Positions 1 to 64,000 of a DNA stretch of 64,000 nt are shown piece after piece. This DNA is from Pseudodesulfovibrio sp. S3. Its GTDB lineage: Bacteria; Desulfobacterota; Desulfovibrionia; Desulfovibrionales; Desulfovibrionaceae. The number at the start of each line of letters is the position of its first letter. Position 1 is the stretch's first letter. The DNA lies in the NCBI RefSeq assembly GCF_004025585.1, contig NZ_QTZO01000002.1:248001-312000 (forward strand). The letters run 5' to 3'. Position numbers and translations under genes: made by a program. The notes under the pieces were generated by a model that had not been told where the DNA came from, ran no database searches, and saw only the letters and a program-made list of their open reading frames with translations.

Positions 1-531
1 TCCGGCCTCGTTCTCTTTCACCCGCTGCTGGATGGTGCGGAAAAACGGCAGCCACGGCTTGGACAGGCTGAAGAGATACCGGGTCAGGATATACGCCGGA
101 ATGAAAATGAAGGCCGGACTGACCTCGCCCAGAAGGGGAACGGTGAAATCCACTTCACCGAAGCGGTAGAAAAGCCAGCCTATGCCGAAAGGCACCACCC
201 ACAGCGAAGACGCGAACAGGGCGATGCGGGCAAAGAAATTCTTGCCGAACGCGTCATTGGCCAACGAGTTGCAGGCCTTCCACGCGGTCTTGTCCTTGGC
301 ACCAAGCGCCTTGACCGAAAAGTTGTGGTGATCGATCATGTCGCGATTGATGGTGGCGAAATGCTTCTTGTTCAGGAAATAGACGCCAGCCATGCCCAGT
401 TCACCGATGATCGTGGCCAAAAGGCAGATCCAGAACACGCCTATGGCAAAACCCACGTAGGGGTTGCCGCTCGTGCGGAAGGCCCAGATCAACCAGGGAT
501 CGAGAAATTCATAAATCATGAAACCGGTCAT
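1..531 (-). CDS. Membrane protein of unknown function, 3' end cut by window edge
   Basis: Read leftward from ATG at 531-529, with AGGAAA six bases upstream. 177 codons are visible and the C-terminus lies outside the window. The product has hydrophobic segments at about residues 28-52, 104-120 and 135-150 separated by charged loops, so it is an inner-membrane protein. I do not recognise the family. It lies about 60 bp downstream of the TauE/SafE gene on the same strand, separated by a strong hairpin (551-577), so it may be the distal gene of that operon. A role in the same sulfur-anion transport is context-based inference only. Confidence 0.75.
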   Translation of the reverse strand, partial: MTGFMIYEFLDPWLIWAFRTSGNPYVGFAIGVFWICLLATIIGELGMAGVYFLNKKHFATINRDMIDHHNFSVKALGAKDKTAWKACNSLANDAFGKNFFARIALFASSLWVVPFGIGWLFYRFGEVDFTVPLLGEVSPAFIFIPAYILTRYLFSLSKPWLPFFRTIQQRVKENEAG

Positions 532-550
532 GCTGTTTCCTGTGTTTGAC

Positions 551-577
551 GGAGGCCGCCCGGATCGGGCGGCCTCC
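551..577 (-). terminator. 12-bp perfect hairpin between exporter and downstream membrane gene
   Basis: Arms 551-562 and 566-577 are perfectly complementary with a 3-nt loop. There is no T-run on the minus strand after the hairpin; the next gene starts 20 bases further on. It could be an intrinsic attenuator or an RNA-processing/stability element inside the operon rather than a full terminator. Confidence 0.55.
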
Positions 578-594
578 GTTGTTCCGTTCAGATA

Positions 595-1716
595 CTAGAT
601 GGGCAGCAGGATTCCGAAGAAGCCCTTCAGGGTGTACTTGAGACCCACGTAGACAGCCAGCACGATGAAGATGCGCTTCAGCCAGATGTCCGGGATGTAT
701 TTGGAAGTCTTGGGTCCGATGACGGAACCGATGACGATGCCGACAAGCTCGGCGCCGATCAGGCTCCACTCGATCGGAGTGGACTTCAGGATCATGTAGG
801 AGGCAATGGAGTTGACCATGCCGACGAAAACGGCCATGGCCGAGGTTCCGGCCACCAGATACATGGGCAGACCGGCCACGGAAGTCAGGAACGGCACCAG
901 CAGGAAGCCGCCGCCAACGCCCAGGAAGGAAGCCAGAGCAGCGATGAAGAAACCGCCGACAACCGGGATCAGGGGATTGAAGCTGAACTCGACGCCGAAG
1001 AAGGTGAATTCACAGGCCATGGGGGTGAACTTCTGGACCTTGACGCCCATCTCGGCCATGTCCACGGTACCGCCGGCCTGCTGTTCCTTGACGGATTTCT
1101 GGAAGGCTTCGGCGGCCTTTTTGGCGGCCTTCTTGCTTTCCTGACCCTTGGGGGTGGTTTCATAGAAGAGGTAGCAGCCCAGGAACAGGACGAACAGACC
1201 GAAGTAGCCGATGTAGGCCTTCAGGCTGATCTTGCCTGCGGTGAGCCAGGGCACCAGCCAGGAACCGGCCACGGAACCGATGGCCAGGGCAATGCCCAGC
1301 GGCAGCACCAGGCGACCGGCCTTCCAGTAGTTGAAGGAGGACAGGGCTGCGGAACAACCCACCAGCCACTGGTTGGACACGCGGATGGAGTCGGTGACGA
1401 CCTTGTTCAGCTTGGCACCCTTGCCGAAAGAGCTGGCGTAATCGCCCAGTCCGTAGATGGTGATGTGGCCGACACCGGCCATGATGCCGCCGAACGCTCC
1501 GACAGTGGAGAAAATCCAGCCAACCCAGATCGCCCAGACAAGGCCGATGATGATGTTGAGCTGCGGTCCGCCGGGGATCCCCAGATAACCGGGTTCGCCT
1601 GTGGGCTGGGCTTCGGCAATGGCATCAGCCAGACGATCGGCCATGGCAGGCTCTGCCATGAAACACACGGCAGCTACCAAGGCCAACATCAGAAGAGTTT
1701 TTTTGGAACGTAACAC
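595..1716 (-). CDS. TauE/SafE family sulfite/sulfur-anion exporter
   Basis: 373 residues starting at GTG (1716-1714), with the strong Shine-Dalgarno GGAGGAGG just upstream. An N-terminal hydrophobic stretch ending in AMA resembles a signal sequence or first membrane helix. The rest holds about eight more membrane segments in two halves, including the Gly-rich stretch FLGVGGGFLLVPFL typical of TauE/SafE (PF01925). A hydrophilic Lys/Ala-rich loop at about 190-225 separates the halves. The family moves sulfite, sulfoacetate or related organosulfur anions across the inner membrane. Its position behind a ferredoxin and opposite a thiosulfate/polysulfide-reductase-like enzyme fits sulfur-anion handling; the exact substrate cannot be read from sequence. 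Confidence 0.88.
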   Translation of the reverse strand: MLRSKKTLLMLALVAAVCFMAEPAMADRLADAIAEAQPTGEPGYLGIPGGPQLNIIIGLVWAIWVGWIFSTVGAFGGIMAGVGHITIYGLGDYASSFGKGAKLNKVVTDSIRVSNQWLVGCSAALSSFNYWKAGRLVLPLGIALAIGSVAGSWLVPWLTAGKISLKAYIGYFGLFVLFLGCYLFYETTPKGQESKKAAKKAAEAFQKSVKEQQAGGTVDMAEMGVKVQKFTPMACEFTFFGVEFSFNPLIPVVGGFFIAALASFLGVGGGFLLVPFLTSVAGLPMYLVAGTSAMAVFVGMVNSIASYMILKSTPIEWSLIGAELVGIVIGSVIGPKTSKYIPDIWLKRIFIVLAVYVGLKYTLKGFFGILLPI

Positions 1717-1798
1717 TGTTACCTCCTCCTCAATGAATAATAGTTAAGAACCCCTAAAGATTACTCCGCCGCCCCAGGACCGCGAAGTTTGTACCAGT

Positions 1799-2248
1799 CT
1801 ATTCCGGACGCACGAAGCTGAGTGCGCTGGTCGTGCAGCCGACAACGCAGGCAGGTGTGCCGCCGGCATCCACCCTGTCCACGCAATAATCACACTTGAG
1901 AATCTTGCCCGTGACCTCGTTGAACACCGGAACCTGCCAGGGACATGCCTCGATGCAGGCCTTACAGCCGTCGCACTTGTCCATATGCACCAGCACAAGC
2001 CCGTCCTCGCGCTTATACATGGCCCCGGTCGGACATGCGGCAACACATTCTGGCTTCTTGCAATGCATACAGTTCTGGTATTTCAGTTTGGCTGTAGGCT
2101 TGCCGTCCTTGCCGGCAATGGGCCCCTCAACCTCCATCCGGTTGAGGGACAACCCCGCAGGAACCTTGTTCTTCACCTTGCAGTGAATCAGGCAGGCGTT
2201 GCAGGCAATACAACGTTTCTTGTCAAATTTAATTCTATAACCGGCCAT
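1799..2248 (-). CDS. Four-cluster [4Fe-4S] ferredoxin, electron-transfer subunit of DMSO-reductase-type enzyme
   Basis: 149 residues with four Cys clusters: CIACNACLIHC, CMHCKKPEC followed by CP, CDGCKACIEACPW, and a C-terminal CDYC...C...C group. This is the pattern of PhsB/PsrB/NrfC-type subunits carrying four [4Fe-4S] clusters. No Tat or Sec signal, so cytoplasmic. The ATG at 2248 is preferred because AGAGGTGG sits at normal spacing; a GTG two codons upstream (2254) overlaps that ribosome site. It lies 82 bp upstream of the TauE gene on the same strand and is divergent from the molybdopterin subunit at 2520, its likely partner; the two are usually co-directional in such enzymes. Confidence 0.88.
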   Translation of the reverse strand: MAGYRIKFDKKRCIACNACLIHCKVKNKVPAGLSLNRMEVEGPIAGKDGKPTAKLKYQNCMHCKKPECVAACPTGAMYKREDGLVLVHMDKCDGCKACIEACPWQVPVFNEVTGKILKCDYCVDRVDAGGTPACVVGCTTSALSFVRPE

Positions 2249-2339
2249 ATCCACCTCTCAAGACTTCGTGTTTGGAGCGCAGTTTTAATGATGACTAAGG
2301 ACTGGAGAAAAACAGGCTCACGGTCAATGAACTCCTGGC

Positions 2340-2357
2340 TTGTGATACTTTTCTCAA
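2340..2357. promoter_or_regulatory. CRP/FNR-family (HcpR-like) site
   Basis: TTGTGA-N6-TCTCAA, one mismatch from the symmetric TTGTGA-N6-TCACAA pattern known for CRP/FNR-family regulators such as HcpR in sulfate reducers. It lies in the divergent promoter region between the ferredoxin and the molybdopterin oxidoreductase. Confidence 0.5.
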
Positions 2358-2404
2358 TCAAACAGCAATATAACCTGTTTTTCACGTTTAAATAAAGAAA
2401 AATA

Positions 2405-2422
2405 ATGTGCACTCTTTCACAT
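2405..2422. promoter_or_regulatory. Second CRP/FNR-type palindrome
   Basis: ATGTGC-N6-TCACAT, one mismatch from a perfect TGTGA-N6-TCACA site, 48 bp downstream of the first and about 100 bp before the molybdoenzyme start. Two such sites between divergent genes suggest joint control of both transcripts. Confidence 0.45.
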
Positions 2423-2519
2423 GCTGGTAATGTGTTGCAGAGGCTTGTCTGACAAAGATACGGTCCACAGCATATAGAGAACTGTACACATTCATCCCCG
2501 TCTGTACTGGAGGAAGCGT

Positions 2520-4610
2520 ATGAATAAGGAATATGTGAAAAGCTTGTGCGGCATGTGCTCGGTGCGCTGCCCCATCGAGGTCGAGGTGGTCGATGGCAAG
2601 GCCGAGTATATCCAGGGCAACCCGGATGCTCCCGGCATCATGGGCTCCCTGTGTCCTCGCGGCGCGGCCGGAACGGCCCTGACCTATGATGAAGAACGTC
2701 CGCAGTATCCCATGGTCCGCACCGGCAAACGGGGCGAAGGCAAGTGGAAACAGGTTTCCTGGGACGAAGCCCTGGACTACGTGGCCGATGAACTGACCCG
2801 TATCCAGGACTCCTACGGCAAGGATTCGGTCCTCTTTTCCGACCGTGGCGGCCCCTTCCGCGACTTCTACCGCGCCTTTCTTCGTGGCATAGGTACGGCC
2901 AACTACAACAACCACGACTCGGCCTGCGCCCGCAACGTGCAGAACGCCGCCCTGTCCGTCTTCGGGTTCGGCCGCAAAAGCGTTTCCTATGACCTCAAGA
3001 ACGCCAAGCACGTCATCCTGCAACAGCGAAACATCATGGAAGCCGTCAACGTGGCCGAGGTCAACAACCTGCTCACCGGCATGGAAAAGGGCTGCAAGCT
3101 GACGGTCATCGACATCCGCGCCAATGTCCCGGCCACCAAGGCCGACAATTTCTTCCTCATCCGTCCCGGCACGGACTACGGCTTCAACCTGGCCGTCATC
3201 AACGTTCTCATCAATAATGAATTGTACGACAAGAAGTTCGTGGCCGACTGGGTGGAGGATTTCGACAAGCTCAAGGAATTCGTCCAGCCCTATACGCCCG
3301 AGTGGGCCGCCCTGGAAACCGGCGTGTCCGCAGAAGCCCTGATCGATTTCTGCCAACAGCTCGCCGAAGGCGCACCCAGCGTCATCTGGCATCCGGGCTG
3401 GATGACCGCGCGCTACACCGACTCGTTCAATATGACCCGCATGATCTACATCATCAACGCCCTGCTCGGCGCGGTCGGCGCCAAGGGCGGCCTGCCTTTC
3501 ATGAACAAGCCCGGCGATGTGGGCCGCAAGGGTCTCAAGAGCTTCATGGAACTCTACCCGAAACCCGAGGGCAAGCGCGCCGACGGCGTGGGCTGGATGC
3601 ACGGACGCAAGCACTTCGACGCCGGTCCCGGCCTGGTCAACCTGGCATACGAGGCCGCCGAAGACGAAAGCCCGTATCCGATCAAGGCGTACATCGTCCA
3701 GCGGCACGATCCGCTCATGGCCTTCCCGGACATGGCCGACGTCAAATCCATGTGGGACAATATCGAACTGCTGGTGGCCGCGACCTTCTCCTGGTCCGAC
3801 ACCGCCTGGTACGCCGATGTGGTCCTGCCGATCTCGCCCTATCTGGAACGGGACGAAATCATCATGACCAAGAACGGTCCCAAGCCGTGCTTCCAGGTGC
3901 GCAAACGAGCCATGCAGCCGCTGTATGACACCAAGGCCATCTGGGAAATATACGCTGGGCTGGCAAAACGCATGGGCCTGAAGGAACTCGACTTCGACAA
4001 TATCGAGGACATCTGGAAATTCCAACTCGAAGGCACCGGCGTGTCCGTGGAAGACTTCGAAAAAACCGGCATCGTTTCCCTGGCCGCCGACCCCCTGTAC
4101 CAACCGGTCAAGGAAGGGTCCTTCAAGACCCCCTCCGGCAAGGTGCAGATCATCGACGCCAAGCTTGAAGCCGACGGCGAGTCGTCGCTGAAGCCCTACA
4201 TTTCCCCCGAACAGCCGCCTGCGGACAGATTCCGCATCACCTTCGGCCGCTGCGCCCTGCACACTCAAGGCCATACGGTGAACAACTCCCTGCTCTTCGA
4301 GCGCATGCCGGAAAACGTCCTTTGGATCAACACCAAACGCGCCCAAGCGCTCGGCATCAACACCGACGATTACGTCACCGTCAGCAACAACGGGTACAAT
4401 GCCAAGATCAAGGCGTTCGTCACTGACTTCATCCATCCCGAAGCCGTATTCATGGTCCACGGCTTCGGCCATGACCTGCCGTGCGAATCCCGCGCACGCG
4501 GCCGGGGTGCCGCCGACAACCAGTTGATGCCCAAGGGCATCCGAAACTGGGACAAGGGCGGCGGAGCCATCGCCATGCAGGAACACTTCATCGAAGTCAA
4601 AAAAGCCTAA
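2520..4610 (+). CDS. Molybdopterin oxidoreductase, PhsA/PsrA-like (thiosulfate/polysulfide reductase type), cytoplasmic
   Basis: 696 residues; ATG with GGAGG seven bases upstream. The N-terminus holds the [4Fe-4S] binding pattern Cys10-X2-Cys13-X3-Cys17...Cys45, followed by the molybdopterin oxidoreductase core and a C-terminal dinucleotide-binding domain (about 575-690, including CALHTQGHTVNN). Cys136 in NNHDSACARN is the probable molybdenum ligand. The layout matches PhsA/PsrA enzymes that reduce thiosulfate or polysulfide. There is no twin-arginine signal and no NrfD-type membrane anchor nearby, so this is probably a soluble cytoplasmic enzyme working with the four-cluster ferredoxin at 1799-2248. 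Substrate assignment (thiosulfate, polysulfide, tetrathionate) is inference. A strong terminator follows at 4632-4674. Confidence 0.87.
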   Translation: MNKEYVKSLCGMCSVRCPIEVEVVDGKAEYIQGNPDAPGIMGSLCPRGAAGTALTYDEERPQYPMVRTGKRGEGKWKQVSWDEALDYVADELTRIQDSYGKDSVLFSDRGGPFRDFYRAFLRGIGTANYNNHDSACARNVQNAALSVFGFGRKSVSYDLKNAKHVILQQRNIMEAVNVAEVNNLLTGMEKGCKLTVIDIRANVPATKADNFFLIRPGTDYGFNLAVINVLINNELYDKKFVADWVEDFDKLKEFVQPYTPEWAALETGVSAEALIDFCQQLAEGAPSVIWHPGWMTARYTDSFNMTRMIYIINALLGAVGAKGGLPFMNKPGDVGRKGLKSFMELYPKPEGKRADGVGWMHGRKHFDAGPGLVNLAYEAAEDESPYPIKAYIVQRHDPLMAFPDMADVKSMWDNIELLVAATFSWSDTAWYADVVLPISPYLERDEIIMTKNGPKPCFQVRKRAMQPLYDTKAIWEIYAGLAKRMGLKELDFDNIEDIWKFQLEGTGVSVEDFEKTGIVSLAADPLYQPVKEGSFKTPSGKVQIIDAKLEADGESSLKPYISPEQPPADRFRITFGRCALHTQGHTVNNSLLFERMPENVLWINTKRAQALGINTDDYVTVSNNGYNAKIKAFVTDFIHPEAVFMVHGFGHDLPCESRARGRGAADNQLMPKGIRNWDKGGGAIAMQEHFIEVKKA

Positions 4611-4631
4611 ACCACTCTCACCCCCGATATG

Positions 4632-4674
4632 GGAAAGACCGGTATCGCCCCCGATGCCGGTCTTTCCTTTTTTT
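4632..4674 (+). terminator. Intrinsic terminator of molybdoenzyme gene
   Basis: Sixteen-base arms GGAAAGACCGGTATCG / CGATGCCGGTCTTTCC (one mismatched pair) with a 4-nt loop, followed by seven T. Confidence 0.9.
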
Positions 4675-4697
4675 GGGGCCGGACCCGCTCGTAGTGC

Positions 4698-4817
4698 GGC
4701 TTACGGGAGCAGGCCATCTGCACATTTTTCGGCCTTGCCGAGTCCTCGCCGTCTGGGAATACGGCTGCGGGGCGGCTGCGCCCGAAAAAATGCACATCTG
4801 ACACACTCCCGGAAGCC
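4698..4817. repeat. Long imperfect inverted repeat in intergenic region
   Basis: The arm 4698-4732 reappears as an imperfect reverse complement at 4782-4817 (shared blocks GGCTT-CGGGAG and TGCACATTTTTTCGG-like). The roughly 50 bp between the arms contain a smaller hairpin. The 417-bp gap between the molybdoenzyme and phosphomannomutase genes (4611-5027) otherwise holds only the two terminators; no gene is evident. Confidence 0.5.
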
Positions 4818-4972
4818 TGATCGCGTTATCAGACGACTTCGGAAGAAAAGAGCCGCTGTTCAGGTGCTGGCCACCCGAAATTGCTCCAGTTTGAGAAGAA
4901 TATATCGGGCTGGTTCGCGGAGCGACCCGAAAAGGTTAGGAAGGGAGAGGGAGTGGGGGGGGCAGGAGGCAT

Positions 4973-5006
4973 AAAAAAGTTGCGCCGTCCGTATGGAAGG
5001 CGCAAC
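4973..5006 (-). terminator. Intrinsic terminator of phosphomannomutase gene
   Basis: Reading leftward: GTTGCGCCT...AGGCGCAAC-like arms (4979-4986 with 4999-5006), then a run of six T. It lies 21 bases after the stop codon at 5028. Confidence 0.85.
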
Positions 5007-5027
5007 TGTGTTGATTCGATATGGCGT

Positions 5028-6389
5028 CTAGCCTTCGGCAATCCAGGTCTTGAGCTTGTCTTCGAACATGGTCCTGATTTCGTCCAGCCGCTCCTGGGTC
5101 TCGGCCTCGAAACGCAGAACCAGCACGGGCTGGGTGTTGGAGGCACGGATAAGCCCCCAGCCGTCAGGGAAGATCGCTCGCACGCCGTCGATGTCCACGA
5201 CATCGAACTTGGAGCTGAAATACTCCACGGCCTTCTGCACCACCCGGGGCTTGAGGGCCTCGGGGCACTCCGCCCGGAGTTCCGGGGTGTAATAGGTCTT
5301 GGGCCATGTCTTGAGATGACCGCTCATCGGTTCATCGGACTGGCTCAATATCTCCACGATGCGCAGGGCCGCATACGTGGCGTCGTCAAAGCCGTAGTAC
5401 CGGTCCGCAAAGAACATGTGCCCGCTCATCTCGCCCGCGAATTTGGCATCGATCTCGCGCATACGGGCCTTGATCAGGGAGTGGCCGGTCTTCCACATGA
5501 CCGCGTCCCCGCCGTGGGCCTTGATGTCGGCATACATGAGATGGGAGCACTTGACCTCGCCGATGATGGACGCGCCCGGAAACGTCTTGAGGATGTCGCG
5601 GGCATAAATGGCCACCAACTGGTCGCCAAAGAGCAGTTCGCCCTTTTCCGTGACCACGCCGATACGGTCGCCGTCACCGTCCAGACCGATGCCTATATCG
5701 GCCTTTTCCGCCAGCACGGTTTTTTGCAGGGCCGCCATATTCTTCTCCACCACCGGGTCCGGGTGGTGGTTGGGGAAATCGCCGTCGGGGTCGCAATAGA
5801 GACGGATCACTTCAGCACCGGCCCGCTCCAGGGCATCCGCCGTCAGGGTGCCGCCCGTGCCGTTGCCTCCGTCGACGACCACTTTCACAGGCCGCTTGAA
5901 GGTGACGTCGGCCGCAAGTTCCTCGACGTACTTGCCAAGGATCTCCTCATGCCGGGCAGAGCCGCTTCCCTTGGGAAAATCGCCCTTCTCCATGATGTCG
6001 TAGACCACCTGCACCTCTTCAGAATGGATGGTGCTGACACCCTGCCAGACCTTGAATCCATTGTATTCCGACGGATTGTGACTGGCGGTGATCATGACCC
6101 CTGCGGTTTCACCGAACTTGGTGACCGCCCAATAAAAGGCCGGTGAAGAAACCTGGCCGATGGTGATGACGTCAACGCCGGTGGCATTGAGTCCGCGGGT
6201 CATGGCCTCGGCATAGGCCGGGGATGAATGGCGGCAGTCGTGGCCGACCACGGCCACCTTGGAACCGTGCTGCAGAAAATACGTTCCGCAAGCCCGGCCC
6301 AGGCGTTCCACCCATTCTTCATCGAAATCACTGTCAACTATGCCGCGAATATCATAGGTCCTGAATACTTCCCGTAAAATTGGCTTCAT
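5028..6389 (-). CDS. Phosphomannomutase/phosphoglucomutase
   Basis: 453 residues from ATG at 6389-6387, with GGAGGAAC five bases upstream; a longer open frame to 6476 has no better start. Four hallmark sites of the alpha-D-phosphohexomutase family are visible in order: the phosphoserine loop TASHNPSEYNG, the metal-binding loop GLDGDGDRIG, the sugar-binding loop GEMSGHMFF, and the C-terminal phosphate-binding RASNTQPVLVLRFE. The enzyme interconverts hexose 1- and 6-phosphates (mannose and/or glucose) for nucleotide-sugar and surface polysaccharide synthesis in the cytoplasm. Usual length for the AlgC/ManB type. Transcribed alone, with its own terminator. Confidence 0.93.
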   Translation of the reverse strand: MKPILREVFRTYDIRGIVDSDFDEEWVERLGRACGTYFLQHGSKVAVVGHDCRHSSPAYAEAMTRGLNATGVDVITIGQVSSPAFYWAVTKFGETAGVMITASHNPSEYNGFKVWQGVSTIHSEEVQVVYDIMEKGDFPKGSGSARHEEILGKYVEELAADVTFKRPVKVVVDGGNGTGGTLTADALERAGAEVIRLYCDPDGDFPNHHPDPVVEKNMAALQKTVLAEKADIGIGLDGDGDRIGVVTEKGELLFGDQLVAIYARDILKTFPGASIIGEVKCSHLMYADIKAHGGDAVMWKTGHSLIKARMREIDAKFAGEMSGHMFFADRYYGFDDATYAALRIVEILSQSDEPMSGHLKTWPKTYYTPELRAECPEALKPRVVQKAVEYFSSKFDVVDIDGVRAIFPDGWGLIRASNTQPVLVLRFEAETQERLDEIRTMFEDKLKTWIAEG

Positions 6390-6637
6390 CTGAGTTCCTC
6401 CCTGCTCCGGGTACCGAGCAGTTTGTCTGTTTGGTCTGTTCGATCCGGCCAGTAGCACGGGCCGGACTGCAATCAAAGCACGAATTCAACTTTGTTGCCA
6501 AGGGATACCTCTGCAGCCTGCAAAATAATAATCCTCCATGCACAGGCCATGAACCGCTCCCTTCCCGACATCGTATACGGAATAATCCCGCAAACCTCCA
6601 CCGTTCCGATTGACACGAAATTGTCACAACGGACCCA

Positions 6638-6667
6638 TTGACGTATCCGCATAAGCGGATTTATATG
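6638..6667 (+). promoter_or_regulatory. ars promoter with ArsR operator inside the spacer
   Basis: TTGACG (6638-6643), a 17-bp spacer, then TTATAT (6661-6666). The palindrome ATCCGC-N4-GCGGAT (6645-6660) fills the spacer, where a bound ArsR dimer would block RNA polymerase. A second palindrome TGACA-N6-TGTCA lies upstream at 6611-6626. Predicted transcription start is at about 6673, almost on the arsR ATG. Confidence 0.6.
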
Positions 6668-6674
6668 TTCCCTC

Positions 6675-7025
6675 ATGGAACACCTTGCGTTGCGCTTCAA
6701 GGGATTGAGCGACCCTACACGGCTGAGGATCTTCAGGCTGCTGGCCCATGGCGAGCTTTGCGTATGCGACCTGATGGCCGGGCTGGATCTGCCTCAGTCC
6801 ACGGTATCACGGCACATGTCCTTCCTGAAAAAAAGCGACTGGGTGTCGAGCCGCCGCAACGGAAAGTGGGTCTACTACACGCTGACCGCCCCGGCCGATG
6901 AAATACAGTCCCTGATACTCCAACAGCTCAGGCGGAACCTCCCGGCCATGAAAGAGGCCAGACAGGATTACGGACGGCTCATGAGCCATCTGGACACCAA
7001 GAACACGGAAACCTGTACGGACTAA
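6675..7025 (+). CDS. arsR: ArsR family metal(loid)-responsive repressor
   Basis: 116 residues. The winged-helix fold is recognisable from [20 protein letters not shown] at the N-terminus, and the metal site is the classical ELCVCDL motif of arsenite-sensing ArsR proteins. The recognition helix follows ([14 protein letters not shown]). First gene of an arsR-acr3-arsC operon; the next gene starts 20 bp later. It should repress its own operon until arsenite or antimonite binds the Cys pair. There is no Shine-Dalgarno sequence before the ATG, and the predicted promoter would place transcription start only 1-2 bases upstream, so the mRNA may be leaderless. Confidence 0.92.
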
Positions 7026-7044
7026 CACGACAACAAAGGACAAC

Positions 7045-8151
7045 ATGATGGCGGAATCAACGATCAAACGGCTTTCCTTTCTGGACAGGTTCCTGACCCT
7101 GTGGATATTCCTGGCCATGTTCATCGGCGTGGGCAGCGGTTATTTCCTGCCGGGCATCAAGGATGTCATCGACTCCTTCCAGGTCGGAACCACCAATATT
7201 CCCATCGCCATAGGCCTTATCCTGATGATGTATCCGCCTCTGGCAAAGGTCAAATACGAAGAACTCGGCAAGGTTTTCCGCAACTACAAGGTGCTGGCCC
7301 TCTCACTGGTCCAGAACTGGATCATCGGTCCCATCCTCATGTTCGGACTGGCCGTCACCTTCCTGTCCGGCCACCACGATTACATGGTGGGATTGATCCT
7401 GATCGGACTGGCCCGTTGCATCGCCATGGTCATCGTCTGGAACGATCTTGCCAAAGGCGATTCCGAATACTGCGCCGGACTGGTGGCCTTCAATTCCATT
7501 TTTCAAGTGCTTTTCTTTTCGGTCTACGCCTATATCTTCATCACGATCCTGCCCGGCTGGTTCGGTCTGGAAGGAGTGGTGGTGGACATCTCCATGGGCC
7601 AGATAGCCGAAAGCGTGTTCATCTATCTCGGCATCCCGTTCCTGGCAGGCATGGCCTCGCGCTTCATCGGGATCAAACTCAAGGGCAAGGAATGGTACGA
7701 GCAGGTGTTCATCCCGAAGATCAGCCCCTTGACCCTCTGCTTCCTGCTCTTCACCATCTTCGTCATGTTCTCGCTCAAGGGAGACAAGGTCGTGGCCCTG
7801 CCGTTGGACGTGGTCCGCATCGCCATCCCGCTGACCATCTATTTCCTGATCATGTTCCTGGTCTCATTCTACCTTTCATGGAAGGCCGATGCCACCTATG
7901 AACAATCCACCACCCTGAGTTTCACGGCGGCCTCCAACAACTTCGAACTGGCCATTGCCGTGGCCATCGCGGTCTTCGGCATCAACTCGGGCGAAGCCTT
8001 TGCCACGGTCATCGGCCCGCTGGTGGAGGTGCCGGTCCTCATCGGCCTGGTCAACGTGGCCATCTATTTCAAACGCAGATATTACCCCTTTGCCAAGGAA
8101 TCCCTGAACGGCATCTGCCATGTCAGATGTGAAACCTCGGAAGCCCGGTAG
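7045..8151 (+). CDS. acr3: ACR3 family arsenite efflux permease
   Basis: 368 residues with ten predicted membrane helices. [19 protein letters not shown] near the N-terminus and the block [19 protein letters not shown] are typical of ACR3/ArsB-type arsenite exporters of the BART superfamily, and the helix with [13 protein letters not shown] contains the conserved Cys of ACR3 transporters. It exports As(III) across the inner membrane using the proton motive force. AAGGA lies four bases before the first ATG; the immediately following ATG at 7048 is at more usual spacing. Second gene of the ars operon, with arsC starting 9 bp after its stop. Confidence 0.93.
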
Positions 8152-8160
8152 GAGCCACGA

Positions 8161-8589
8161 ATGAACATACTTTTCCTGTGCACCGGCAACTCATGCCGCA
8201 GCCAAATGGCCGAAGGGTGGGCCGCCCACCTCAAGCCAGATGCCTTCACCGCATACTCCGCAGGCGTTGAGACCCACGGCCTGAACCCCTTTGCGGTCAA
8301 GGTCATGGCCGAGGCCGGAGTGGATATCTCCAACAACGCCTCCAAGCTGGTCACCGACCTGCCCGAAGGCGTGGAATTCGAATACGTGGTCACGGTCTGC
8401 GGGCACGCCAATGAGAACTGCCCCTATTTCCCAGCCAAGACCAAGGTGGTACACGTCGGGTTTGACGACCCGCCGAGTCTGACCAGAAATCTCTCCGACG
8501 AAGAGGAAATCCTGACCGTGTATCGCCGCGTCCGGGATGAAATCAAGGAATTCGTCCAGGGCCTGCCAGATTCGATGCAGGTCGAATAA
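8161..8589 (+). CDS. arsC: Thioredoxin-coupled arsenate reductase (low-molecular-weight phosphatase type)
   Basis: 142 residues; AGGAG precedes the ATG at good spacing. The N-terminal CTGNSCRSQ is the phosphate-binding loop of LMW-phosphatase-type ArsC, and [13 protein letters not shown] carries the redox Cys pair (Cys80, Cys87) that with Cys12 or Cys7 relays the disulfide to thioredoxin. It reduces arsenate to arsenite for ACR3 to export. Third gene of the operon. The same reading frame stays open after the TAA stop to 8811, with GC-rich third positions. Confidence 0.93.
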
Positions 8590-8811
8590 CAAGTCCTCGC
8601 ATATGGCGATCTGGACAAATGCGGAGATCCGTTCTGGCACGGGTTCTCCGGCGATGTTGGAACGCATCCGGCCACGGCAGAGGCACTCCTTTTCCACTCC
8701 CTGAGCAAAGGGATGCCCAATGCCCTGCTTGAAACCATGGCCGCAAGACCACGTTCAATCTGCATGACACGACACACTGATTCGAAAGATGAGTTCGGTC
8801 CGACATCCTGA
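8590..8811 (+). other. Open, coding-like frame following arsC; possible remnant
   Basis: The frame of arsC continues without a stop for 73 codons after its TAA and ends in TGA at 8809-8811. Codon third positions are mostly G/C, as in real genes here, and the translation (for example YGDLDKCGDPFWHGFSGDVG) is not low-complexity. There is no start codon with a ribosome site near its beginning. I do not recognise it. The rest of the 8590-8944 gap shows nothing. Confidence 0.25.
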
Positions 8812-8944
8812 CCCGATAAAACTGAAACTGCATGTCCGTGCCATTCCCCATTAACGGACACGTTGATCATGAAATGACACGCGAATTGGCGGAATAACGG
8901 CCGGAACAGCCGCCGCTGCACCTTCCAGCCAACCGAACCAAAGG

Positions 8945-10447
8945 TTAACGGGTCGGGAGTGAAAAGAAAAACGAGCTACCCTTTCCGGGGATGCTTTCCA
9001 CCCATACCTGACCGTCATGGAGTTCAACGATCTTGCGGCAGATGGAAAGACCGATGCCCAATCCCCTGGGCTTTTCGGTCATCAAATCACCGGCCTGATA
9101 AAATTCGTCAAAGACCTTTCGGGCATTCTCGGGACTCAACCCCGGCCCGGTATCCCTCACCTCCACCACGATCTCGCCGTTACCGGCCTCTGCCCTCACC
9201 AGGATACCGCCGGCACCGGTGAAAACCATGGCGTTGGAAAGGTAGTGCCGCAACACGAGGGCGATCTGGCTTCTGTCGACAAGGACGATCAGCGGTTCAT
9301 CAGGGGTCTCGACCCGCAGGGAAAGCCCCTTGCATTCGATTCCCGCTCGCATCTCATCAGCGATCTGGGTGACAACGGAGCCGACATCCAGCGGCTCCCG
9401 CTCTCCGGCGGCATCCTTTTGGATCAACGAGATCAAGGTGATGATATTGCCGATCATCCCCTCCATGCACTCGCCCTGAGTCGACACGGTCTCCAACGCA
9501 GATTGAACTGCAATCAGAGTTGCCCCGTCCCCATCCGCGGATTCCGAAAGCCCGGATATGGATCCGATTTTTTTCAGGCTGAGCTTTGCAAAACCGATTA
9601 TGGAGGTCAACGGAGTCCGCAATTCATGGGACAAATTGGCTATGAGCGACGTTTTGATCGCATCCATCGTCCTCAATTCGTCAACCGCCTGCTGCAACTT
9701 CTCACGGGACTGCTGGATTCTGTAAGACATGCCCTCGATATCCCGGCTCAAATCGCCGAATTCGTCACCGTCACCCACGGGAATGGAAATTCCCATCTCC
9801 CCCATCGCTATCTGCTCGGTGGCATTCTGGAGCAGATTGACCGGCTTCACGATCAGCTTGTGCAACACGAAACCAATAATCAAAACAAGGACCATACAGG
9901 TTATCGCCCCGATGATGGCAACGGTCAGCCAGATGTGCCGCACTCTGGCGTGGAGAAAATCGCCTTTGATGAGTATGAAGACGCTCCAATTCCAGGGCTC
10001 GAAATAGTGTGCCACGAAGCCCTCGCTGCTCGAGACATGACCGTGAACCGTCTCTGTCGAGTGCTTCATCTTCTCCAGTGTTTCATCCCAGGCTGGAGGC
10101 AAACGATCGGGCATCTCTCCAGTCGTGCACAAGATGATGTCCCTGTTCCCATCGATGATAAACAGATGTCCGGGCCAAATGAGATTGAGTTCAGCGGCAG
10201 CGGCCAACGCCTCCTGCTGGTAGCCAGCCACAAATGAGGGCACGTTATCCAAATAATTGTCCTTGAGCAGTCGGGCCCTGGCTGCCAGATCCTGAGTCAC
10301 ATAGGCGTCGAGGACACCCTGGCTATAGCGAAAAATTGCTTCATGTGTGGCCTCAGTGGCATAGCTGATCACCATCCATCCGGTGAGAAAAAGCGACAGG
10401 ACCACTGCAGGAAGCATGGCGCACGTTATTTTTCGCCGCAACCGCAT
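8945..10447 (-). CDS. Membrane sensor histidine kinase with HAMP domain
   Basis: About 500 residues. A membrane helix at about 9-29, a periplasmic sensor region (30-168), a second helix (173-197) and a HAMP segment (198-250) lead into a HisKA domain with phospho-accepting His274 in ANLSHELRTPL and a HATPase domain with the N-box YLSNAMVFT and the later DTGPGLS and GLGIGLSI boxes. The ATG at 10447 lies one base after the stop of the binding-protein gene, implying translational coupling; an ATG at 10462 overlapping that gene is the alternative. No response regulator is adjacent. Paired with a periplasmic binding protein, it probably senses a ligand through that partner. Confidence 0.87.
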   Translation of the reverse strand: MRLRRKITCAMLPAVVLSLFLTGWMVISYATEATHEAIFRYSQGVLDAYVTQDLAARARLLKDNYLDNVPSFVAGYQQEALAAAAELNLIWPGHLFIIDGNRDIILCTTGEMPDRLPPAWDETLEKMKHSTETVHGHVSSSEGFVAHYFEPWNWSVFILIKGDFLHARVRHIWLTVAIIGAITCMVLVLIIGFVLHKLIVKPVNLLQNATEQIAMGEMGISIPVGDGDEFGDLSRDIEGMSYRIQQSREKLQQAVDELRTMDAIKTSLIANLSHELRTPLTSIIGFAKLSLKKIGSISGLSESADGDGATLIAVQSALETVSTQGECMEGMIGNIITLISLIQKDAAGEREPLDVGSVVTQIADEMRAGIECKGLSLRVETPDEPLIVLVDRSQIALVLRHYLSNAMVFTGAGGILVRAEAGNGEIVVEVRDTGPGLSPENARKVFDEFYQAGDLMTEKPRGLGIGLSICRKIVELHDGQVWVESIPGKGSSFFFSLPTR

Positions 10448-10448
10448 C

Positions 10449-11474
10449 TTACCGCCACACATGCTCCCCGGCCAGTTCCAGATACTGACTGGGAATGACG
10501 ATGTTCAATTCGATCGCCGTGGTGAGGTTGATACCCATGTCAAAGCTGTCCGGCGGAACCGGGGGAATATTTCCAGGCGCTGTTCCCGTTAAAATCCTAT
10601 CCACCATAGACGCCACCTGCCTGCCGCCCTTGCCGTTTTCGGGACCGATGAAAAGAAGCCCTCCGCCCTTGCAGCAGTTCTCAGTGTGGCAGAGCCCCAC
10701 CGGGACAGTGGTATCCAGCAACAGCCGGGAGAATTCCGCTGTTTCCCCAAGTGGTCCGGGCACGATCCACCAATAATCAACTTCAGAGGAAAGTGCGGCA
10801 ATGCCCTCACTGGCCTCTGCCAACATGGACTCCAACCCTTCCGGTATGGGACGAAACTTTACCTTGTGGGATTCGAATCGAATCCTGCCGTCCTCGTCGG
10901 CAATGGCACTCATTGCATTCACCTCGGCCACAGCGGCCGGATAGTCTGAATGCACGACGCCTACACGCACCGGGCGGCCCGGAAAAGGTTGCGTCAGAAG
11001 GCTTTTGGCAAGATCCATCTTGGCACGGTGCATGAGGGAGAAAACGAGCCCCGTCACATTGGTCCCGGTCGGTTTACCCACTTCCTTGATCAACCCTGCC
11101 CCCACCGGGTCCGACACCACGCAGAAGACCAACGGAATATCCGTCCCGTCAAGAGCCTCATGGGCGGCCACCGAGGCCAGTGTCGCGAAAGAGACAACGA
11201 TATCCGGTTTATGACGGGACAAATATTCCGCAAGCCCGGTCTTGATGCGTTCTGAATCTCCCTGGCCCTTGATGGTGTCAATGGCGACATCCTTGCCCAC
11301 ACCGTAGCCGAGGTGCTCAAGACCTTCGACAAAAGCCCTCTCGTGTTCGAGAACCGCCGGAACAGGCATGGTCTCGACCATCAGAATCCGCACCGGTTCG
11401 GCAAAGGACAATCCGGCATGAAACAGACATGCCACGGCGAAACAAACAGTTACAATCATCTTGCGACACAACAT
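10449..11474 (-). CDS. Periplasmic substrate-binding protein, PF04392 (TrpX-like) type
   Basis: 341 residues with a Sec signal peptide (hydrophobic core to about residue 22, cleavage after SFA). The mature part begins VRILMVETMPVPA and continues with DIVVSFATLASVAAHEAL and IPLVFCVVSDPVGAGLI, the two-lobed pattern of the ABC transporter substrate-binding family PF04392. No permease or ATPase gene is nearby. It is immediately followed by a sensor kinase gene on the same strand, so it may serve as the ligand-binding partner of the kinase rather than as a transporter component. Ligand unknown. The ribosome site is weak. Confidence 0.8.
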   Translation of the reverse strand: MLCRKMIVTVCFAVACLFHAGLSFAEPVRILMVETMPVPAVLEHERAFVEGLEHLGYGVGKDVAIDTIKGQGDSERIKTGLAEYLSRHKPDIVVSFATLASVAAHEALDGTDIPLVFCVVSDPVGAGLIKEVGKPTGTNVTGLVFSLMHRAKMDLAKSLLTQPFPGRPVRVGVVHSDYPAAVAEVNAMSAIADEDGRIRFESHKVKFRPIPEGLESMLAEASEGIAALSSEVDYWWIVPGPLGETAEFSRLLLDTTVPVGLCHTENCCKGGGLLFIGPENGKGGRQVASMVDRILTGTAPGNIPPVPPDSFDMGINLTTAIELNIVIPSQYLELAGEHVWR

Positions 11475-11606
11475 ATGTTCTTTTTCCCTTATTAGTATTT
11501 AAATTTAGCACATCACGGCACAAACACACTATTATATAATATGATATTAACGGCCTGTGTCTTTTTTGAAACAGTGTCCAGACGGTATCAAAACACTGTC
11601 TTTTGT

Positions 11607-11618
11607 GATAATGATAAC
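11607..11618 (+). promoter_or_regulatory. Possible Fur/PerR-type site before catalase
   Basis: GATAATGATAAC resembles one and a half repeats of the Fur/PerR hexamer and contains the complete half-site TGATAAT. It lies about 70 bp upstream of the catalase ATG. The right half is poorly conserved. Confidence 0.35.
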
Positions 11619-11684
11619 TGCAAACTCGACAAAGGCACAACGACAGACCGAACCGATAACTGGCAACCACACGGAGGCAACACC

Positions 11685-13199
11685 ATGAAAAAAGGGAAAA
11701 AGACATTGACCGGAGCTTTTGGCTGCCCGGTCGGGAATGACCTGAATACGACTACCGCCGGTCCCCGTGGCCCGGCCCTGATGCAGGACGTCCACCTCCT
11801 CGAAAAACTGGCGCATTTCGACCGCGAGCGCATCCCGGAACGGGTGGTCCATGCCAAGGGTGCAGGCGCATACGGCTATTTCGAAGTCACTGCCGATGTG
11901 ACGAAATACACCAAGGCCGCGTTTCTCTCCAAGGTGGGGAAAAAGACCGATGTCTTTGCCCGTTTTTCCACTGTGGGCGGAGAAAAGGGCAGTGCCGACG
12001 CCGAACGCGACCCGCGCGGGTTTGCCGTCAAGTTCTACACCGAGGAAGGCAACTACGACATGACCGGCAACAACACCCCGGTCTTCTTCATTCGCGACCC
12101 GCTCAAGTTCCCGGATTTCATCCACACCCAGAAGCGCGACCCGGCCACCAATCTGAAAAGCCCCACCATGGCCTGGGATTTCTGGTCGCTGACGCCGGAA
12201 TCCATCCATCAGGTGACCATCCTCTTCTCGGATCGGGGGACTCCCGCGACCTACCGCAACATGAACGGCTATTCCAGCCACACCTACAAATGGTACAACG
12301 CCAAGGGCGAGTATTACTGGGTGCAATATCACTTCAAGACCGACCAGGGGATAAAGAACCTGACCGGTCCCGAAGCTGCGGAAATGTGCGGGAAAAATCC
12401 TGACCACGCAACAGAAGACCTGTACAAGGCCATAGAGGCCGGGGACTATCCGTCATGGACCCTTGAGATGCAGATTCTCAGCCCGGAACAGGCCAAGGAC
12501 TTTGGTTGGGACATCTTCGACATCACCAAAGTCTGGCCGCACAAAGAGGTTCCGCCCATCACCGTGGGCAAGCTGGTGCTCAACAGGAATCCTGAAAACT
12601 ACTTCGCCGAGGTGGAACAGGCGGCGTTCAATCCCAGCAGCCTCGTGCCCGGCATCGGGGTCTCGCCCGACAAGATGCTGCAGGGCCGCCTGTTCTCGTA
12701 CCACGACACGCACCTGCACCGTCTCGGGCCGAACTACCACCTCATTCCGGTCAACCAGGCCAAACACGCGCGGGAAAACAGTTACCAGCGGGACGCGGCC
12801 ATGCGCGTGGACGGCAACGGCGGCGGTGGCCCGAACTACTGGCCCAACAGTTTCGACGGCCCTGCGCCCGACAACGTTTCCAACGAGCCGGGCATCCCCC
12901 TGGACGGCGAAGGCGACCGTCATGTCTACGGACACAAGAACGACGACTTTGTCCAGCCCGGCAACCTGTACCGCCAAGTCATGACGGAACAGGACCGCGC
13001 CAACCTGATCAGCAACATCCTGGGCAGCATGAAGAGTGTGCCTGCACCTATACAACTCAGGCAGTGCGCCATCTTCTACCTGGCAGACAAGGACTACGGC
13101 ACCAGGGTTGCAAAGGGCCTCGGCCTCAAAATCAAGGAAGTCGAAAAACTGGCAGCCATGACGCAGGATGAGCGGGTGGCCGCAACCCCGATGAAATAA
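11685..13199 (+). CDS. katA: Monofunctional haem catalase (KatA type)
   Basis: 504 residues; the ATG at 11685 is chosen because ACGGAGG precedes it by eight bases. The active-site His56 lies in [13 protein letters not shown], the catalytic Asn in [11 protein letters not shown], and the proximal haem Tyr in [14 protein letters not shown]. The length is that of the small-subunit clade. It breaks down hydrogen peroxide in the cytoplasm, part of the oxygen defence of an otherwise anaerobic lineage. Monocistronic, followed by a strong terminator at 13223-13248. A Fur/PerR-like sequence upstream suggests peroxide or iron control. Confidence 0.95.
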
Positions 13200-13222
13200 C
13201 CCCTGCCCAAACAAAACCCGAT

Positions 13223-13248
13223 AGGCCGCTCTCTGGAGCGGCCTTTTT
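13223..13248 (+). terminator. Intrinsic terminator of catalase gene
   Basis: AGGCCGCTC - tctg - GAGCGGCCT followed by T residues. The remaining intergenic stretch to 13466 shows no gene; it is AT-rich just before the next ATG and probably holds that operon's promoter. Confidence 0.9.
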
Positions 13249-13466
13249 CATTGCCCTTCCAGATCGGTGACGCGAGGAACTTCTTTTCCGCCTTCGGGCA
13301 AAAGAACCGGATACACGAACGCATTTCAGACGGCAACAATCCGAATCTCTTACCCCTCTTGACTGATCGAGTGGATTCATCTAAATCCATAAAGTGTTAC
13401 TATTTGTCTTTTCGTGTCAATTTTAATCAACCTATCTTGTAAACGTATCTTTCAACGGGTGTATAA

Positions 13467-14573
13467 ATGAAAAATATTATCCGATGTTTCCTTTTCATAC
13501 TGGCCCTTGGAGCCCCTGCCATGGCACAGACCGGCACCAACAGCATTGTTGACGGTTCCGGGCGCACGGTCTCCGTCCCGCAAGAGGTCGAACATGTCAT
13601 CTGCTCCGGCCCCGGCAGCCTGCGGCTGCTGACCTATCTCCAGGCGCAGTCCATGATCGTGGCCGTAGATGATATCGAGACGCGCAAGATTACCTTTGAC
13701 GCCCGCCCATACGCCCTGGCCAATCCGCAATTCAAATCCCTGCCTATTTTCGGCGAATTTCGCGGGCACGACAATCCCGAGTTGATCCTGACCCTGGAAC
13801 CGCAACCCCAGGTAATCCTGAAGACCTACGGCAAAATGGGTTACAACCCCAAAGAGTTGCAGCAAAAAACAGGCATACCCGTGGTGGAGCTCAATTACGG
13901 AAACCTCGGCGAACAGCGGCCCCAACTCTATCAGTCCCTGCGCATCATGGGCGCAGTCGTGGGCAAGCAACAACGCGCCGAAGAGGTCATCAGCTTCATA
14001 GATGCTCAAATCGCCGACCTCAAGCAACGCACGGCAGACATTCCCGAACAGGAGCGCCCCACCGTGTTCGTAGGCGGCATCGCATCCAAGGGGCCCCACG
14101 GCTTTCAGTCAACTGAACCGGCATACCCGCCCTTTACCTTTGTCAACGCCAGGAACGTTGCCTATGACAAGGGGCTTACGGGCAAGGATCTGCAACATTC
14201 CGACGTAGCCAAGGAAATGATCGTCAAATGGGATCCCAGCATCCTGTTCCTCGACCTGTCCACCCTGCAAATGGGACAGGAAGCGGGCGGATTGCACGAA
14301 TTGAAGACAGACCCCGCGTACCGGATCCTGACCGCCGTCACCAAGGGCCAGGTATACGGTCTGTTGCCGTACAACTGGTATAGCCGGAACTACGGCTCCA
14401 TCCTGGCCAACGCATTCTTCATCGGCAAACAACTGTACCCCGAACGGTTCGAGGACATCGACCCTGCTGTCAAGGCTGACGAGATTTACACCTTCCTCGT
14501 GGGCAAACCCGTCTTCAAGGACATGAACCATCTCTTCCAGGATCTGGCCTACAAGCCCGTTCCGGTGAATTGA
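13467..14573 (+). CDS. ABC transporter periplasmic binding protein, FecB/BtuF-like
   Basis: 368 residues with a signal peptide (cleavage after APAMA or AMAQ). The mature region begins with VDGSGRTVSVPQEVEHVIC, the usual opening of class III metal-chelate binding proteins (PF01497), followed by LRLLTYLQAQSMIVAVDD. It would deliver its ligand to the permease and ATPase encoded directly downstream; the permease ATG begins one base after this stop. Ligands of the family include ferric siderophores, cobalamin, haem, and molybdate/tungstate in the MolA group. The FmdE-like gene at the end of the operon makes molybdate/tungstate an attractive but unproven guess. Confidence 0.88.
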   Translation: MKNIIRCFLFILALGAPAMAQTGTNSIVDGSGRTVSVPQEVEHVICSGPGSLRLLTYLQAQSMIVAVDDIETRKITFDARPYALANPQFKSLPIFGEFRGHDNPELILTLEPQPQVILKTYGKMGYNPKELQQKTGIPVVELNYGNLGEQRPQLYQSLRIMGAVVGKQQRAEEVISFIDAQIADLKQRTADIPEQERPTVFVGGIASKGPHGFQSTEPAYPPFTFVNARNVAYDKGLTGKDLQHSDVAKEMIVKWDPSILFLDLSTLQMGQEAGGLHELKTDPAYRILTAVTKGQVYGLLPYNWYSRNYGSILANAFFIGKQLYPERFEDIDPAVKADEIYTFLVGKPVFKDMNHLFQDLAYKPVPVN

Positions 14574-14574
14574 T

Positions 14575-15645
14575 ATGCATTTCCATGATGGAGAAGTCCC
14601 GGCCGAATACCGGCGGTATATCGGCTGGAAAGTATCCTTGATCATGGTTTTGGCAGGTCTGCTCGCAGTCACCCTGGTGGTCGCCGTCTCCCTGGGAGCG
14701 GCCCGCATTCCGGTAGGCGACGTGGCGGCGAGCCTGTTCGGCGCTGTCGTTTCCAAACGTTCGGACATCATCATCTGGAACATCCGCCTGCCCCAGGCCC
14801 TGGCGGCCATCGTGGCCGGGGCAGGACTGGCCGTGGCCGGAACCACCATGCAGTCGATTCTGCGCAACCCGCTGGGATCGCCGTTCACCCTGGGCATCGC
14901 GCATGCTGCGGCCTTTGGCGCAGCCTTTTCGGTCATGCTGCTGGGCGGCGGCATCATGACTTCCTCCAATACGGGCGCAGTGAGCATCACCAATCCGTAC
15001 CTGACCACGGGCGCGGCCTTTGTCGCCAGCTTGGCCGCCGCCGGGGTGATTGTCGCCGTCTCCCGCCTGCGCGGCGCCACGCCGGAGATCATGGTCCTCA
15101 CAGGCGTGGCCTTGGGTGCCCTGTTCACCGCCGGAACCATGTTCCTCCAATTCTTTGCGGACGACGTCCAATTGGCCGCCATGGTCTTCTGGACCTTCGG
15201 GGACACGGCCCGTGCATCCTGGGCGGAACTGGGCGCCATCACCCTGGTCGTGATCCCTTCCTCCCTCTACTTCATGACCAATAGCTGGAACTACAACGCC
15301 ATAGACGCGGGAGACGAAACGGCAAAGGGCCTGGGGGTACGCGTGGACCGCGTCCGCATGATCGGTATGATGCTGGCCTCACTGGTTACGGCCATGATCA
15401 TCGCCTTCCTGGGCATCATCGGCTTTGTCGGCCTGGTGGTGCCGCACATGGCCCGACGCATTGTCGGTTCGGATCACCGCTTTCTCCTGCCTGCATCCAT
15501 CCTGGGCGGCAGCCTGCTCCTGCTCGTGTCCGACACCGTGGCCCGCCTCATTCTCGCCCCCCACATCCTGCCGGTCTCGGTACTCACGGCGTTCATGGGG
15601 GCGCCGGTTTTCATCTACCTCATCATACGGGGGCAACGCAGATGA
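14575..15645 (+). CDS. FecCD-type ABC transporter permease
   Basis: 356 residues with about nine to ten membrane helices. Family hallmarks are RLPQALAAIVAGAGLAVAGT near the N-terminus and GFVGLVVPHMARRIVGSDHR, the coupling-helix region that contacts the ATPase. It forms the homodimeric channel of a metal-chelate importer. Translationally coupled at both ends: it starts one base after the binding-protein stop, and its stop overlaps the ATPase ATG. Confidence 0.93.
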   Translation: MHFHDGEVPAEYRRYIGWKVSLIMVLAGLLAVTLVVAVSLGAARIPVGDVAASLFGAVVSKRSDIIIWNIRLPQALAAIVAGAGLAVAGTTMQSILRNPLGSPFTLGIAHAAAFGAAFSVMLLGGGIMTSSNTGAVSITNPYLTTGAAFVASLAAAGVIVAVSRLRGATPEIMVLTGVALGALFTAGTMFLQFFADDVQLAAMVFWTFGDTARASWAELGAITLVVIPSSLYFMTNSWNYNAIDAGDETAKGLGVRVDRVRMIGMMLASLVTAMIIAFLGIIGFVGLVVPHMARRIVGSDHRFLLPASILGGSLLLLVSDTVARLILAPHILPVSVLTAFMGAPVFIYLIIRGQRR

Positions 15646-16397
15646 TCCTTTCTGTTTCCGAAATCGATTTCACCTACGGCGGCGCCAGCGTACTTGCAGG
15701 CGTGGATTTCCAATTGGACGGCGGGGAGCTGCTGGCCATACTCGGCCCCAACGGTGTGGGCAAGACCACCCTGCTCAAATGCATCAATGCCATCCACCGC
15801 CCGTCAGCCGGGGCAGTCATGGTCGAAGACCGCAATATCCTGGCCATGCGGCCGGATGAAATCGCCCTGGGCGTCGGCTACGTGGCCCAGCGCAGCGAGA
15901 CGGCACGCCTGACGGTGTTCGATGCCGTGCTCATGGGGCGCAAGCCGCACATCCGTTGGCGGCCACGTGAACAGGATCTCAAGATCGTGGACGCGGCGAT
16001 CAAACGGCTCGACCTTGAGCGTTTGTCCCTCCGATACATCGACTGCCTGAGCGGGGGCGAACTGCAAAAGGTGGCCATAGCCCGCGCCATGGTACAGGAG
16101 CCCAAGCTGATGCTGCTCGACGAGCCCACCAGTTCCCTGGACCTCAAAAGCCAGGTAGACATTCTGACCATGCTCCGTCGCGTGGTGGATGAACACAAGA
16201 TCGGCGCGATCATGACCATGCACGATCTGAACACCGCCCTGCGTTACGCCGACAAGGTCCTCTTCCTCAAGGAAGGGCGCATCCATTCCACCGGACCGGC
16301 CTGCGAGGTCACTTCCGACACCGTCGAGGAGGTCTACGGTCTGCCGGTTCACATCCACACTGTGCAGGGGCATCCCATGATCGTCCCGGCAGGATAA
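15642..16397 (+). CDS. ABC transporter ATPase of metal-chelate importer
   Basis: 251 residues. Walker A GPNGVGKTT, signature LSGGELQKVAIARAM and Walker B LMLLDEPTSSLD with the switch His in MTMHDLN are all present. It energises import through the FecCD permease it overlaps by four bases (ATGA). Transport specificity is not encoded here; see the neighbouring binding protein. Confidence 0.94.
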   Translation: MILSVSEIDFTYGGASVLAGVDFQLDGGELLAILGPNGVGKTTLLKCINAIHRPSAGAVMVEDRNILAMRPDEIALGVGYVAQRSETARLTVFDAVLMGRKPHIRWRPREQDLKIVDAAIKRLDLERLSLRYIDCLSGGELQKVAIARAMVQEPKLMLLDEPTSSLDLKSQVDILTMLRRVVDEHKIGAIMTMHDLNTALRYADKVLFLKEGRIHSTGPACEVTSDTVEEVYGLPVHIHTVQGHPMIVPAG

Positions 16398-16418
16398 CCA
16401 GACACAGGGAGAACATCC

Positions 16419-17030
16419 ATGCCGTGTACTTTTTCCGAAGAAATCATTGAACAGACCATCTCCTTTCACGGCCACAGCTGTCCGGGACTGACCATCGGCA
16501 TACGTGCGGCCGAGCTGGCCATGCGCGAACTGGGAAACCCGAATGAAATTGAAATGGTGGCGGTTTCCGAAACCGACATGTGCGGGGTGGACGCCATCCA
16601 GTTCCTCACCGGATGCACCTACGGAAAGGGCAATTTCCTGCACCGGGATTTCGGAAAGATTGCCTTTTCCTTCTTTGACAGGAAAACGGGCAAGGGTCTG
16701 CGCGCCCTGCTGAACCCCGATATCCGGGCAGGAATGGACACGGAACTGGCCGCCCTCATGGCAAAGCAGGACCAAGGCTCCGCCACCCGGGACGAGCTCG
16801 ATCGCATCGTGGAACTGCGCACCCTGCTCAAGGAGCGTTTCATGGAGTTGGAGTTGGAGGACATGTTCGACGTCACCCAACTCAAGGAAGGGTTGCCGCG
16901 TCCCGCCATGATTCTGGCAAGCCTGACCTGCGATTGCTGCGGCGAGACCGTCATGGAGTCACGCACCCGGCGTTTCAGCGGCAAGACCGTCTGCATCCCC
17001 TGTTTCACCACCATGGAGCAGAAAATCTGA
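16419..17030 (+). CDS. FmdE-family protein with C-terminal zinc-ribbon
   Basis: 203 residues; AGGGAG lies seven bases before the ATG. The N-terminal part has the FmdE (PF02663) signature SFHGHSCPGLTIGIRAAELA and a conserved region with DMCGVDAIQFLTGCTYGKGN. The C-terminus carries a four-Cys ribbon (CDCC...CIPC) likely to bind zinc. FmdE domains are found with formylmethanofuran dehydrogenase and, in non-methanogens, with molybdenum-linked genes. It lies 21 bp after the ABC ATPase, so it is the fourth gene of that operon. Biochemical function is not established. Confidence 0.88.
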   Translation: MPCTFSEEIIEQTISFHGHSCPGLTIGIRAAELAMRELGNPNEIEMVAVSETDMCGVDAIQFLTGCTYGKGNFLHRDFGKIAFSFFDRKTGKGLRALLNPDIRAGMDTELAALMAKQDQGSATRDELDRIVELRTLLKERFMELELEDMFDVTQLKEGLPRPAMILASLTCDCCGETVMESRTRRFSGKTVCIPCFTTMEQKI

Positions 17031-17135
17031 CGGCCCGAGTGGCGAGAACCGAAACACCGCCAACAAAGGCGTGCAGGTAAAACCTTCCAGGCCCTTATTC
17101 GTTGCGGCAGGGACAGGCTCTGCCATATGGTCGCA

Positions 17136-17489
17136 TCAACGCTTCAATTTCAGGAAATCGCCGTCCACGATCAACAGCTTCACGCCGGTTTTCGTGACCG
17201 ACCGATGCGAACTCAGTTCGTCGGAGACAACATAGGACGTGCCTGGGGTCAGGACGGAGTCCGGTCCGTTCTGCTGCTCATTGACGACCTCACCTTCAAG
17301 GCAATGGACGATGTGCCCTTTCTCGCACCAATGATCCGCAACATACCCTGCGGAATATTCGACAATCCTGATCCGCAAACCAGGAAGCTGAACGGTCTGC
17401 CAATAGGCCACGCCCTGCTCTCCCTGGTGCTCTGTCCTGGGGATTCTCGACCAGTCAATGGTCTGAAACGGAATGTTCGGATCGCTCAT
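17136..17489 (-). CDS. Small DHCW-type cupin protein
   Basis: 117 residues from ATG 17489, with GGAG five bases upstream; a longer frame to 17669 lacks a ribosome site and has an unrelated N-terminus. The sequence contains VADHWCEKGHIVHCLEGEV, the metal-binding strand motif of the small DHCW-motif cupin-fold group, and a second conserved strand near the C-terminus. Function is unknown; such one-domain cupins often bind a metal. Transcribed alone, convergent with the FmdE gene; no clear terminator lies between them. Confidence 0.8.
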   Translation of the reverse strand: MSDPNIPFQTIDWSRIPRTEHQGEQGVAYWQTVQLPGLRIRIVEYSAGYVADHWCEKGHIVHCLEGEVVNEQQNGPDSVLTPGTSYVVSDELSSHRSVTKTGVKLLIVDGDFLKLKR

Positions 17490-17847
17490 GATCGCTCCAT
17501 GTTCTATGCTGGATGGTTCTTGTCTGCCTTCATGGTACATTTCTCGGTACCAGCCCGGCAATCTCAGGACAAGCCCTGTGGGGCACCAACGAAACGCACG
17601 TCCATGCATTCGAGAACAGACACACGGGCCATTGTCGGATAGATGCACTGTCTGCACCTGAAAATGCACGCAGCCACAGGCTGAGTCAAGAACATGAAAA
17701 CCCGGCCCAACAATTCGAAATCATATGATTACTACCTAAAGCATACTGGTAAACAAAAAAGTGCCTACTTCACTTTTGCACCGTACATGCTAAAATGGGA
17801 CACCATCCATAAATAATACATACCGAATCAATCAGGAGAACACCCTT

Positions 17848-18669
17848 ATGCTCAATTTTCACGTTGATCATGCGAAATGCACCCAGTGCGGGGAATGCGC
17901 CAAGGACTGTATGCCGCAAATAATCGAAATGGCCGATTATCCGTTCATCGCCGAAGACAAGGAATCGCTGTGCATCCAATGCCAGCATTGCCTGGCCATC
18001 TGCAAACCGGGGGCCTTGAGCATTCTGGGCAAGGATCCCGAGGATAGTCTGCCGCTCAAGGGGAATCTGCCTGTGCCCGAACAGATGGAAACCCTGCTCA
18101 TGGGGCGGAGATCCACGCGGAGATACAAGAAGGAAGGCGTGGACCCAAAGCTCATCCATCACCTTCTGGAAGTGGTGTCCCATGCACCCACTGCGGTGAA
18201 CAACCGATCCACATTGTTGACGGTCATCGACGACCCGGCGGTCATGGATGTCTTCCGGGAGATGACTACCGAGGCTGCGCTCAAAGCGCTCCGTGACGAC
18301 GCAATCCCCGAAGCTATGGAACGGATAGCAACGTATCTCGAGGGCTGTAAAAACGGTAATGACGTCATCTTCCGCGGGGCACCGCACCTGCTCGTCGCCT
18401 CCTGCCCGAAGGATGCTCTCGCCCCTGAACCGGATTGTTTCATCGCCCTGAGCTATTTCGAATTGCTGGCCAACAGTCACGGCCTCGGAACGGTTTGGGA
18501 CGGCATCGCCAAGGCCGTGCTGACCATGATCGCCCCGGACGTGTGCACGAAGCTGGGCATCCCCGATGACCACAGGATCGTGTACATGATGGCCTTCGGC
18601 AAACCCGCATTGAAATACCATCGTACGGTACAGCGGCCCGGCGGCTCCATACGCCGAGTGACCCTGTAA
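17848..18669 (+). CDS. Ferredoxin-nitroreductase fusion (Fd-NFR family)
   Basis: 273 residues; CAGGAGAA precedes the ATG. Two [4Fe-4S] motifs, CTQCGECAKDC and CIQCQHCLAIC, occupy the first 50 residues. They are followed by an FMN-dependent nitroreductase domain starting at MGRRSTRRYKKEGVD (about residues 86-100) and ending with the usual DHRIVYMMAFGKP. The domain order fits a flavoprotein that takes electrons from an internal ferredoxin module; the physiological substrate is unknown. Single gene with its own terminator (18676-18700). Confidence 0.92.
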   Translation: MLNFHVDHAKCTQCGECAKDCMPQIIEMADYPFIAEDKESLCIQCQHCLAICKPGALSILGKDPEDSLPLKGNLPVPEQMETLLMGRRSTRRYKKEGVDPKLIHHLLEVVSHAPTAVNNRSTLLTVIDDPAVMDVFREMTTEAALKALRDDAIPEAMERIATYLEGCKNGNDVIFRGAPHLLVASCPKDALAPEPDCFIALSYFELLANSHGLGTVWDGIAKAVLTMIAPDVCTKLGIPDDHRIVYMMAFGKPALKYHRTVQRPGGSIRRVTL

Positions 18670-18675
18670 TGAAGA

Positions 18676-18702
18676 AAGGCCCCGGTCATCCGGGGCCTTT
18701 TC
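18676..18702 (+). terminator. Intrinsic terminator of nitroreductase gene
   Basis: AAGGCCCCGG - tcat - CCGGGGCCTT followed by TT. Further along, an imperfect hairpin (GCGCCC/CCCTGT arms, 18721-18765) lies before the convergent NhaB gene and may serve it. Confidence 0.88.
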
Positions 18703-18789
18703 ATCAGGATCAATAAGAGTGCGCCCTCCCCTGTCGCAAGGGGTTGCTGTAACAGGGTCGGGCGCGCCACATGGTTGTGGCTGGTTCGG

Positions 18790-20412
18790 TTAGAGAAGGT
18801 AGTTGACCGCAGCCAGGCCCACCAACGACATGGTGATGGTGTAGGGCAGCGCCAACATGACCATACGGCCGTAGGACAGCCGAATGACCGGCGCAAGGGC
18901 CGAGGTCAGCAGGAAGAGGAACGCGGCCTGACCATTGGGAGTGGCGACACTGGGGATGTTGGTACCCGTGTTGATGGCCACGGCCAGCTTGTCCAGGTTC
19001 AACATGACTTCCTGAGCCCGGGCCGCAGCGGCCTGGGGCAGGGTGGCCAGGACATCGGCGCGCGCGACATGGGGGTCGGTCAGCTTGTCCATCAGCGCCT
19101 GCCCGGTCATGCCGATATCCGGAATGGCGCCCAGGACATTGACGAAATGAAGCTTGGTTTCAGATATGTATACCGTTGCCACGAACACGTTGTCCGAGAT
19201 GGCGGAAAGCAGGCCGTTGGCGCAGTAGTATGCGACGAGCTGGGATTGGCCCTTGAGGTGAAGCACGTATTCGATGATGGGGTGGAACAGTCCCTGGTCG
19301 TGGATGACCGCGACAACGGAAAAGAAGACCACCAGAAGCGCCGTGAACGGCAGGGCTTCTTCAAATGCCTTGCCCAGGCGATGCTCTTCGACGATACCGT
19401 TCATGGCTGTCAGCAGAATGATTACGGACAGGCCGATAATACCGACGGCGGCAAGGTGAAAACCGAGGGCCAGGACGAGCCAGATTCCGGTCAGGGCCTG
19501 CACGACCAAACGGATTTTTCCGCTCTGTCCCTGCTTCTCTTCCATCTGAATGGCGGTTTCCAACAGGTGAGACCGGATGTTGCCGGGCATCTGCGCGCCA
19601 TATCCGAACAGATGAAACGCTTCAACGGCAACACAGGTCAGCATACCGGTGAAGAAAACCGGCATGGATACAGGCATGACTTCCAGGAAGAACGGGACGA
19701 AATGCCATCCCATCTCGCCGCCTATGAGCAGGTTCTGAGGCTCGCCTACCAGGGTACACACGCCGCCCAGGGCCGTACCCACGGCACCGTGCATCATGAG
19801 ATTGCGCAGAAACGCGCGGAATTCCCTCAAGTCCTCCCTGCCCTTGTCCTTGACTGGACTGTCGTCGACGAGGTCGTGCGGTCCCTGGAGGGTCTTGCCC
19901 GAGGCGAACCGATGATAGACATTATAGAAGCCAAAGGCCACGGCCATGATCACGGCGGTGACGGTAAGGGCATCCAGAAAGGCGGAAAGAAATGCGCCGG
20001 CAAAGCAGAAAAGCAGGGAAATGAGCATCTTGGAACGGACCCGAACCAGAATGCGCGTGAAGGTGAACTGGAGGAACTCCTTCATGAAGTAGATGCCCGC
20101 AACCATGAAGATCAGCAGCAGAATGACTTCAAAGTTCTTCAGGGCTTCATGATAGACCGTTTCCGGGGAGGTCATCTTCAGGGCGACCGCTTCCAGGGCG
20201 AGCAGACCGCCTGCAGGCAGGGGATAACACTTGAGGGCCATGGCCAGAGTGAAGATGAATTCGGCGATAAGCGCCCACCCTGCCACAAAGGGATCCACAC
20301 CGAACATGAGGAAGGGGTTCAGGATCAGGAAAGAAATGATGGTCAGTTTGTACCAGGTCGGCGCACTGCCGAGAAAATTTTGAAAAAAGGCTTGAAGGGG
20401 TGATGGACGCAT
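18790..20412 (-). CDS. nhaB: Na+/H+ antiporter NhaB
   Basis: 540 residues, hydrophobic throughout with about 12 membrane segments. The start region ([20 protein letters not shown]) and internal [20 protein letters not shown] and [15 protein letters not shown] are characteristic of NhaB. The ATG follows CGGAG at normal spacing. It extrudes sodium in exchange for protons, as expected for a marine or brackish organism, and fits with the glycine-betaine genes at 34.6-38.8 kb. Transcribed alone leftward. Confidence 0.92.
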
Positions 20413-20721
20413 TACTATCTCCGTGTAAGGTCAACGATATAATTACTTTAATACAACGAATCCAGCCAATTTGAACTGCATTCAAGCGCCACTCAAACCA
20501 CCCGGAGAGTGACGCATCGAAATCATCAAAGACACTTGCTCGACCAAGTAAATATTCCTCTCCACAGATCTTATCAAGACCCCAAACGCATATTATGCAA
20601 ATCGATATACGCTTGGATATCCATTCAACCCATCTTGAGAGTCTTTGGTTTGAAACCGGGTTCACAGCATGCCCGTTCGGTTTCATGATCAGCCAAAAGC
20701 CCGGAATCGGACATGCAAAAG

Positions 20722-20750
20722 GCGCTGGAGCAGTGAGCCTGCTCCAGCGC
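20722..20750 (-). terminator. Intrinsic terminator of SLC13 permease operon
   Basis: Perfect 12-bp arms (20722-20733, 20739-20750) with a 5-nt loop; on the minus strand CTTTTGC follows. The rest of the 20413-20764 gap shows no gene and presumably contains the nhaB promoter. Confidence 0.85.
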
Positions 20751-20764
20751 TTCTGCAAACGGTT

Positions 20765-22561
20765 CTAATAGAAGAGCATCAAGGCTGTTATCATGACCAC
20801 CATATACAGGACGGTCATGCCTGCACCGGCCCTGACGTAGTCGATGGTCTTGTATCCGCCGGGACGCATTATCAATGCATTGACCTGATGGGTCGGCAAC
20901 ACGAAGGTATTCGAAGCCGCCAGGGCAACCGTCAGGGCGGCAATACGCGGATCGACCCCCGCATTGATGGCCATGTTCATGGACAGCGGCACCAACAGCA
21001 CCGTTGCGCCGACATTGGATGCGACCAGGGTGAAGAACGAGGTCAGGATACCGATGACGGTCAACAGGATCACGGGCGTGGGAGCCCCGAGCGCGGCCAT
21101 GATGGTGTCGGCGATATACTTGGCTGCACCTGTGTTTTCAAAGGCCATGCCCAACGGGATAAGGCCGCCAAGGAGGAAGACTGTCATCCAGTCCACCGAC
21201 TGGTACGCCTCGTCGATGGTCAGGACCTTCGTCAGGATCATGCCCAAGGCGCCTGCCAGCAGGGCAATGGAGAGCTGGACATGGAAACCGAGGATCATGA
21301 CCAGGGAAACCGCCAGCCACATCAGGGCGATCTTGGCCTTCTCCGTACGGAGGATCTCGCCCTTCACATCCTCGGTGAAGACCAGCTCGTGGCCCTCCTT
21401 CAGCATGTGGAACATTTCCCAGCGGCCATGCAGCAGAATGGCGTCACCGGACTCGATCTTGAAACTGTACAGGCCGCTGACGAACAGCTTGTCGCCGCGG
21501 AAGATGGCAAGGGGGGAAACCTTGAACCTCTCGCGCAAACGGATGTCCGCCAGGGTTTCGCCCACCAACTCGGAACGGGGCGTCACCAATCCTTCCATGA
21601 CTCCCGCATTGTTGGGTGAAAGCTCTTCGGCGAAAGAGGCCAGCTCGGGTTGCAGTTCCCAGCCCAGGTTCTCTGCCATGTGCTCAACCATTTCCCGGGG
21701 ACCGAACAAGACCAGATGATCTCCCGCCTGGATATTCTCCGTGGCGTCAGGGGCAAACACCTGTGTTCCATCCTCGCGGGCTATGGCAACGATTGTCGAG
21801 AAGTACAGGGGGCGCAATTCAAGGGCCATGATCTCCGTGTCGTTGCTCCAGCTCTGCGGCACATGCAGCTCATGCAGCGAACCGATGCCCTGATAGGTTC
21901 CGGCAAGGGCGGAAGACATGGGACCGGCGATTTCATCCACGCCCTTGGAGGGCAGGATGAAGCGACCGAAAAAGATGAAATATCCAAGAGCCGCCGCGAT
22001 CAGCAGCAGGCCTACAGGCGTCACGCTGAACAACCCGAAGGTGTCATAGTGCTTGCCGCCGACGACCATCAGGTCGTTGAGAAGAATCAGCGGACTGGAA
22101 CCGACAAGGGTAAGGCAACCGCCGATGATTGCGCAAAAGCCCATGGGCATGAGCAGACGCCCGATGGGCACCCCTGTCTGGTTGCCGATACGTTTGGCTG
22201 CAGGAAGAAACAGTGCAGCTGCGCCGATGTTCTGCATGAACCCGGAGATGACCGCCACGGTACCCGCGATCAAGGTCATGATGCGCGTTTCGCTTTTTCC
22301 TGCAAACCGCAGAATAACCCTGGCCATCGAATTCATGACGCCGGTCTTGTCCAGGCCGGCGCCGATGATGATGACTGCTATGATGGAAACGACCGCGTTG
22401 CTGCTCAAACCGCTGATGGCCTGTTTTGGTGTTACCAGCCCGAGCAGGGGCAGCAACACCATCATTATGATGCCGACGACATCCACCCGAACCCATTCGA
22501 ATATAAAAAGCAGCACGGCAAAGCCGAGTACTGCCATGACCATAATAATCTCTGGAGTCAT
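20765..22561 (-). CDS. SLC13-family permease with two RCK_C (TrkA-C) domains
   Basis: 598 residues. About eleven membrane segments of the DASS/SLC13 type are split by a soluble insert (about residues 210-390) with two TrkA-C-like domains (LELRPLYFSTIVAIAREDGT and RFKVSPLAIFRGDKLFVSG). The signature NVGATVLLVPLSMNMAINAG is near the C-terminus. Such transporters carry sulfate, dicarboxylates or other anions with sodium; in sulfate reducers sulfate is a reasonable guess. AAGGTAG precedes the ATG. It forms an operon with the USP-like gene 52 bp upstream, behind a possible sigma-54 promoter. Confidence 0.9.
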   Translation of the reverse strand: MTPEIIMVMAVLGFAVLLFIFEWVRVDVVGIIMMVLLPLLGLVTPKQAISGLSSNAVVSIIAVIIIGAGLDKTGVMNSMARVILRFAGKSETRIMTLIAGTVAVISGFMQNIGAAALFLPAAKRIGNQTGVPIGRLLMPMGFCAIIGGCLTLVGSSPLILLNDLMVVGGKHYDTFGLFSVTPVGLLLIAAALGYFIFFGRFILPSKGVDEIAGPMSSALAGTYQGIGSLHELHVPQSWSNDTEIMALELRPLYFSTIVAIAREDGTQVFAPDATENIQAGDHLVLFGPREMVEHMAENLGWELQPELASFAEELSPNNAGVMEGLVTPRSELVGETLADIRLRERFKVSPLAIFRGDKLFVSGLYSFKIESGDAILLHGRWEMFHMLKEGHELVFTEDVKGEILRTEKAKIALMWLAVSLVMILGFHVQLSIALLAGALGMILTKVLTIDEAYQSVDWMTVFLLGGLIPLGMAFENTGAAKYIADTIMAALGAPTPVILLTVIGILTSFFTLVASNVGATVLLVPLSMNMAINAGVDPRIAALTVALAASNTFVLPTHQVNALIMRPGGYKTIDYVRAGAGMTVLYMVVMITALMLFY

Positions 22562-22613
22562 GAGTCTACCTTGTCTGAGTAAAATCTAACTGTGAATATG
22601 AGAGCGAATACTA

Positions 22614-23225
22614 TTATTTCACTCGCAACATGGCCCGTGTGTACACAGGAATGATCTGCTTGCGTGAGGTCTGACTGACCACGTCATCCATGACGTATCG
22701 GAAAGCCTCGTCCTCGCTGTACAAACGCGCAACGACGGAAACTTCCGCACCCTGTTCGACGACATGGGCAAATTGCAATCCCGCGTCTGCCGCCTTGCAG
22801 GCGAAGGTGGCAACATTCTTTTCAGACTCCATGCGGAAGCTGCTGAAATTGTCGCCCTGTTCATCCAGGTTGAGTGCCACGATGCCACTCTTGGTCTTGG
22901 AAGCCATATCAACAGCATATTCCATGACATCTTCGGAAAAAGTGCACCCTTTGCAAAGAATGAGTATCTTGCATTCACTACGAGTACATGCTGTGGTTGC
23001 CATGGCTGTTTTTACGGATTCGGGACGAACGTTCTCTTTCAATTCCGTCGCCCAGATTCTTTTGATTAACTTCTTCAAGAAGAGCCCCCTTTCATTTCTC
23101 GTCGCATATAGATGTTGTTCGCGGTTGATAGCCCAGGTGCCGACACTGCACGTGTTGCACTGAGCCTTTGCCGTTGCCGCATAATGCCTGCCGAAAAACC
23201 CCTTAACAGTCTGCGTCGCTGTCAT
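22614..23225 (-). CDS. Universal-stress-like protein with extended N-terminus
   Basis: 203 residues from ATG 23225 (AGGAG six bases upstream). Residues 85-200 resemble a UspA fold: KILILCKGCTFSEDVMEYAV, GIVALNLDEQ and alternating strands and helices to the end. The first 80 residues are basic and Cys-containing (QCNTCSVGT) and I do not recognise them. The ATP-binding G-X2-G-X9-G motif of classical UspA is not evident. The gene precedes the SLC13 permease with a 52-bp gap; USP domains are often paired with such permeases as regulators. Confidence 0.65.
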   Translation of the reverse strand: MTATQTVKGFFGRHYAATAKAQCNTCSVGTWAINREQHLYATRNERGLFLKKLIKRIWATELKENVRPESVKTAMATTACTRSECKILILCKGCTFSEDVMEYAVDMASKTKSGIVALNLDEQGDNFSSFRMESEKNVATFACKAADAGLQFAHVVEQGAEVSVVARLYSEDEAFRYVMDDVVSQTSRKQIIPVYTRAMLRVK

Positions 23226-23274
23226 GCCTGACTCCTGTTTCTTCTTTCTGTGTTTGCTTCTTCACTGTTCAGCT

Positions 23275-23290
23275 ATCAAGAACCACGCCA
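23275..23290 (-). promoter_or_regulatory. Sigma-54-like -24/-12 promoter for the USP/SLC13 operon
   Basis: On the minus strand: TGGCGTG-N4-TTGAT, close to the consensus TGGCACG-N4-TTGCW. The -24 GG is intact; the -12 C is replaced by A. It lies about 50 bases before the start codon at 23225, with possible enhancer sites further upstream. Confidence 0.5.
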
Positions 23291-23362
23291 GTCTTTTTTT
23301 GAAAGATAACATGTTTATATTATTATATTTTTAAGATAGCCACTGTTGCCAAACCCGACAAA

Positions 23363-23458
23363 CCGTTGCCGATAGCAACACCGTGGAGACAGGCAAACAG
23401 CAACACCCCCTGGAAATGCCGGTTGCCAGCGCATACGAAACTGTTGCGATTTGCAGCA
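23363..23458. promoter_or_regulatory. Two NtrC-type enhancer-like sites
   Basis: CGTTGC-N5-GCAACA (GTTGC 23365-23369, GCAAC 23375-23379) and TGTTGC-N5-GCAGCA (23442-23458) share one pattern, TGTTGC-N5-GCAACA. Extra half-sites lie at 23344-23349 and 23397-23436. They sit 75-180 bp upstream of the sigma-54-like promoter, the usual distance for an enhancer-binding protein. The remaining part of the 23226-23816 gap shows no gene. Confidence 0.45.
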
Positions 23459-23816
23459 CAAGAACGCAGGCCGCCAATTTGGATGAGGAGCAAATGCCCT
23501 ATTTTCGGACAAGAATGCCCGAACAGGAAAAATCTTACATTTACTTTTTCAATAAAACTCTGTGAATACAGACCATTACAGAATCACTTGTGTGATTTAT
23601 CACAAAATCAGCCGAATCCACCTCCGCTGCACTGCAGACAAACCGGGTGTGTTACACATTGCAATGTTAACAGCCTATTTGAATCATGGTATTTGGTAAC
23701 AGCGCCTTGAGCATGGGGTTCAGCCGGTACCGGCTTGTCCGGTGCGACATTGATGTAGCTCTTGCCGCGAGTCCTCGCACACAACGCCTTCCTCAAATTT
23801 GCCGGAGATTGCAGCG

Positions 23817-25865
23817 ATGAAGTGGTTTCAACGGAAGAGTGGTGATGGAACGCCTGGAGATGTCCAACCTCCCGTCGAACCTGAAAAAAAGATGGAACAG
23901 GTTGACTCCGTAGTGGATTCGTTCCGTAAACGCGTGGAGTCTGCCGGGCTGCCCGGACCGATTCTCGTTGCAGCCCGTGATGAATACGAACGGCTCGCCA
24001 AGGTAGACAAGTCTTCCCCGGAATATGCCATAGGGTACAACTATCTCGAATTCATCCTGTCCTTGCCCTGGAACGTCACCACAAAGGACGATCTTGATCT
24101 CGATCGGGCCGAGACGATTCTCGACGCCCGACACCATGGCCTGGGCCAGGTCAAGGAACGCATCCTGGAATTCCTGGCGGTGAAGAACCTGCACGGCCGC
24201 CATGAGACTAAAATACTGCTGGCCGACGACGAGCTCATTGCCAGGGAAAACCTTTCATTGGTCTTCGAACGTGAGGGCTTCACCGTGACCGCCGTGGCCA
24301 ACGGCCTGGAGGCCGTGGCCGCCATGGAACGCGACCCTGCGGACGTCGTGGTGACGGACCTGAAGATGGAGTGCATGGACGGCCTGGAACTCCTGGAAGC
24401 GCTCCGCCGCCGCTGGCCCGACACCGGCGTCATCATGCTCACGGGCTATGCCACCGTGAAGACGGCCGTCACCGCCATGCGCAAGGGCGCGGACCAATAC
24501 CTGAGCAAGCCGGTCAACCTGACCAAGCTTCGCGATTACGTCTATGACCTGTTGCAGAAGAACCACCGGGCCCAGCACCTGCGCGGTCCCGTCCTGTGCT
24601 TCACCGGGCCTCCCGGCACGGGCAAGACGTCCATAGGCCAGGCCATTGCCGAGGCCATGGGCCGCAAGTTCTTCCGCCTTTCCCTGGCGGGCTTGCGCGA
24701 CGAGGCAGAGCTTCGCGGCCACCGGCGCACGTATGTCGGGGCCATGGCCGGCAGGATTCTGCAGGGAATCCAGAAGGTCGGGGTACGAAATCCCGTGATC
24801 ATGCTCGATGAGATGGACAAGATCATTCAGGATTTTCAGGGCGACGCCACATCGGTGCTCCTCGAACTTCTCGACCCGGAGCAGAACACCGCTTTCGCCG
24901 ACCATTATCTCGGGCTTCCCTTCGACCTTTCCGGCGTCATGTTCATCGCCACGGCCAACGTCGTTGAGCGGTTGCCCGCCCCCCTTCGGGATCGCATGGA
25001 AGAAATCGAATTCTCAAGCTACACGATCAAGGAAAAACAGGAAATCGCCACCCGCTTCCTGATTCCGAAGCAGCTCTACCAGCATGGATTGAAGGAAAAC
25101 TCGATCCGCGTTCTCCCGGACGCGGTCAGGCGCCTGATCCTGGATTATACGCGCGAATCCGGCCTGCGGGGGCTGGAAAAGCAGATCGCCTCCCTATGCC
25201 GCAAACTGGCGCGGCAGACCCTGGCCCACGGCGAGACCTCCGATATCCGTGAAGTGAACGGCGACGACATCCCGGAGATCATGGGGGCGACACCCCACTT
25301 CACGACCGTGGCCCGGTCCACGGCCAAGGTCGGATTGGCAACGGGACTGGTCTGGACAGAGGTCGGGGGAGACATCATCTTTGTCGAGACGGCCCGGATG
25401 CGCGGCAACAAACAGCTCATCCTTACCGGCTCCCTGGGCGAAGTCCTGCGGGAGTCGGCGCAAACAGCCCTGAGCTACATCCGCAGCCACGCCGAACAAT
25501 TCGGCATTTCACCGGACTTCTTCGAATCCTCGGACATCCATGTCCACATCCCTGCAGGTGCCGTGACCAAGGAAGGCCCCTCGGCCGGACTGACCATAGC
25601 CATAGCCCTCCTGTCACTGCTGACGGAGCGCCCCGTGCGCCAGGACATGGCCTTCACAGGAGAACTCTCCCTTCTGGGCGAGGTGCTGCCCGTGGGAGGC
25701 ATACGGGAAAAGATCATGGCGGCGGCCCGGGCGGGCATTCGGACGGTCGTGCTGCCGGAAAAATGCGAACGGGCCGTGCATTCCCTTGAGGAGGACGTGC
25801 TTGAAGGCCTGGATATCCGTCTGGTCCACGGACTGGACGACGCGGTGGATCTGGCGCTGTTGTAG
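23817..25865 (+). CDS. Lon-type AAA+ serine protease with inserted response-regulator receiver domain
   Basis: 682 residues from ATG 23817 (GGAG nine bases upstream). Order: short hydrophilic N-terminus; Lon helical segment (about 65-125, NYLEFILSLPWN ... GLGQVKERILEFLAVK); a complete receiver domain (131-250) with acidic pair Asp137/Asp138, phospho-acceptor Asp181, Thr209 and Lys231; then AAA+ with Walker A GPPGTGKT (264-271) and Walker B MLDE; sensor region; and a Lon proteolytic domain with catalytic Ser589 in GPSAG and Lys632. The usual roughly 200-residue N-terminal substrate-binding domain of LonA is missing. All key catalytic and phosphorylation residues are present, so it should be an active ATP-dependent protease switched by phosphorylation. 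The kinase/regulator pair at 25872-28624 is convergent and adjacent. Confidence 0.93.
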   Translation: MKWFQRKSGDGTPGDVQPPVEPEKKMEQVDSVVDSFRKRVESAGLPGPILVAARDEYERLAKVDKSSPEYAIGYNYLEFILSLPWNVTTKDDLDLDRAETILDARHHGLGQVKERILEFLAVKNLHGRHETKILLADDELIARENLSLVFEREGFTVTAVANGLEAVAAMERDPADVVVTDLKMECMDGLELLEALRRRWPDTGVIMLTGYATVKTAVTAMRKGADQYLSKPVNLTKLRDYVYDLLQKNHRAQHLRGPVLCFTGPPGTGKTSIGQAIAEAMGRKFFRLSLAGLRDEAELRGHRRTYVGAMAGRILQGIQKVGVRNPVIMLDEMDKIIQDFQGDATSVLLELLDPEQNTAFADHYLGLPFDLSGVMFIATANVVERLPAPLRDRMEEIEFSSYTIKEKQEIATRFLIPKQLYQHGLKENSIRVLPDAVRRLILDYTRESGLRGLEKQIASLCRKLARQTLAHGETSDIREVNGDDIPEIMGATPHFTTVARSTAKVGLATGLVWTEVGGDIIFVETARMRGNKQLILTGSLGEVLRESAQTALSYIRSHAEQFGISPDFFESSDIHVHIPAGAVTKEGPSAGLTIAIALLSLLTERPVRQDMAFTGELSLLGEVLPVGGIREKIMAAARAGIRTVVLPEKCERAVHSLEEDVLEGLDIRLVHGLDDAVDLALL

Positions 25866-25871
25866 CCGTTC

Positions 25872-27206
25872 CTATTCCATGCTGTGGCGCTTGAGCTTGC
25901 GCCAGAGCGAAACCCTGTCGATCCCGAGGATGATGGCGGCCTGCGTCTTGTTGCCGCCGGTAGCCCGCAATACTTTTTCAATATGACGCCGCTCCACCTC
26001 TTCCAGGGTTTGCAACGGCTTTTCCCGGGGGGCCATCCGAACCTCGTCGGGCAGCAGATCCGGGGTGAAGACACTCCCCCTGGCCAGGGCCAATGCGCGT
26101 TGAACGATGTTCTCCAACTCGCGGACATTGCCTGGGAAATAGTAATTCATGAGGATGTCCAGCGCTTCCTGAGAGATCGACGCCAGCGCATGATCCGAAG
26201 TCCGGTGCTTTTCCAGAAAGTGACCGACAAGGACCGGAATGTCTTCCCGGTGCTCGCGCAGCGGCGGGGCCGACAGGGTGACGACATTGAGCCGATAGAA
26301 CAGGTCCTGCCGGAATGTCCCGTTTGCCACGTTCTGTCTCAGGTCGCAGTTGGCAGCGGCGATGACCCGTATGTCCACGGGGATTTCCTGTGTCCCGCCG
26401 ACCCGCAAAAAGGTCCTTTCCTGCAACACGCGGAGCAGCTTGACCTGCATGTTCAACGGCAGTTCGCTGATTTCATCAAAGAAGACGGTCCCGCCGTCAG
26501 CGACCTCCAGGATTCCCTTCTGCCCGCGTTGCGCCCCGGTGAATGCTTCGCGCTCATGGCCGAACAGTTCCTTGTCCATGAGTTCCGCCGTGAACGTGCC
26601 GCAGTTGATCGCCATGAAGCGCTCTTCGGACCGGGAACTGAGCACGTGCACGCCCTGGGCGATCAGCTCCTTTCCGGTGCCCGTCTCACCCTGAATGAGC
26701 ACGTTGCAGCTCATGCCGGCGAGCTGCCTGACGGTTTTCTTGAGCCCCACAAGGGCGTCGCTCTGCCCGACCAGGGGAAAATCCTGCTTGCCCTTGGCGA
26801 GAACCTGCCTGAGGCGGAGCACTTCGACGGACAGGGCACGCTGCTCCAGGGCCTTGCGGACCTGCATCCTGAGCTCATCGAGATTGAAAGGCTTGGCAAC
26901 GTAGGAGTGCGCCCCCTTCTGCATGGCCTGGACCGCTGTCTGCACCGAAGCGTACCCCGTGATGACGATGACCTGGACCGGCGGCCGCATCTCCTTGGCT
27001 CTTTCCAGAACCTGGAGGCCGTCGATACCCGGCATCATCAGGTCGGTCAGGATGAGGTCATAATCCTGCTTCTCGAGCTCCTGCAAGGCCTTGTCGCCCG
27101 AGCTCACGGCCGTGACCGCATACCCTTCCTTGGACAGGATGTGGATGAGGTTGTCACGAGCGATGGCCTCGTCGTCGACCACCAGTATTTTGGCCTGGGT
27201 CAGCAT
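25872..27206 (-). CDS. Sigma-54-dependent response regulator, NtrC family
   Basis: 444 residues in three domains: receiver (1-125; acidic pocket Asp11/Asp12, phospho-acceptor Asp55, Lys105), AAA+ sigma-54 activator (about 145-380; Walker A GETGTGKE at 173-180), and C-terminal Fis-type helix-turn-helix (QAAIILGIDRVSLWRKLKRH). The sigma-54 contact loop, normally GAFTGA, reads EAFTGA (220-225). The gene overlaps the end of the kinase gene by seven bases, so the two are translated together. The stop is 6 bp from the stop of the receiver-Lon gene. Likely target: the sigma-54-like promoter at 23275-23290. Confidence 0.94.
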   Translation of the reverse strand: MLTQAKILVVDDEAIARDNLIHILSKEGYAVTAVSSGDKALQELEKQDYDLILTDLMMPGIDGLQVLERAKEMRPPVQVIVITGYASVQTAVQAMQKGAHSYVAKPFNLDELRMQVRKALEQRALSVEVLRLRQVLAKGKQDFPLVGQSDALVGLKKTVRQLAGMSCNVLIQGETGTGKELIAQGVHVLSSRSEERFMAINCGTFTAELMDKELFGHEREAFTGAQRGQKGILEVADGGTVFFDEISELPLNMQVKLLRVLQERTFLRVGGTQEIPVDIRVIAAANCDLRQNVANGTFRQDLFYRLNVVTLSAPPLREHREDIPVLVGHFLEKHRTSDHALASISQEALDILMNYYFPGNVRELENIVQRALALARGSVFTPDLLPDEVRMAPREKPLQTLEEVERRHIEKVLRATGGNKTQAAIILGIDRVSLWRKLKRHSME

Positions 27207-28624
27207 GTGGCGGCATCCTTTGCAAGGGGCAGGCGGATGAAAAACGTTGTCCCCTTGCCCGGGGAGCTTTCGACGCGGATGCTCCCCTGATGCTTTTCTA
27301 TGATGCCGTAGACGATGTAGAGACCGAGTCCGGTCCCCTGCCCCACTTCCTTTGTCGAGAAAAACGGATCGAACACGCGATCAAGGATATCCTTGCTGAT
27401 GCCGGTTCCCGTATCCATGACTGTGATCAGGGCGTGATCGCCTTCCCTGGCTGCGCCGATTGAAATGGCTCCTTCCTTCTGCTCCATGGCCTGGACGGCA
27501 TTGATGATGAGATTGATGAAGGCCTCCTGCATCCGCTGATGGTCGACCTGGAGCTGAATGTCGCCGGGGATATCCGTGGTCACGGAAATGCCCGAAGGGA
27601 CATGACTCGAGACGAGGCGCACGGCGGACTGCACGATGTGATCAAGCGGAAACGGCGCAGGGGAATATTCCCGTTCCCTGGAAAATTCCAGAAGCCCCTT
27701 GACGATGTCCCTGGCTCTCAGGGTTTCCTGCTTGATATTCTGCATCATCCTGTTCGCCAGTTCGTCCCTTGGCGCATCGTCCTCCATGAGGATTTGGCAG
27801 GAGGTGGAAATATTATTCAGGGGGTTGTTCAACTGGTGGGCGATGCCTGAGGCGAGCGTGCCTATGGAGGAAAGCTTCTGGGCCTGGACAAGCTGCTTCT
27901 GACGCTTGGCCAACTGCTCGACCATGGAATTCAGGGCAACAAAGACCTGCTGCACCTCGTCGTGCGCATTCTTGACGGGCAACGGCACAAAGGTACCGAG
28001 GGTGATGCGTTTGGTGGCGGCCTGCACCCGCCGCAGGGGATGGAGGATGCTTGACGAGACAAAGATCACCAGCATGAATATGACAGCGGCGATGGTGATC
28101 ATGGACAGGACCAGCGTTGTTCGAAGCTTGTGGTTGATGGACAGGATGCTTGCCCTTTCAAACCGGGCAATGGCCCGCGAGTTTTCGACAAGCCGCTGCC
28201 CGGCCTCGCGAAGCGCACCCACCACCGCTTCCTGTTCGCTGCCGCCGACACCTGCCTTCTCGTTCCGAAGGATCGTCTCAAGCAACAAGCGATACTGTTT
28301 CAAATCCCCTTCGAGCGCTATCCCGCGCTGCTTGACCACGTCCTGTCGGAACTCGGAACTGAGTGAATACAAGAGGGCATCGGCATCATCGATATTCTTC
28401 ATACCCTTGCTGAAGATCGTCTTGTCGCCGTAGAGAAAGAAGTTCTTTTCGCTCCGCCGGGTTTCAAGGATGAGATTGCTGAGATCGTCAGCACGTTCGA
28501 CGACGAGAACATCCCGCTCCAGTTGTACGGTATTCGAGTAGGAAAGCAGGGCGATACAGCCGAAGCAGAGGGTGAAGATGGCGATGCCGAAGACGATTTT
28601 CTGCCTGATATTGAATTTGAGCAT
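27200..28624 (-). CDS. Sensor histidine kinase, partner of NtrC-type regulator
   Basis: 474 residues from ATG 28624; a TTG at 28720 would add 32 residues and a better-looking membrane start is absent there. Membrane helix 10-28, a helical periplasmic sensor (30-170, with ETRRSEKNFFLYGD typical of helical chemoreceptor-like sensors), helix 171-192, HAMP, then HisKA with phospho-accepting His263 in SGIAHQLNNPLNN, and HATPase with NLIINAVQAM, DTGTGIS and GTGLGL boxes. The HQLNNPL type of H-box is the one that partners NtrC-family regulators. The ribosome site before the ATG is poor. The gene is co-translated with the regulator. The signal is unknown. Confidence 0.9.
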   Translation of the reverse strand: MLKFNIRQKIVFGIAIFTLCFGCIALLSYSNTVQLERDVLVVERADDLSNLILETRRSEKNFFLYGDKTIFSKGMKNIDDADALLYSLSSEFRQDVVKQRGIALEGDLKQYRLLLETILRNEKAGVGGSEQEAVVGALREAGQRLVENSRAIARFERASILSINHKLRTTLVLSMITIAAVIFMLVIFVSSSILHPLRRVQAATKRITLGTFVPLPVKNAHDEVQQVFVALNSMVEQLAKRQKQLVQAQKLSSIGTLASGIAHQLNNPLNNISTSCQILMEDDAPRDELANRMMQNIKQETLRARDIVKGLLEFSREREYSPAPFPLDHIVQSAVRLVSSHVPSGISVTTDIPGDIQLQVDHQRMQEAFINLIINAVQAMEQKEGAISIGAAREGDHALITVMDTGTGISKDILDRVFDPFFSTKEVGQGTGLGLYIVYGIIEKHQGSIRVESSPGKGTTFFIRLPLAKDAATC

Positions 28625-28832
28625 AGGTGGTGTCCAGTGTTTCGGGGAGGCATCAAGACCCCCGTACAAATCGTCAACATCGAAATCAAGTCGGCCACAG
28701 GCTATGCCTTGCTCTCCCAAAAGGCAACCGAAGGGGCGGCACAGCCGAAAAAACCCTGCTCGGAATCCTCACCCGCACGCGGATCAGGGAGGTGAAGCCC
28801 GGGGGAGGCGCGGGATGCGTTAAGAGCCGAAG

Positions 28833-29459
28833 CTAGTCGGCCCGGCCCTCGACGCTCTTTTCCAGCTTTTCAGCGTGATGGTTGTATATCCGCCGCAAAG
28901 CCTCAAACGTCTCTATGGAGTAGTGGAAGGCAAAGGCCGCACAGAAGTATGTGACCAAATCCCTGTCAGCCAGCAGAGAGCCCAAGTACAAAAGGAAAAA
29001 GATGTATTTCGAACGAATGAACTTCCTGAGTTCGATCCCAAGGGAGTTCGCATAAACGGCAAGACCGATAATAATCAGATAGGAACTTGCGTATATGACC
29101 ATTACCGGACCCCAGGCGCCCAGATGGTAAATTGCCGCAGCAGACAAAAAGACCACGCCAAGTTGGTCCGAGACGATGTCTATCAGGGAACCTCCGGGGT
29201 GCGCAGTTCCCATCCGCCGTGCAAGCGGGCCGTCAATGCCGTCGCAGAACACGTACAGCGCCATGAGGGATGTGGCCATGACCGCTTGGGATTTCGGCAG
29301 CAAACACGTGAGCATCAGGCAGACAACGCCTGCGATTGAAACCTGGTTCGGGGTTGCCTTCACAGCCATCAGCAGACGGACGATCGGAAAGAATACATAA
29401 TCGCGTTTGGCAGCGAAGGCTTTCTGCCTGTCACGTTCCTCGTCATTGAAATAATCCAT
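28833..29459 (-). CDS. CDP-alcohol phosphatidyltransferase family membrane enzyme
   Basis: 208 residues from ATG 29459 (GGAG six bases upstream). The catalytic motif DG-X2-AR-X8-G-X3-D-X3-D is complete (about residues 72-98, beginning DGPLARR and ending IDIVSD). Roughly six membrane helices surround it. Such enzymes transfer a CMP-linked phospho-alcohol group onto a second alcohol, as in phosphatidylglycerol phosphate, phosphatidylinositol phosphate or related lipid synthesis. The N-terminal cytoplasmic segment is short and charged. It follows a PHP-type phosphoesterase gene by 11 bp, so the two probably act on one lipid or sugar phosphate. The acceptor is unknown. Confidence 0.87.
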   Translation of the reverse strand: MDYFNDEERDRQKAFAAKRDYVFFPIVRLLMAVKATPNQVSIAGVVCLMLTCLLPKSQAVMATSLMALYVFCDGIDGPLARRMGTAHPGGSLIDIVSDQLGVVFLSAAAIYHLGAWGPVMVIYASSYLIIIGLAVYANSLGIELRKFIRSKYIFFLLYLGSLLADRDLVTYFCAAFAFHYSIETFEALRRIYNHHAEKLEKSVEGRAD

Positions 29460-29470
29460 CTTCAACTCCG

Positions 29471-30355
29471 CTATGAATTGGGGAGCAATCCATAATAGGC
29501 ACAAATGGCGACCACGGACTTGGTTCTTCCCAGTGTCTTAAGGTACTTCTTGATCAAACCTTCCTTGATCACACCTTGCAAACTTCTCAATAATTTCGTG
29601 TTGTTTCGCATCTTGCTATCGGAAAGATCAAGAACCGGATACGAATCGAAGCGGATGCGTTTTTTCAGGAAATCAAAGGTGTCATCCCCGTCCTCGGGGA
29701 ACAGGTCCGTCACGCCGACAACATACTGCTCCCCAGGATAATGGGCGTCACTGCTCACGGCCCAACCGAGGCCTTCCCCACGGTCCTCTATGGGCAGATT
29801 CAGGGTCTTGTCCAATTTCGCCTGGGTGTTCTTGAAAAGATTCCTGACCTTACTCCCGGACAGGCGTTTGTCCGCGGTCAAGGCCGAGCCGTTATGGATT
29901 TCAATATAGTCACACATCTCCAACAGACGCTGATAAGCCCTTCCGGACAAAATGGTCCCGGCCGAAGATTTCCCTATATGAAACGGATGTGGAACGATCA
30001 CGATTGATTCGGTGTCTTCGGCAATCCTGGCCACGTCGCGAACAGACCACCGGAAAGTTTGGACCTGTTTGAGCCCCTGCTTGAGTTGGTCTTCGGAACG
30101 GTAGAGAAAAATGATATCCACGCCCTCGGATGAGACCGCCTCAACACCCGGGATTATCTCCGTTTTCAGCCCGGAAGACGCATCGGCCAGACGCTGGTAT
30201 GCCTCCAGGGGCTTCTTGTAGGAATGCTCTGTCGATGCCACGTAATCGATTTCGGAATGCTTCATATACCACCGGATCTTCTGCAACCGGAGGAATTTAT
30301 TCCTCCTCGGCATCCGGTGGATATTGGCATGAAAATGCAAATCAAATGTTGGCAT
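29471..30355 (-). CDS. PHP-superfamily metal-dependent phosphoesterase
   Basis: 294 residues. The PHP metal-site motifs appear in order: DLHFHAN (5-11), STEHS (about 41-45), PGVE (about 69-72), VPHPFH (about 121-126) and SSDAHYPG (about 207-214). It should be a soluble enzyme that hydrolyses a phosphate ester with two or three bound metals. It lies just upstream of the CDP-alcohol phosphotransferase gene in the same operon. No Shine-Dalgarno sequence is visible before the ATG; the upstream bases are AT-rich with two TATAAT hexamers. Confidence 0.82.
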   Translation of the reverse strand: MPTFDLHFHANIHRMPRRNKFLRLQKIRWYMKHSEIDYVASTEHSYKKPLEAYQRLADASSGLKTEIIPGVEAVSSEGVDIIFLYRSEDQLKQGLKQVQTFRWSVRDVARIAEDTESIVIVPHPFHIGKSSAGTILSGRAYQRLLEMCDYIEIHNGSALTADKRLSGSKVRNLFKNTQAKLDKTLNLPIEDRGEGLGWAVSSDAHYPGEQYVVGVTDLFPEDGDDTFDFLKKRIRFDSYPVLDLSDSKMRNNTKLLRSLQGVIKEGLIKKYLKTLGRTKSVVAICAYYGLLPNS

Positions 30356-30622
30356 GATTATATTCTACTGAAAAAATTATATTTTACGCCCAAGCTTCAA
30401 CAAACGGCATCAACCTGCAACCCCAATTTCTTAGCATATCTTTTCCCTCCACGGATGTCCATTGATAGGCGGGAAACGGACTGGCAACGACACCCTCTCT
30501 GCATTCAACAGCCTCCTGTCACCCGAGTTGAAACCCGAGCGTGCCGGACCCAGGATAAAGCCAGCCCACAAAAAGGTCGCCGGAAGAATGAAGGCCAAGC
30601 CGGACCGGCCCCTGAGAACTGG

Positions 30623-30649
30623 AAAAAGGCGGCAACCCGAGTCACCGCC
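30623..30649 (-). terminator. Intrinsic terminator of periplasmic binding protein gene
   Basis: On the minus strand: GGCGG...CCGCC arms (30628-30632 with 30645-30649) extended by inner pairs, then five T. Nothing else is evident in the 30356-30681 gap. Confidence 0.7.
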
Positions 30650-30681
30650 CTTTTCAGATGCGTAATCATGCCCAAGCGACA

Positions 30682-31650
30682 CTACTTCTGCAGGGCAATG
30701 CTCCACTGCCTGAATATACCGGGATATTCCAGGATGCTGGAATCTCCGTAAAACGGCAGGCTGTAGACATCCCCATTCCTGAAGGCAGGGATGTCCGCCA
30801 GGGCCGGGTTCCTTATCATGGCGTCGTGAAGGGCCTTTTGAACGGCAAACCCGTTTCCGGTGGCAACGATAATATCGGGATTTACCTTTGCGAGGCCCGC
30901 GAGCCGGCTTGCCGAGACATGCCCCTTGGACACTTTCATGCTGTCGGTCAGCATCTCCCCGGCCACATTGGTGCATCCCAAAGGCGTGAGGATATACTGA
31001 TCGGTATACCCGCCGGGGGCCTCTATGCGGATGAACGTCTTGCCGGTGGCGACCGAATAGTTTCCGTTGAGAATCACCACGCGGCGCCCGTATCCGGCTT
31101 TCGGCAATTGGGCTTCGACCTTTTTCATCGCAGTTTCATAGTCGGCACGGACCTCACGCCCCTGCTCTTCCTTCCCGAGAAGCCTGGCGACCTCCTCGAT
31201 ACCCGCCCCCACGCCGTGGGTAAAATCCGCGTATTCGATGACCACGCCCGGGACATCCTTGACAAGATCCGCCACATTCACAGGATTCACATCTTTCATG
31301 TACAAGCAGAACTTGTTGCTTTTTTCAAGGATAAGGCGCGTTATGCCGCGCTCCTTCATGAACGAAGAGATGGTGTCCGGATTTTTTTTGGTCACGTAAT
31401 TGGGGCAACCCAACACCTGACTGGACAGGGGCAATCCCTGGGCTTTGTCTGGCCACATGGAAAGGCGTACGGACATACCTTCGGGAATGATTCCCAGCTT
31501 GAGGGATACGTCCACCAAGCGATCACCGACCATGACGGCCTTGATCCGTTCCGGGGCCCTGAGGGGCGTGGCGCTGGCCACCGAAAATGCCATGAGCAGC
31601 GCCATGCAGGACAGGCACGCAGTTATCATCAGTATGCGTATTTTTTTCAT
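30682..31650 (-). CDS. Periplasmic metal-chelate binding protein
   Basis: 322 residues with a signal peptide (hydrophobic core 6-24, cleavage near SVASA). The mature part has the features of a class III (FecB/BtuF-like) binding protein: RIKAVMVGDRLVDVSLKLGI, then VPGVVIEYADF, a long linking helix, and a C-terminal lobe with NPDIIVATGNG and FRNGDVYSLPFYGDSS. No permease or ATPase lies nearby. It sits 17 bp downstream of an outer-membrane protein gene, both behind a Fur-box palindrome, so an iron or iron-chelate ligand is likely. Confidence 0.78.
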   Translation of the reverse strand: MKKIRILMITACLSCMALLMAFSVASATPLRAPERIKAVMVGDRLVDVSLKLGIIPEGMSVRLSMWPDKAQGLPLSSQVLGCPNYVTKKNPDTISSFMKERGITRLILEKSNKFCLYMKDVNPVNVADLVKDVPGVVIEYADFTHGVGAGIEEVARLLGKEEQGREVRADYETAMKKVEAQLPKAGYGRRVVILNGNYSVATGKTFIRIEAPGGYTDQYILTPLGCTNVAGEMLTDSMKVSKGHVSASRLAGLAKVNPDIIVATGNGFAVQKALHDAMIRNPALADIPAFRNGDVYSLPFYGDSSILEYPGIFRQWSIALQK

Positions 31651-31667
31651 TGTATTCTCCTGAAGCG

Positions 31668-32711
31668 TTAAAAACTGAATCCGATTCGCGTCACAACCTG
31701 GAAATCTTCACCGAGTCCAAAGCGACTGTTTCGCTCCGGGGTGGCCGAGTACCCGTTGAGATACCGGTAGACAACCACCGGGACGCCCACGGAGAAATGA
31801 CTGCTTTCCGTCATTTTCCAATGTACCCCGGGGGTAATGTAAATGGTGTGACCTCCTGTGGATTCCGCGGCGGTGCCGTCATACCAGTGGCGCTGCTGAT
31901 CCACCCCGTTGAGCTCCAACTCCACGTCGAAGTACTTGTTCAAGGCATAGCCGTATCCCAAGTCATATTTGAATTGATTGCCCTTGCGGGAATCATGAGC
32001 CCCCTGGCCGGAGACGGTGTACATCATGTGCGCGTCCACGCGGGACCTGCCAAAGAACTTGGTTGCCCCCACCTCGAATTTCGGGTCCCATGAACCGGTG
32101 CCGAGTTGTCCTCCCGGACCGATATACTTATGCGCGATCGAGTACGGCCATCCATTCTCATGGTCAGCATCACCGGTAGGCAGCTTGAGGCCAGCGCCAA
32201 GAGCAAGATTCATCCAATCCCCGCTTCGTTGCGTCATAAGGGCATAGCGCCCCATGACCACAACGTCACCGAGACCGGAAACCGTATCCGTATCCCAGGG
32301 TTTTGCCAGATTGCCGGGCTTCCGTTTGACCTGCTTGTCCCAGAACGGAACCATGATTCGCGCCTCGAAGTTTTCGAATAGCCCGACCTTGGCCGTGAAC
32401 TGCAGGGATTGATTCACCCGGTCGTATTTGCCGCCGTAATCTCCATGCTTTTCCTTGCTGCCGTCGTAGAGCGAATCCTTGTGAACATACCGATACTTGA
32501 CGCTTGCCGTGACCTTCCCCTTGGGAAGCACCATCCCGTTGGACATGTTGACCAGCCCGATGCACTTGACCGGCTTGGTATCCGGCCTGTCCGTCAGCTC
32601 CCGCTCAGACCCTGGACCTGCACCGATAACGGGCCCGGCATAAACCTGGTGCCGCCCCCCGGCCAGCAACAGACAAGCCCATACAGATATAATTACCGTG
32701 AGGCGTCTCAA
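31668..32711 (-). CDS. Outer-membrane beta-barrel protein, PF13557-like
   Basis: 347 residues starting at TTG 32711, supported by AGGGAGG five bases upstream. A signal peptide ends near VYAGP. The mature sequence alternates polar and aromatic residues in many short strands and ends in the outer-membrane signature Phe (RIGFSF). The overall pattern (GLVNMSNGMVLPKGKVTASV, GLGDVVVMGRYALM, ALGAGLKLPTGDAD) resembles the transporter/meta-pathway outer-membrane family PF13557. A TonB box and plug domain are absent. First gene of a two-gene, Fur-preceded operon with the binding protein. Confidence 0.75.
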   Translation of the reverse strand: MRRLTVIISVWACLLLAGGRHQVYAGPVIGAGPGSERELTDRPDTKPVKCIGLVNMSNGMVLPKGKVTASVKYRYVHKDSLYDGSKEKHGDYGGKYDRVNQSLQFTAKVGLFENFEARIMVPFWDKQVKRKPGNLAKPWDTDTVSGLGDVVVMGRYALMTQRSGDWMNLALGAGLKLPTGDADHENGWPYSIAHKYIGPGGQLGTGSWDPKFEVGATKFFGRSRVDAHMMYTVSGQGAHDSRKGNQFKYDLGYGYALNKYFDVELELNGVDQQRHWYDGTAAESTGGHTIYITPGVHWKMTESSHFSVGVPVVVYRYLNGYSATPERNSRFGLGEDFQVVTRIGFSF

Positions 32712-32774
32712 AAGAACCTCCCTTGAGTGTTTTCACCGCCAAAGACATTCTCCAGGCGGCGCCCATTGTGAAGT

Positions 32775-32789
32775 TGAAAATCATTTTCA
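32775..32789 (-). promoter_or_regulatory. Fur box
   Basis: TGAAAATCATTTTCA is a perfect 7-1-7 palindrome matching the Fur core TGATAATNATTATCA at most positions. It lies about 65 bp upstream of the TTG start at 32711, implying repression by iron-loaded Fur. Confidence 0.7.
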
Positions 32790-33214
32790 TCTTTATCGAG
32801 CTGCATACAGCCAGAGGGAAGTCGTGTCAACACTCTAAAATAAATCACTTTTATACCAAAACAGGAGGGAATTGTCCGGGTTGACACAGGGTGTCATTTT
32901 TCAAAAAATCCAGATCCAGCATTCCCCGATGGTCCTTTCTTGGACAGTCGGATAAAACGCTGCCATTCAAGTGTACCAGAGTCCAAAGCTGTTCTGGAAC
33001 CGACCCATTGCTGTTCGCAGCCGCGTCCATGGGCCGGACCGATTGTTGACAGTCATTCACAATGAACCTTTCCAAAAAAACACCCGAATCAGATGCGCTT
33101 TTGACAGGCAAACTCGGATGACTGCATATTCGGGAAAAAAACGTGCAGCCGTGCTCGTCATAAAAAAAGGAAAGAAACATGAAAAGTACCCAGCGGTGAA
33201 ACTGACGATGTTTT

Positions 33215-33391
33215 TTGGGCCGCCTGTTTGGCAGTCCATCGGCATTCGAGAGCATCGACCAGGAGATGGACAGCAATGGCATCTTGCACGAATCTTTCGC
33301 GCTCGTACCTTTGGGATGGTTTTTCTTTGCACTCGGTCTAGTCTTGGAGGCACTCTCCATTGACGGGGCCCCGGCACACAGCCTGGGATAG
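33215..33391 (+). CDS. Possible small membrane protein (58 residues)
   Basis: The frame begins at TTG 33215 and ends TAG 33389-33391. The product begins MGRLFGSPSAFESIDQ, is acidic in the middle and has one hydrophobic helix (SFALVPLGWFFFALGLVLEA), then a short tail. Codon third positions look coding-like, while the longer overlapping frames on both strands do not. No good ribosome site is seen, so a real start is uncertain and it may be a remnant. The rest of the long 32712-33743 gap shows no other convincing gene. Confidence 0.35.
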   Translation: MGRLFGSPSAFESIDQEMDSNGILHESFALVPLGWFFFALGLVLEALSIDGAPAHSLG

Positions 33392-33743
33392 ACCAGCAGT
33401 GCTTCGGGCGCGATTTCGCTCACGGGTCATACATTTCCCCTTCAAGATGCATCGGCACTATCCCGGCGGATCATGCCGCGAGAGCTTTTCCGGCACTGCC
33501 GCGCTCGGCCATGACGCGACCTTTGCCCACGGAAACACTCGACAGCCTCCCCCCCCATTATTGGGGACATCGGCCTCAACTTGATGCAACTCGAATCGTA
33601 AAATGACTTGAATGTGCATACAATCTGCGCACATCTGTCAGACGAGTGCCATAATTTCAGCCGGTTAGACTCACCCGTCTCCTGATTACACATCAATGGG
33701 CCATCTCCGATGAGCCTGCCGCCCCGCCGTGCCCAACGCCTCC

Positions 33744-33783
33744 TTGACTGAATCCAATCTACATGCCTACAATGGTACGACCA
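33744..33783 (+). promoter_or_regulatory. Promoter and GntR operator of choline cassette
   Basis: TTGACT (33744-33749), 18-bp spacer, TACAAT (33768-33773). Overlapping its end is TGGTACGACCA (33773-33783), a perfect fit to the FadR-subfamily GntR pattern TNGTNNNACNA, placed over the expected transcription start. Confidence 0.6.
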
Positions 33784-33847
33784 AAAGCGCGCAAAACTGT
33801 CTATAATTCCAATTTTAACCCATAAAACCACCTTATAGGTAATACCA

Positions 33848-34630
33848 TTGTCGGAAAATTCCACTATTCAAACCCTGTTCATTCCCGTTCAAGCCGGGCG
33901 TGCCAGCGAGGAAGTCGCTCTCCAAATTGAAGCGGCCATCATGGATGGACGCCTGTCGCCAGGCGAACGTTTGCCAAGCGAAAGAGAGATGCAGTCACAG
34001 TTCGGCACTGGCCGCGGCGTCATTCGCGAGACCATCAAGATCCTCAAGCAAAAAGGTCTTCTTGAGGTGAAAACAGGGGCCAAGGGCGGAGCCTATATCC
34101 GGCACCTTGACGTAAACAACGTTTCGGAATCTCTTGCTCTCTTCCTCAAGCAGCATCCGGTGGAACCAGAAAAACTGGTTGAATTTCGTGAGACTCTGGA
34201 CCGCACCATTACTCAACTCGCCATCGCGCATGCCACACGGCCCGAAAAGGACGAACTGGTCACGGAAGCACTGCGCCTGGAGGCGATGCTTCAGGAAGAC
34301 GAACCGGACTTTATCGCCAGCAGCGAACTGGATCGACAACTGAACATCATGCTGGCTCGCATGGCCCGCAACCCGCTTTTCGAGTGGGTCATGCACGCCA
34401 TCCAGATGGGATTCAGCTCACATGACTATGCGCTATATGAAAATAGAGTCTACCGCGAAAGGGCTGCGGCCAACTGGCGCAACACGGCGCAGGCAATAGC
34501 GCGGGGAGAACTCATGCGCGCCTTGGGTTTCATCGGTTACCACTACGTACTTCTTCGCCAGTGCATCGACGAAAAAACCACCCTCACCAATGAGCCAAAT
34601 GCCGATTTTCTGCAAAAAGACGAACAATAG
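33848..34630 (+). CDS. GntR/FadR-subfamily transcriptional regulator
   Basis: 260 residues from TTG 33848 (AGGT eight bases upstream). N-terminal winged helix-turn-helix with the GntR pattern IMDGRLSPGERLPSEREM then GVIRETIKILKQKGLLEVK, followed by an all-helical FCD ligand domain (about 105-230). It is the first gene of the choline-oxidation cassette; betA follows 18 bp after its stop. It probably controls the operon through the palindrome in its own promoter, with choline or betaine aldehyde as possible effector. Choline genes are more often under TetR-type BetI, so a GntR regulator here is somewhat unusual. Confidence 0.88.
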   Translation: MSENSTIQTLFIPVQAGRASEEVALQIEAAIMDGRLSPGERLPSEREMQSQFGTGRGVIRETIKILKQKGLLEVKTGAKGGAYIRHLDVNNVSESLALFLKQHPVEPEKLVEFRETLDRTITQLAIAHATRPEKDELVTEALRLEAMLQEDEPDFIASSELDRQLNIMLARMARNPLFEWVMHAIQMGFSSHDYALYENRVYRERAAANWRNTAQAIARGELMRALGFIGYHYVLLRQCIDEKTTLTNEPNADFLQKDEQ

Positions 34631-34648
34631 CTACAAAAGGAAATACAG

Positions 34649-36286
34649 ATGAAAACATATGATTATATAATTGTCGGCGGCGGTTCGGCTGGTTCTGTCC
34701 TGGCCAATCGCCTGAGTGCCAACCCCAAGAACAAAGTCCTGGTCCTTGAAGCGGGCCTGCCTGATTTCAAGTTTGATTTCCGCATCCACATGCCAGCGGC
34801 CCTGACCTATCCCCTGGCCGGAAAGACCTACAACTGGTGGTACGAATCCGAACCGGAACCCCACATGAACAATCGCCGCATTTATCAGCCGCGCGGCAAG
34901 GTTCTTGGCGGTTCCAGCTGTATCAACGGCATGATCCACATCCGTGGCAATGCCATGGATTATGAGAAATGGGCCAAAGAGGACGGACTGGAAAACTGGT
35001 CCTATGCCCATTGTCTTCCCTACTTCAAACGATTCGAGTGCCGGACTGCCGGGGCAGATGAGTACCAGGGGGCAGTCGGACCGCTCTACCTGACCGAACC
35101 GGAATGCGACAATCCGCTTTTCAACGCATTTTTCAATGCCGTGCAGGAAGCAGGCTATCCGTTGACCAAGGATGTGAATGGATACCAGCAGGAAGGTTTC
35201 GGGAAATTCGACCGCACCACATATCGGGGCAGCCGCTGGAACGCCGCCCGGGCGTACATCCATCCGGTCAAGAACCGCCGCAACCTGACCGTCAAATGCA
35301 AGGCAATGACAACGCGCATCCTGTTCGAAGGCAAACGCGCCGTGGGCGTGGAGTACACTCGCGCCAAACAGACCATGAAGGCGTATGCCGGCGAAGTCAT
35401 CTGCTGCGGCGGCTCCATCAACTCCCCGCAATTGCTCCAACTCTCCGGCGTGGGCAACGCCAAAGAACTTTCCGCCCTGGGCATCGATGTGGTGCAGGAT
35501 CTTCCCGGCGTTGGCGAGAATCTTCAGGACCACCTTGAACTGTACGTCCAGTATGCCTGCAAGAAACCGGTCAGCATGTACCCCGCGCTCAAGTGGTACA
35601 ACCAGCCATTGATCGGCCTGAAGTGGCTCCTCGCCGGCAAAGGCGAGGCAGCGACCAATCACTTCGAAGCAGGCGGTTTCATTCGCGGCAACGATCAGCT
35701 TGAGTACCCCAATATCCAGTATCATTTCCTGCCCATCGCCATCCGTTACGACGGCTCGGCTCCTGCAGCAGGTCACGGATACCAGGTCCACGTCGGCCCC
35801 ATGAACACTGATGTTCGCGGCCATGTGAAGATCAAGTCGTCGGATCCCAGCGAGTATCCGAGCGTCCTGTTCAATTACCTTTCCACGGAACAAGAGAAAC
35901 GGGAGTGGGTCGAGGCCATCCGCAAAACCCGCGAGATCATGACCCAGCCCGCATTCGATGAATTCCGCGGCGACGAACTGGCACCCGGCATACAGGCCCA
36001 GACCGACGAGGAAATCCTCGACTTCGTGGCGAATGAAGGCGAGTCCGCCTACCATCCGAGCTGCACCTGCGCCATGGGCACCCACGACATGGCTGTCACC
36101 GACCCGGAACTGCGCGTGCACGGCATGGAAGGCCTGCGCGTTGTCGACGCGTCGGTCATGCCCTACGTGACCAACGGCAACATCTATGCCCCGACCATGA
36201 TGATCGCGGAAAAGGCAGCCGACCTGATTCTTGGCAATACGCCACTGGCCGCTGACAACTCTCCCTTCTACAAACACAAAAAGTAA
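34649..36286 (+). CDS. betA: GMC-family choline dehydrogenase
   Basis: 545 residues; AAAAGGA precedes the ATG. An FAD-binding Rossmann motif VGGGSAGSVLANRL is at the N-terminus, GGSSCINGMIHIRGN matches the GMC flavin-binding signature, and HPSCTCAMGTHD near the C-terminus contains the catalytic His of choline dehydrogenases. It oxidises choline to betaine aldehyde, passing electrons to a membrane carrier. Length is typical. It sits between the GntR regulator and betB (15 bp to the next ATG), in a glycine-betaine synthesis operon. Other GMC alcohol dehydrogenases look alike, but the betB and betaine-type binding-protein neighbours favour choline. Confidence 0.88.
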   Translation: MKTYDYIIVGGGSAGSVLANRLSANPKNKVLVLEAGLPDFKFDFRIHMPAALTYPLAGKTYNWWYESEPEPHMNNRRIYQPRGKVLGGSSCINGMIHIRGNAMDYEKWAKEDGLENWSYAHCLPYFKRFECRTAGADEYQGAVGPLYLTEPECDNPLFNAFFNAVQEAGYPLTKDVNGYQQEGFGKFDRTTYRGSRWNAARAYIHPVKNRRNLTVKCKAMTTRILFEGKRAVGVEYTRAKQTMKAYAGEVICCGGSINSPQLLQLSGVGNAKELSALGIDVVQDLPGVGENLQDHLELYVQYACKKPVSMYPALKWYNQPLIGLKWLLAGKGEAATNHFEAGGFIRGNDQLEYPNIQYHFLPIAIRYDGSAPAAGHGYQVHVGPMNTDVRGHVKIKSSDPSEYPSVLFNYLSTEQEKREWVEAIRKTREIMTQPAFDEFRGDELAPGIQAQTDEEILDFVANEGESAYHPSCTCAMGTHDMAVTDPELRVHGMEGLRVVDASVMPYVTNGNIYAPTMMIAEKAADLILGNTPLAADNSPFYKHKK

Positions 36287-36301
36287 CCAGCCGGAGAAAC
36301 C

Positions 36302-37777
36302 ATGATTACAGGCAAACTCTACATCAACGGCCAATGGACCCAATCGTGTTCCGGCAAGGAGCGCGAGATACTGAACCCGTTCGACGCGTCAGTCATTGCG
36401 ACTGTCGCCGAAGGAAATCGCGAGGACACCAAAGCGGCCATCAAAGCGGCTCGCCATGCCTTTGACAAAGGTGGTTGGCCGCATACTCCGGCTTCGGAGC
36501 GGGCAAAGCTCCTTTTCAAATTGGCCGACTTCATTGAGCGCGACCGTGAGGAACTGGCACGATTGGAGAGTCTCGACACCGGAAAAACACTGGAAGAAAG
36601 CCGGTGGGATATGGATGATATCGCAGGCATCTTCCGATACTTCGCCGGACTGGCTGACAAGGACGGAGGCGAGGTCATAGCCTCACCCAACCCGGACTCG
36701 ACCAGCACGGTCATCCGCGAACCTGTCGGCGTCTGCGGACAGATTTCCCCCTGGAACTACCCACTGCTCCAGGCTTCATGGAAAATGGCCCCAGCCCTGG
36801 CAGCCGGGTGCACCATCGTCATGAAACCAAGCGAAATCACCCCGTTGACCACCCTCAAGGTGACAGAGCTCGCCGAGGAGGCCGGATTTCCAGCAGGAGT
36901 CGTCAACACGGTGCTCGGCTCCGGCCCGGAAGTGGGCGCAGAGTTGGCCGAGAGTAAGGACGTCGATCTCATCTCCTTCACCGGCGGCATTGCCACAGGC
37001 AAGACCATCATGCGCGCCGCTGCGGGCAACGTGAAGAAAGTCGCCCTGGAACTGGGCGGCAAGAATCCCAATATCATTTTCGATGACGCTGACTTCGACC
37101 TTGCCGTGGACTACGCCCTCAACGGCGTCTTTTTCCATGCCGGCCAGATCTGCTCTGCCGGGGCGCGGGTCATGGTGCAGGACGGCATCCACGACCGTTT
37201 TGTGGAGGCCCTGCGCCAGCGCATGGAGCGCATCATCGTGGGCAACGGTTTTGATGAGAAGACCCAAATGGGACCGCTCATCTCTGCCGACCATCTCGCC
37301 AAGGTGGAAGACTACATAAGGATGGCCAAGGTCGAGGGCGCCAAGCTCCTGCTGGGCGGCACCCGCCCAACCGACACCACTCTCCGCAAGGGCTTTTTCT
37401 GCATGCCAACGCTGTTCTCCGAATGCGAGAACGACATGCGCATCGTGCAGGAGGAAGTCTTCGGCCCGGTCATCACCGTCGAACGCTTCACCACGGAGGA
37501 AGAAGTAATAGAGCGGGCCAACAGCACCATTTACGGCCTGTCCGCAGGGTTTTGGACCCGCGATGCGGACCGCATTGAACGCATGTCCAAAGCGCTCCGT
37601 TTCGGCACGGTATGGGCAAACGACTTCAACGTGTACTTCGTGCAGGCGCCCTGGGGCGGCTACAAACAGTCCGGCCTCGGCCGTGAACTGGGGAAGATCG
37701 GCCTCGAAGAATATACCGAGGTCAAACATATATATCGCAATCACGCCACCAAGCCCATCAACTGGTTTGGCGGCTGA
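36302..37777 (+). CDS. betB: Betaine aldehyde dehydrogenase
   Basis: 491 residues; CCGGAG is six bases before the ATG. Aldehyde dehydrogenase hallmarks: PWNYPLLQASWKMAPALAAG, catalytic Glu in VALELGGKNP and catalytic Cys in FFHAGQICSAGARV. It oxidises betaine aldehyde to glycine betaine with NAD(P)+. Directly downstream of the choline dehydrogenase in one operon. After its stop a small perfect hairpin (GCGTACG-cct-CGTACGC, 37790-37806) precedes the binding-protein gene and may adjust expression between the two. Confidence 0.9.
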   Translation: MITGKLYINGQWTQSCSGKEREILNPFDASVIATVAEGNREDTKAAIKAARHAFDKGGWPHTPASERAKLLFKLADFIERDREELARLESLDTGKTLEESRWDMDDIAGIFRYFAGLADKDGGEVIASPNPDSTSTVIREPVGVCGQISPWNYPLLQASWKMAPALAAGCTIVMKPSEITPLTTLKVTELAEEAGFPAGVVNTVLGSGPEVGAELAESKDVDLISFTGGIATGKTIMRAAAGNVKKVALELGGKNPNIIFDDADFDLAVDYALNGVFFHAGQICSAGARVMVQDGIHDRFVEALRQRMERIIVGNGFDEKTQMGPLISADHLAKVEDYIRMAKVEGAKLLLGGTRPTDTTLRKGFFCMPTLFSECENDMRIVQEEVFGPVITVERFTTEEEVIERANSTIYGLSAGFWTRDADRIERMSKALRFGTVWANDFNVYFVQAPWGGYKQSGLGRELGKIGLEEYTEVKHIYRNHATKPINWFGG

Positions 37778-37861
37778 GCATAGCAATACGCGTACGCCTC
37801 GTACGCATGGGACGGCTGCCCAACCATCATTCATCCCAGCAATGACAACCCTGGAGGTTCA

Positions 37862-38815
37862 ATGTCTTCTGGTCTTAAGCAAATCCTTTTCGTTTCCTTC
37901 ATCATCGCAACCCTTTTCTGCTCCGCCATAGCTGCACAGGCAGCGGAACAAATCACCGTCGCCAGCGTCGCGTGGACCGGCGTAACGATCAAATCCGAAA
38001 TCGCTGTCTCTGTGCTTGAGAGCCTCGGCTACGAGGCTGAAAACAAGCCGTTATCCGTGCCCATCACCTACACCGCCCTGGCCAATGGCGATGCCGACGT
38101 GTTCTTTGGCAACTGGATGCCTTCCATGGCCAATATCGCAGAAAAATTCTTCAAGAACGGCAAGGTCATCAAGTACGTCGCCAACATGCCCGGCGCAAAA
38201 TACACACTGGCCACGCCGACCTTCTGCGCAAAAGCAGGTCTCAAGGATTTCAGCGATCTCGCCAAATACGGAGACAAGCTGGATTGGAAAATTTACGGCA
38301 TCGAGCCGGGTAACGACGGCAACCAGATCATTCAAAATATGATCGACAAGAACATGTTCGGACTGGGCAAGTTCAAGCTGGTCGCTTCCAGTGAAGCCGC
38401 CATGCTCGCCGAGGTCCAGGCATTTGCCAAGAACGACAAGTGGATCGTCTTCCTCGGCTGGGCGCCGCACAGCATGAACGAACGCATCGACATGACCTAC
38501 CTCACCGGAAGCACGGACCAGACTTTCGGAGGCGACAACGGCACTGCCACTGTCTGGACCAACATCCGTAAAGGTCTGGAAAAGGACAACCCCAACGTTG
38601 CCAAGCTGTTCAAGAACATGACCTTCCCGGTCTCCATGATGAACCAGATCATGACTGAAGTGCACAACGACAAGAACCTCAAATATGACGAGGCTGGCCT
38701 GAAGTGGCTCAAGGCCAACCCTGCCATGTACGAAAAGTGGCTTGACGGCGTCACTACCGTGGACGGCAAGCCGGGCACAGCAGCCTTCAAGGCGTACCTG
38801 GACTCCAAAGTCTAA
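37862..38815 (+). CDS. Choline/glycine-betaine periplasmic binding protein (OpuAC type)
   Basis: 317 residues with a signal peptide (cleavage after AAQA). The mature region begins ITVASVAWTGVTIKSEIA, then ADVFFGNWMPSMANI and WIVFLGWAPHSMN, the ligand-cage tryptophans typical of ChoX/ProX proteins. No permease or ATPase gene follows; a strong terminator does. So it must work with a transporter encoded elsewhere. It ends the choline operon begun by the GntR gene. Glycine betaine accumulation would help osmotic balance along with NhaB. Confidence 0.9.
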   Translation: MSSGLKQILFVSFIIATLFCSAIAAQAAEQITVASVAWTGVTIKSEIAVSVLESLGYEAENKPLSVPITYTALANGDADVFFGNWMPSMANIAEKFFKNGKVIKYVANMPGAKYTLATPTFCAKAGLKDFSDLAKYGDKLDWKIYGIEPGNDGNQIIQNMIDKNMFGLGKFKLVASSEAAMLAEVQAFAKNDKWIVFLGWAPHSMNERIDMTYLTGSTDQTFGGDNGTATVWTNIRKGLEKDNPNVAKLFKNMTFPVSMMNQIMTEVHNDKNLKYDEAGLKWLKANPAMYEKWLDGVTTVDGKPGTAAFKAYLDSKV

Positions 38816-38838
38816 GAATTCCACGCATCACGACACCA

Positions 38839-38870
38839 GGGGGGCTGCATGGCATGCCCCCCTTTTTTTT
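38839..38870 (+). terminator. Intrinsic terminator of choline operon
   Basis: GGGGGGC...GCCCCCC arms around a short GCATG-rich loop, followed by eight T. Confidence 0.85.
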
Positions 38871-38900
38871 GCGGGAAGGGTCAGTCACTCAAAAAAAACA

Positions 38901-38929
38901 TTGACCAAATGGTTAAGCAGGTTTACTAT
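38901..38929 (+). promoter_or_regulatory. marR promoter with MarR operator inside
   Basis: TTGACC (38901-38906), 17-bp spacer, TACTAT (38924-38929). The operator-like sequence GGTTAAGCAGGTTTACT (38911-38927) fills the spacer and overlaps the -10 box. The same motif recurs at 39415-39429, 39511-39537 and 55421-55436. Confidence 0.6.
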
Positions 38930-38950
38930 GAACGCATGGAATCAATAAAA

Positions 38951-39397
38951 ATGAACATATACCATCAGCTACGAAGAATAATTGAAAAACACACGCGTAT
39001 GGATGAACAGCCGTTCCAGTTGGATGATTCCATTGCCCTGTCTCCACGGGAAGTGCGAACCATCGAATTCCTCAGCCAGCGCGGGCAGATCAACGTGACC
39101 AGCGTGGCCACTCACTTCAACTTCACCAAGAGTGCGGCCTCGCAGCTGATAAATCGACTGGTTCAGCGAGGGCTTGTCTGCAAGGAGAACTCCGAGCACA
39201 GCGACAAGGAATATCAGCTTTCCCTGTCGCCCGAAGGCGAAAACGCTCATCGACTTATAGAAACAATGAACAGGGACCGGCTGGATATGTATCTGGGGAA
39301 AATGGAGGGGTTTTCCCGGCAGCAGATAGCCGCGACATCCGCAGTCCTCGAACAGCTTGAACATATGGTGGACGAACGGCTCAATCGGTTCAAATAA
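38951..39397 (+). CDS. MarR-family transcriptional regulator
   Basis: 148 residues from ATG 38951; an ATG at 38936 would lie at the predicted transcription start and make a leaderless mRNA. The winged helix is clear: SPREVRTIEFLSQRGQINVT, recognition helix TKSAASQLINRLVQRGLV, wing EHSDKEYQLSLSPEG. It probably represses itself, and perhaps the downstream activase gene and the RND operon at 55 kb, since the same palindrome lies before all three. The ligand is unknown. Confidence 0.88.
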   Translation: MNIYHQLRRIIEKHTRMDEQPFQLDDSIALSPREVRTIEFLSQRGQINVTSVATHFNFTKSAASQLINRLVQRGLVCKENSEHSDKEYQLSLSPEGENAHRLIETMNRDRLDMYLGKMEGFSRQQIAATSAVLEQLEHMVDERLNRFK

Positions 39398-39414
39398 TTT
39401 TTTTTGCGGCCACG

Positions 39415-39429
39415 GTTAAGCAGCTTAAC
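39415..39429. promoter_or_regulatory. MarR-type operator palindrome
   Basis: GTTAAGC-A-GCTTAAC, a perfect 7-1-7 palindrome between marR and the activase gene. It is the most symmetric copy of the motif seen at the marR promoter. Confidence 0.55.
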
Positions 39430-39510
39430 AAAACGCTTTTCGCAGATATAAGCCCAATGGAACAAAGCAGTCAAAAGAGCATCGCTCCGCCAACTCGATT
39501 ATTTTTTATG

Positions 39511-39537
39511 CGAAAGGTTAAGCCTGTTAACCTTTCG
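39511..39537. promoter_or_regulatory. Second MarR-type palindrome before activase gene
   Basis: Eleven-base arms CGAAAGGTTAA and TTAACCTTTCG are perfectly complementary around GCCTG. The core GGTTAAGCCTGTTAACC matches the marR operator motif. The surrounding 39398-39776 gap carries no gene. Confidence 0.5.
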
Positions 39538-39776
39538 AAAAACACAAACACGGGGCATCCGACATCGGACAAGCCGAAAGCGGATGTAGTGCAAAACTAC
39601 GCTGACACATTGAAGAACAGGGGAAAACGGAATGGTGCCGGGAGCAGGCAGGGCACTGGAACCTATCTCTAAAGACATGCCCCGTCTGCGGGTGCGTTGG
39701 GGCACTGTCACAGCCAGCATAACGACCCCTAACACTTTGACTGAACGGCACGGTTGCCGCCAACGAGGAATTGACC

Positions 39777-42700
39777 ATGCATGGTTTTGGCATCGACATC
39801 GGATATGCATCGATAAAGGCAGCTATATTGAATGCAGAAGGCGACATACTCCATACGGAATACAGACTCCATAAGGGTCATGTGACCAGCGAACTCCGCC
39901 AACTATTCGGACGGATTCTCGGTCTGCCCGAAGCAAAACATATAAAATATGGAGCGGTGACAGGGAGCGGCAACGCAATTTTCACCAATTCCGGGGAAAT
40001 GCAGCAGATCAACGAAGTCGCCGCCCTTGTGGAAGGAACCCTGCTGTTGGACGGCACTTGCACTTCCATCATCGAAATGGGCGGACAGACCGCCAAGTTC
40101 ATTACCGGATTCACCCCTGAAGACAAGACAGGGATCAAGGTTTCCATGACCTCCAATTGCTCATCAGGCACCGGATCGTTCCTTGAGGCACAGGTATCCC
40201 GCCTTGGGCTGGACATAGAGGACTACTCCTCCCTGGCTGCCAAGGCCACCTTCATCCCCCGCATAGCCGGGCGATGCAGCGTGTTCGCCAAGACAGATAT
40301 CATCCATCACCAACAGGAAGGGGTTGCAGCGGCAGACATCCTGAATGGTCTGGCCCATGCCGTAGTCAAGAACTACCGCAATGCCGTCATGCGCAGGCTG
40401 CCCCTGACACCTCCCATACTCTTTGCGGGCGGAGTTTCTCTCAACGGCGCCATTTATACCGCCATGCGTTCGGTACTCGGCCTGCCGCCGGAAGCGCTGC
40501 GCGTGCATGCACATTCAAGCATGGCCGGTGCAATCGGGGCCGCTCTCCTGGCGGCCAAGAATAAATTGCCCGCCAATCCATGGACCGCCGCTAAAGCCCT
40601 TGATCAGGCCTCTTCATTCAACCTGTACATGCAGGAGTCCATGCAACTCGAGCCACTCCACCGATTCGGTGCGGGCGACAGTCTGAACAAGCATCACTGC
40701 CAGACGTTGCAGACCAGCAAACAGACTCTGTGCTGGCTGGGCATAGACGTGGGGTCCACCAGCACCAATCTGGTTCTGACAGATGAGGAAAACCGCATCT
40801 TGACCTTCCGCTACCTGCGGACGGCAGGTGATCCCGCCCTGGCCGTACGCACAGGATTGACCGAACTGAAGCAGGAAGTGGGCGATAACATCCGGGTGGC
40901 TGGTGTGGGCGTCACCGGCTCTGGTCGGTACATGACGGGCAGAATGGTGGGGGCCGACATTGTCCGCGATGAAATTACGGCCCAGGCCAGGGCGGCCACT
41001 GCCTTGGACCCGGAGGTGGACACCATCTTCGAACTCGGCGGGCAGGATTCCAAATTCATCAACCTGGAAGCACAGGTCGTCACGGACTTCCAGATGAACA
41101 AGATATGTGCAGCGGGTACAGGCTCGTTCATCGAAGAACAGTCCGAAAAGCTCGGTATTCCTCTCAACGAGATCGGAGCCAGCGCCCTGACTGCCCGATC
41201 TCCAACGAGCCTGGGAGAACGCTGCACCGTGTTCATGGAAAGCAGTATCGCCGCGCACATGGCCCATGGTGCGAACACCGCCGATCTCGCGGCCGGACTC
41301 TGCTATTCCATCGTCAAGAACTACATGAACCGTGTGGTGTGCCAAAAGCATGTGGGACAGAAAATATTTCTCCAGGGCGGGATCGCCCACAATCAAGGCG
41401 TGGTCAACGCCTTCCGCGCCGTCACCGGCAAGGAAATCACTGTACCGCCCTTCTTCAGCGTTACCGGGGCATACGGTGCAGCCATCCTGGCCCGAGAGGC
41501 AATGGAGGCGACAGGCATGACCACGACGCAATTCAAGGGATTCTCTCCCGAAGAAGCAACCCGCAGAACAGATGACGCTCTCCCCTTGGTCCAACCAGCG
41601 GCTTCTCCGTTCAATCGCCGGGTGCAGGAATTCATTTTCGAAGGATATGACCCCACCCTTGATCCTGCAAAAAAAACAGTGGGAATTCCCCGGGCCTTGT
41701 TTACCTATGGCATGTTTCCACTATTCTACCCCTTTTTCCGGGCCTTGGGCTGCAATGTGCTCTTGTCCGAGCCGACCTCGGAAGAAACCATCCGGTTGGC
41801 ACAGGAGTACTCATTGGATGAGACGTGCTATCCGGTCAAACTGATCAACGGACATGCGGCAGAACTGGTGGAGAAAGGCGTGGACTTCCTCTTTTTCCCG
41901 AACCTCTACACCGTATTCCATCCTGGTTCCCAGGCGCGGCAGGACTACGGCTGCGCCTACATGCAAGTGGCCTTCAAGATCATCAACAAAGCCATGGATC
42001 TTGAAAGCAAAGGCATCAAGCTGTTGGCTCCGACCATAGCCTACAGCCAGGGCAAGGAGTTCATGCACAAGGTCTTCATGGATTTGGGATGGGAAGTGGG
42101 TGCCAACAAAGAGCAGTCGCAAAAAGCCCTGCAGGAGGGCATGCAGTCCTTCAAATCTTTCGAAGCAAAGGTTGAAGCCCGGGGAAAAGCCCTCGCCGAC
42201 CTGCCCCCGGACAAAAATGTCTTTGTACTCATATCCAAGATATACGGGGTGGCCGATCCCGTCCTGAATATGGGCATCCCGGACAAGCTCGAACAAATGG
42301 GCCACCTGACACTGCCTTTCTACGACCTGCCTGAAGTGGACATATTCCGCCGACACCCGAACATGTACTGGCCGTTTGGGCAGCATATTCTGGCCGCTGC
42401 GGAGGTTATAGCCAACCACCAAAACCTGCACGCAATCTTCCTTACGCACCATGGCTGCGGACCGGATACGGTTACCGCCCACTACTTCAAGGAAATCATG
42501 GGGAACAAGCCGTATCTGACCATTGAAGTGGACGAACATTCCTCCAGTGTGGGTGTCACCACCAGGGTGGAGGCGTTTGTGAACAGCCTGAGTAAAAAGG
42601 ATATCGGGCAGGCCGCCCCCCCGGAAGCATTGGACGGGATTGCCGACAACCGTGTAAATATCACGGCAGGATCGCCTCTCCCTTCGGCGGGCAAGATCCT

Positions 42701-43772
42701 GTTGCCCAACCTCTACCCATATTCCCACATAATCTGCGAGAATATGTGCAAGAAAGGCTATGACATAGCCCTGCTGAAAGAATCCTGCGCAGCGTCCATC
42801 GACTTGGGCCGGCAGCACACAGTGACCAATGAATACTTCTCCATGGCCGTTCTGCTGGGCGACCTGCTGCACACCCTGCATGATTCGGATACGGCAACTG
42901 CAAACCAGCTCTCCATTCTGCTCCCCCAAAACGAAGGGGCCGAAGTGGAGGGCCAGTACGCCAGATTCATCCGCACAAAACTGGATGAAAACGGATTTGG
43001 CGAAGTAGGCATCTTTGCCCCGTTCATGGAAGACCTGTTGAATATGGAGGAAAGCCGGGCGCGCGCCCTGTTTCTGCATCTGCTGGCAGGTGATCTGGTC
43101 CTGCTCGCCCCCAGAGAACACAGGTCGTACATTCTGGAAACGCTTCAGGAAATGGAGCACAACGGGGTTCTCGACCAGCAGTCCCTTGTCTCCATCGCCC
43201 GGCATATCCAAACTTGGCTCGAAAAAGGAACCGCCGGGAAATGCCTCTTTGCCTTGGGCGAACCGCTGATCCTCTTCAACGATGCCTTGAACGACAACAC
43301 ATTCAAGAGGCTGGAAGCCGATGGTCATCATGTCTTATTCGCACCTTTGAGCGAATACATGTGGAGCTTCTGGCATGACCACCTGACACAGAGTCACGAT
43401 CCGAGGACAGAGCAACGGCGTTGCCTTTTGTGCGAATTCCAGAGGCTTATTCGGGTCATCAGCGAGGCCCTGGGCAGACAAAGTCATTTCGAATCAGACC
43501 TGGAAGCTCTCATGCTCAGGGCGGACCGGAGTCTCGGATATTACGCCGGAGCCTTTGGCCGCTACCGAAGCGTGAAAGCCATGGGGGTCCCGCCTCAGGT
43601 GGACGGAGTCATATCCGTGGCCGCCATGTATGAAAACACGGGAATATCCCTCGACATCCTGCAGGGACGATCCAATGGGCAAAAGACGTTGCCCATGTTG
43701 AACCTGACCTTTGACGGAAACCAAAATGAAAATGACAGGGTCAAAATAGATTCGTTCGTTTACTACCTCTGA
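39777..43772 (+). CDS. Large acyl-CoA dehydratase activase-like ATPase (two BadF/BcrA domains plus activase-associated C-terminus)
   Basis: 1331 residues from ATG 39777 (GAGGAA seven bases upstream). Two tandem BadF/BadG/BcrA/BcrD ATPase domains are seen: residues about 1-265 (GFGIDIGYASIKAAI; SNCSSGTGSFLEAQ; GRCSVFAKTD) and about 318-590 (CWLGIDVGSTSTNLVL; ICAAGTGSFIEEQ; ERCTVFMESS). Each keeps the two Cys that hold the bridging [4Fe-4S] cluster in this family. The second half (about 640-1331) begins KKTVGIPRALFTYGMFPLFY, the DUF2229-type extension, and has further conserved Cys (ETCYPVKL, HHGCGPDT). Such proteins drive low-potential electrons by ATP hydrolysis. No dehydratase subunit genes adjoin. 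Flavodoxin and methyltransferase genes follow. Confidence 0.88.
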   Translation: MHGFGIDIGYASIKAAILNAEGDILHTEYRLHKGHVTSELRQLFGRILGLPEAKHIKYGAVTGSGNAIFTNSGEMQQINEVAALVEGTLLLDGTCTSIIEMGGQTAKFITGFTPEDKTGIKVSMTSNCSSGTGSFLEAQVSRLGLDIEDYSSLAAKATFIPRIAGRCSVFAKTDIIHHQQEGVAAADILNGLAHAVVKNYRNAVMRRLPLTPPILFAGGVSLNGAIYTAMRSVLGLPPEALRVHAHSSMAGAIGAALLAAKNKLPANPWTAAKALDQASSFNLYMQESMQLEPLHRFGAGDSLNKHHCQTLQTSKQTLCWLGIDVGSTSTNLVLTDEENRILTFRYLRTAGDPALAVRTGLTELKQEVGDNIRVAGVGVTGSGRYMTGRMVGADIVRDEITAQARAATALDPEVDTIFELGGQDSKFINLEAQVVTDFQMNKICAAGTGSFIEEQSEKLGIPLNEIGASALTARSPTSLGERCTVFMESSIAAHMAHGANTADLAAGLCYSIVKNYMNRVVCQKHVGQKIFLQGGIAHNQGVVNAFRAVTGKEITVPPFFSVTGAYGAAILAREAMEATGMTTTQFKGFSPEEATRRTDDALPLVQPAASPFNRRVQEFIFEGYDPTLDPAKKTVGIPRALFTYGMFPLFYPFFRALGCNVLLSEPTSEETIRLAQEYSLDETCYPVKLINGHAAELVEKGVDFLFFPNLYTVFHPGSQARQDYGCAYMQVAFKIINKAMDLESKGIKLLAPTIAYSQGKEFMHKVFMDLGWEVGANKEQSQKALQEGMQSFKSFEAKVEARGKALADLPPDKNVFVLISKIYGVADPVLNMGIPDKLEQMGHLTLPFYDLPEVDIFRRHPNMYWPFGQHILAAAEVIANHQNLHAIFLTHHGCGPDTVTAHYFKEIMGNKPYLTIEVDEHSSSVGVTTRVEAFVNSLSKKDIGQAAPPEALDGIADNRVNITAGSPLPSAGKILLPNLYPYSHIICENMCKKGYDIALLKESCAASIDLGRQHTVTNEYFSMAVLLGDLLHTLHDSDTATANQLSILLPQNEGAEVEGQYARFIRTKLDENGFGEVGIFAPFMEDLLNMEESRARALFLHLLAGDLVLLAPREHRSYILETLQEMEHNGVLDQQSLVSIARHIQTWLEKGTAGKCLFALGEPLILFNDALNDNTFKRLEADGHHVLFAPLSEYMWSFWHDHLTQSHDPRTEQRRCLLCEFQRLIRVISEALGRQSHFESDLEALMLRADRSLGYYAGAFGRYRSVKAMGVPPQVDGVISVAAMYENTGISLDILQGRSNGQKTLPMLNLTFDGNQNENDRVKIDSFVYYL

Positions 43773-43875
43773 TTGGATGTCAGCCTCCTCATCCAGGCGG
43801 CTGTTGCCTGATTGGTTTTGGGCAACGGCCGCCGCATTGTGGAGTTTCGCCAACCCTTTCACCCTAGGAGCAATC

Positions 43876-44436
43876 ATGATTCAAGTTCTCAGCATATACG
43901 CCTCGCTGAACGGACAAACCGAAAAAGCGAGCAGGGAGATAGAACGGGCCTGCGCCGACAACGGATGCTCCGTGACCTCGGTCAACGTCCGAAAGCATGA
44001 TGACATACTGTCGCTTCTGGATGCCGACATCACATTCATCGGGTCCGGGGTGTATACCTGGCTGCCGGGAAAACAGATGCTCAAATGGATCGAACGGCAA
44101 TTGGGACACGCACGGACAGAGGGACTCATCCTCCCCGGTTCGCCACGCCTGCCGGGTAAATTCGCCTGCGTCTACTGCACGTATGGCGGGCCGCACACAG
44201 GCGAGGCAGAGGCGGTCCCTTGTCTGAAATACATGGGCCAACTGTTTGATCACCTGGGAATCACCGTGGCCGCAGAATGGAGTATCCCCGGCGCATTCAT
44301 CCCCAAGGGCATGCAGGAAATGAATGTGAAGGGACGGCTCGGCAACATAGAGGACCGACCCAATGCGGACGATTTGAAATCCGTTTACCAAAGGACCGCA
44401 GGACTTATCAAAGCCCTGTCCTCATCAATGATCTAG
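43876..44436 (+). CDS. Flavodoxin-like protein
   Basis: 186 residues from ATG 43876 (AGGAG five bases upstream). The start IQVLSIYASLNGQTEKASRE has the phosphate-binding loop pattern of FMN flavodoxins (T/S-X-T/N-G-X-T/E). FIGSGVYTWLPGKQMLKWIE and KFACVYCTYGGPHTGEAEAV fit the later flavin-contact loops of flavodoxin/multimeric flavodoxin proteins. It lies 103 bp after the activase gene on the same strand and may be its electron donor; that link is inference. Cytoplasmic, no signal. Confidence 0.82.
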   Translation: MIQVLSIYASLNGQTEKASREIERACADNGCSVTSVNVRKHDDILSLLDADITFIGSGVYTWLPGKQMLKWIERQLGHARTEGLILPGSPRLPGKFACVYCTYGGPHTGEAEAVPCLKYMGQLFDHLGITVAAEWSIPGAFIPKGMQEMNVKGRLGNIEDRPNADDLKSVYQRTAGLIKALSSSMI

Positions 44437-44498
44437 CCGTCCCTTCTCCCGCAAATCCACCGGGAGCAGAGATTCCGATTCAAGGAGATGCATACGAT

Positions 44499-45092
44499 AT
44501 GTCCAATACTCCAACAACCACGCGCCATGGCAGACACGCCAAGACCAAAGGGCATGGTCCCACCAGCTTGTGGCTGCATGAACCGAAAACCATTGTCGCC
44601 CAACTCGATCTTTGCCGTGACATCGTCCTGCTGGACGCCGGATGCGGGGCCGGTGAATATTCCCTGCTGGCCGCTCGTCAGTTGAGAGGTGCGGGACGGG
44701 TCATTGCAATAGACAACATAGCGATTTCCATTGAGAAGCTTCTGTCCACTGCCGAGGAAGAAGGTTTGACCAATATCCAGGGGCATGTCTGCGACATCAC
44801 CGACAGCCTGCCAGTAGCTTCCTTGAGCGTGGATCTCATCCTGCTCAGCACAGTGCTGCACATCCGCGCAGTACGCGACCGTGCTTCGGGTATGTTCCGA
44901 GAATTCCGACGTGTTCTGCGGCCCGAAGGAAAGGTAGCCGTTATCGAATGCAAAAAGGAGGAAGCAAATTTCGGCCCGCCCCTGCACTCGCGGCTTTCCC
45001 CAAACGAGGTCGAAGCACTGGCTGCCCCAAGCGGCCTGAGAAAAAGCTCCCTGGTGTTTTTCGAACACACCTATCTGCTCAGCCTGGAATAG
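44499..45092 (+). CDS. Class I SAM-dependent methyltransferase
   Basis: 197 residues from ATG 44499 (AAGGAG about ten bases upstream); a longer upstream frame overlaps the flavodoxin gene and is discounted. Motif I is LLDAGCGAGEYSLLAA, motif II/III include VIAIDNIA and VDLILLSTVLHI, and GKVAVIECKKEE fits the post-motif strand. The first 20 residues are basic and His-rich (TRHGRHAKTKGHG), which could bind metal. Target unknown; probably the last gene of the activase operon, ending at a strong convergent hairpin. Confidence 0.82.
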   Translation: MSNTPTTTRHGRHAKTKGHGPTSLWLHEPKTIVAQLDLCRDIVLLDAGCGAGEYSLLAARQLRGAGRVIAIDNIAISIEKLLSTAEEEGLTNIQGHVCDITDSLPVASLSVDLILLSTVLHIRAVRDRASGMFREFRRVLRPEGKVAVIECKKEEANFGPPLHSRLSPNEVEALAAPSGLRKSSLVFFEHTYLLSLE

Positions 45093-45106
45093 GCAGGGAT
45101 AGCCGA

Positions 45107-45150
45107 GGGCGTACCTGGCCCATCTCATTCTTTACGGGCCAGGTACGCCC
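45107..45150. terminator. Bidirectional 15-bp hairpin between convergent methyltransferase genes
   Basis: GGGCGTACCTGGCCC (45107-45121) pairs perfectly with GGGCCAGGTACGCCC (45136-45150), 14-nt loop. The right arm encodes the last residues of the leftward gene and its stop lies in the loop. T-runs are weak on both sides. Confidence 0.65.
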
Positions 45151-45766
45151 TGAACGGCATCTCCTGCCTGCCTATGGAAGCGGCGCTGAAGTGCAGGGAG
45201 TTGATCAGGTCGAATCCGCATCGGCCGCTCAAATCGATGATGGAAGACAGGGAATGCAGTTGCATGAAGACCGGGGAATGCTCGTTACGACCGGTTATGC
45301 GCCGCTCTTTTTCTCCCCCCTCCCCCTGATCCGGGACCACGAAAGCAAAGATGCCGCCTTGTTTCAGTACACGGCTTACTTCGACAAAGATCACTGACAG
45401 GTCACTGAAAACATGCAGCAACCCTGAACAGACAGCATGATGCACGGCGCCATCGTCCAACGGGTATGGCGCAACGCTCACGTCGTGCTCCAAGAGGCCG
45501 GACGCAAAATTCTTCTGACGGCAAACCGCGAGCATTTCGCTGGAAAAGTCCAATCCGATCACCCTGAGGCCGACCCGGTGAAACAGGATGGAGGCCAACC
45601 CCGTCCCTATCCCGACGTCCAGAACTGTTTCCCCCGGGTTGACATACCGATAGCTCAAACCGAAAAGAATATCGGGGTCCAACCACCCGGCCTGTTCAGC
45701 CTTCTGGTCATATTGCAGCACATGATCACCGGTGAAGGCTTTTCTGATTCTGGCGTTGTCTGTCAT
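45125..45766 (-). CDS. Class I SAM-dependent methyltransferase
   Basis: 213 residues; GGAAAC precedes the ATG. Motif I is VLDVGIGTGLASILF, followed by RVIGLDFSSEMLAVC, DGAVHHAVCSGLLHVF and VSRVLKQGGIFAFVVP. It lies 18 bp after the MFS gene of the TonB-receptor/MFS pair on the same strand, so it may modify a small molecule handled by that uptake system. The substrate is not predictable from sequence. Confidence 0.85.
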   Translation of the reverse strand: MTDNARIRKAFTGDHVLQYDQKAEQAGWLDPDILFGLSYRYVNPGETVLDVGIGTGLASILFHRVGLRVIGLDFSSEMLAVCRQKNFASGLLEHDVSVAPYPLDDGAVHHAVCSGLLHVFSDLSVIFVEVSRVLKQGGIFAFVVPDQGEGGEKERRITGRNEHSPVFMQLHSLSSIIDLSGRCGFDLINSLHFSAASIGRQEMPFRAYLARKE

Positions 45767-45784
45767 AGTCTGTTTCCTTTTTGG

Positions 45785-47062
45785 TCAGTTCGAGGAGCTT
45801 CTGACAGCAGCTTCCGAAGAGATATTTCTTTGCTCAGTATCGCGAGACAATCGAAGGGCCATCTCCGCAATAATGAAGCCGAAGACAATGAGCCCGGTCA
45901 GCAGGGAATACAAAAGCGTGAACCCGCAGACATCCCCCAGTTTGCCCGTCAGCGGAGCCGTGACCAGAGGGACCAGGATGAACAGGCTGCTCAACACGGC
46001 GAATCCTGTCCCGGAATTGCGCCCGACACAGGCTCGCATCATCAGGGTATAGCCCCACACGTTAATGCCGCCCATAAGGATGTTGTCCATGGACAAGACG
46101 ATGCCTGCCTCCAAAATGGTAATGGTCCCCACCCTGGACAGGTACACGGCATAGACAGCAAGCAAGATGGTTCCGACGCAAAAGAAACGAAGGTACAACC
46201 GGGATCCGAAACGATTGAGAAACCATGCAGTGGCAATGGTTCCCGCCACTCCAAAAGGAACGGCATAGTGCATCATCAACCGCCCCATGGCGGAAGAATC
46301 CAGTCCGAGGTCCACAAACAGCGGTGTACGCATCATGAAACTGCTGAAGGCAAAGGCAGTGGGAGCGATGAGCACAGGCAACAGCCACCGGACCTCGCGT
46401 CTGCGCAAAAAGATTCGGACCCCGGCTGGCTGCTCCTTGGGGTTCGCGCACTTACGGTAAACCGGCAGGATTTCCTTGTGCAGGAACACGGGAAGGCTGA
46501 GCAGGAACACCGTTGCGGAGAGGGCAATGCACAGGCTTTCCCATCCCAGTGAGCTATGCAGCGCAAGCATCAGACCGCCTCCGAGAAACAATCCCACGTA
46601 GCGTGCTCCGGCCTGGATGGTGTTGCCCCAGGGCCGCTCATGCTCCAGCAGTATGTCCGAGGCATAGCCGTCCACGGCAATGTCGTTGGTGGCCAGCACG
46701 GTATTCAGCACCGTCATGACCAGAAACATGGCGATAAAGGCCGAATCCGGCGGGGTATGCGCGGCCACCAACAGAAGTATGGCGGCCACCCATTGCAAAG
46801 GGAATATCCATGAACGGCGGCGACCCAGGGCTGGGATATAATGGTGGTCCACCCAGGAAGCATACAGGAATTTCAACGCCCAGGGAAAATGCAGGACAAA
46901 AATCCAGCCTATATGGGCCAGGGATACATCGTTTTCACGCATGATTACCGGCAGACTGCCGAAGACATACCCCATGGGTATGGCCTGGCAAAAATACATG
47001 GTGGCCAACAGGAACATCTTGTGGGCCGAGCCGAAGCCCGGCCCATGGAGTCGAATATTCAT
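45785..47062 (-). CDS. Major facilitator superfamily transporter, AmpG/PAT-like
   Basis: 425 residues from ATG 47062; the frame extends further to 47185 but overlaps the TonB receptor gene. Twelve predicted membrane helices. The start MFLLATMYFCQAIPMGYVFG and motif WVDHHYIPALGRRRSWIFP match the AmpG/PAT-type MFS branch. Family members move muropeptides, acetyl-CoA or siderophores. Being 25 bp downstream of a TonB-dependent receptor, it could carry the metallophore taken up by that receptor across the inner membrane, or export a native siderophore. Weak ribosome site, so translation may be coupled to the upstream gene. Confidence 0.85.
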   Translation of the reverse strand: MNIRLHGPGFGSAHKMFLLATMYFCQAIPMGYVFGSLPVIMRENDVSLAHIGWIFVLHFPWALKFLYASWVDHHYIPALGRRRSWIFPLQWVAAILLLVAAHTPPDSAFIAMFLVMTVLNTVLATNDIAVDGYASDILLEHERPWGNTIQAGARYVGLFLGGGLMLALHSSLGWESLCIALSATVFLLSLPVFLHKEILPVYRKCANPKEQPAGVRIFLRRREVRWLLPVLIAPTAFAFSSFMMRTPLFVDLGLDSSAMGRLMMHYAVPFGVAGTIATAWFLNRFGSRLYLRFFCVGTILLAVYAVYLSRVGTITILEAGIVLSMDNILMGGINVWGYTLMMRACVGRNSGTGFAVLSSLFILVPLVTAPLTGKLGDVCGFTLLYSLLTGLIVFGFIIAEMALRLSRDTEQRNISSEAAVRSSSN

Positions 47063-47087
47063 TTCGGTATATCCCGGCCAACGGCCG

Positions 47088-49214
47088 TTAAAAGGTATAG
47101 TCCACCGAAACCCCGAAAGTACGGAGCTTGCCGTCTTCGGCAATGCCTGCCGTGGTATTTTCAAAGGCCACATAATAGCGGTCAAAGAGGTTTTTGGCCC
47201 ACAGGCTGCATTCCAATTGCTTCCACTGGAAGCCGAGGCGCATGTTGACCAGTTCGTATGCCGCCTGCCTGACCGTGTTGGCGTTGTCGAAGTATTGCGG
47301 CCCGACTCCGCTCAGCCCCACGCGTCCGAACAGGTCGCAATCGGCTGCAATCCGGTCGCGGTAGTCCAAGGCGAGTTCGTAGGAATACTCGGGCACGCAG
47401 AAAACGCGTTCGCCCGCATAGTCCACTCCGAGAACCGGGTCCTCGTATTCGTCGAAACGCGCATCGATCCAGGAGGCGTTGCCGCTCAGGGTCCAGGCTG
47501 AGGCCAACTTGAAACGGCTTTCCAATTCAATCCCGGTGCGGTGGGACTTTCCTGCGTTCGCAAGGTACCCCTGCTTGACGGAGGCCTGGTACAGGGAAAG
47601 CTGTTCATTATCGATGGTCGTGTAGAACGCCGCGACATTGACCATCAATCGTTTATCAAATGCAAAGGACTTCACACCGACTTCATACAGCCAGCTCTCC
47701 TCTTCACCGTAGCCTTCGTCCCCGTGCGGAGCTGATGCATCGTTGAAGCCGCCGTTCTTGTGTGCCTTGGCCACGGCAGCATAGGTCATGACCTCGTCGG
47801 TAAAATGCCAGGCCAGGGACAACTTGGGCAGCAGCGCCGTATAGTTCTCCTGCCTGTCAAAGGCCGAGGTGACCGATGACATGCCGTTCGCAAGGATGTT
47901 TGTCCGCGTGGATGCCCCTTTGGCGTGTTCATATTCACCGCGCAAACCCAAGGTCAGGTCAAACCGGGGAAGCACTGCATACGTCGCTTCTCCGAACACG
48001 GCGCTTCCTGTATTCCTGCGGACGGTGTCGAATCGCACCTCCATCCCGGGATTGGGGGAAGCCGAGCCGAAATGGTTGCCCACGATAGTTTCGGAATCAA
48101 AATGATACAGATAGAGTCCGGTGATCCATTTCAACGGTCCGCCATCCTCCGGCGACGTCATGCGGAACTCCTGGGAAAAATTCTTGTCCTTCTGCAGAAA
48201 ACGCTTTCTCATATAGTCCAGCGGAGAGAAGTCGGCATCGATCCATTCGATGCTGTCATAGCCCCGGTATCCGGTAATGGATTGAACCGTGCCCATGGTG
48301 GTCTTCCATTCCGAGTCCAGGCCAGCTCCCCAGAAATCGACATCCTGACTGCCCTCGAAGTCGTGAGAATAATGATAGCGGTCGTCAGCAGAAAAAGTAC
48401 CGGACTGGACATAACCGTTACGTTCTGTCCTCCGGCTGGAGTAGGCCCCGTCGTCATGATGCTGGCCGTCCAGAGACAGGGTCATCTCCCAATCGTCGGA
48501 GGCCTTGTAGCGCAACTTCACACGACCGGCTTTGCCCTCCTTGTTCCGTCCATCGTCGCCACCGGTCTCGATGTCGTTTTCCATGAATCCGTTTTCCGAG
48601 CTGGCCAAGCCGTAAATCCCCAGAAAAAGCTTGTCTTCGATCAGAGGGCCGCTGCAATTGGCCCGCAGTTCCCTGGTTCCGTAGTTGCCGAAGGTGGTTC
48701 CTGCGGTGGACGCGAATTCATTACCCGGCCGGGCTGTATAAATATTGATGACGCCCCCGGTGGTGTTGCGGCCGTATAAAGTGCCTTGCGCCCCCCTGAG
48801 AACCTCAATACGATCCACGTCGAACAGGGGAAAACCGAACATGTACGACTGAATGTAGCTGACTCCGTCCACGTTGAACCCGGTTCCGGACTGTCCCGCA
48901 GGCAGACTCTTGATCCCGCGCAGGAAAAGCAGCCCGTGCTTGCGGCTTCCGAAATCATGAAACTCCAGGTTGGGCACATGCTCGGCAAGATCGCTCATGC
49001 CGTCGATGCCCATGTCCTGAATATCGCTTTGTTCCAGGACGGTCATACTGGCCGGCACTTTCTGCGCTTCTGCGGACCGTTTTTCTGCTTTAACCACAAC
49101 AGTCTCCAGGGTCAGAGGCTCCTTGTCAGGGACTTTTTCAGATGCGGCCAATGCCCCCTCGGGCATGACCGCAAACAGCAAAAACAGTAGACTCCACATG
49201 ATAACAACACGCAT
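47088..49214 (-). CDS. TonB-dependent outer-membrane receptor
   Basis: 708 residues from ATG 49214 (GAGGAG six bases upstream; a TTG two codons earlier is less likely). Signal peptide with cleavage after GALA; TonB box LETVVVKAEKR; plug domain with DGVSYIQSYMFGFPLFDVDRIEVLRG and GRNTTGGVINIYT; then a 22-strand barrel ending FGVSVDYTF. It imports a metal chelate (siderophore) or similar ligand. The AraC regulator upstream and a Fur box before that regulator suggest induction by its own ligand under iron limitation. Confidence 0.94.
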   Translation of the reverse strand: MRVVIMWSLLFLLFAVMPEGALAASEKVPDKEPLTLETVVVKAEKRSAEAQKVPASMTVLEQSDIQDMGIDGMSDLAEHVPNLEFHDFGSRKHGLLFLRGIKSLPAGQSGTGFNVDGVSYIQSYMFGFPLFDVDRIEVLRGAQGTLYGRNTTGGVINIYTARPGNEFASTAGTTFGNYGTRELRANCSGPLIEDKLFLGIYGLASSENGFMENDIETGGDDGRNKEGKAGRVKLRYKASDDWEMTLSLDGQHHDDGAYSSRRTERNGYVQSGTFSADDRYHYSHDFEGSQDVDFWGAGLDSEWKTTMGTVQSITGYRGYDSIEWIDADFSPLDYMRKRFLQKDKNFSQEFRMTSPEDGGPLKWITGLYLYHFDSETIVGNHFGSASPNPGMEVRFDTVRRNTGSAVFGEATYAVLPRFDLTLGLRGEYEHAKGASTRTNILANGMSSVTSAFDRQENYTALLPKLSLAWHFTDEVMTYAAVAKAHKNGGFNDASAPHGDEGYGEEESWLYEVGVKSFAFDKRLMVNVAAFYTTIDNEQLSLYQASVKQGYLANAGKSHRTGIELESRFKLASAWTLSGNASWIDARFDEYEDPVLGVDYAGERVFCVPEYSYELALDYRDRIAADCDLFGRVGLSGVGPQYFDNANTVRQAAYELVNMRLGFQWKQLECSLWAKNLFDRYYVAFENTTAGIAEDGKLRTFGVSVDYTF

Positions 49215-49396
49215 TCTCAACTCCTCTTTCCTTTCAGTTCGGCAGACCCTTTTGATACGGCTGTCGTCTCTCGACGCAGTCGTATGGTGCCGATGACTGT
49301 AAGGAAGAAGGACTGTTGATTTCTACTCGAAGGACTAGAGTTATTGCCCGAATACCAGAAGACGCCCAATGAGCCACCGGGAATCTTGATGCAGGG

Positions 49397-50422
49397 CTAG
49401 CGCCTCTGTCCTGAGGACGTATGAAGATGTTCGCGAAGGGCTTTGAGATAGGCTTTCGGCAGTACGCCGAAACGCTTCTTGTAGGCCGCTGAAAAATGGC
49501 TCAGGTTGGTATACCCTATGTTCCAGGCTACCTCGCTTACGTTCATATTCCCTTCGGCGAAGAATTTCTTCGCTCGTTGCAACCGATACTCCTTGATAAA
49601 GGCGAAGACGGACATTCCGAAAAGCGTTTTGAACCCGGCTTGCATGTTTGCAATGGGCAGATGATACTGATCCGAGAGCTCGGACAGGGTCGGTGGAGCG
49701 GCGTGGCGTTCTTCCAGTTCTTCTCGGATGGCGTGCAGAATGTCCCTAAGTTTGGGGCACAGGGCGGTCCGCGGCCCAGCATTCGAAGGAACCGCAAGAG
49801 ACAGGGCCAACAATTCCATTGCCTTGCCCTCGATATACATCCTGAAATCAGCACTGTTTTTGACGCCGTAAAACAATTCATTGGCCACGGCCTGCACCAT
49901 GGGGGGCTGTCTGTGCTGGCGGACAAAACCGCTGCACCTCTTGTTTTCCAAAACCTTGAGCAGGCATGGCGTCACCTGCTCCATGTCCCGGCCAAGCAAG
50001 GTTCGGAGGGTGAAGGGGTGCACATGGATATGCATGATCCGAATTTTCCTTTTGGCAGGAAAACGGACGGATCCGCACATATTGGGCACGCATCCAAAGC
50101 CAAACTCACCTGCCCCGTTCTTCAATTCCACACTCCCCTGAGCCAGGGTATCCACCGTGTTGATGAAGGAGCCCTCCAGGAAAAAACCGAAATCGATCAA
50201 GGTATTGTTCTTGGTGAATTCCAAAGAGAAGTCATGGGAAAAGCAAGCATCCAAAACAGTAAGAATCAAGCCGCTGCTCAATTGCTCTTGTTGCCACAAT
50301 CGGCCAAACCATGCCGCCCTGTCCGCACTGTTCAGGGAAGGAAAATTCCGGACCGAATTGGACCGGGGCACAGAGTTCGAACAAGGGGGGCAGACGGGCA
50401 CAGAAGCAGCGATGGGACGCAA
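49397..50422 (-). CDS. AraC-family regulator (PchR-like) of TonB receptor
   Basis: 341 residues from TTG 50422, supported by GGAG six bases upstream. Ligand-binding N-terminal half (about 1-240), C-terminal double helix-turn-helix: LSELSDQYHLPIANMQAGFK and NVSEVAWNIGYTNLSHFSAA. This is the arrangement of PchR-type activators that bind a siderophore and switch on the receptor gene next door (49214 on the same strand, 182 bp away). A Fur box just upstream implies iron-repressed expression. Confidence 0.87.
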   Translation of the reverse strand: MRPIAASVPVCPPCSNSVPRSNSVRNFPSLNSADRAAWFGRLWQQEQLSSGLILTVLDACFSHDFSLEFTKNNTLIDFGFFLEGSFINTVDTLAQGSVELKNGAGEFGFGCVPNMCGSVRFPAKRKIRIMHIHVHPFTLRTLLGRDMEQVTPCLLKVLENKRCSGFVRQHRQPPMVQAVANELFYGVKNSADFRMYIEGKAMELLALSLAVPSNAGPRTALCPKLRDILHAIREELEERHAAPPTLSELSDQYHLPIANMQAGFKTLFGMSVFAFIKEYRLQRAKKFFAEGNMNVSEVAWNIGYTNLSHFSAAYKKRFGVLPKAYLKALREHLHTSSGQRR

Positions 50423-50441
50423 GGTTGACTCCGAATGTAAA

Positions 50442-50460
50442 GATTTTGATTTTCATTATC
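50442..50460 (-). promoter_or_regulatory. Fur box upstream of AraC regulator
   Basis: On the minus strand GATAATGAAAATCAAAATC matches the 19-bp Fur consensus GATAATGATAATCATTATC at 17 positions. It lies 20 bp before the TTG start. Confidence 0.65.
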
Positions 50461-50564
50461 AATGATAAGGGTGTATAAATATATCTGCCCAGGCCTGTCA
50501 ACCAGAATGCCCTGCTGCAGAAGTCGTAGTGAACCTATCTCCGGGGAAACATCACCCTTCCGCC

Positions 50565-51848
50565 TCAAAAGCTGTAGCGCAGTGACGTATAAATATTGGT
50601 ATTTTTTTCAAATTGTCCGAAGAACGTGTGCTTCGATTCTCCTGTAAAGACATTCGCACCCAGCCCCACTGTCGTCTTATCCGAGACCTTGTAGCTGATG
50701 TTGGGCCGCAAGTACGCGTCGTTGTCGCTGGGAGAATAATAGGTGTCCAACGCCAGGGTCAGGTTCTGACTCATGAGCAATTGCGTCAACTGCACGGTCA
50801 GCACATGCCGGAACTCGTCTCGCGGTTCACCGATGCTGAGCCCTTTGCGGTATTCAGCATAGTCGCACATCTGCTCGACGTAGTACTGGACGTTTACGTT
50901 GAAATCCTTCCACGCTTCCTGCGTATAGCCGACAAGGTAGCGCATCTCGGAATTGCGGACCGAAGGGTTCTCCCCGCCATGGCTTTCAGGAGAGTCGTAA
51001 TAGACGAATTCCAGATTGCCGATACCCGGACCGACAGCGCCACGGATGCTGCCGCCATAGGCGTTCATTTCCGGAAACGTGGATTCACCCTTGGCGTTGG
51101 TCCCGTTCGGACTTTTCCAAAACCCCCTGTAGAAGTAGAGTGCCAATTCATAATCGTCGATGTTGCGGTATACGCGGGCGGCAAATTCGTCGTCTTCAAA
51201 CCACCGGTCAGGCGTATCGGTCCTGAGAACGTTGTCATTGCCCAACAGTTTTTGTCGGGCGGCGCTCCAGTAGGATATGTATTCGCCGTTTATGTATCTG
51301 TCGGATTCGAATTTGGGCGTATACACGAGATCCACGTTGGCAAAATCGCTGAACACTCCCACCTTGATCGAGGTGCTGGGCGCCTTGAGATACTCCGCGT
51401 CCCTGCCGATGAAAAACGACTGCCAGTCCTTGGGAAACAGGTCGTTGAGAAAGACCAGACCGCCTGTGCCCCAGGTCAGGATTTGTCGACCGGCCTTGAT
51501 GTCCAGAAAGTCGTACGGCCTGGAAAACATCCAGGCCTCCCTCGTCTCGTAGGCAGTGCAGTCAGCCACCACATCCCCGCGGAGATCTCCCCTGAACTTG
51601 AAGTCCACGTTCTCCGTGCTGGTGAATGCCTCCAATTGCAGCCTCGTCTCGGCCACGGAAAGGCCCTTCTCCTCCGGATCGCTTTGTGTGCGGGCACCCA
51701 CGCGGGTTTCCAAAAAACCATACAGCTCCAGTTGCTCCAATATTTGCTCCAGGGGAGAAAGGGAGTCCTCCTCCGCAAGGGCAGCAGGGGCCGGAAAGGC
51801 CAGGGCTGCGAACAGCCCCAGCCATAACCCCATCAAGACTGCTTTCAT
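50565..51848 (-). CDS. Outer-membrane beta-barrel protein, DUF1302-like
   Basis: 427 residues with a signal peptide (cleavage after ALA). The mature protein is rich in alternating aromatic/polar strands (LELYGFLETRVGARTQ, LDIKAGRQILTWGTGG, DFFP-type LNDLFPKDWQSF) and ends in SLRYSF with the terminal Phe of outer-membrane barrels. The strand and loop layout resembles DUF1302/phosphoselective-type porins. It overlaps the LolA-like gene by four bases, in an operon with an RND exporter. It may be the outer-membrane component or acceptor for whatever the exporter moves. Confidence 0.8.
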   Translation of the reverse strand: MKAVLMGLWLGLFAALAFPAPAALAEEDSLSPLEQILEQLELYGFLETRVGARTQSDPEEKGLSVAETRLQLEAFTSTENVDFKFRGDLRGDVVADCTAYETREAWMFSRPYDFLDIKAGRQILTWGTGGLVFLNDLFPKDWQSFFIGRDAEYLKAPSTSIKVGVFSDFANVDLVYTPKFESDRYINGEYISYWSAARQKLLGNDNVLRTDTPDRWFEDDEFAARVYRNIDDYELALYFYRGFWKSPNGTNAKGESTFPEMNAYGGSIRGAVGPGIGNLEFVYYDSPESHGGENPSVRNSEMRYLVGYTQEAWKDFNVNVQYYVEQMCDYAEYRKGLSIGEPRDEFRHVLTVQLTQLLMSQNLTLALDTYYSPSDNDAYLRPNISYKVSDKTTVGLGANVFTGESKHTFFGQFEKNTNIYTSLRYSF

Positions 51849-52666
51849 CGCATCACCTCTTTGGGCGGCCTTCTGAGGTAACGCTCACTGAAAATATCCT
51901 CCTCAAGGGGAATGTCATACTTGATGTCGGAAAAGGACATGACCGTGGAGCTTCCGGTTTCGAGGTTCCTGAACATTGATTCCGTTACCGTTGGAAATAC
52001 TTTATCCCCATTCTGGGTCGCTATTTCTTCAACGTTGAGCACTTCCATGACACGGTACAACGTGTCGCCCTTGTAATAATCCACCTTCATGGGAATAAAC
52101 GTTTTCCGATCTATGTATGCCAAATAATGCGTGAACTCGACGCCTTCCGGGTTCTTTGGCGTGTTCTTGATAACGTAATATCCCTCCAGATCCTCTTGCC
52201 GTTCGTGCCTGTCTTCGCTTGTGTTGCGCCCGGAAATGTCCTCATAAAGGAAATCCGAACCCGCAAAGCTGGTGCGCTTGTCACCGGCCGCGATCCGCTT
52301 TACCAGGTCCAGGCCGGGCATGTAGAGCCAGCGTGCGTCGTCCTGCCCGGGTTCCACGGTCTTGTGCACGAGAAAGGTCATTTTGCGCACGTCTGCCGGG
52401 GCCTTGAAGTAGGTCATGTATTTCTGAGCCTGATCGCATCCAGGCATGTCTTTTCTCAGGATGTTCAGTTCCCTTATGCGCACGCGGTCCTGACTGTCCG
52501 TTATGGTGAAGGTCACCTTTCCCTTGCACGTCTCCCCTTGATACAGGGCCACGTGATTTGCCCTCGTGATAATGGCCTCGGCATCCAGTTCGGTTGCGGG
52601 GCATACCGCTGATATCATCAGGGACAATGCCGTAATAACTGCCAAAACAAGTATGCATCTTTTCAT
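51845..52666 (-). CDS. LolA-like outer-membrane lipoprotein-sorting protein
   Basis: 273 residues from ATG 52666 (AGAGG five bases upstream); an ATG at 52684 is the alternative. A signal peptide ends near VCPA. The mature part (ELDAEAIITRANHVALYQGE, VTFTITDSQDRVRIRELNIL, DDARWLYMPGLDLVKRI) matches the periplasmic half-barrel family annotated as outer-membrane lipoprotein-sorting proteins, which bind acyl chains. It sits between the RND exporter and the outer-membrane barrel, so it may carry a lipid across the periplasm. That triad is common; the cargo is unknown. Confidence 0.85.
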   Translation of the reverse strand: MKRCILVLAVITALSLMISAVCPATELDAEAIITRANHVALYQGETCKGKVTFTITDSQDRVRIRELNILRKDMPGCDQAQKYMTYFKAPADVRKMTFLVHKTVEPGQDDARWLYMPGLDLVKRIAAGDKRTSFAGSDFLYEDISGRNTSEDRHERQEDLEGYYVIKNTPKNPEGVEFTHYLAYIDRKTFIPMKVDYYKGDTLYRVMEVLNVEEIATQNGDKVFPTVTESMFRNLETGSSTVMSFSDIKYDIPLEEDIFSERYLRRPPKEVMR

Positions 52667-52690
52667 TTTAAACCTCTCTATCATTTTGTT

Positions 52691-55345
52691 TTAATACAGT
52701 TTCTCCGACCGGCGCTGTCGCGGAGCAGGTTCACCGGGGAAAAACAACTTTGTCGCGAGCGTTATTATTGCGGGCATGGCAACCAGGGTCAGCGCACCTG
52801 AAAGCATCATGATGGAAGACAGGAGCAGGCTTGTGGTCTGGTAAGGGACAAGGGATGAAACCAGCAGCGGAAGAAATCCTATGGAGATAACCAGCACGTT
52901 TCGACTGATGGCCCTTGCCGGAGCCGCAAACATGCGGGGCACGGTTCGCTCCCACGAGCCCATACGTGAGTGGATGGAACGGCACCGCTCCACAAAGTGT
53001 ATGGCGAAGTCCACTGACATGCCCAGGGTGAGCACACCGAGAACGGCCACCGGCATGTCATAGTCCTTGCCGATTATGCCGATGAAACCGTAGATCATGG
53101 CTATGGTGATGGTCAGCGGGATCATGCACAGCAGGCCCCATTTCACCGACCGGAACAGGAAAACCGTCATCAGCAGCACAATACCGAAGCTGCCCACGAA
53201 CGAGCGCAGCATCCCCTCCACCATTTGGTTTTGCCAGGCAACGTTGATGTATGTCAGCCCGGCCCAGCGGTGCTCGATTTCCACGGGCGGAGGATTCTTG
53301 CTGAAATACTCGTTCACATACCTTTCCACGGCCTCCATGTCCTTGTTGTCGCCGCTGGCGAGCTGGAACAACACGCAGGCGCCGTTGTAGTCCGGGGTCA
53401 CGAAATGCCACAGGTCGTGGGGGCGATGGCTCTGCTGGAACTGCATGTAGCATTCACCGACTCCCTGCAGCGTATCCGGCACACGGTAGTTGCCCAGCTT
53501 GCCGTCGATCATCTCCTGATTGATCTTGCTGACCACATCCGCCGAAGATATCCCTTTCCCCACCAGACCCTGATCTTGAAGCTGCTGTTGCAACCGGGCG
53601 ACATACCGAAGGACTTCCGGCTGCTTGAAAGGCTTCCTCTTCTCTTTTTCAAGGCTGAAGTAGTTGGCGAATTCCTCGTAGACGTAAAAATCCTCATCAG
53701 ACTTGGCGGCTGCGGCATGCTTTTCCGCAATTTCTATGGCCGCATCCAGGAACGATCCATTCGGATTGGCGCTCGTTTCTGCGGACAGGGCCGCGATAAA
53801 CTGCCCGGCCTGTTTGCCGGATTGTGCACTCCCCTCCATGTCTCGGCAAAACTCTGTGAAACGCTTAATTATATTGAGTTGCTCCTCGCGAGAAACGGAC
53901 TGCGCATTCTTGCCTTCCAGAATCAGATAGGCGGGATACGTTCCGCTGAAATGCCTGGTCAAAGCAGTGTCCGCCTTTCGGATGGGATGACTTGTCGCAA
54001 ACCATTTCACCGGGTTGTCGTTTATCCTGATCTTGGTGATTCCCCATGCCGAAATCGCCACGAGAACCACAAGCAAGGCCACTATGGATTTTGCATGTTT
54101 GAAGGATGCCTTTCCGGTGAAAACCAGAAGCTTTGAAAGCGGAGAGGCTTTTTGCTCCAGCCTGATTGCAAGGCCGAAATTGGCAAAGGCCCTTTGGGGA
54201 AGGACCATGATGTACGCAGGGACGAACAGGATGGTCAGCAGCCAGGCGATCATGATGCCCGCGCCTACGAAAACGCCGAAGACCTGAACAGGAGGAATGG
54301 GTGTCAGGGCAAGGGACATGAAGCCGGCGGCCGAAGTCAGTGAAGTGTAGAGCATGGGCATGAAGAGCGTCTCCAGCACCTTGCGTATCGTTTCCTTGCG
54401 CCCTTTCTCCACCGTGTAGGAATCGAAGAACTCCGACAGGATGTGGATGGAATCCACAACGGAAATCGACATGAGGAACACCGGTATCATGGAACTCATG
54501 ATATGCACCTTGAAGCCGGTTCCGATCATGAACCCCATGGTGATAACCACCGACAACGTGGCAATGATCATGGGCAGGATGGTCAACGAGAGTTTCCTGA
54601 AAAAGAAAAACAGCAGGAGGAATATGGTCCCCATGGCCAGAGGAGAAGACACCATCATTTCCGTGAACATCTCCACGCCAATGGCATCCTGCGCCACGGG
54701 CAGGCCCGTGATGTGGACTTCATCCTCCATGCCCATTTGCGCGACTTTTTCATTGAGCGCAGTATAGACCTTATAACTCAGATGTTTGTCCGTCAGGGGC
54801 AGGTACAGGCAAATGGCCTTGCCGTCTTCAGAGGCCATGCGATCCGCAAGCATGGGGTTGGACATAATCCGTTCACGCACGCCCAATGATTCCTCCCTGT
54901 TGCTCGGCGGAGCAGGCATGAGCCAGTCAAAGGACACGGTGCCCGGTCCGGCCTGGCTAATATGCTCCACCAGGGACGGAGCAATCATGTCCACACTGAT
55001 GACCCCGCCGCTTTTTTCCGGGTCGTCGGGATTTTCCCATCTGAGGGTCTTGGCATATTCAGCCAGCGTATAGATATTGCCCAGAGTCTTCTGGTTGAAC
55101 ACCCCGTCCGGATTGCCTTCGTTCACGATCCCAAGCACCACGATTTCCGAAAGGGCAAAGGTCTTCTTGGCCTGATTGTGGAAGACTCTGGACGGGTCGC
55201 TTGTCGGGAGCATGTGCTCGGGATCGGTGTCTATTTGCACTTGCGGAAAAAACGACCCCGCCAAAACCGCCAACAATATCGTGAACAGGATCGTCGATTT
55301 GCAATGCCCGATGGCAATGGCCACCATGGTATTCTTCAGCTTCAT
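52691..55345 (-). CDS. RND-superfamily exporter (MMPL/hopanoid-exporter-like)
   Basis: 884 residues with twelve predicted membrane helices in two repeats, each with a large periplasmic loop. RND features: GSFFPQVQIDTDPEHMLPTS after the first helix, and the sterol-sensing-like region VVDSIHILSEFFDSYTVEKG and its second-half copy GMSVDFAIHFVERCRS. It exports a hydrophobic or lipid substrate using the proton gradient. First gene of a three-gene operon with the LolA-like and barrel proteins. Its upstream region carries a MarR-type operator and paired palindromes beside the divergent TetR gene. Confidence 0.92.
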   Translation of the reverse strand: MKLKNTMVAIAIGHCKSTILFTILLAVLAGSFFPQVQIDTDPEHMLPTSDPSRVFHNQAKKTFALSEIVVLGIVNEGNPDGVFNQKTLGNIYTLAEYAKTLRWENPDDPEKSGGVISVDMIAPSLVEHISQAGPGTVSFDWLMPAPPSNREESLGVRERIMSNPMLADRMASEDGKAICLYLPLTDKHLSYKVYTALNEKVAQMGMEDEVHITGLPVAQDAIGVEMFTEMMVSSPLAMGTIFLLLFFFFRKLSLTILPMIIATLSVVITMGFMIGTGFKVHIMSSMIPVFLMSISVVDSIHILSEFFDSYTVEKGRKETIRKVLETLFMPMLYTSLTSAAGFMSLALTPIPPVQVFGVFVGAGIMIAWLLTILFVPAYIMVLPQRAFANFGLAIRLEQKASPLSKLLVFTGKASFKHAKSIVALLVVLVAISAWGITKIRINDNPVKWFATSHPIRKADTALTRHFSGTYPAYLILEGKNAQSVSREEQLNIIKRFTEFCRDMEGSAQSGKQAGQFIAALSAETSANPNGSFLDAAIEIAEKHAAAAKSDEDFYVYEEFANYFSLEKEKRKPFKQPEVLRYVARLQQQLQDQGLVGKGISSADVVSKINQEMIDGKLGNYRVPDTLQGVGECYMQFQQSHRPHDLWHFVTPDYNGACVLFQLASGDNKDMEAVERYVNEYFSKNPPPVEIEHRWAGLTYINVAWQNQMVEGMLRSFVGSFGIVLLMTVFLFRSVKWGLLCMIPLTITIAMIYGFIGIIGKDYDMPVAVLGVLTLGMSVDFAIHFVERCRSIHSRMGSWERTVPRMFAAPARAISRNVLVISIGFLPLLVSSLVPYQTTSLLLSSIMMLSGALTLVAMPAIITLATKLFFPGEPAPRQRRSEKLY

Positions 55346-55420
55346 TTCATTCCCTCGACATGATTAAAATTGCGGTCCTGGCAACTTGATCCACAGGACC
55401 AACCCATACACGCTGCAATA

Positions 55421-55436
55421 GTAAAGCTGCTTAACC
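55421..55436 (-). promoter_or_regulatory. MarR-type operator before RND operon
   Basis: On the minus strand GGTTAAGCAGCTTTAC, nearly identical to the operator at the marR promoter (38911-38927), 75 bp before the RND start codon. Confidence 0.55.
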
Positions 55437-55512
55437 ATTCCAGCAAAAAATACGGCAACTGATGCTTGCCGCTCGGTGTTGCTCAAAATTCTCAACAAGT
55501 ATTCCGAGGCAG

Positions 55513-55564
55513 GTATACGACCGCGTTTACAAGAAGTCAAGAGAAAGTAAACGACTTCGTTTAC
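55513..55564. promoter_or_regulatory. Paired TetR operators
   Basis: GTAAACGA-CT-TCGTTTAC (55547-55564) is a perfect 8-2-8 palindrome; GTATACGA-CC-GCGTTTAC (55513-55530) is a near copy 34 bp away. They lie between the divergent RND and TetR genes. Confidence 0.6.
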
Positions 55565-55706
55565 ATTTTCCTGTTCAACAAATAAATCATGTAATCAGCG
55601 TGTTACATCATAAAATATACAGGAATATGCCACGCGGACACCGCCTTGCTGGACGGAAACAACAACACGCGGTATTGAACGGCATGCAGACGTTGGAGGT
55701 ACAGGA

Positions 55707-56303
55707 ATGGGGGAGATGACAAAAAAACAGTTGGACATCATACGGGCAGCATGTGCCGTATTTGAAAAGCACGGTTATTCGGGCACCGGCATGGAAACCA
55801 TAGCCGAGGCGGCCGGAGTTTCAAAAAGGACGCTCTACAAATATTACGGCAGCAAGGAAGCCGTATTTTCGGCGATAATCAAGCACCTTCGCCAAAGCGC
55901 CACCCTGAAGCAATGTCCACGATACCAGCCTGGGACCTCTGTCAGGGGGCAACTCGTGGGGGTCGTCTACGCCATGCTCGCCCACCTGAACAGAGAGGAG
56001 CACATACGTCTGGCCCGAATCATCATCGCGGAAGTGATCAGAGAACCAAAACTGAGTGAAATCCTTTCCGAGGCCGCCGATTTCTCAAAAAGCGCTCCGT
56101 TTCTATGGATACGTTCGGCCATGGAGGACGGACAACTCCGCTCCGAGGCTCCGGAAAAGGCTCTCACCCATTTGGGCGGCCTCGTAAAATCCGCTGTCAT
56201 GTGGCCCAGACTTTTCTTCTGCCACGCCCCCCTGACCGAAGGGGAAATCCGAAATTTAGCAGAGGAATACGCGGACTTTTTCTTGAGTTACTACCGGCTG
56301 TGA
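55707..56303 (+). CDS. TetR-family transcriptional repressor
   Basis: 198 residues; GGAGG lies seven bases before the ATG. N-terminal helix-turn-helix of TetR type: IIRAACAVFEKHGYSGTGME, then TIAEAAGVSKRTLYKYYGSK. The C-terminal ligand domain is all-helical with the TetR_C pattern (AREHIRLAR...FFCHAPLTEGEI). It is divergent from the RND operon and most likely represses it and itself through the two palindromes between them. The inducer is probably the exporter's substrate or a membrane stress. Confidence 0.92.
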   Translation: MGEMTKKQLDIIRAACAVFEKHGYSGTGMETIAEAAGVSKRTLYKYYGSKEAVFSAIIKHLRQSATLKQCPRYQPGTSVRGQLVGVVYAMLAHLNREEHIRLARIIIAEVIREPKLSEILSEAADFSKSAPFLWIRSAMEDGQLRSEAPEKALTHLGGLVKSAVMWPRLFFCHAPLTEGEIRNLAEEYADFFLSYYRL

Positions 56304-56414
56304 AACACATTGAATCCTGGGAGAGCCAGAGGTGGATCACCTCGTTGGATCATTTAGCAACATTCTTATAGGTGGACGGATCAGCCACCTCCGACCATTT
56401 GTATACCATTCTAA

Positions 56415-56510
56415 ATATTCCACGAAAAAAGGCTTAGAAGGAAAACCTTCTAAGCCTTTATAATCATTGGTGGAGCTGAAGGGAATCGAACCCACGACCT
56501 CTTGAATGCC
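56415..56510 (-). repeat. tmRNA (ssrA) 3'-end fragment plus terminator, copy 1 (att site)
   Basis: On the minus strand the sequence reads GGCATTCAAGAGGTCGTGG..., then the T-loop GGGTTCGATTCCC and the 3' acceptor CAGCTCCACCA, followed by a strong terminator (AAGGCTTAGAAGG-TTTT-CCTTCTAAGCCTT, six T). The acceptor CAGCTCC would pair with the GGGGCTG 5' end typical of tmRNA. There is no tmRNA body next to it. It is 95/96 identical to the copy at 58118-58213, so it is read as an integration-site duplicate. Confidence 0.75.
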
Positions 56511-56546
56511 GTTCAAGGTGGTCACCATTAAATTCCATACACGCTA

Positions 56547-58013
56547 TCAACCCCAGGGTTTAACAACCTTACTCTCACATCTCCGGACATATTCTTTTAG
56601 CTCAACGCCCTGTTCGAAGGCTACCTTGATGGCATCGAAATCTACACCGATATTGTTGAGATATTGCAATACCAACTGATCCCGTCCATCGGAGCGAGGC
56701 CGTATGCCACTGAAGAAGAAGCCCATGGCTTCAAACTCTGGCGTCAATTCCGATACAATCGGATCAGCCAGGTCCAGCAGGAGATAGATACCCTTGAGGC
56801 CCTCCATGCAAGCAGATCGAAGGGCGTTTTTCACTGCAGGGACCACGCCTTGCCCACAGGTCTCCACGATGATGGTGGCTGTTGCCAGAGGCTCGACAAA
56901 TACCTTCATTTCATGAGGTCGATCTGTGGAGGCCGTTTGTTGCACTTTGCCAAGTTTGGGATTTTCCCCAAGTCCCTGGTAGAGGTAGCTGATGAAATCT
57001 GCATGATCCGGAGGGAAAAAGAGCGGAAGTGAGCTGATTGGTGATGATATGCGCCGATAGCACAGGAGGATGTTTTCCCGCTCCTGTGCATCTTTGATCC
57101 CCTTGAGATCGAGAGGAGTTGTCCGGGCGAGAACAAGGCAGCACGGCTCGAACCCGAAGCTGACGACTGCACGCTGGGAATATTCATGCGAACAAACGGC
57201 ATCGGCAACGACCCATTGCAGATTTCTGGCTTGGGCTTCCTTCATCAGCCCGACAGAGAGTTCCTTCAAGCATCCTCGACGGCGATACCGTTTCCGGACA
57301 AAGGCCCGTCCCCATGCTCCACATAACGGATCATCATCCAAAGCCATGGAGGCATGGCCCATGACGTCACCGTCTTCGGTCACGGCCACCATGGACACGA
57401 GCTGGCCACTTTGATTGAGTTCCCGTATGGCTTTCGCGTCATAGGCATTGTCGACGATGAAAGAATAGCCGTATGCAGAATAGGCACATTGGGCCACGTC
57501 CAGAGCTTCTTCCTGCCGCATCAGGCGGACAGTATAACTGATATCTTCCTGAACCTCGGCACAAGAGTCCGACTCCGGATCAGAGGAGCAATCCGCAACA
57601 GGGAGTGTGGAATATTTCTTATAAAGGCGTATCTGCTTGCCCTGCCTGCCGAGGTTGGAAAACGTGACTTTATCCATGAACGACTTCATGAATTTCAGCC
57701 CCAACCCCTGTTCCAGTATGTCACCGTCCGGACTGGCAACCTGTTTTTCCATGGTTTCAGGGTCAAAGGGGGTGCCGCGCTCACGAATGACAAACTCCAC
57801 ACCAAGCGAGTCGGATTGAGCACGAAGTCTCACCATGTTGTCTTCGGGACAGCCATGATCCATCACGTTAGCCAGTGCCTCTTCCAGACTGAGTCTGATG
57901 TATGGCAATTCCTTGGTCATGCCGACAGCACTCCCGAACTCCTCCACAAAAGCGAGGGCGAGCGAGAGAAACTTCTTTTCAGCAGGGAAATGTATGCTGG
58001 CGCTTCGTTCCAT
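56547..58013 (-). CDS. RsbW-like ATPase domain fused to GNAT acetyltransferase
   Basis: 488 residues; GGAG precedes the ATG. Residues 1-140 form a serine-kinase-type HATPase (N-box LSLEEALANVMDHG, then RERGTPFDPE and GLGLKFMKSFMD). Residues about 160-300 are a GNAT acetyltransferase (YTVRLMRQEEALDVAQ, VRKRYRRRGCLKELSVGLM). The last 130 residues look like a second, degraded GNAT-like half. Anti-sigma kinase/GNAT fusions occur in Desulfovibrionaceae and may sense redox or acetyl-CoA state; the partner is unknown. It is the only gene between two ssrA 3' fragments, so it looks like a passenger of integration. Confidence 0.85.
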   Translation of the reverse strand: MERSASIHFPAEKKFLSLALAFVEEFGSAVGMTKELPYIRLSLEEALANVMDHGCPEDNMVRLRAQSDSLGVEFVIRERGTPFDPETMEKQVASPDGDILEQGLGLKFMKSFMDKVTFSNLGRQGKQIRLYKKYSTLPVADCSSDPESDSCAEVQEDISYTVRLMRQEEALDVAQCAYSAYGYSFIVDNAYDAKAIRELNQSGQLVSMVAVTEDGDVMGHASMALDDDPLCGAWGRAFVRKRYRRRGCLKELSVGLMKEAQARNLQWVVADAVCSHEYSQRAVVSFGFEPCCLVLARTTPLDLKGIKDAQERENILLCYRRISSPISSLPLFFPPDHADFISYLYQGLGENPKLGKVQQTASTDRPHEMKVFVEPLATATIIVETCGQGVVPAVKNALRSACMEGLKGIYLLLDLADPIVSELTPEFEAMGFFFSGIRPRSDGRDQLVLQYLNNIGVDFDAIKVAFEQGVELKEYVRRCESKVVKPWG

Positions 58014-58117
58014 GTAGCTTCTCCAATAGACCAGAATTAAGGGGGCACCATACCAATTTCATCTTTGCGTCCAGATTCAGCCATCATCTACCCGATATCA
58101 TTTGTATATCCTTTTGT

Positions 58118-58213
58118 ATATTCCACGAAAAAAGGCTTAGAAGGAAAACCTTCTAAGCCTTTATAATCATTGGTGGAGCTGGAGGGAATCGAACCCACGA
58201 CCTCTTGAATGCC
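58118..58213 (-). repeat. tmRNA (ssrA) 3'-end fragment plus terminator, copy 2 (att site)
   Basis: Identical to copy 1 (56415-56510) except one base (58182 G against 56479 A). Here the fragment also ends abruptly before the tmRNA body. It marks the left boundary of the integrase-bearing island. The rest of the 58014-58346 gap is AT-rich with several GTATAT repeats but no gene. Confidence 0.75.
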
Positions 58214-58346
58214 ATTTTTGATTACTGCATCTAAAGTGTTAATTCTATTACCTTAGATACATTCCCGTATACCCACTGTGTATGCTCTGGGACCGATTGT
58301 ATATTTTATGTATATTCTTCCTAATTCTCACCAGAATAGATTTCAG

Positions 58347-59465
58347 TTAAACAATCTTATCCTGCAACTCTGATGGCTTAAAGAACCTAAACTGATCATC
58401 AACCCAATCCTTTAACAGCGATTCAGCTTGGAAAAACATTTTTGCTATTGGAAGCAGATTGCTCAAAGAGGTTTCTTCTATGCGGAACAAGTGAGTCCTG
58501 CACGATGCATCACACTCTGCAACGCTTATATTGGAATCGAATCGTTCTAGAGCCCTCTCGTCAAAATAAAACTGAATAGCCCCATCAATATGATCAGCAA
58601 CGGCGTCATTCCAATCAGTATCCACCGGACATTTCGATGTTGCATGCAGACATAGACTTGTGAGTACTCGCCCATCTGCCTCGCGAGGCAATTCTTCAAT
58701 CATACATGACAAATCGTCTCCATTTCGCTTGAACACTACCTCCAGTTTCCCAAAACCTTGATGATAGTCCCAATACTGATAGTCTGTCGGATGCTCTGGC
58801 GGCAACACCTCATAATACCCCCACTTCTTCTCTCCCCTAAATATCTTTAACTGTTTTAAGAAAGTTGGGTCCATGGGTCTAATGACCTCTTCTAAAGCGT
58901 AGATCACATCTGACTGAGAGTCGTCATATTGGTCCACCCTCAAATACAACCTGTTCCGACCAACAACTTTAAACAGCGTCTCATAAAGAATGAAATGTTT
59001 AGGCAGATGACCGTGTAGGCGACACAAGAAAGATGGGTATCTAATCAACTGCCCAGAGGGAGCGACAACACCTGAATTAACAGAAACTAAGTCGTCTCTG
59101 ACTAGATTCCATAGTTCGGGAGCCTTTCTAAAAACAGGAGCATCAACATGATAGGACTCACAACACCGCTGGCACTCTCTTGGTTGAATCTGTTGCTTAA
59201 CATCAACTCCAATAAGAATTAGAGCCATTCTTTCATCATCTGTTAACCCAGCGCGACCATAAACACCGCTTGTTTCAACGGTTGAACGGTAATCCTTTTC
59301 ATCCTTCTCGGAAAAGCCTCTTACACGAATTTCAATGGCTTCTCTAACCAAAGGAGTAAGGTAAGCATCACCAGAAGGGTCAAAGCAAGAATATACACTT
59401 AACTGAGCACTCTCGATCTCTTTAAGAATCTGATCTATGATTTCCCAATAGCGTTGCGGCAGCAT
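58347..59465 (-). CDS. Protein of unknown function in island
   Basis: 372 residues from ATG 59465; a TTG at 59486 is possible. Several Cys pairs (ECQRCCESYH; SFLCRLHGHL) and a central region with KLEVVFKRNGDDLSCMIEEL are seen, but no family is recognised. No signal or membrane helix. Base composition is more AT-rich than the core genome. First gene after the att copy, leftward, 80 bp from the next gene. The Cys groups could bind zinc. Confidence 0.7.
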   Translation of the reverse strand: MLPQRYWEIIDQILKEIESAQLSVYSCFDPSGDAYLTPLVREAIEIRVRGFSEKDEKDYRSTVETSGVYGRAGLTDDERMALILIGVDVKQQIQPRECQRCCESYHVDAPVFRKAPELWNLVRDDLVSVNSGVVAPSGQLIRYPSFLCRLHGHLPKHFILYETLFKVVGRNRLYLRVDQYDDSQSDVIYALEEVIRPMDPTFLKQLKIFRGEKKWGYYEVLPPEHPTDYQYWDYHQGFGKLEVVFKRNGDDLSCMIEELPREADGRVLTSLCLHATSKCPVDTDWNDAVADHIDGAIQFYFDERALERFDSNISVAECDASCRTHLFRIEETSLSNLLPIAKMFFQAESLLKDWVDDQFRFFKPSELQDKIV

Positions 59466-59543
59466 AACGGCCCTACAAATGTTCAAACTTTAAAAAGCAT
59501 CAACACAACAACTTTTATGTTGAAACCTAAACGGCTGCAACCT

Positions 59544-60008
59544 TTACTCGAAATAGTCCTGAAGGTCATATTCTGCCTTCATATCAATGCCTCTCACGGA
59601 CGCGCTTCGCCGATACAAGTCAGTCCCGGAAATTGTAACCATCTCCGCTTTCCCGGATATCAAGGTCATATGCAAATGATTGGCTATTTCCCAGGGTAGC
59701 CAAAGGACCACTTGCAGCACATTCTTGTACTTGTCGATTATCCCGATGAACTCGGTCACTCTCTCCTCTTCTTCAGTGTAAATTCGAATATCAATCGGGC
59801 TGCCCAACTCGACCTTTTTGCTTTCTGTATATGAGAGTTTCCCGCTTATGTTCAACGTCGGGATATTGCTCATTTCGATATGCTTATTGCCTCTAGGTCC
59901 ACGCATTGTTGAAGTGTAGTGCAACTCGGCAAACCACCGGGTGTCTCCCCGCATGTCGATCACATAGTCTGCAAAGATTTTACTTGGATCAATTTTCTTT
60001 TTAGCCAT
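59544..60008 (-). CDS. Small protein of unknown function
   Basis: 154 residues from ATG 60008, with GGAGG six bases upstream. Soluble, mostly beta (FADYVIDMRGDTRWFAELHY, TLNISGKLSYTESKKVELGS, RIYTEEEERVTEFIGII). No motif recognised. It sits between the integrase and the 372-residue unknown on the same strand. Confidence 0.7.
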   Translation of the reverse strand: MAKKKIDPSKIFADYVIDMRGDTRWFAELHYTSTMRGPRGNKHIEMSNIPTLNISGKLSYTESKKVELGSPIDIRIYTEEEERVTEFIGIIDKYKNVLQVVLWLPWEIANHLHMTLISGKAEMVTISGTDLYRRSASVRGIDMKAEYDLQDYFE

Positions 60009-60095
60009 AAGCACCTCCAACATGGCGTATTTATGACTTTTCCATACACCAAGCACATTCTGATGGCTAATGATTTGTCAGATTTCAGAGTGCAT

Positions 60096-60134
60096 AAAAA
60101 GAGACCTCTCAGTTGCTTTCTGAGAGGCCTTTTT
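60096..60134. terminator. Bidirectional intrinsic terminator
   Basis: CCTCTCAG (60105-60112) and CTGAGAGG (60120-60127), flanked by A-run on the left and T-run on the right, so it can end transcription of the integrase gene leftward. Confidence 0.75.
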
Positions 60135-60152
60135 ACCATTTCCTATAGTGAC

Positions 60153-61184
60153 TTATTTGATCAGCTTCGGCTTGGACTCGATAGCTCGTCGTCTCTCTCC
60201 ATCGGTCTCATGGTAGTAGGTGTTCATGATCATCCTGAGGGAAGTATGTCCGAGGATATTGGCTACTGCCTTTGCGTCAGCCCCGTTTGCCAGAGTCATC
60301 GATGTAAACAAATGCCTGATCGTATACATGCAGACCGACTTGTCCAACTTAGCTTTCTTCTTGGCTCCCCTAAATGCGGACTTAGAGCTTTTAATTCGCT
60401 TGCCTCGGTACTCGATCAAATAATCCGTCTTTGCTTCGGCGTATTTAGCCTTAAGCCTTTCCTTAAACTCTTCACTGATGGGGATAAATCTGTCGCTAGC
60501 CTTAGTTTTGGTCCCCCTGACTCGTATCTGATTTCGCTCCCAATCGACATCCCTCCAAAGCAACCCAAACAGTTCACTTGGACCTGGCCTCGCCCCAAGC
60601 TCCCACATGACATCTAGGGCAAATTGAAGATGGGGAGACGAGTTATCATACAGCCTACGGAAGTCCTCAAGAGACATATTCAGTTCTCTCGGTTTTTCCT
60701 GCTTCTTCACCTCGGACCACCACTTTTTCATGGGGTTCCTTGGTATGTACTCCATCCTCACACCAAAGTTCAGGATGATATTGAGGTAGTCCATATAGCG
60801 ATTTTGAGTGGCAACGGCTTTGCCATCGTACAAGGCATGTACCTTCTCAAAATCTTTGGGACCAAGCTTGAAGATTGGCTTTGAAGCCAGAATGGGCAGC
60901 CACTCTTTGTTCAGCTTGTCGCGGACTAGGTTCAGGTAACTGGGGTCTCGCTTCTTACGCTTCTCGTGGTTGATATAAAGTTGCGCCAACTCGTCCAGGT
61001 GGACCTCTGCTCTGTTAATAGGCGTCTGCTTGATTTTTGATTTCTTGACTTCGAGGTCCCTAAGCTTGGCATTCTTCTTACCCTCTTCACCCCTCCCGAA
61101 GTATTCTTTAACCGGGCTTTTCTTGCCGGGGAGCCTGTACTGGCAGTACCAGACTCCCGTCGATTTGATCTGACCTACGCTCAT
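60153..61184 (-). CDS. int: Tyrosine recombinase/integrase
   Basis: 343 residues. N-terminal Arm-binding-like part (VGQIKSTGVWYCQYRLPGKK), SAM-like core-binding region (LAQLYINHEKRKK ... KVHALYDG), and catalytic domain with Arg in LGARPGPSELFGLLW, a Lys-bearing hairpin (GTKTKASDRFIPI), YTIRHLFTS, HTSLR and the nucleophile Tyr in MNTYYHE. The first His of the usual HxxR box is a Tyr, which occurs in several phage-type integrases. It overlaps the AlpA-like gene by four bases. It most likely drives site-specific recombination at the 3' end of ssrA. Confidence 0.93.
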   Translation of the reverse strand: MSVGQIKSTGVWYCQYRLPGKKSPVKEYFGRGEEGKKNAKLRDLEVKKSKIKQTPINRAEVHLDELAQLYINHEKRKKRDPSYLNLVRDKLNKEWLPILASKPIFKLGPKDFEKVHALYDGKAVATQNRYMDYLNIILNFGVRMEYIPRNPMKKWWSEVKKQEKPRELNMSLEDFRRLYDNSSPHLQFALDVMWELGARPGPSELFGLLWRDVDWERNQIRVRGTKTKASDRFIPISEEFKERLKAKYAEAKTDYLIEYRGKRIKSSKSAFRGAKKKAKLDKSVCMYTIRHLFTSMTLANGADAKAVANILGHTSLRMIMNTYYHETDGERRRAIESKPKLIK

Positions 61185-61402
61185 ACTTCGACCGGGATAA
61201 ATCCCGCCCTCCTGCGCTCTGCCCTCACAGCGAACTCGGATGGTGAAGCCATGAAGTCATCGAGGTCCGTTATCTTGTAACGATTGAGCTTCGGCCCATA
61301 TTTCGGCAGTTGATACCCTTTGGTAATCCTGGCGAAGTGTCGCGGGCCGTACCCGCAATATGCTGCTGCATTTTTGAGGTTAAGATATTCCGGTCGGATC
61401 AT
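61181..61402 (-). CDS. AlpA/excisionase-like small DNA-binding protein
   Basis: 73 residues with an N-terminal helix-turn-helix of MerR/AlpA type (LNLKNAAAYCGYGPRHFARI) and a following wing (QLPKYGPKLNRYKITDLDDF). Position immediately before the integrase, with ATGA overlap, is that of a recombination directionality factor or AlpA regulator of an integrative element. Confidence 0.8.
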   Translation of the reverse strand: MIRPEYLNLKNAAAYCGYGPRHFARITKGYQLPKYGPKLNRYKITDLDDFMASPSEFAVRAERRRAGFIPVEV

Positions 61403-61625
61403 CTGTCGTCCATAAGGAGCCCTCTGCGCTGCGCTACTGACGCATCCGGCTCAACCCATCAACATTTTGATTTTCGTTAGTCATAGTGACGTCCTCCTTG
61501 ATTTTGGAGCAAGCGGTTTTGCTCTATGTTACAGTTATTTATATGGAAAGAATTCAAGTTTACACAGACACACAGAATGAACTCTGGGTTTATTTAAGCT
61601 TTCTTCGCATCTACTAATATACAAA

Positions 61626-61654
61626 AGCTGCCGAGGGTAAGGCCCTCGGCAGCT
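61626..61654 (-). terminator. Intrinsic terminator of island gene
   Basis: Perfect 12-bp arms (61626-61637, 61643-61654) with a 5-nt loop; TTTT follows on the minus strand. It lies 12 bases after the stop at 61666. Confidence 0.85.
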
Positions 61655-61665
61655 ACCAAATGCTG

Positions 61666-62460
61666 TTAGAGAATCTTACCTACAACAATTTTTTCTATTA
61701 TCGGGGTGTAGCGCATCCAGAAAAGAGCATCTAACAATTTTTCCTGAATGCACTCACAGTGAGTGTCTTCGCCATATTTTTTTTCGAATGTATCATGCTC
61801 CATAACCACATAGTCAAAAAGAAATTCATAATCACTCTGAGAATCATATATCGCATTTGTGATAGTACCACTCCAACTTTCTTCAAACCAAATTCGGCTA
61901 CCCGTACACTTATTTTTATTGATACTATACGCAACATACTCCATCTCTCTATCTGTGAGAAAATCAGTGTAGCAATATCTCAACACAGACTTATCGACCA
62001 ATATATTTGTGTCATTCCCATCTAGAAAACCAGCTGGATCGTATAAAACACCACCTGTTTGAGCAACAGGAAGTCCGTCATAGTATAACTCAACGTCCAT
62101 ATGCTCATCTCCAAAATATACTACTGCACCATGTAATGATGATCTTCTAATTAATTTAGTAAATCCATCCCAAGATGACTCCCCAATGATCTTCAATTCC
62201 AATCTAGAAATTCCGCCTCGATCATTTTTTGACACCCAACATAATGCACTTGGAATTTCATCTGGGATTAACTCTAACCCCTTAACCTGTGCTTGCGAGC
62301 GCCCAATAAGTCGTTTATTTCTTTTTATCAAATCTATTCTTTTTTCAAAATCACTTCTAAAATCCCAATACAAATATATATCTATTAAGTTACTAGAAAT
62401 AAATTCATCAATATAGCTATTATCCTTAAAAACCACATGTGTACTAATATCGTAACTCAT
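61666..62460 (-). CDS. Unknown protein, strongly AT-rich gene
   Basis: 264 residues; AAGGA lies about nine bases before the ATG. Markedly AT-rich compared with the rest of the window, a sign of recent transfer. The product is acidic and soluble (MSYDISTHVVFKDNSYIDEF, SALCWVSKNDRGGISRLELK, YGEDTHCECIQEKLLDALFW). No motif recognised. First of three consecutive leftward unknown genes, each with its own ribosome site. Confidence 0.7.
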   Translation of the reverse strand: MSYDISTHVVFKDNSYIDEFISSNLIDIYLYWDFRSDFEKRIDLIKRNKRLIGRSQAQVKGLELIPDEIPSALCWVSKNDRGGISRLELKIIGESSWDGFTKLIRRSSLHGAVVYFGDEHMDVELYYDGLPVAQTGGVLYDPAGFLDGNDTNILVDKSVLRYCYTDFLTDREMEYVAYSINKNKCTGSRIWFEESWSGTITNAIYDSQSDYEFLFDYVVMEHDTFEKKYGEDTHCECIQEKLLDALFWMRYTPIIEKIVVGKIL

Positions 62461-62512
62461 TATTTTATCCTTTTAATGCATTTTATCCATTTTTTTAACT
62501 TCAAATTTCAAA

Positions 62513-63052
62513 TTAAAAACCAAGTTTGCACTCAACCATCAAATCAAGGAAATCAAAATAGTGATTACCTTCGTAAACAAGATCACCGTCTTCATTAACA
62601 GTCATTATTTTTATTTTATCTGGATTCAAATACTCTAAATAAGTTTCAAGAGGATTATCATTTTCTTTAAAATCGACCCAGCCGCAAAGTATTGCGTGCT
62701 CTAATTCGTCGAAAAGATCTATCTCGTCAGTCGTAAACACTTCCATAGAAGGCATATGCTTATTTTGCGGAGACACCCACGCTTCATCTGCCTCACAATG
62801 ATGTAAAGTAGCATACTCATATTGCCAGTTCATTCGAACGCAGTACTCTTTTCTCCCCGCAGCGTTGTACCCGATGACGTAAGCGTAGATCACAGACGCG
62901 AACCAATCACACCCCTCACAAGCATCTGTCGCGAGAGCCCCTTTTTCACACCTTTGGGGAGATCTGAACGTATAGGCCGCACCATAGAAACCATTGGGCT
63001 TATCCCAATATCCCTTCTTCCCAACCACATAATAATTAATATTTTTTTTCAT
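62513..63052 (-). CDS. Unknown Cys-rich protein in island
   Basis: 179 residues; AGGAAA precedes the ATG. It contains seven or more Cys, including a KGALATDACEGCDWFASVIY stretch, plus many Tyr/Trp and acidic residues; metal binding is possible. No recognised family. AT-rich like its downstream neighbour (52 bp away), with which it probably forms an operon. Confidence 0.65.
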   Translation of the reverse strand: MKKNINYYVVGKKGYWDKPNGFYGAAYTFRSPQRCEKGALATDACEGCDWFASVIYAYVIGYNAAGRKEYCVRMNWQYEYATLHHCEADEAWVSPQNKHMPSMEVFTTDEIDLFDELEHAILCGWVDFKENDNPLETYLEYLNPDKIKIMTVNEDGDLVYEGNHYFDFLDLMVECKLGF

Positions 63053-63181
63053 TACTCTTTTCCTATTTTTTGGACGTCAGCGAAGACAATGCATCAGCTG
63101 CTGCCGCATTCATTTCATTCGTGCTTTCGCACGGGATACCCCCCAAAGAAGGGGAATCCCCAATGTTAAGAGTACCAAGTA

Positions 63182-63811
63182 CTAGAGGGCTTCGAGTCGC
63201 TGAAGAATCTCTTTTTCCTGAGGATCGAAGTTCTTGGCCTGTTCGGCTTCGTAAGCTTCAAGGGCCTCTTCATGGGTCAGTGGAATCCACTGAATATCTA
63301 CCGGGAGGTCGGCTTTTTCGAGTGCGTCAAGCACCTGCTTCCTGTAGCGATCCTTCTGCTGGTAAAACTCCACACCAGCGCGAACTCCCACGGACATGTC
63401 CTTGAGACGTTCAAGTCTGAACATTCTCTCCGTGGCATTGCCATTGACAAACCATCTGTCATGAAATGCCTTAAAAAGGCTTTCATGAACATCTCGTTCC
63501 TCTTCGGACATCACTTCTGAATATCTAAGCTGCTCTGATCCGTTAAAAAGCTTTTTGTGCTCTTCAAAACTCGGATCAGCTGAGAACATCTCTCCGTCCA
63601 AACATCCGTAAAGGAGCGGTTCCTTTGCTTTCAGCTTGTAAACGATCGATCCCCAAAAACCGCCTTCAGCGTGGATTGAGAGATACCCGTAGATATATTC
63701 AACGTTGTCCACTGTCTTCTGCATGTAAGCTGTGCCACCGATGAAGCGGGGATTATCTGGAAAAAGCTTAATCCTCTGATCAGCTAAAACATAATGATAT
63801 ATTTTGTTCAT
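63182..63811 (-). CDS. Unknown soluble protein in island
   Basis: 209 residues; AAAGGA precedes the ATG. Base composition is nearer to the core genome than the two genes downstream. The C-terminal 60 residues are helical and acidic (EEALEAYEAEQAKNFDPQEK). The N-terminal part (YHYVLADQRIKLFPDNPRFI, YGYLSIHAEGGFWGSIVYKL) is mostly beta. Unrecognised. Confidence 0.65.
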   Translation of the reverse strand: MNKIYHYVLADQRIKLFPDNPRFIGGTAYMQKTVDNVEYIYGYLSIHAEGGFWGSIVYKLKAKEPLLYGCLDGEMFSADPSFEEHKKLFNGSEQLRYSEVMSEEERDVHESLFKAFHDRWFVNGNATERMFRLERLKDMSVGVRAGVEFYQQKDRYRKQVLDALEKADLPVDIQWIPLTHEEALEAYEAEQAKNFDPQEKEILQRLEAL

Positions 63812-63890
63812 CGTATATCCTTTTGCTTGTGTGCTATTAGCAGCTAGTCACTTAAAATTCAAAAGCACTGGCTGCAACTAGTTCGGCTTA

Positions 63891-63917
63891 CGAAGGGGTG
63901 CCCGAGGCACCCCTTCG
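63891..63917 (-). terminator. 12-bp hairpin after partial gene
   Basis: CGAAGGGGTGCC (63891-63902) and GGCACCCCTTCG (63906-63917) with a 3-nt loop, just downstream of the stop at 63929 on the minus strand. No long T-run. Confidence 0.6.
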
Positions 63918-63928
63918 TCAATCGATGC

Positions 63929-64000
63929 CTATTGGTGACTAGGCAGGCTCATAACCAACTCGCCATCTTCAAAACCGTGTACTTCAAGAGCCACAGGTGC
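63929..64000 (-). CDS. C-terminal end of a gene running off the window
   Basis: Only 23 codons and the TAG stop are visible; the predicted tail is VALEVHGFEDGELVMSLPSH plus one residue. The start lies beyond position 64000. The codon use looks real and a hairpin follows, so it is likely the end of a gene in the same island. No function can be given. Confidence 0.55.
   Translation of the reverse strand, partial: APVALEVHGFEDGELVMSLPSHQ

Follow-up and report, generated by a model that had tools for sequence, protein, structure and literature searches.

The 64,000-nucleotide stretch of Pseudodesulfovibrio sp. S3 DNA analysed here (the window) encodes a LonA-type protease with a response-regulator receiver (REC) embedded ahead of its AAA+ motor, and this REC-Lon occurs together with a sensor kinase and a sigma54 regulator, as in the DVU3303-type three-component system. 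The gene and its parts are as follows.

23817..25865, plus strand: REC-Lon gene, 682 aa, a LonA-type protease with an embedded receiver
23817..23837, plus strand: hydrophobic-basic N-terminal tag MKWFQRK
23913..24200, plus strand: Lon three-helix segment, residues 33-128
24207..24572, plus strand: embedded REC, residues 131-252, with acceptor Asp181 and Lys231
24582..25232, plus strand: AAA+ core and lid, residues 256-472 (Pfam)
25254..25859, plus strand: Lon protease domain, residues 480-681, with Ser589 and Lys632 (Pfam and alignment)

A sequence-only reading of this DNA had claimed that a receiver lies between the Lon helical segment and the AAA+ core, and this was confirmed both by Pfam (Response_reg, 99.5 bits against a cut-off of 30.2) and by a structure model. 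The protein runs from the three-helix segment through a complete REC to the AAA+ core, lid, and Ser-Lys protease; apart from the REC these elements are common to LonA proteins (S16), and the NCBIfam model TIGR00763 exceeds its cut-off. Two things set REC-Lon apart from LonA, namely the receiver inserted ahead of the AAA+ core and the missing N-terminal substrate-binding domain, which has no Pfam match in REC-Lon and for which the residues before 33 leave no room, in agreement with the same reading. Sigma54_activat was not found in REC-Lon, Pfam giving the Lon AAA+ and Lon_C instead. In the predicted structure, a monomer without phosphate, the REC is gripped between two helices at the motor base rather than held on a flexible arm, and its last helix (residues 235-255) ends three residues ahead of the first AAA+ strand (residue 259).

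The catalytic and receiver residues, also read earlier as intact, proved to be so across the family. In a 101-row alignment of REC-Lons, D137, D181, T/S209, and K231 are kept in 101 rows and D138 in 99, the Walker A/B residues K270, D331, and E332 are kept in 101 of 101, and the protease dyad of S589 and K632 is present in all 100 rows that reach it. An annotation or frame artefact was rejected given that the REC-Lon frame is open and the domain order identical across this alignment, and the view of the REC as a relic was rejected on the retention of its acceptor site. The alignment omits L052 (genome G007), where REC-Lon is split into two frames (residues 1-432 and 438-681) with kinase and regulator intact alongside, although the first piece, which carries the REC, is included among the 102 Lon-RECs discussed below; the frame break is either a sequencing error or a recent loss.

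In place of the LonA substrate domain, REC-Lons carry a short conserved tag. The pattern M-x(0,2)-[WFLI]-[FW]-x(0,3)-[KR], composed after the sequences had been seen, opens 98 of 100 REC-Lons (L199 was excluded, being at a contig end), and residues 8-32 are variable; the two exceptions read 'KLFKK' (cut by a contig end) and 'VKRIFKK' (GTG start). Of the 651 other ORFs with 250 aa or more at these loci, spurious ones included, 10 begin with the same pattern. FtsY provides an example of a short membrane-targeting N-terminus, and by analogy the REC-Lon tag resembles such sequences; it could equally be a pore-binding plug, a candidate role as plausible as membrane targeting.

On either side of REC-Lon lie genes that recur at related loci:

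18790..20412, minus strand: NhaB Na+/H+ antiporter (Pfam)
20765..22561, minus strand: CitMHS/TrkA_C transporter (Pfam), in the same direction as the 203-aa gene
22614..23225, minus strand: conserved 203-aa protein with a CNTC motif, divergent from lon
25872..27206, minus strand: NtrC-type sigma54 regulator (REC, sigma54 AAA+, and Fis-type HTH), convergent with lon
27200..28720, minus strand: HAMP-HisKA-HATPase sensor kinase (longest ORF)

The regulator gene lies six bases downstream of lon. Homologues of the kinase align from residue 33-34, so its true start is probably near 28624. The CNTC motif of the 203-aa family is invariant in 10 aligned rows, and the second half of the protein is Usp-like by eye only; its best Pfam matches (E 0.11 and 0.21) are under the cut-offs, and its profile has no PDB match at E <= 1. 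Among 69 loci with REC-Lon, a 203-aa-like gene is nearby in 32 (some of these matches weak), the CitMHS/TrkA_C transporter in 33, and NhaB in 17.

The same trio is found in Desulfovibrio vulgaris Hildenborough, where, in PMC3333781 (2011), DVU3303/3304/3305 are presented as a "three-component system" made up of a Lon-containing response regulator, a kinase, and a sigma54 regulator, and phosphorylation-dependent protease activity is already proposed for DVU3303. That paper also reports regulator orthologues in other genomes, mostly with a Lon-type partner, and names Thioalkalivibrio and Dechloromonas. In D. vulgaris the operons targeted by the regulator are its own and a neighbouring one that encodes Usp-type proteins together with a putative anion transporter, and PMC4641369 gives the same targets. 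According to PMC10102598 (2023), pairwise cofitness among the three genes is above 0.9, and lon, kinase, and regulator are detrimental in chlorate (their mutants gain fitness), yet the target transporter DVU3299 is needed. This mismatch in sign would fit if Lon, and not the transporter, were the executor, or if there were polarity, which could also yield the cofitness if the three genes form one operon. Because of its domain content and gene context we regard the window REC-Lon as a putative ortholog of DVU3303. Two differences are that lon of the window converges on the kinase/regulator pair and that NhaB belongs to the divergent cluster.

The sequence-only reading had proposed a phosphorylation-switched Lon of a little-described design, in which the receiver could gate either the assembly of the hexamer or the access of substrates. 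Architecture, sites, linkage to kinase and regulator, and the D. vulgaris cofitness all fit the switch, but the design is not new in kind, PMC3333781 having put forward the same hypothesis for DVU3303. A search of the open-access literature found no biochemical study of a DVU3303-type three-component system, and the switch mechanism of this Lon appears not yet to have been described experimentally. Relative to the DVU3303 papers, what is added here is the distribution of REC-Lon, the linkage counts, the single Lon clade, the kinship of the RECs, the tag, and the palindromes; the earlier reading had likewise not included the conserved tag, the palindromes ahead of lon, or the divergent genes for transporters.

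A survey for the receiver-AAA+-Lon order, which that reading had suggested, recovered the REC-Lon system in samples of two phyla. Full-length REC-Lon was present in 28 of 60 relatives (own genome included, one copy split into two frames), 42 of 345 genomes of the window's phylum (own included), and 29 of 245 genomes of a Nitrospirota sample; partial matches in G064, G207, and G377 from the former phylum sample and G669 from the latter were not counted as full. Within the Nitrospirota sample, G637 has a partial second match (open frame of 382 aa) beside a full-length copy, the coordinates being C153:14931-15527 and C11:7463-8038. No full-length REC-Lon was found among 369 genomes of the gammaproteobacterial class to which Arenimonas belongs, where ten matches span the REC only, a sample size that leaves room for rare carriers in that class. 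A search of 15 further genomes, run without a positive control, gave no match. Named carriers are a Desulfovibrionales MAG, Desulfocurvus sp., a delta proteobacterium MAG, and Desulfobacter vibrioformis. In a contig scan covering at least 80 loci, only L053-L056 among the matches listed align to nearly the whole query as one segment; L054 and L221 represent one genome entered twice. Spread on plasmids was considered and rejected: 62 plasmid records match at E <= 1e-60, all below 60% identity, and the best 10 of the 62 comprise eight that align from residue 225 or 234 onwards (the Lon core) and two chromosome-sized Neisseria records with 92% coverage and 38% identity.

Linkage to the sigma54 regulator (at least 44% identity and 90% coverage, within flanks of about 8-9 kb, many contigs being shorter) was detected at 61 of the 69 loci from the window's phylum and at 21 of the 29 from the Nitrospirota sample, as well as at 3 of the 4 named ones. 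The order of the two genes differs among loci, being convergent, on the same strand with overlapping genes, or several kb apart. Presence of REC-Lon and of a regulator with at least 70% identity agrees in 35 of 36 genomes of the genus when one broken copy is counted (Fisher 4e-9, ignoring kinship). The exception, G001, of the same genus, keeps kinase, regulator, and NhaB (L308, 6880-12087), and no REC-Lon, transporter, or 203-aa gene was seen at that locus. In G008 the contig may end near the place of REC-Lon (CitM is at position 161), so that its absence there may be a gap.

Upstream of lon we detected conserved palindromes, which in the window comprise four sites:

23344..23360, no strand assigned: weaker site TGTTGCCAAACCCGACA, 2 mismatches to TGTTGC-N5-GCAACA
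23364..23380, no strand assigned: palindromic site CGTTGCCGATAGCAACA, a putative regulator binding site
23442..23458, no strand assigned: palindromic site TGTTGCGATTTGCAGCA, 78 bp from the CGTTGCCGATAGCAACA site, these two being the best in the window
23650..23666, no strand assigned: weak site TGTTACACATTGCAATG, 3 mismatches

Exact inverted repeats emerged upstream of lon in the form GTTGC-N5-GCAAC (30 of 95 regions) and TTGCA-N3-TGCAA (25 of 95), compared to 0 and 0.2 in shuffles. With up to 3 mismatches, TGTTGCA-N3-TGCAACA occurs in 78 of 96 lon upstream regions, at a density of 3.6 per kb versus 0.06 over the remaining locus sequence and 0.03 after shuffling. The lon promoters that served to derive the motif are also those in which it is counted, and the independent evidence consists of its emergence against shuffles, its spacing, and loci without Lon. 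Adjacent sites lie within 75-95 bp of each other in 48 of 94 cases. The spacings peak at 75-80 and again at 86-89 bp, a difference of roughly one helical turn, and a minor cluster falls around 206-214 bp; related genomes inflate both the palindrome and the spacing counts. Three regulator loci without REC-Lon, which lay outside the motif derivation, have 4, 1, and 3 sites (L308, L310, and L311, respectively), an indication that the motif goes with the regulator and not with Lon; in L308 three palindromic sites are at 9014, 9091, and 9290. The palindrome is also found upstream of the divergent 203-aa gene (27 of 32 regions, largely the same DNA as the lon upstream), the kinase (15 of 87), and the transporter (1 of 33). 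Judging from these sequence patterns, the palindromes would be binding sites of the sigma54 regulator. Counted loosely, the motif has at least 145 places in the own genome and its reversed control at least 76, figures from which no regulon can be delimited. No convincing sigma54 -24/-12 promoter was found in the regions scanned: matches occurred in 53 of 96 lon upstream regions versus 36.4 expected from mononucleotide shuffles, the window match being poor, and in 40 of 87 kinase regions (36.9 expected) and 5 of 33 transporter regions (10.8 expected).

To place the two halves of REC-Lon we reconstructed separate phylogenies. In the AAA+/protease tree, a quick tree without bootstrap, a single branch (SH-aLRT 99) separates the 30 REC-Lons from the rest, and this clade joins (SH-aLRT 98) two full-length LonAs, from Geobacter argillaceus and a Desulfuromonadaceae MAG; 38 other LonAs, both own-genome LonAs among them, stand apart from this grouping. 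Against 73 other RECs of the genome, the embedded REC is most similar to that of the adjacent regulator (47%, 105 bits), the next scoring 76 bits. In the REC tree (125 rows, 124 columns) the RECs of Lon and of its partner regulators share a group with SH-aLRT 94, a split that is not starred, and seven other RECs sit inside this joint group. The Lon-RECs need two changes on the free tree, one of them (L214) on the partner side, and AU tests reject neither Lon-REC monophyly (0.88) nor Lon plus partner monophyly (0.91), which is weaker than showing either. Of the control RECs, 75 of 91 have proline at the acceptor Asp+4 position, a figure that falls to 29 of 85 for partner RECs and to 2 of 101 for the Lon rows; among the 102 Lon-RECs, E (49) and D (28) prevail there.

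We give an even chance to the reading that the window locus is a DVU3303-type member in which one kinase acts both on lon transcription, by way of the regulator, and on the activity of Lon, by way of Asp181 in the REC, with phosphorylation activating the protease and gating it through the ring. The kinase would signal two outputs with related receivers. The regulator would bind the paired TGTTGCA-N3-TGCAACA sites and raise transcription of lon and, in the window, of the divergent 203-aa, transporter, and NhaB genes. The signal would reach Lon at Asp181, where phosphorylation would alter the alpha4-beta5-alpha5 face of the REC; given that the last REC helix ends just before the first AAA+ strand, this change would switch ring assembly or ATPase activity, and the activated REC-Lon may then destroy a limited set of targets. 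In NtrC-type AAA+ activators the REC switches ring assembly or ATPase activity. Such activators likewise have the REC directly ahead of the AAA+ motor, and the embedded REC is nearest to a regulator of this type; they differ from REC-Lon in having a sigma54 AAA+ and HTH rather than a Lon-type AAA+ and protease, and in lacking the three Lon helices that precede the REC. Because of the helix-to-strand connection and this NtrC-like order, control of the motor would be likelier than a passive adaptor role.

The two-output reading is supported by the architecture, the intact sites, linkage, co-inheritance, REC similarity, and the conserved palindromes, and we infer regulator binding of the palindromes, phosphotransfer to Lon, an activating rather than inhibiting sign, and gating through the ring. 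Counted against it are the lack of a convincing -24/-12 promoter, the small share of kinase upstream regions with a palindrome, the seven other RECs within the joint group, possible polarity behind the cofitness, and chlorate mutant signs in PMC10102598 that are wrong for simple transporter activation.

Two-component control of proteolysis usually acts via a separate adaptor. RssB and CpdR, for example, route such signals to an AAA+ protease by recruiting substrates to ClpXP in a phosphorylation-dependent manner, whereas in REC-Lon the switch sits within the protease itself. The REC could be a built-in adaptor that recruits substrates depending on phosphorylation and replaces the lost LonA substrate domain, a possible if rather unlikely alternative: only the short tag occupies the place of that domain, and NCBIfam models for CpdR and RssB hit the REC, below their cut-offs and as two of many, but the modelled REC is fixed at the motor base, and its nearest relative among the RECs of the genome is NtrC-type. 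Both of the latter points are compatible with an adaptor role. That REC-Lon is instead a negative-feedback arm, ending the response by degradation of the partner regulator or of some other pathway component, we consider improbable; tight linkage and shared input would suit it, as would palindromes placing lon under the regulator, but a protease mutant should then oppose a regulator mutant, and the D. vulgaris pairs in PMC10102598 all have high cofitness, polarity aside.

The sequence does not fix the sign of gating, and phosphorylation might turn REC-Lon off, so that the kinase protects targets of an active unphosphorylated form. This is quite improbable, since kinase and lon mutants should then differ, against the cofitness published in PMC10102598 (polarity again aside). 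It is harder still to credit an ordinary spare Lon whose receiver has lost importance: the own genome does have four more Lon_C loci, two of them strong LonA-like matches, but the acceptor Asp and Lys are kept in every alignment row across samples of two phyla.

Beyond the two-output reading, we tentatively offer a wider scenario that we think unlikely to hold as a whole, in which REC-Lon arose once, by grafting of an NtrC-type receiver of the partner lineage before the AAA+ motor of a LonA without a substrate domain. In this protease an NtrC-style switch would drive assembly or firing of the ring, the input would be the one that also reaches the sister regulator, and the FF-K tag, coupled to the switch, would serve as a tethered plug of the pore or as a membrane anchor. 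If the same receiver lineage drives a sigma54 activator and a Lon side by side, the pair would offer a direct test of the portability of REC control over AAA+ rings.

Elsewhere in the window, a 294-aa ORF (29471-30355, minus strand) is PHP-phosphoesterase-like by eye, has no Pfam match at E <= 1, and overlaps a CDP-alcohol phosphatidyltransferase gene at 28833-29504. By ORF reading only, an FmdE-like gene comes after an iron/cobalamin-type ABC uptake set in 13467-17030, and 30682-31650 holds a second similar binding protein.
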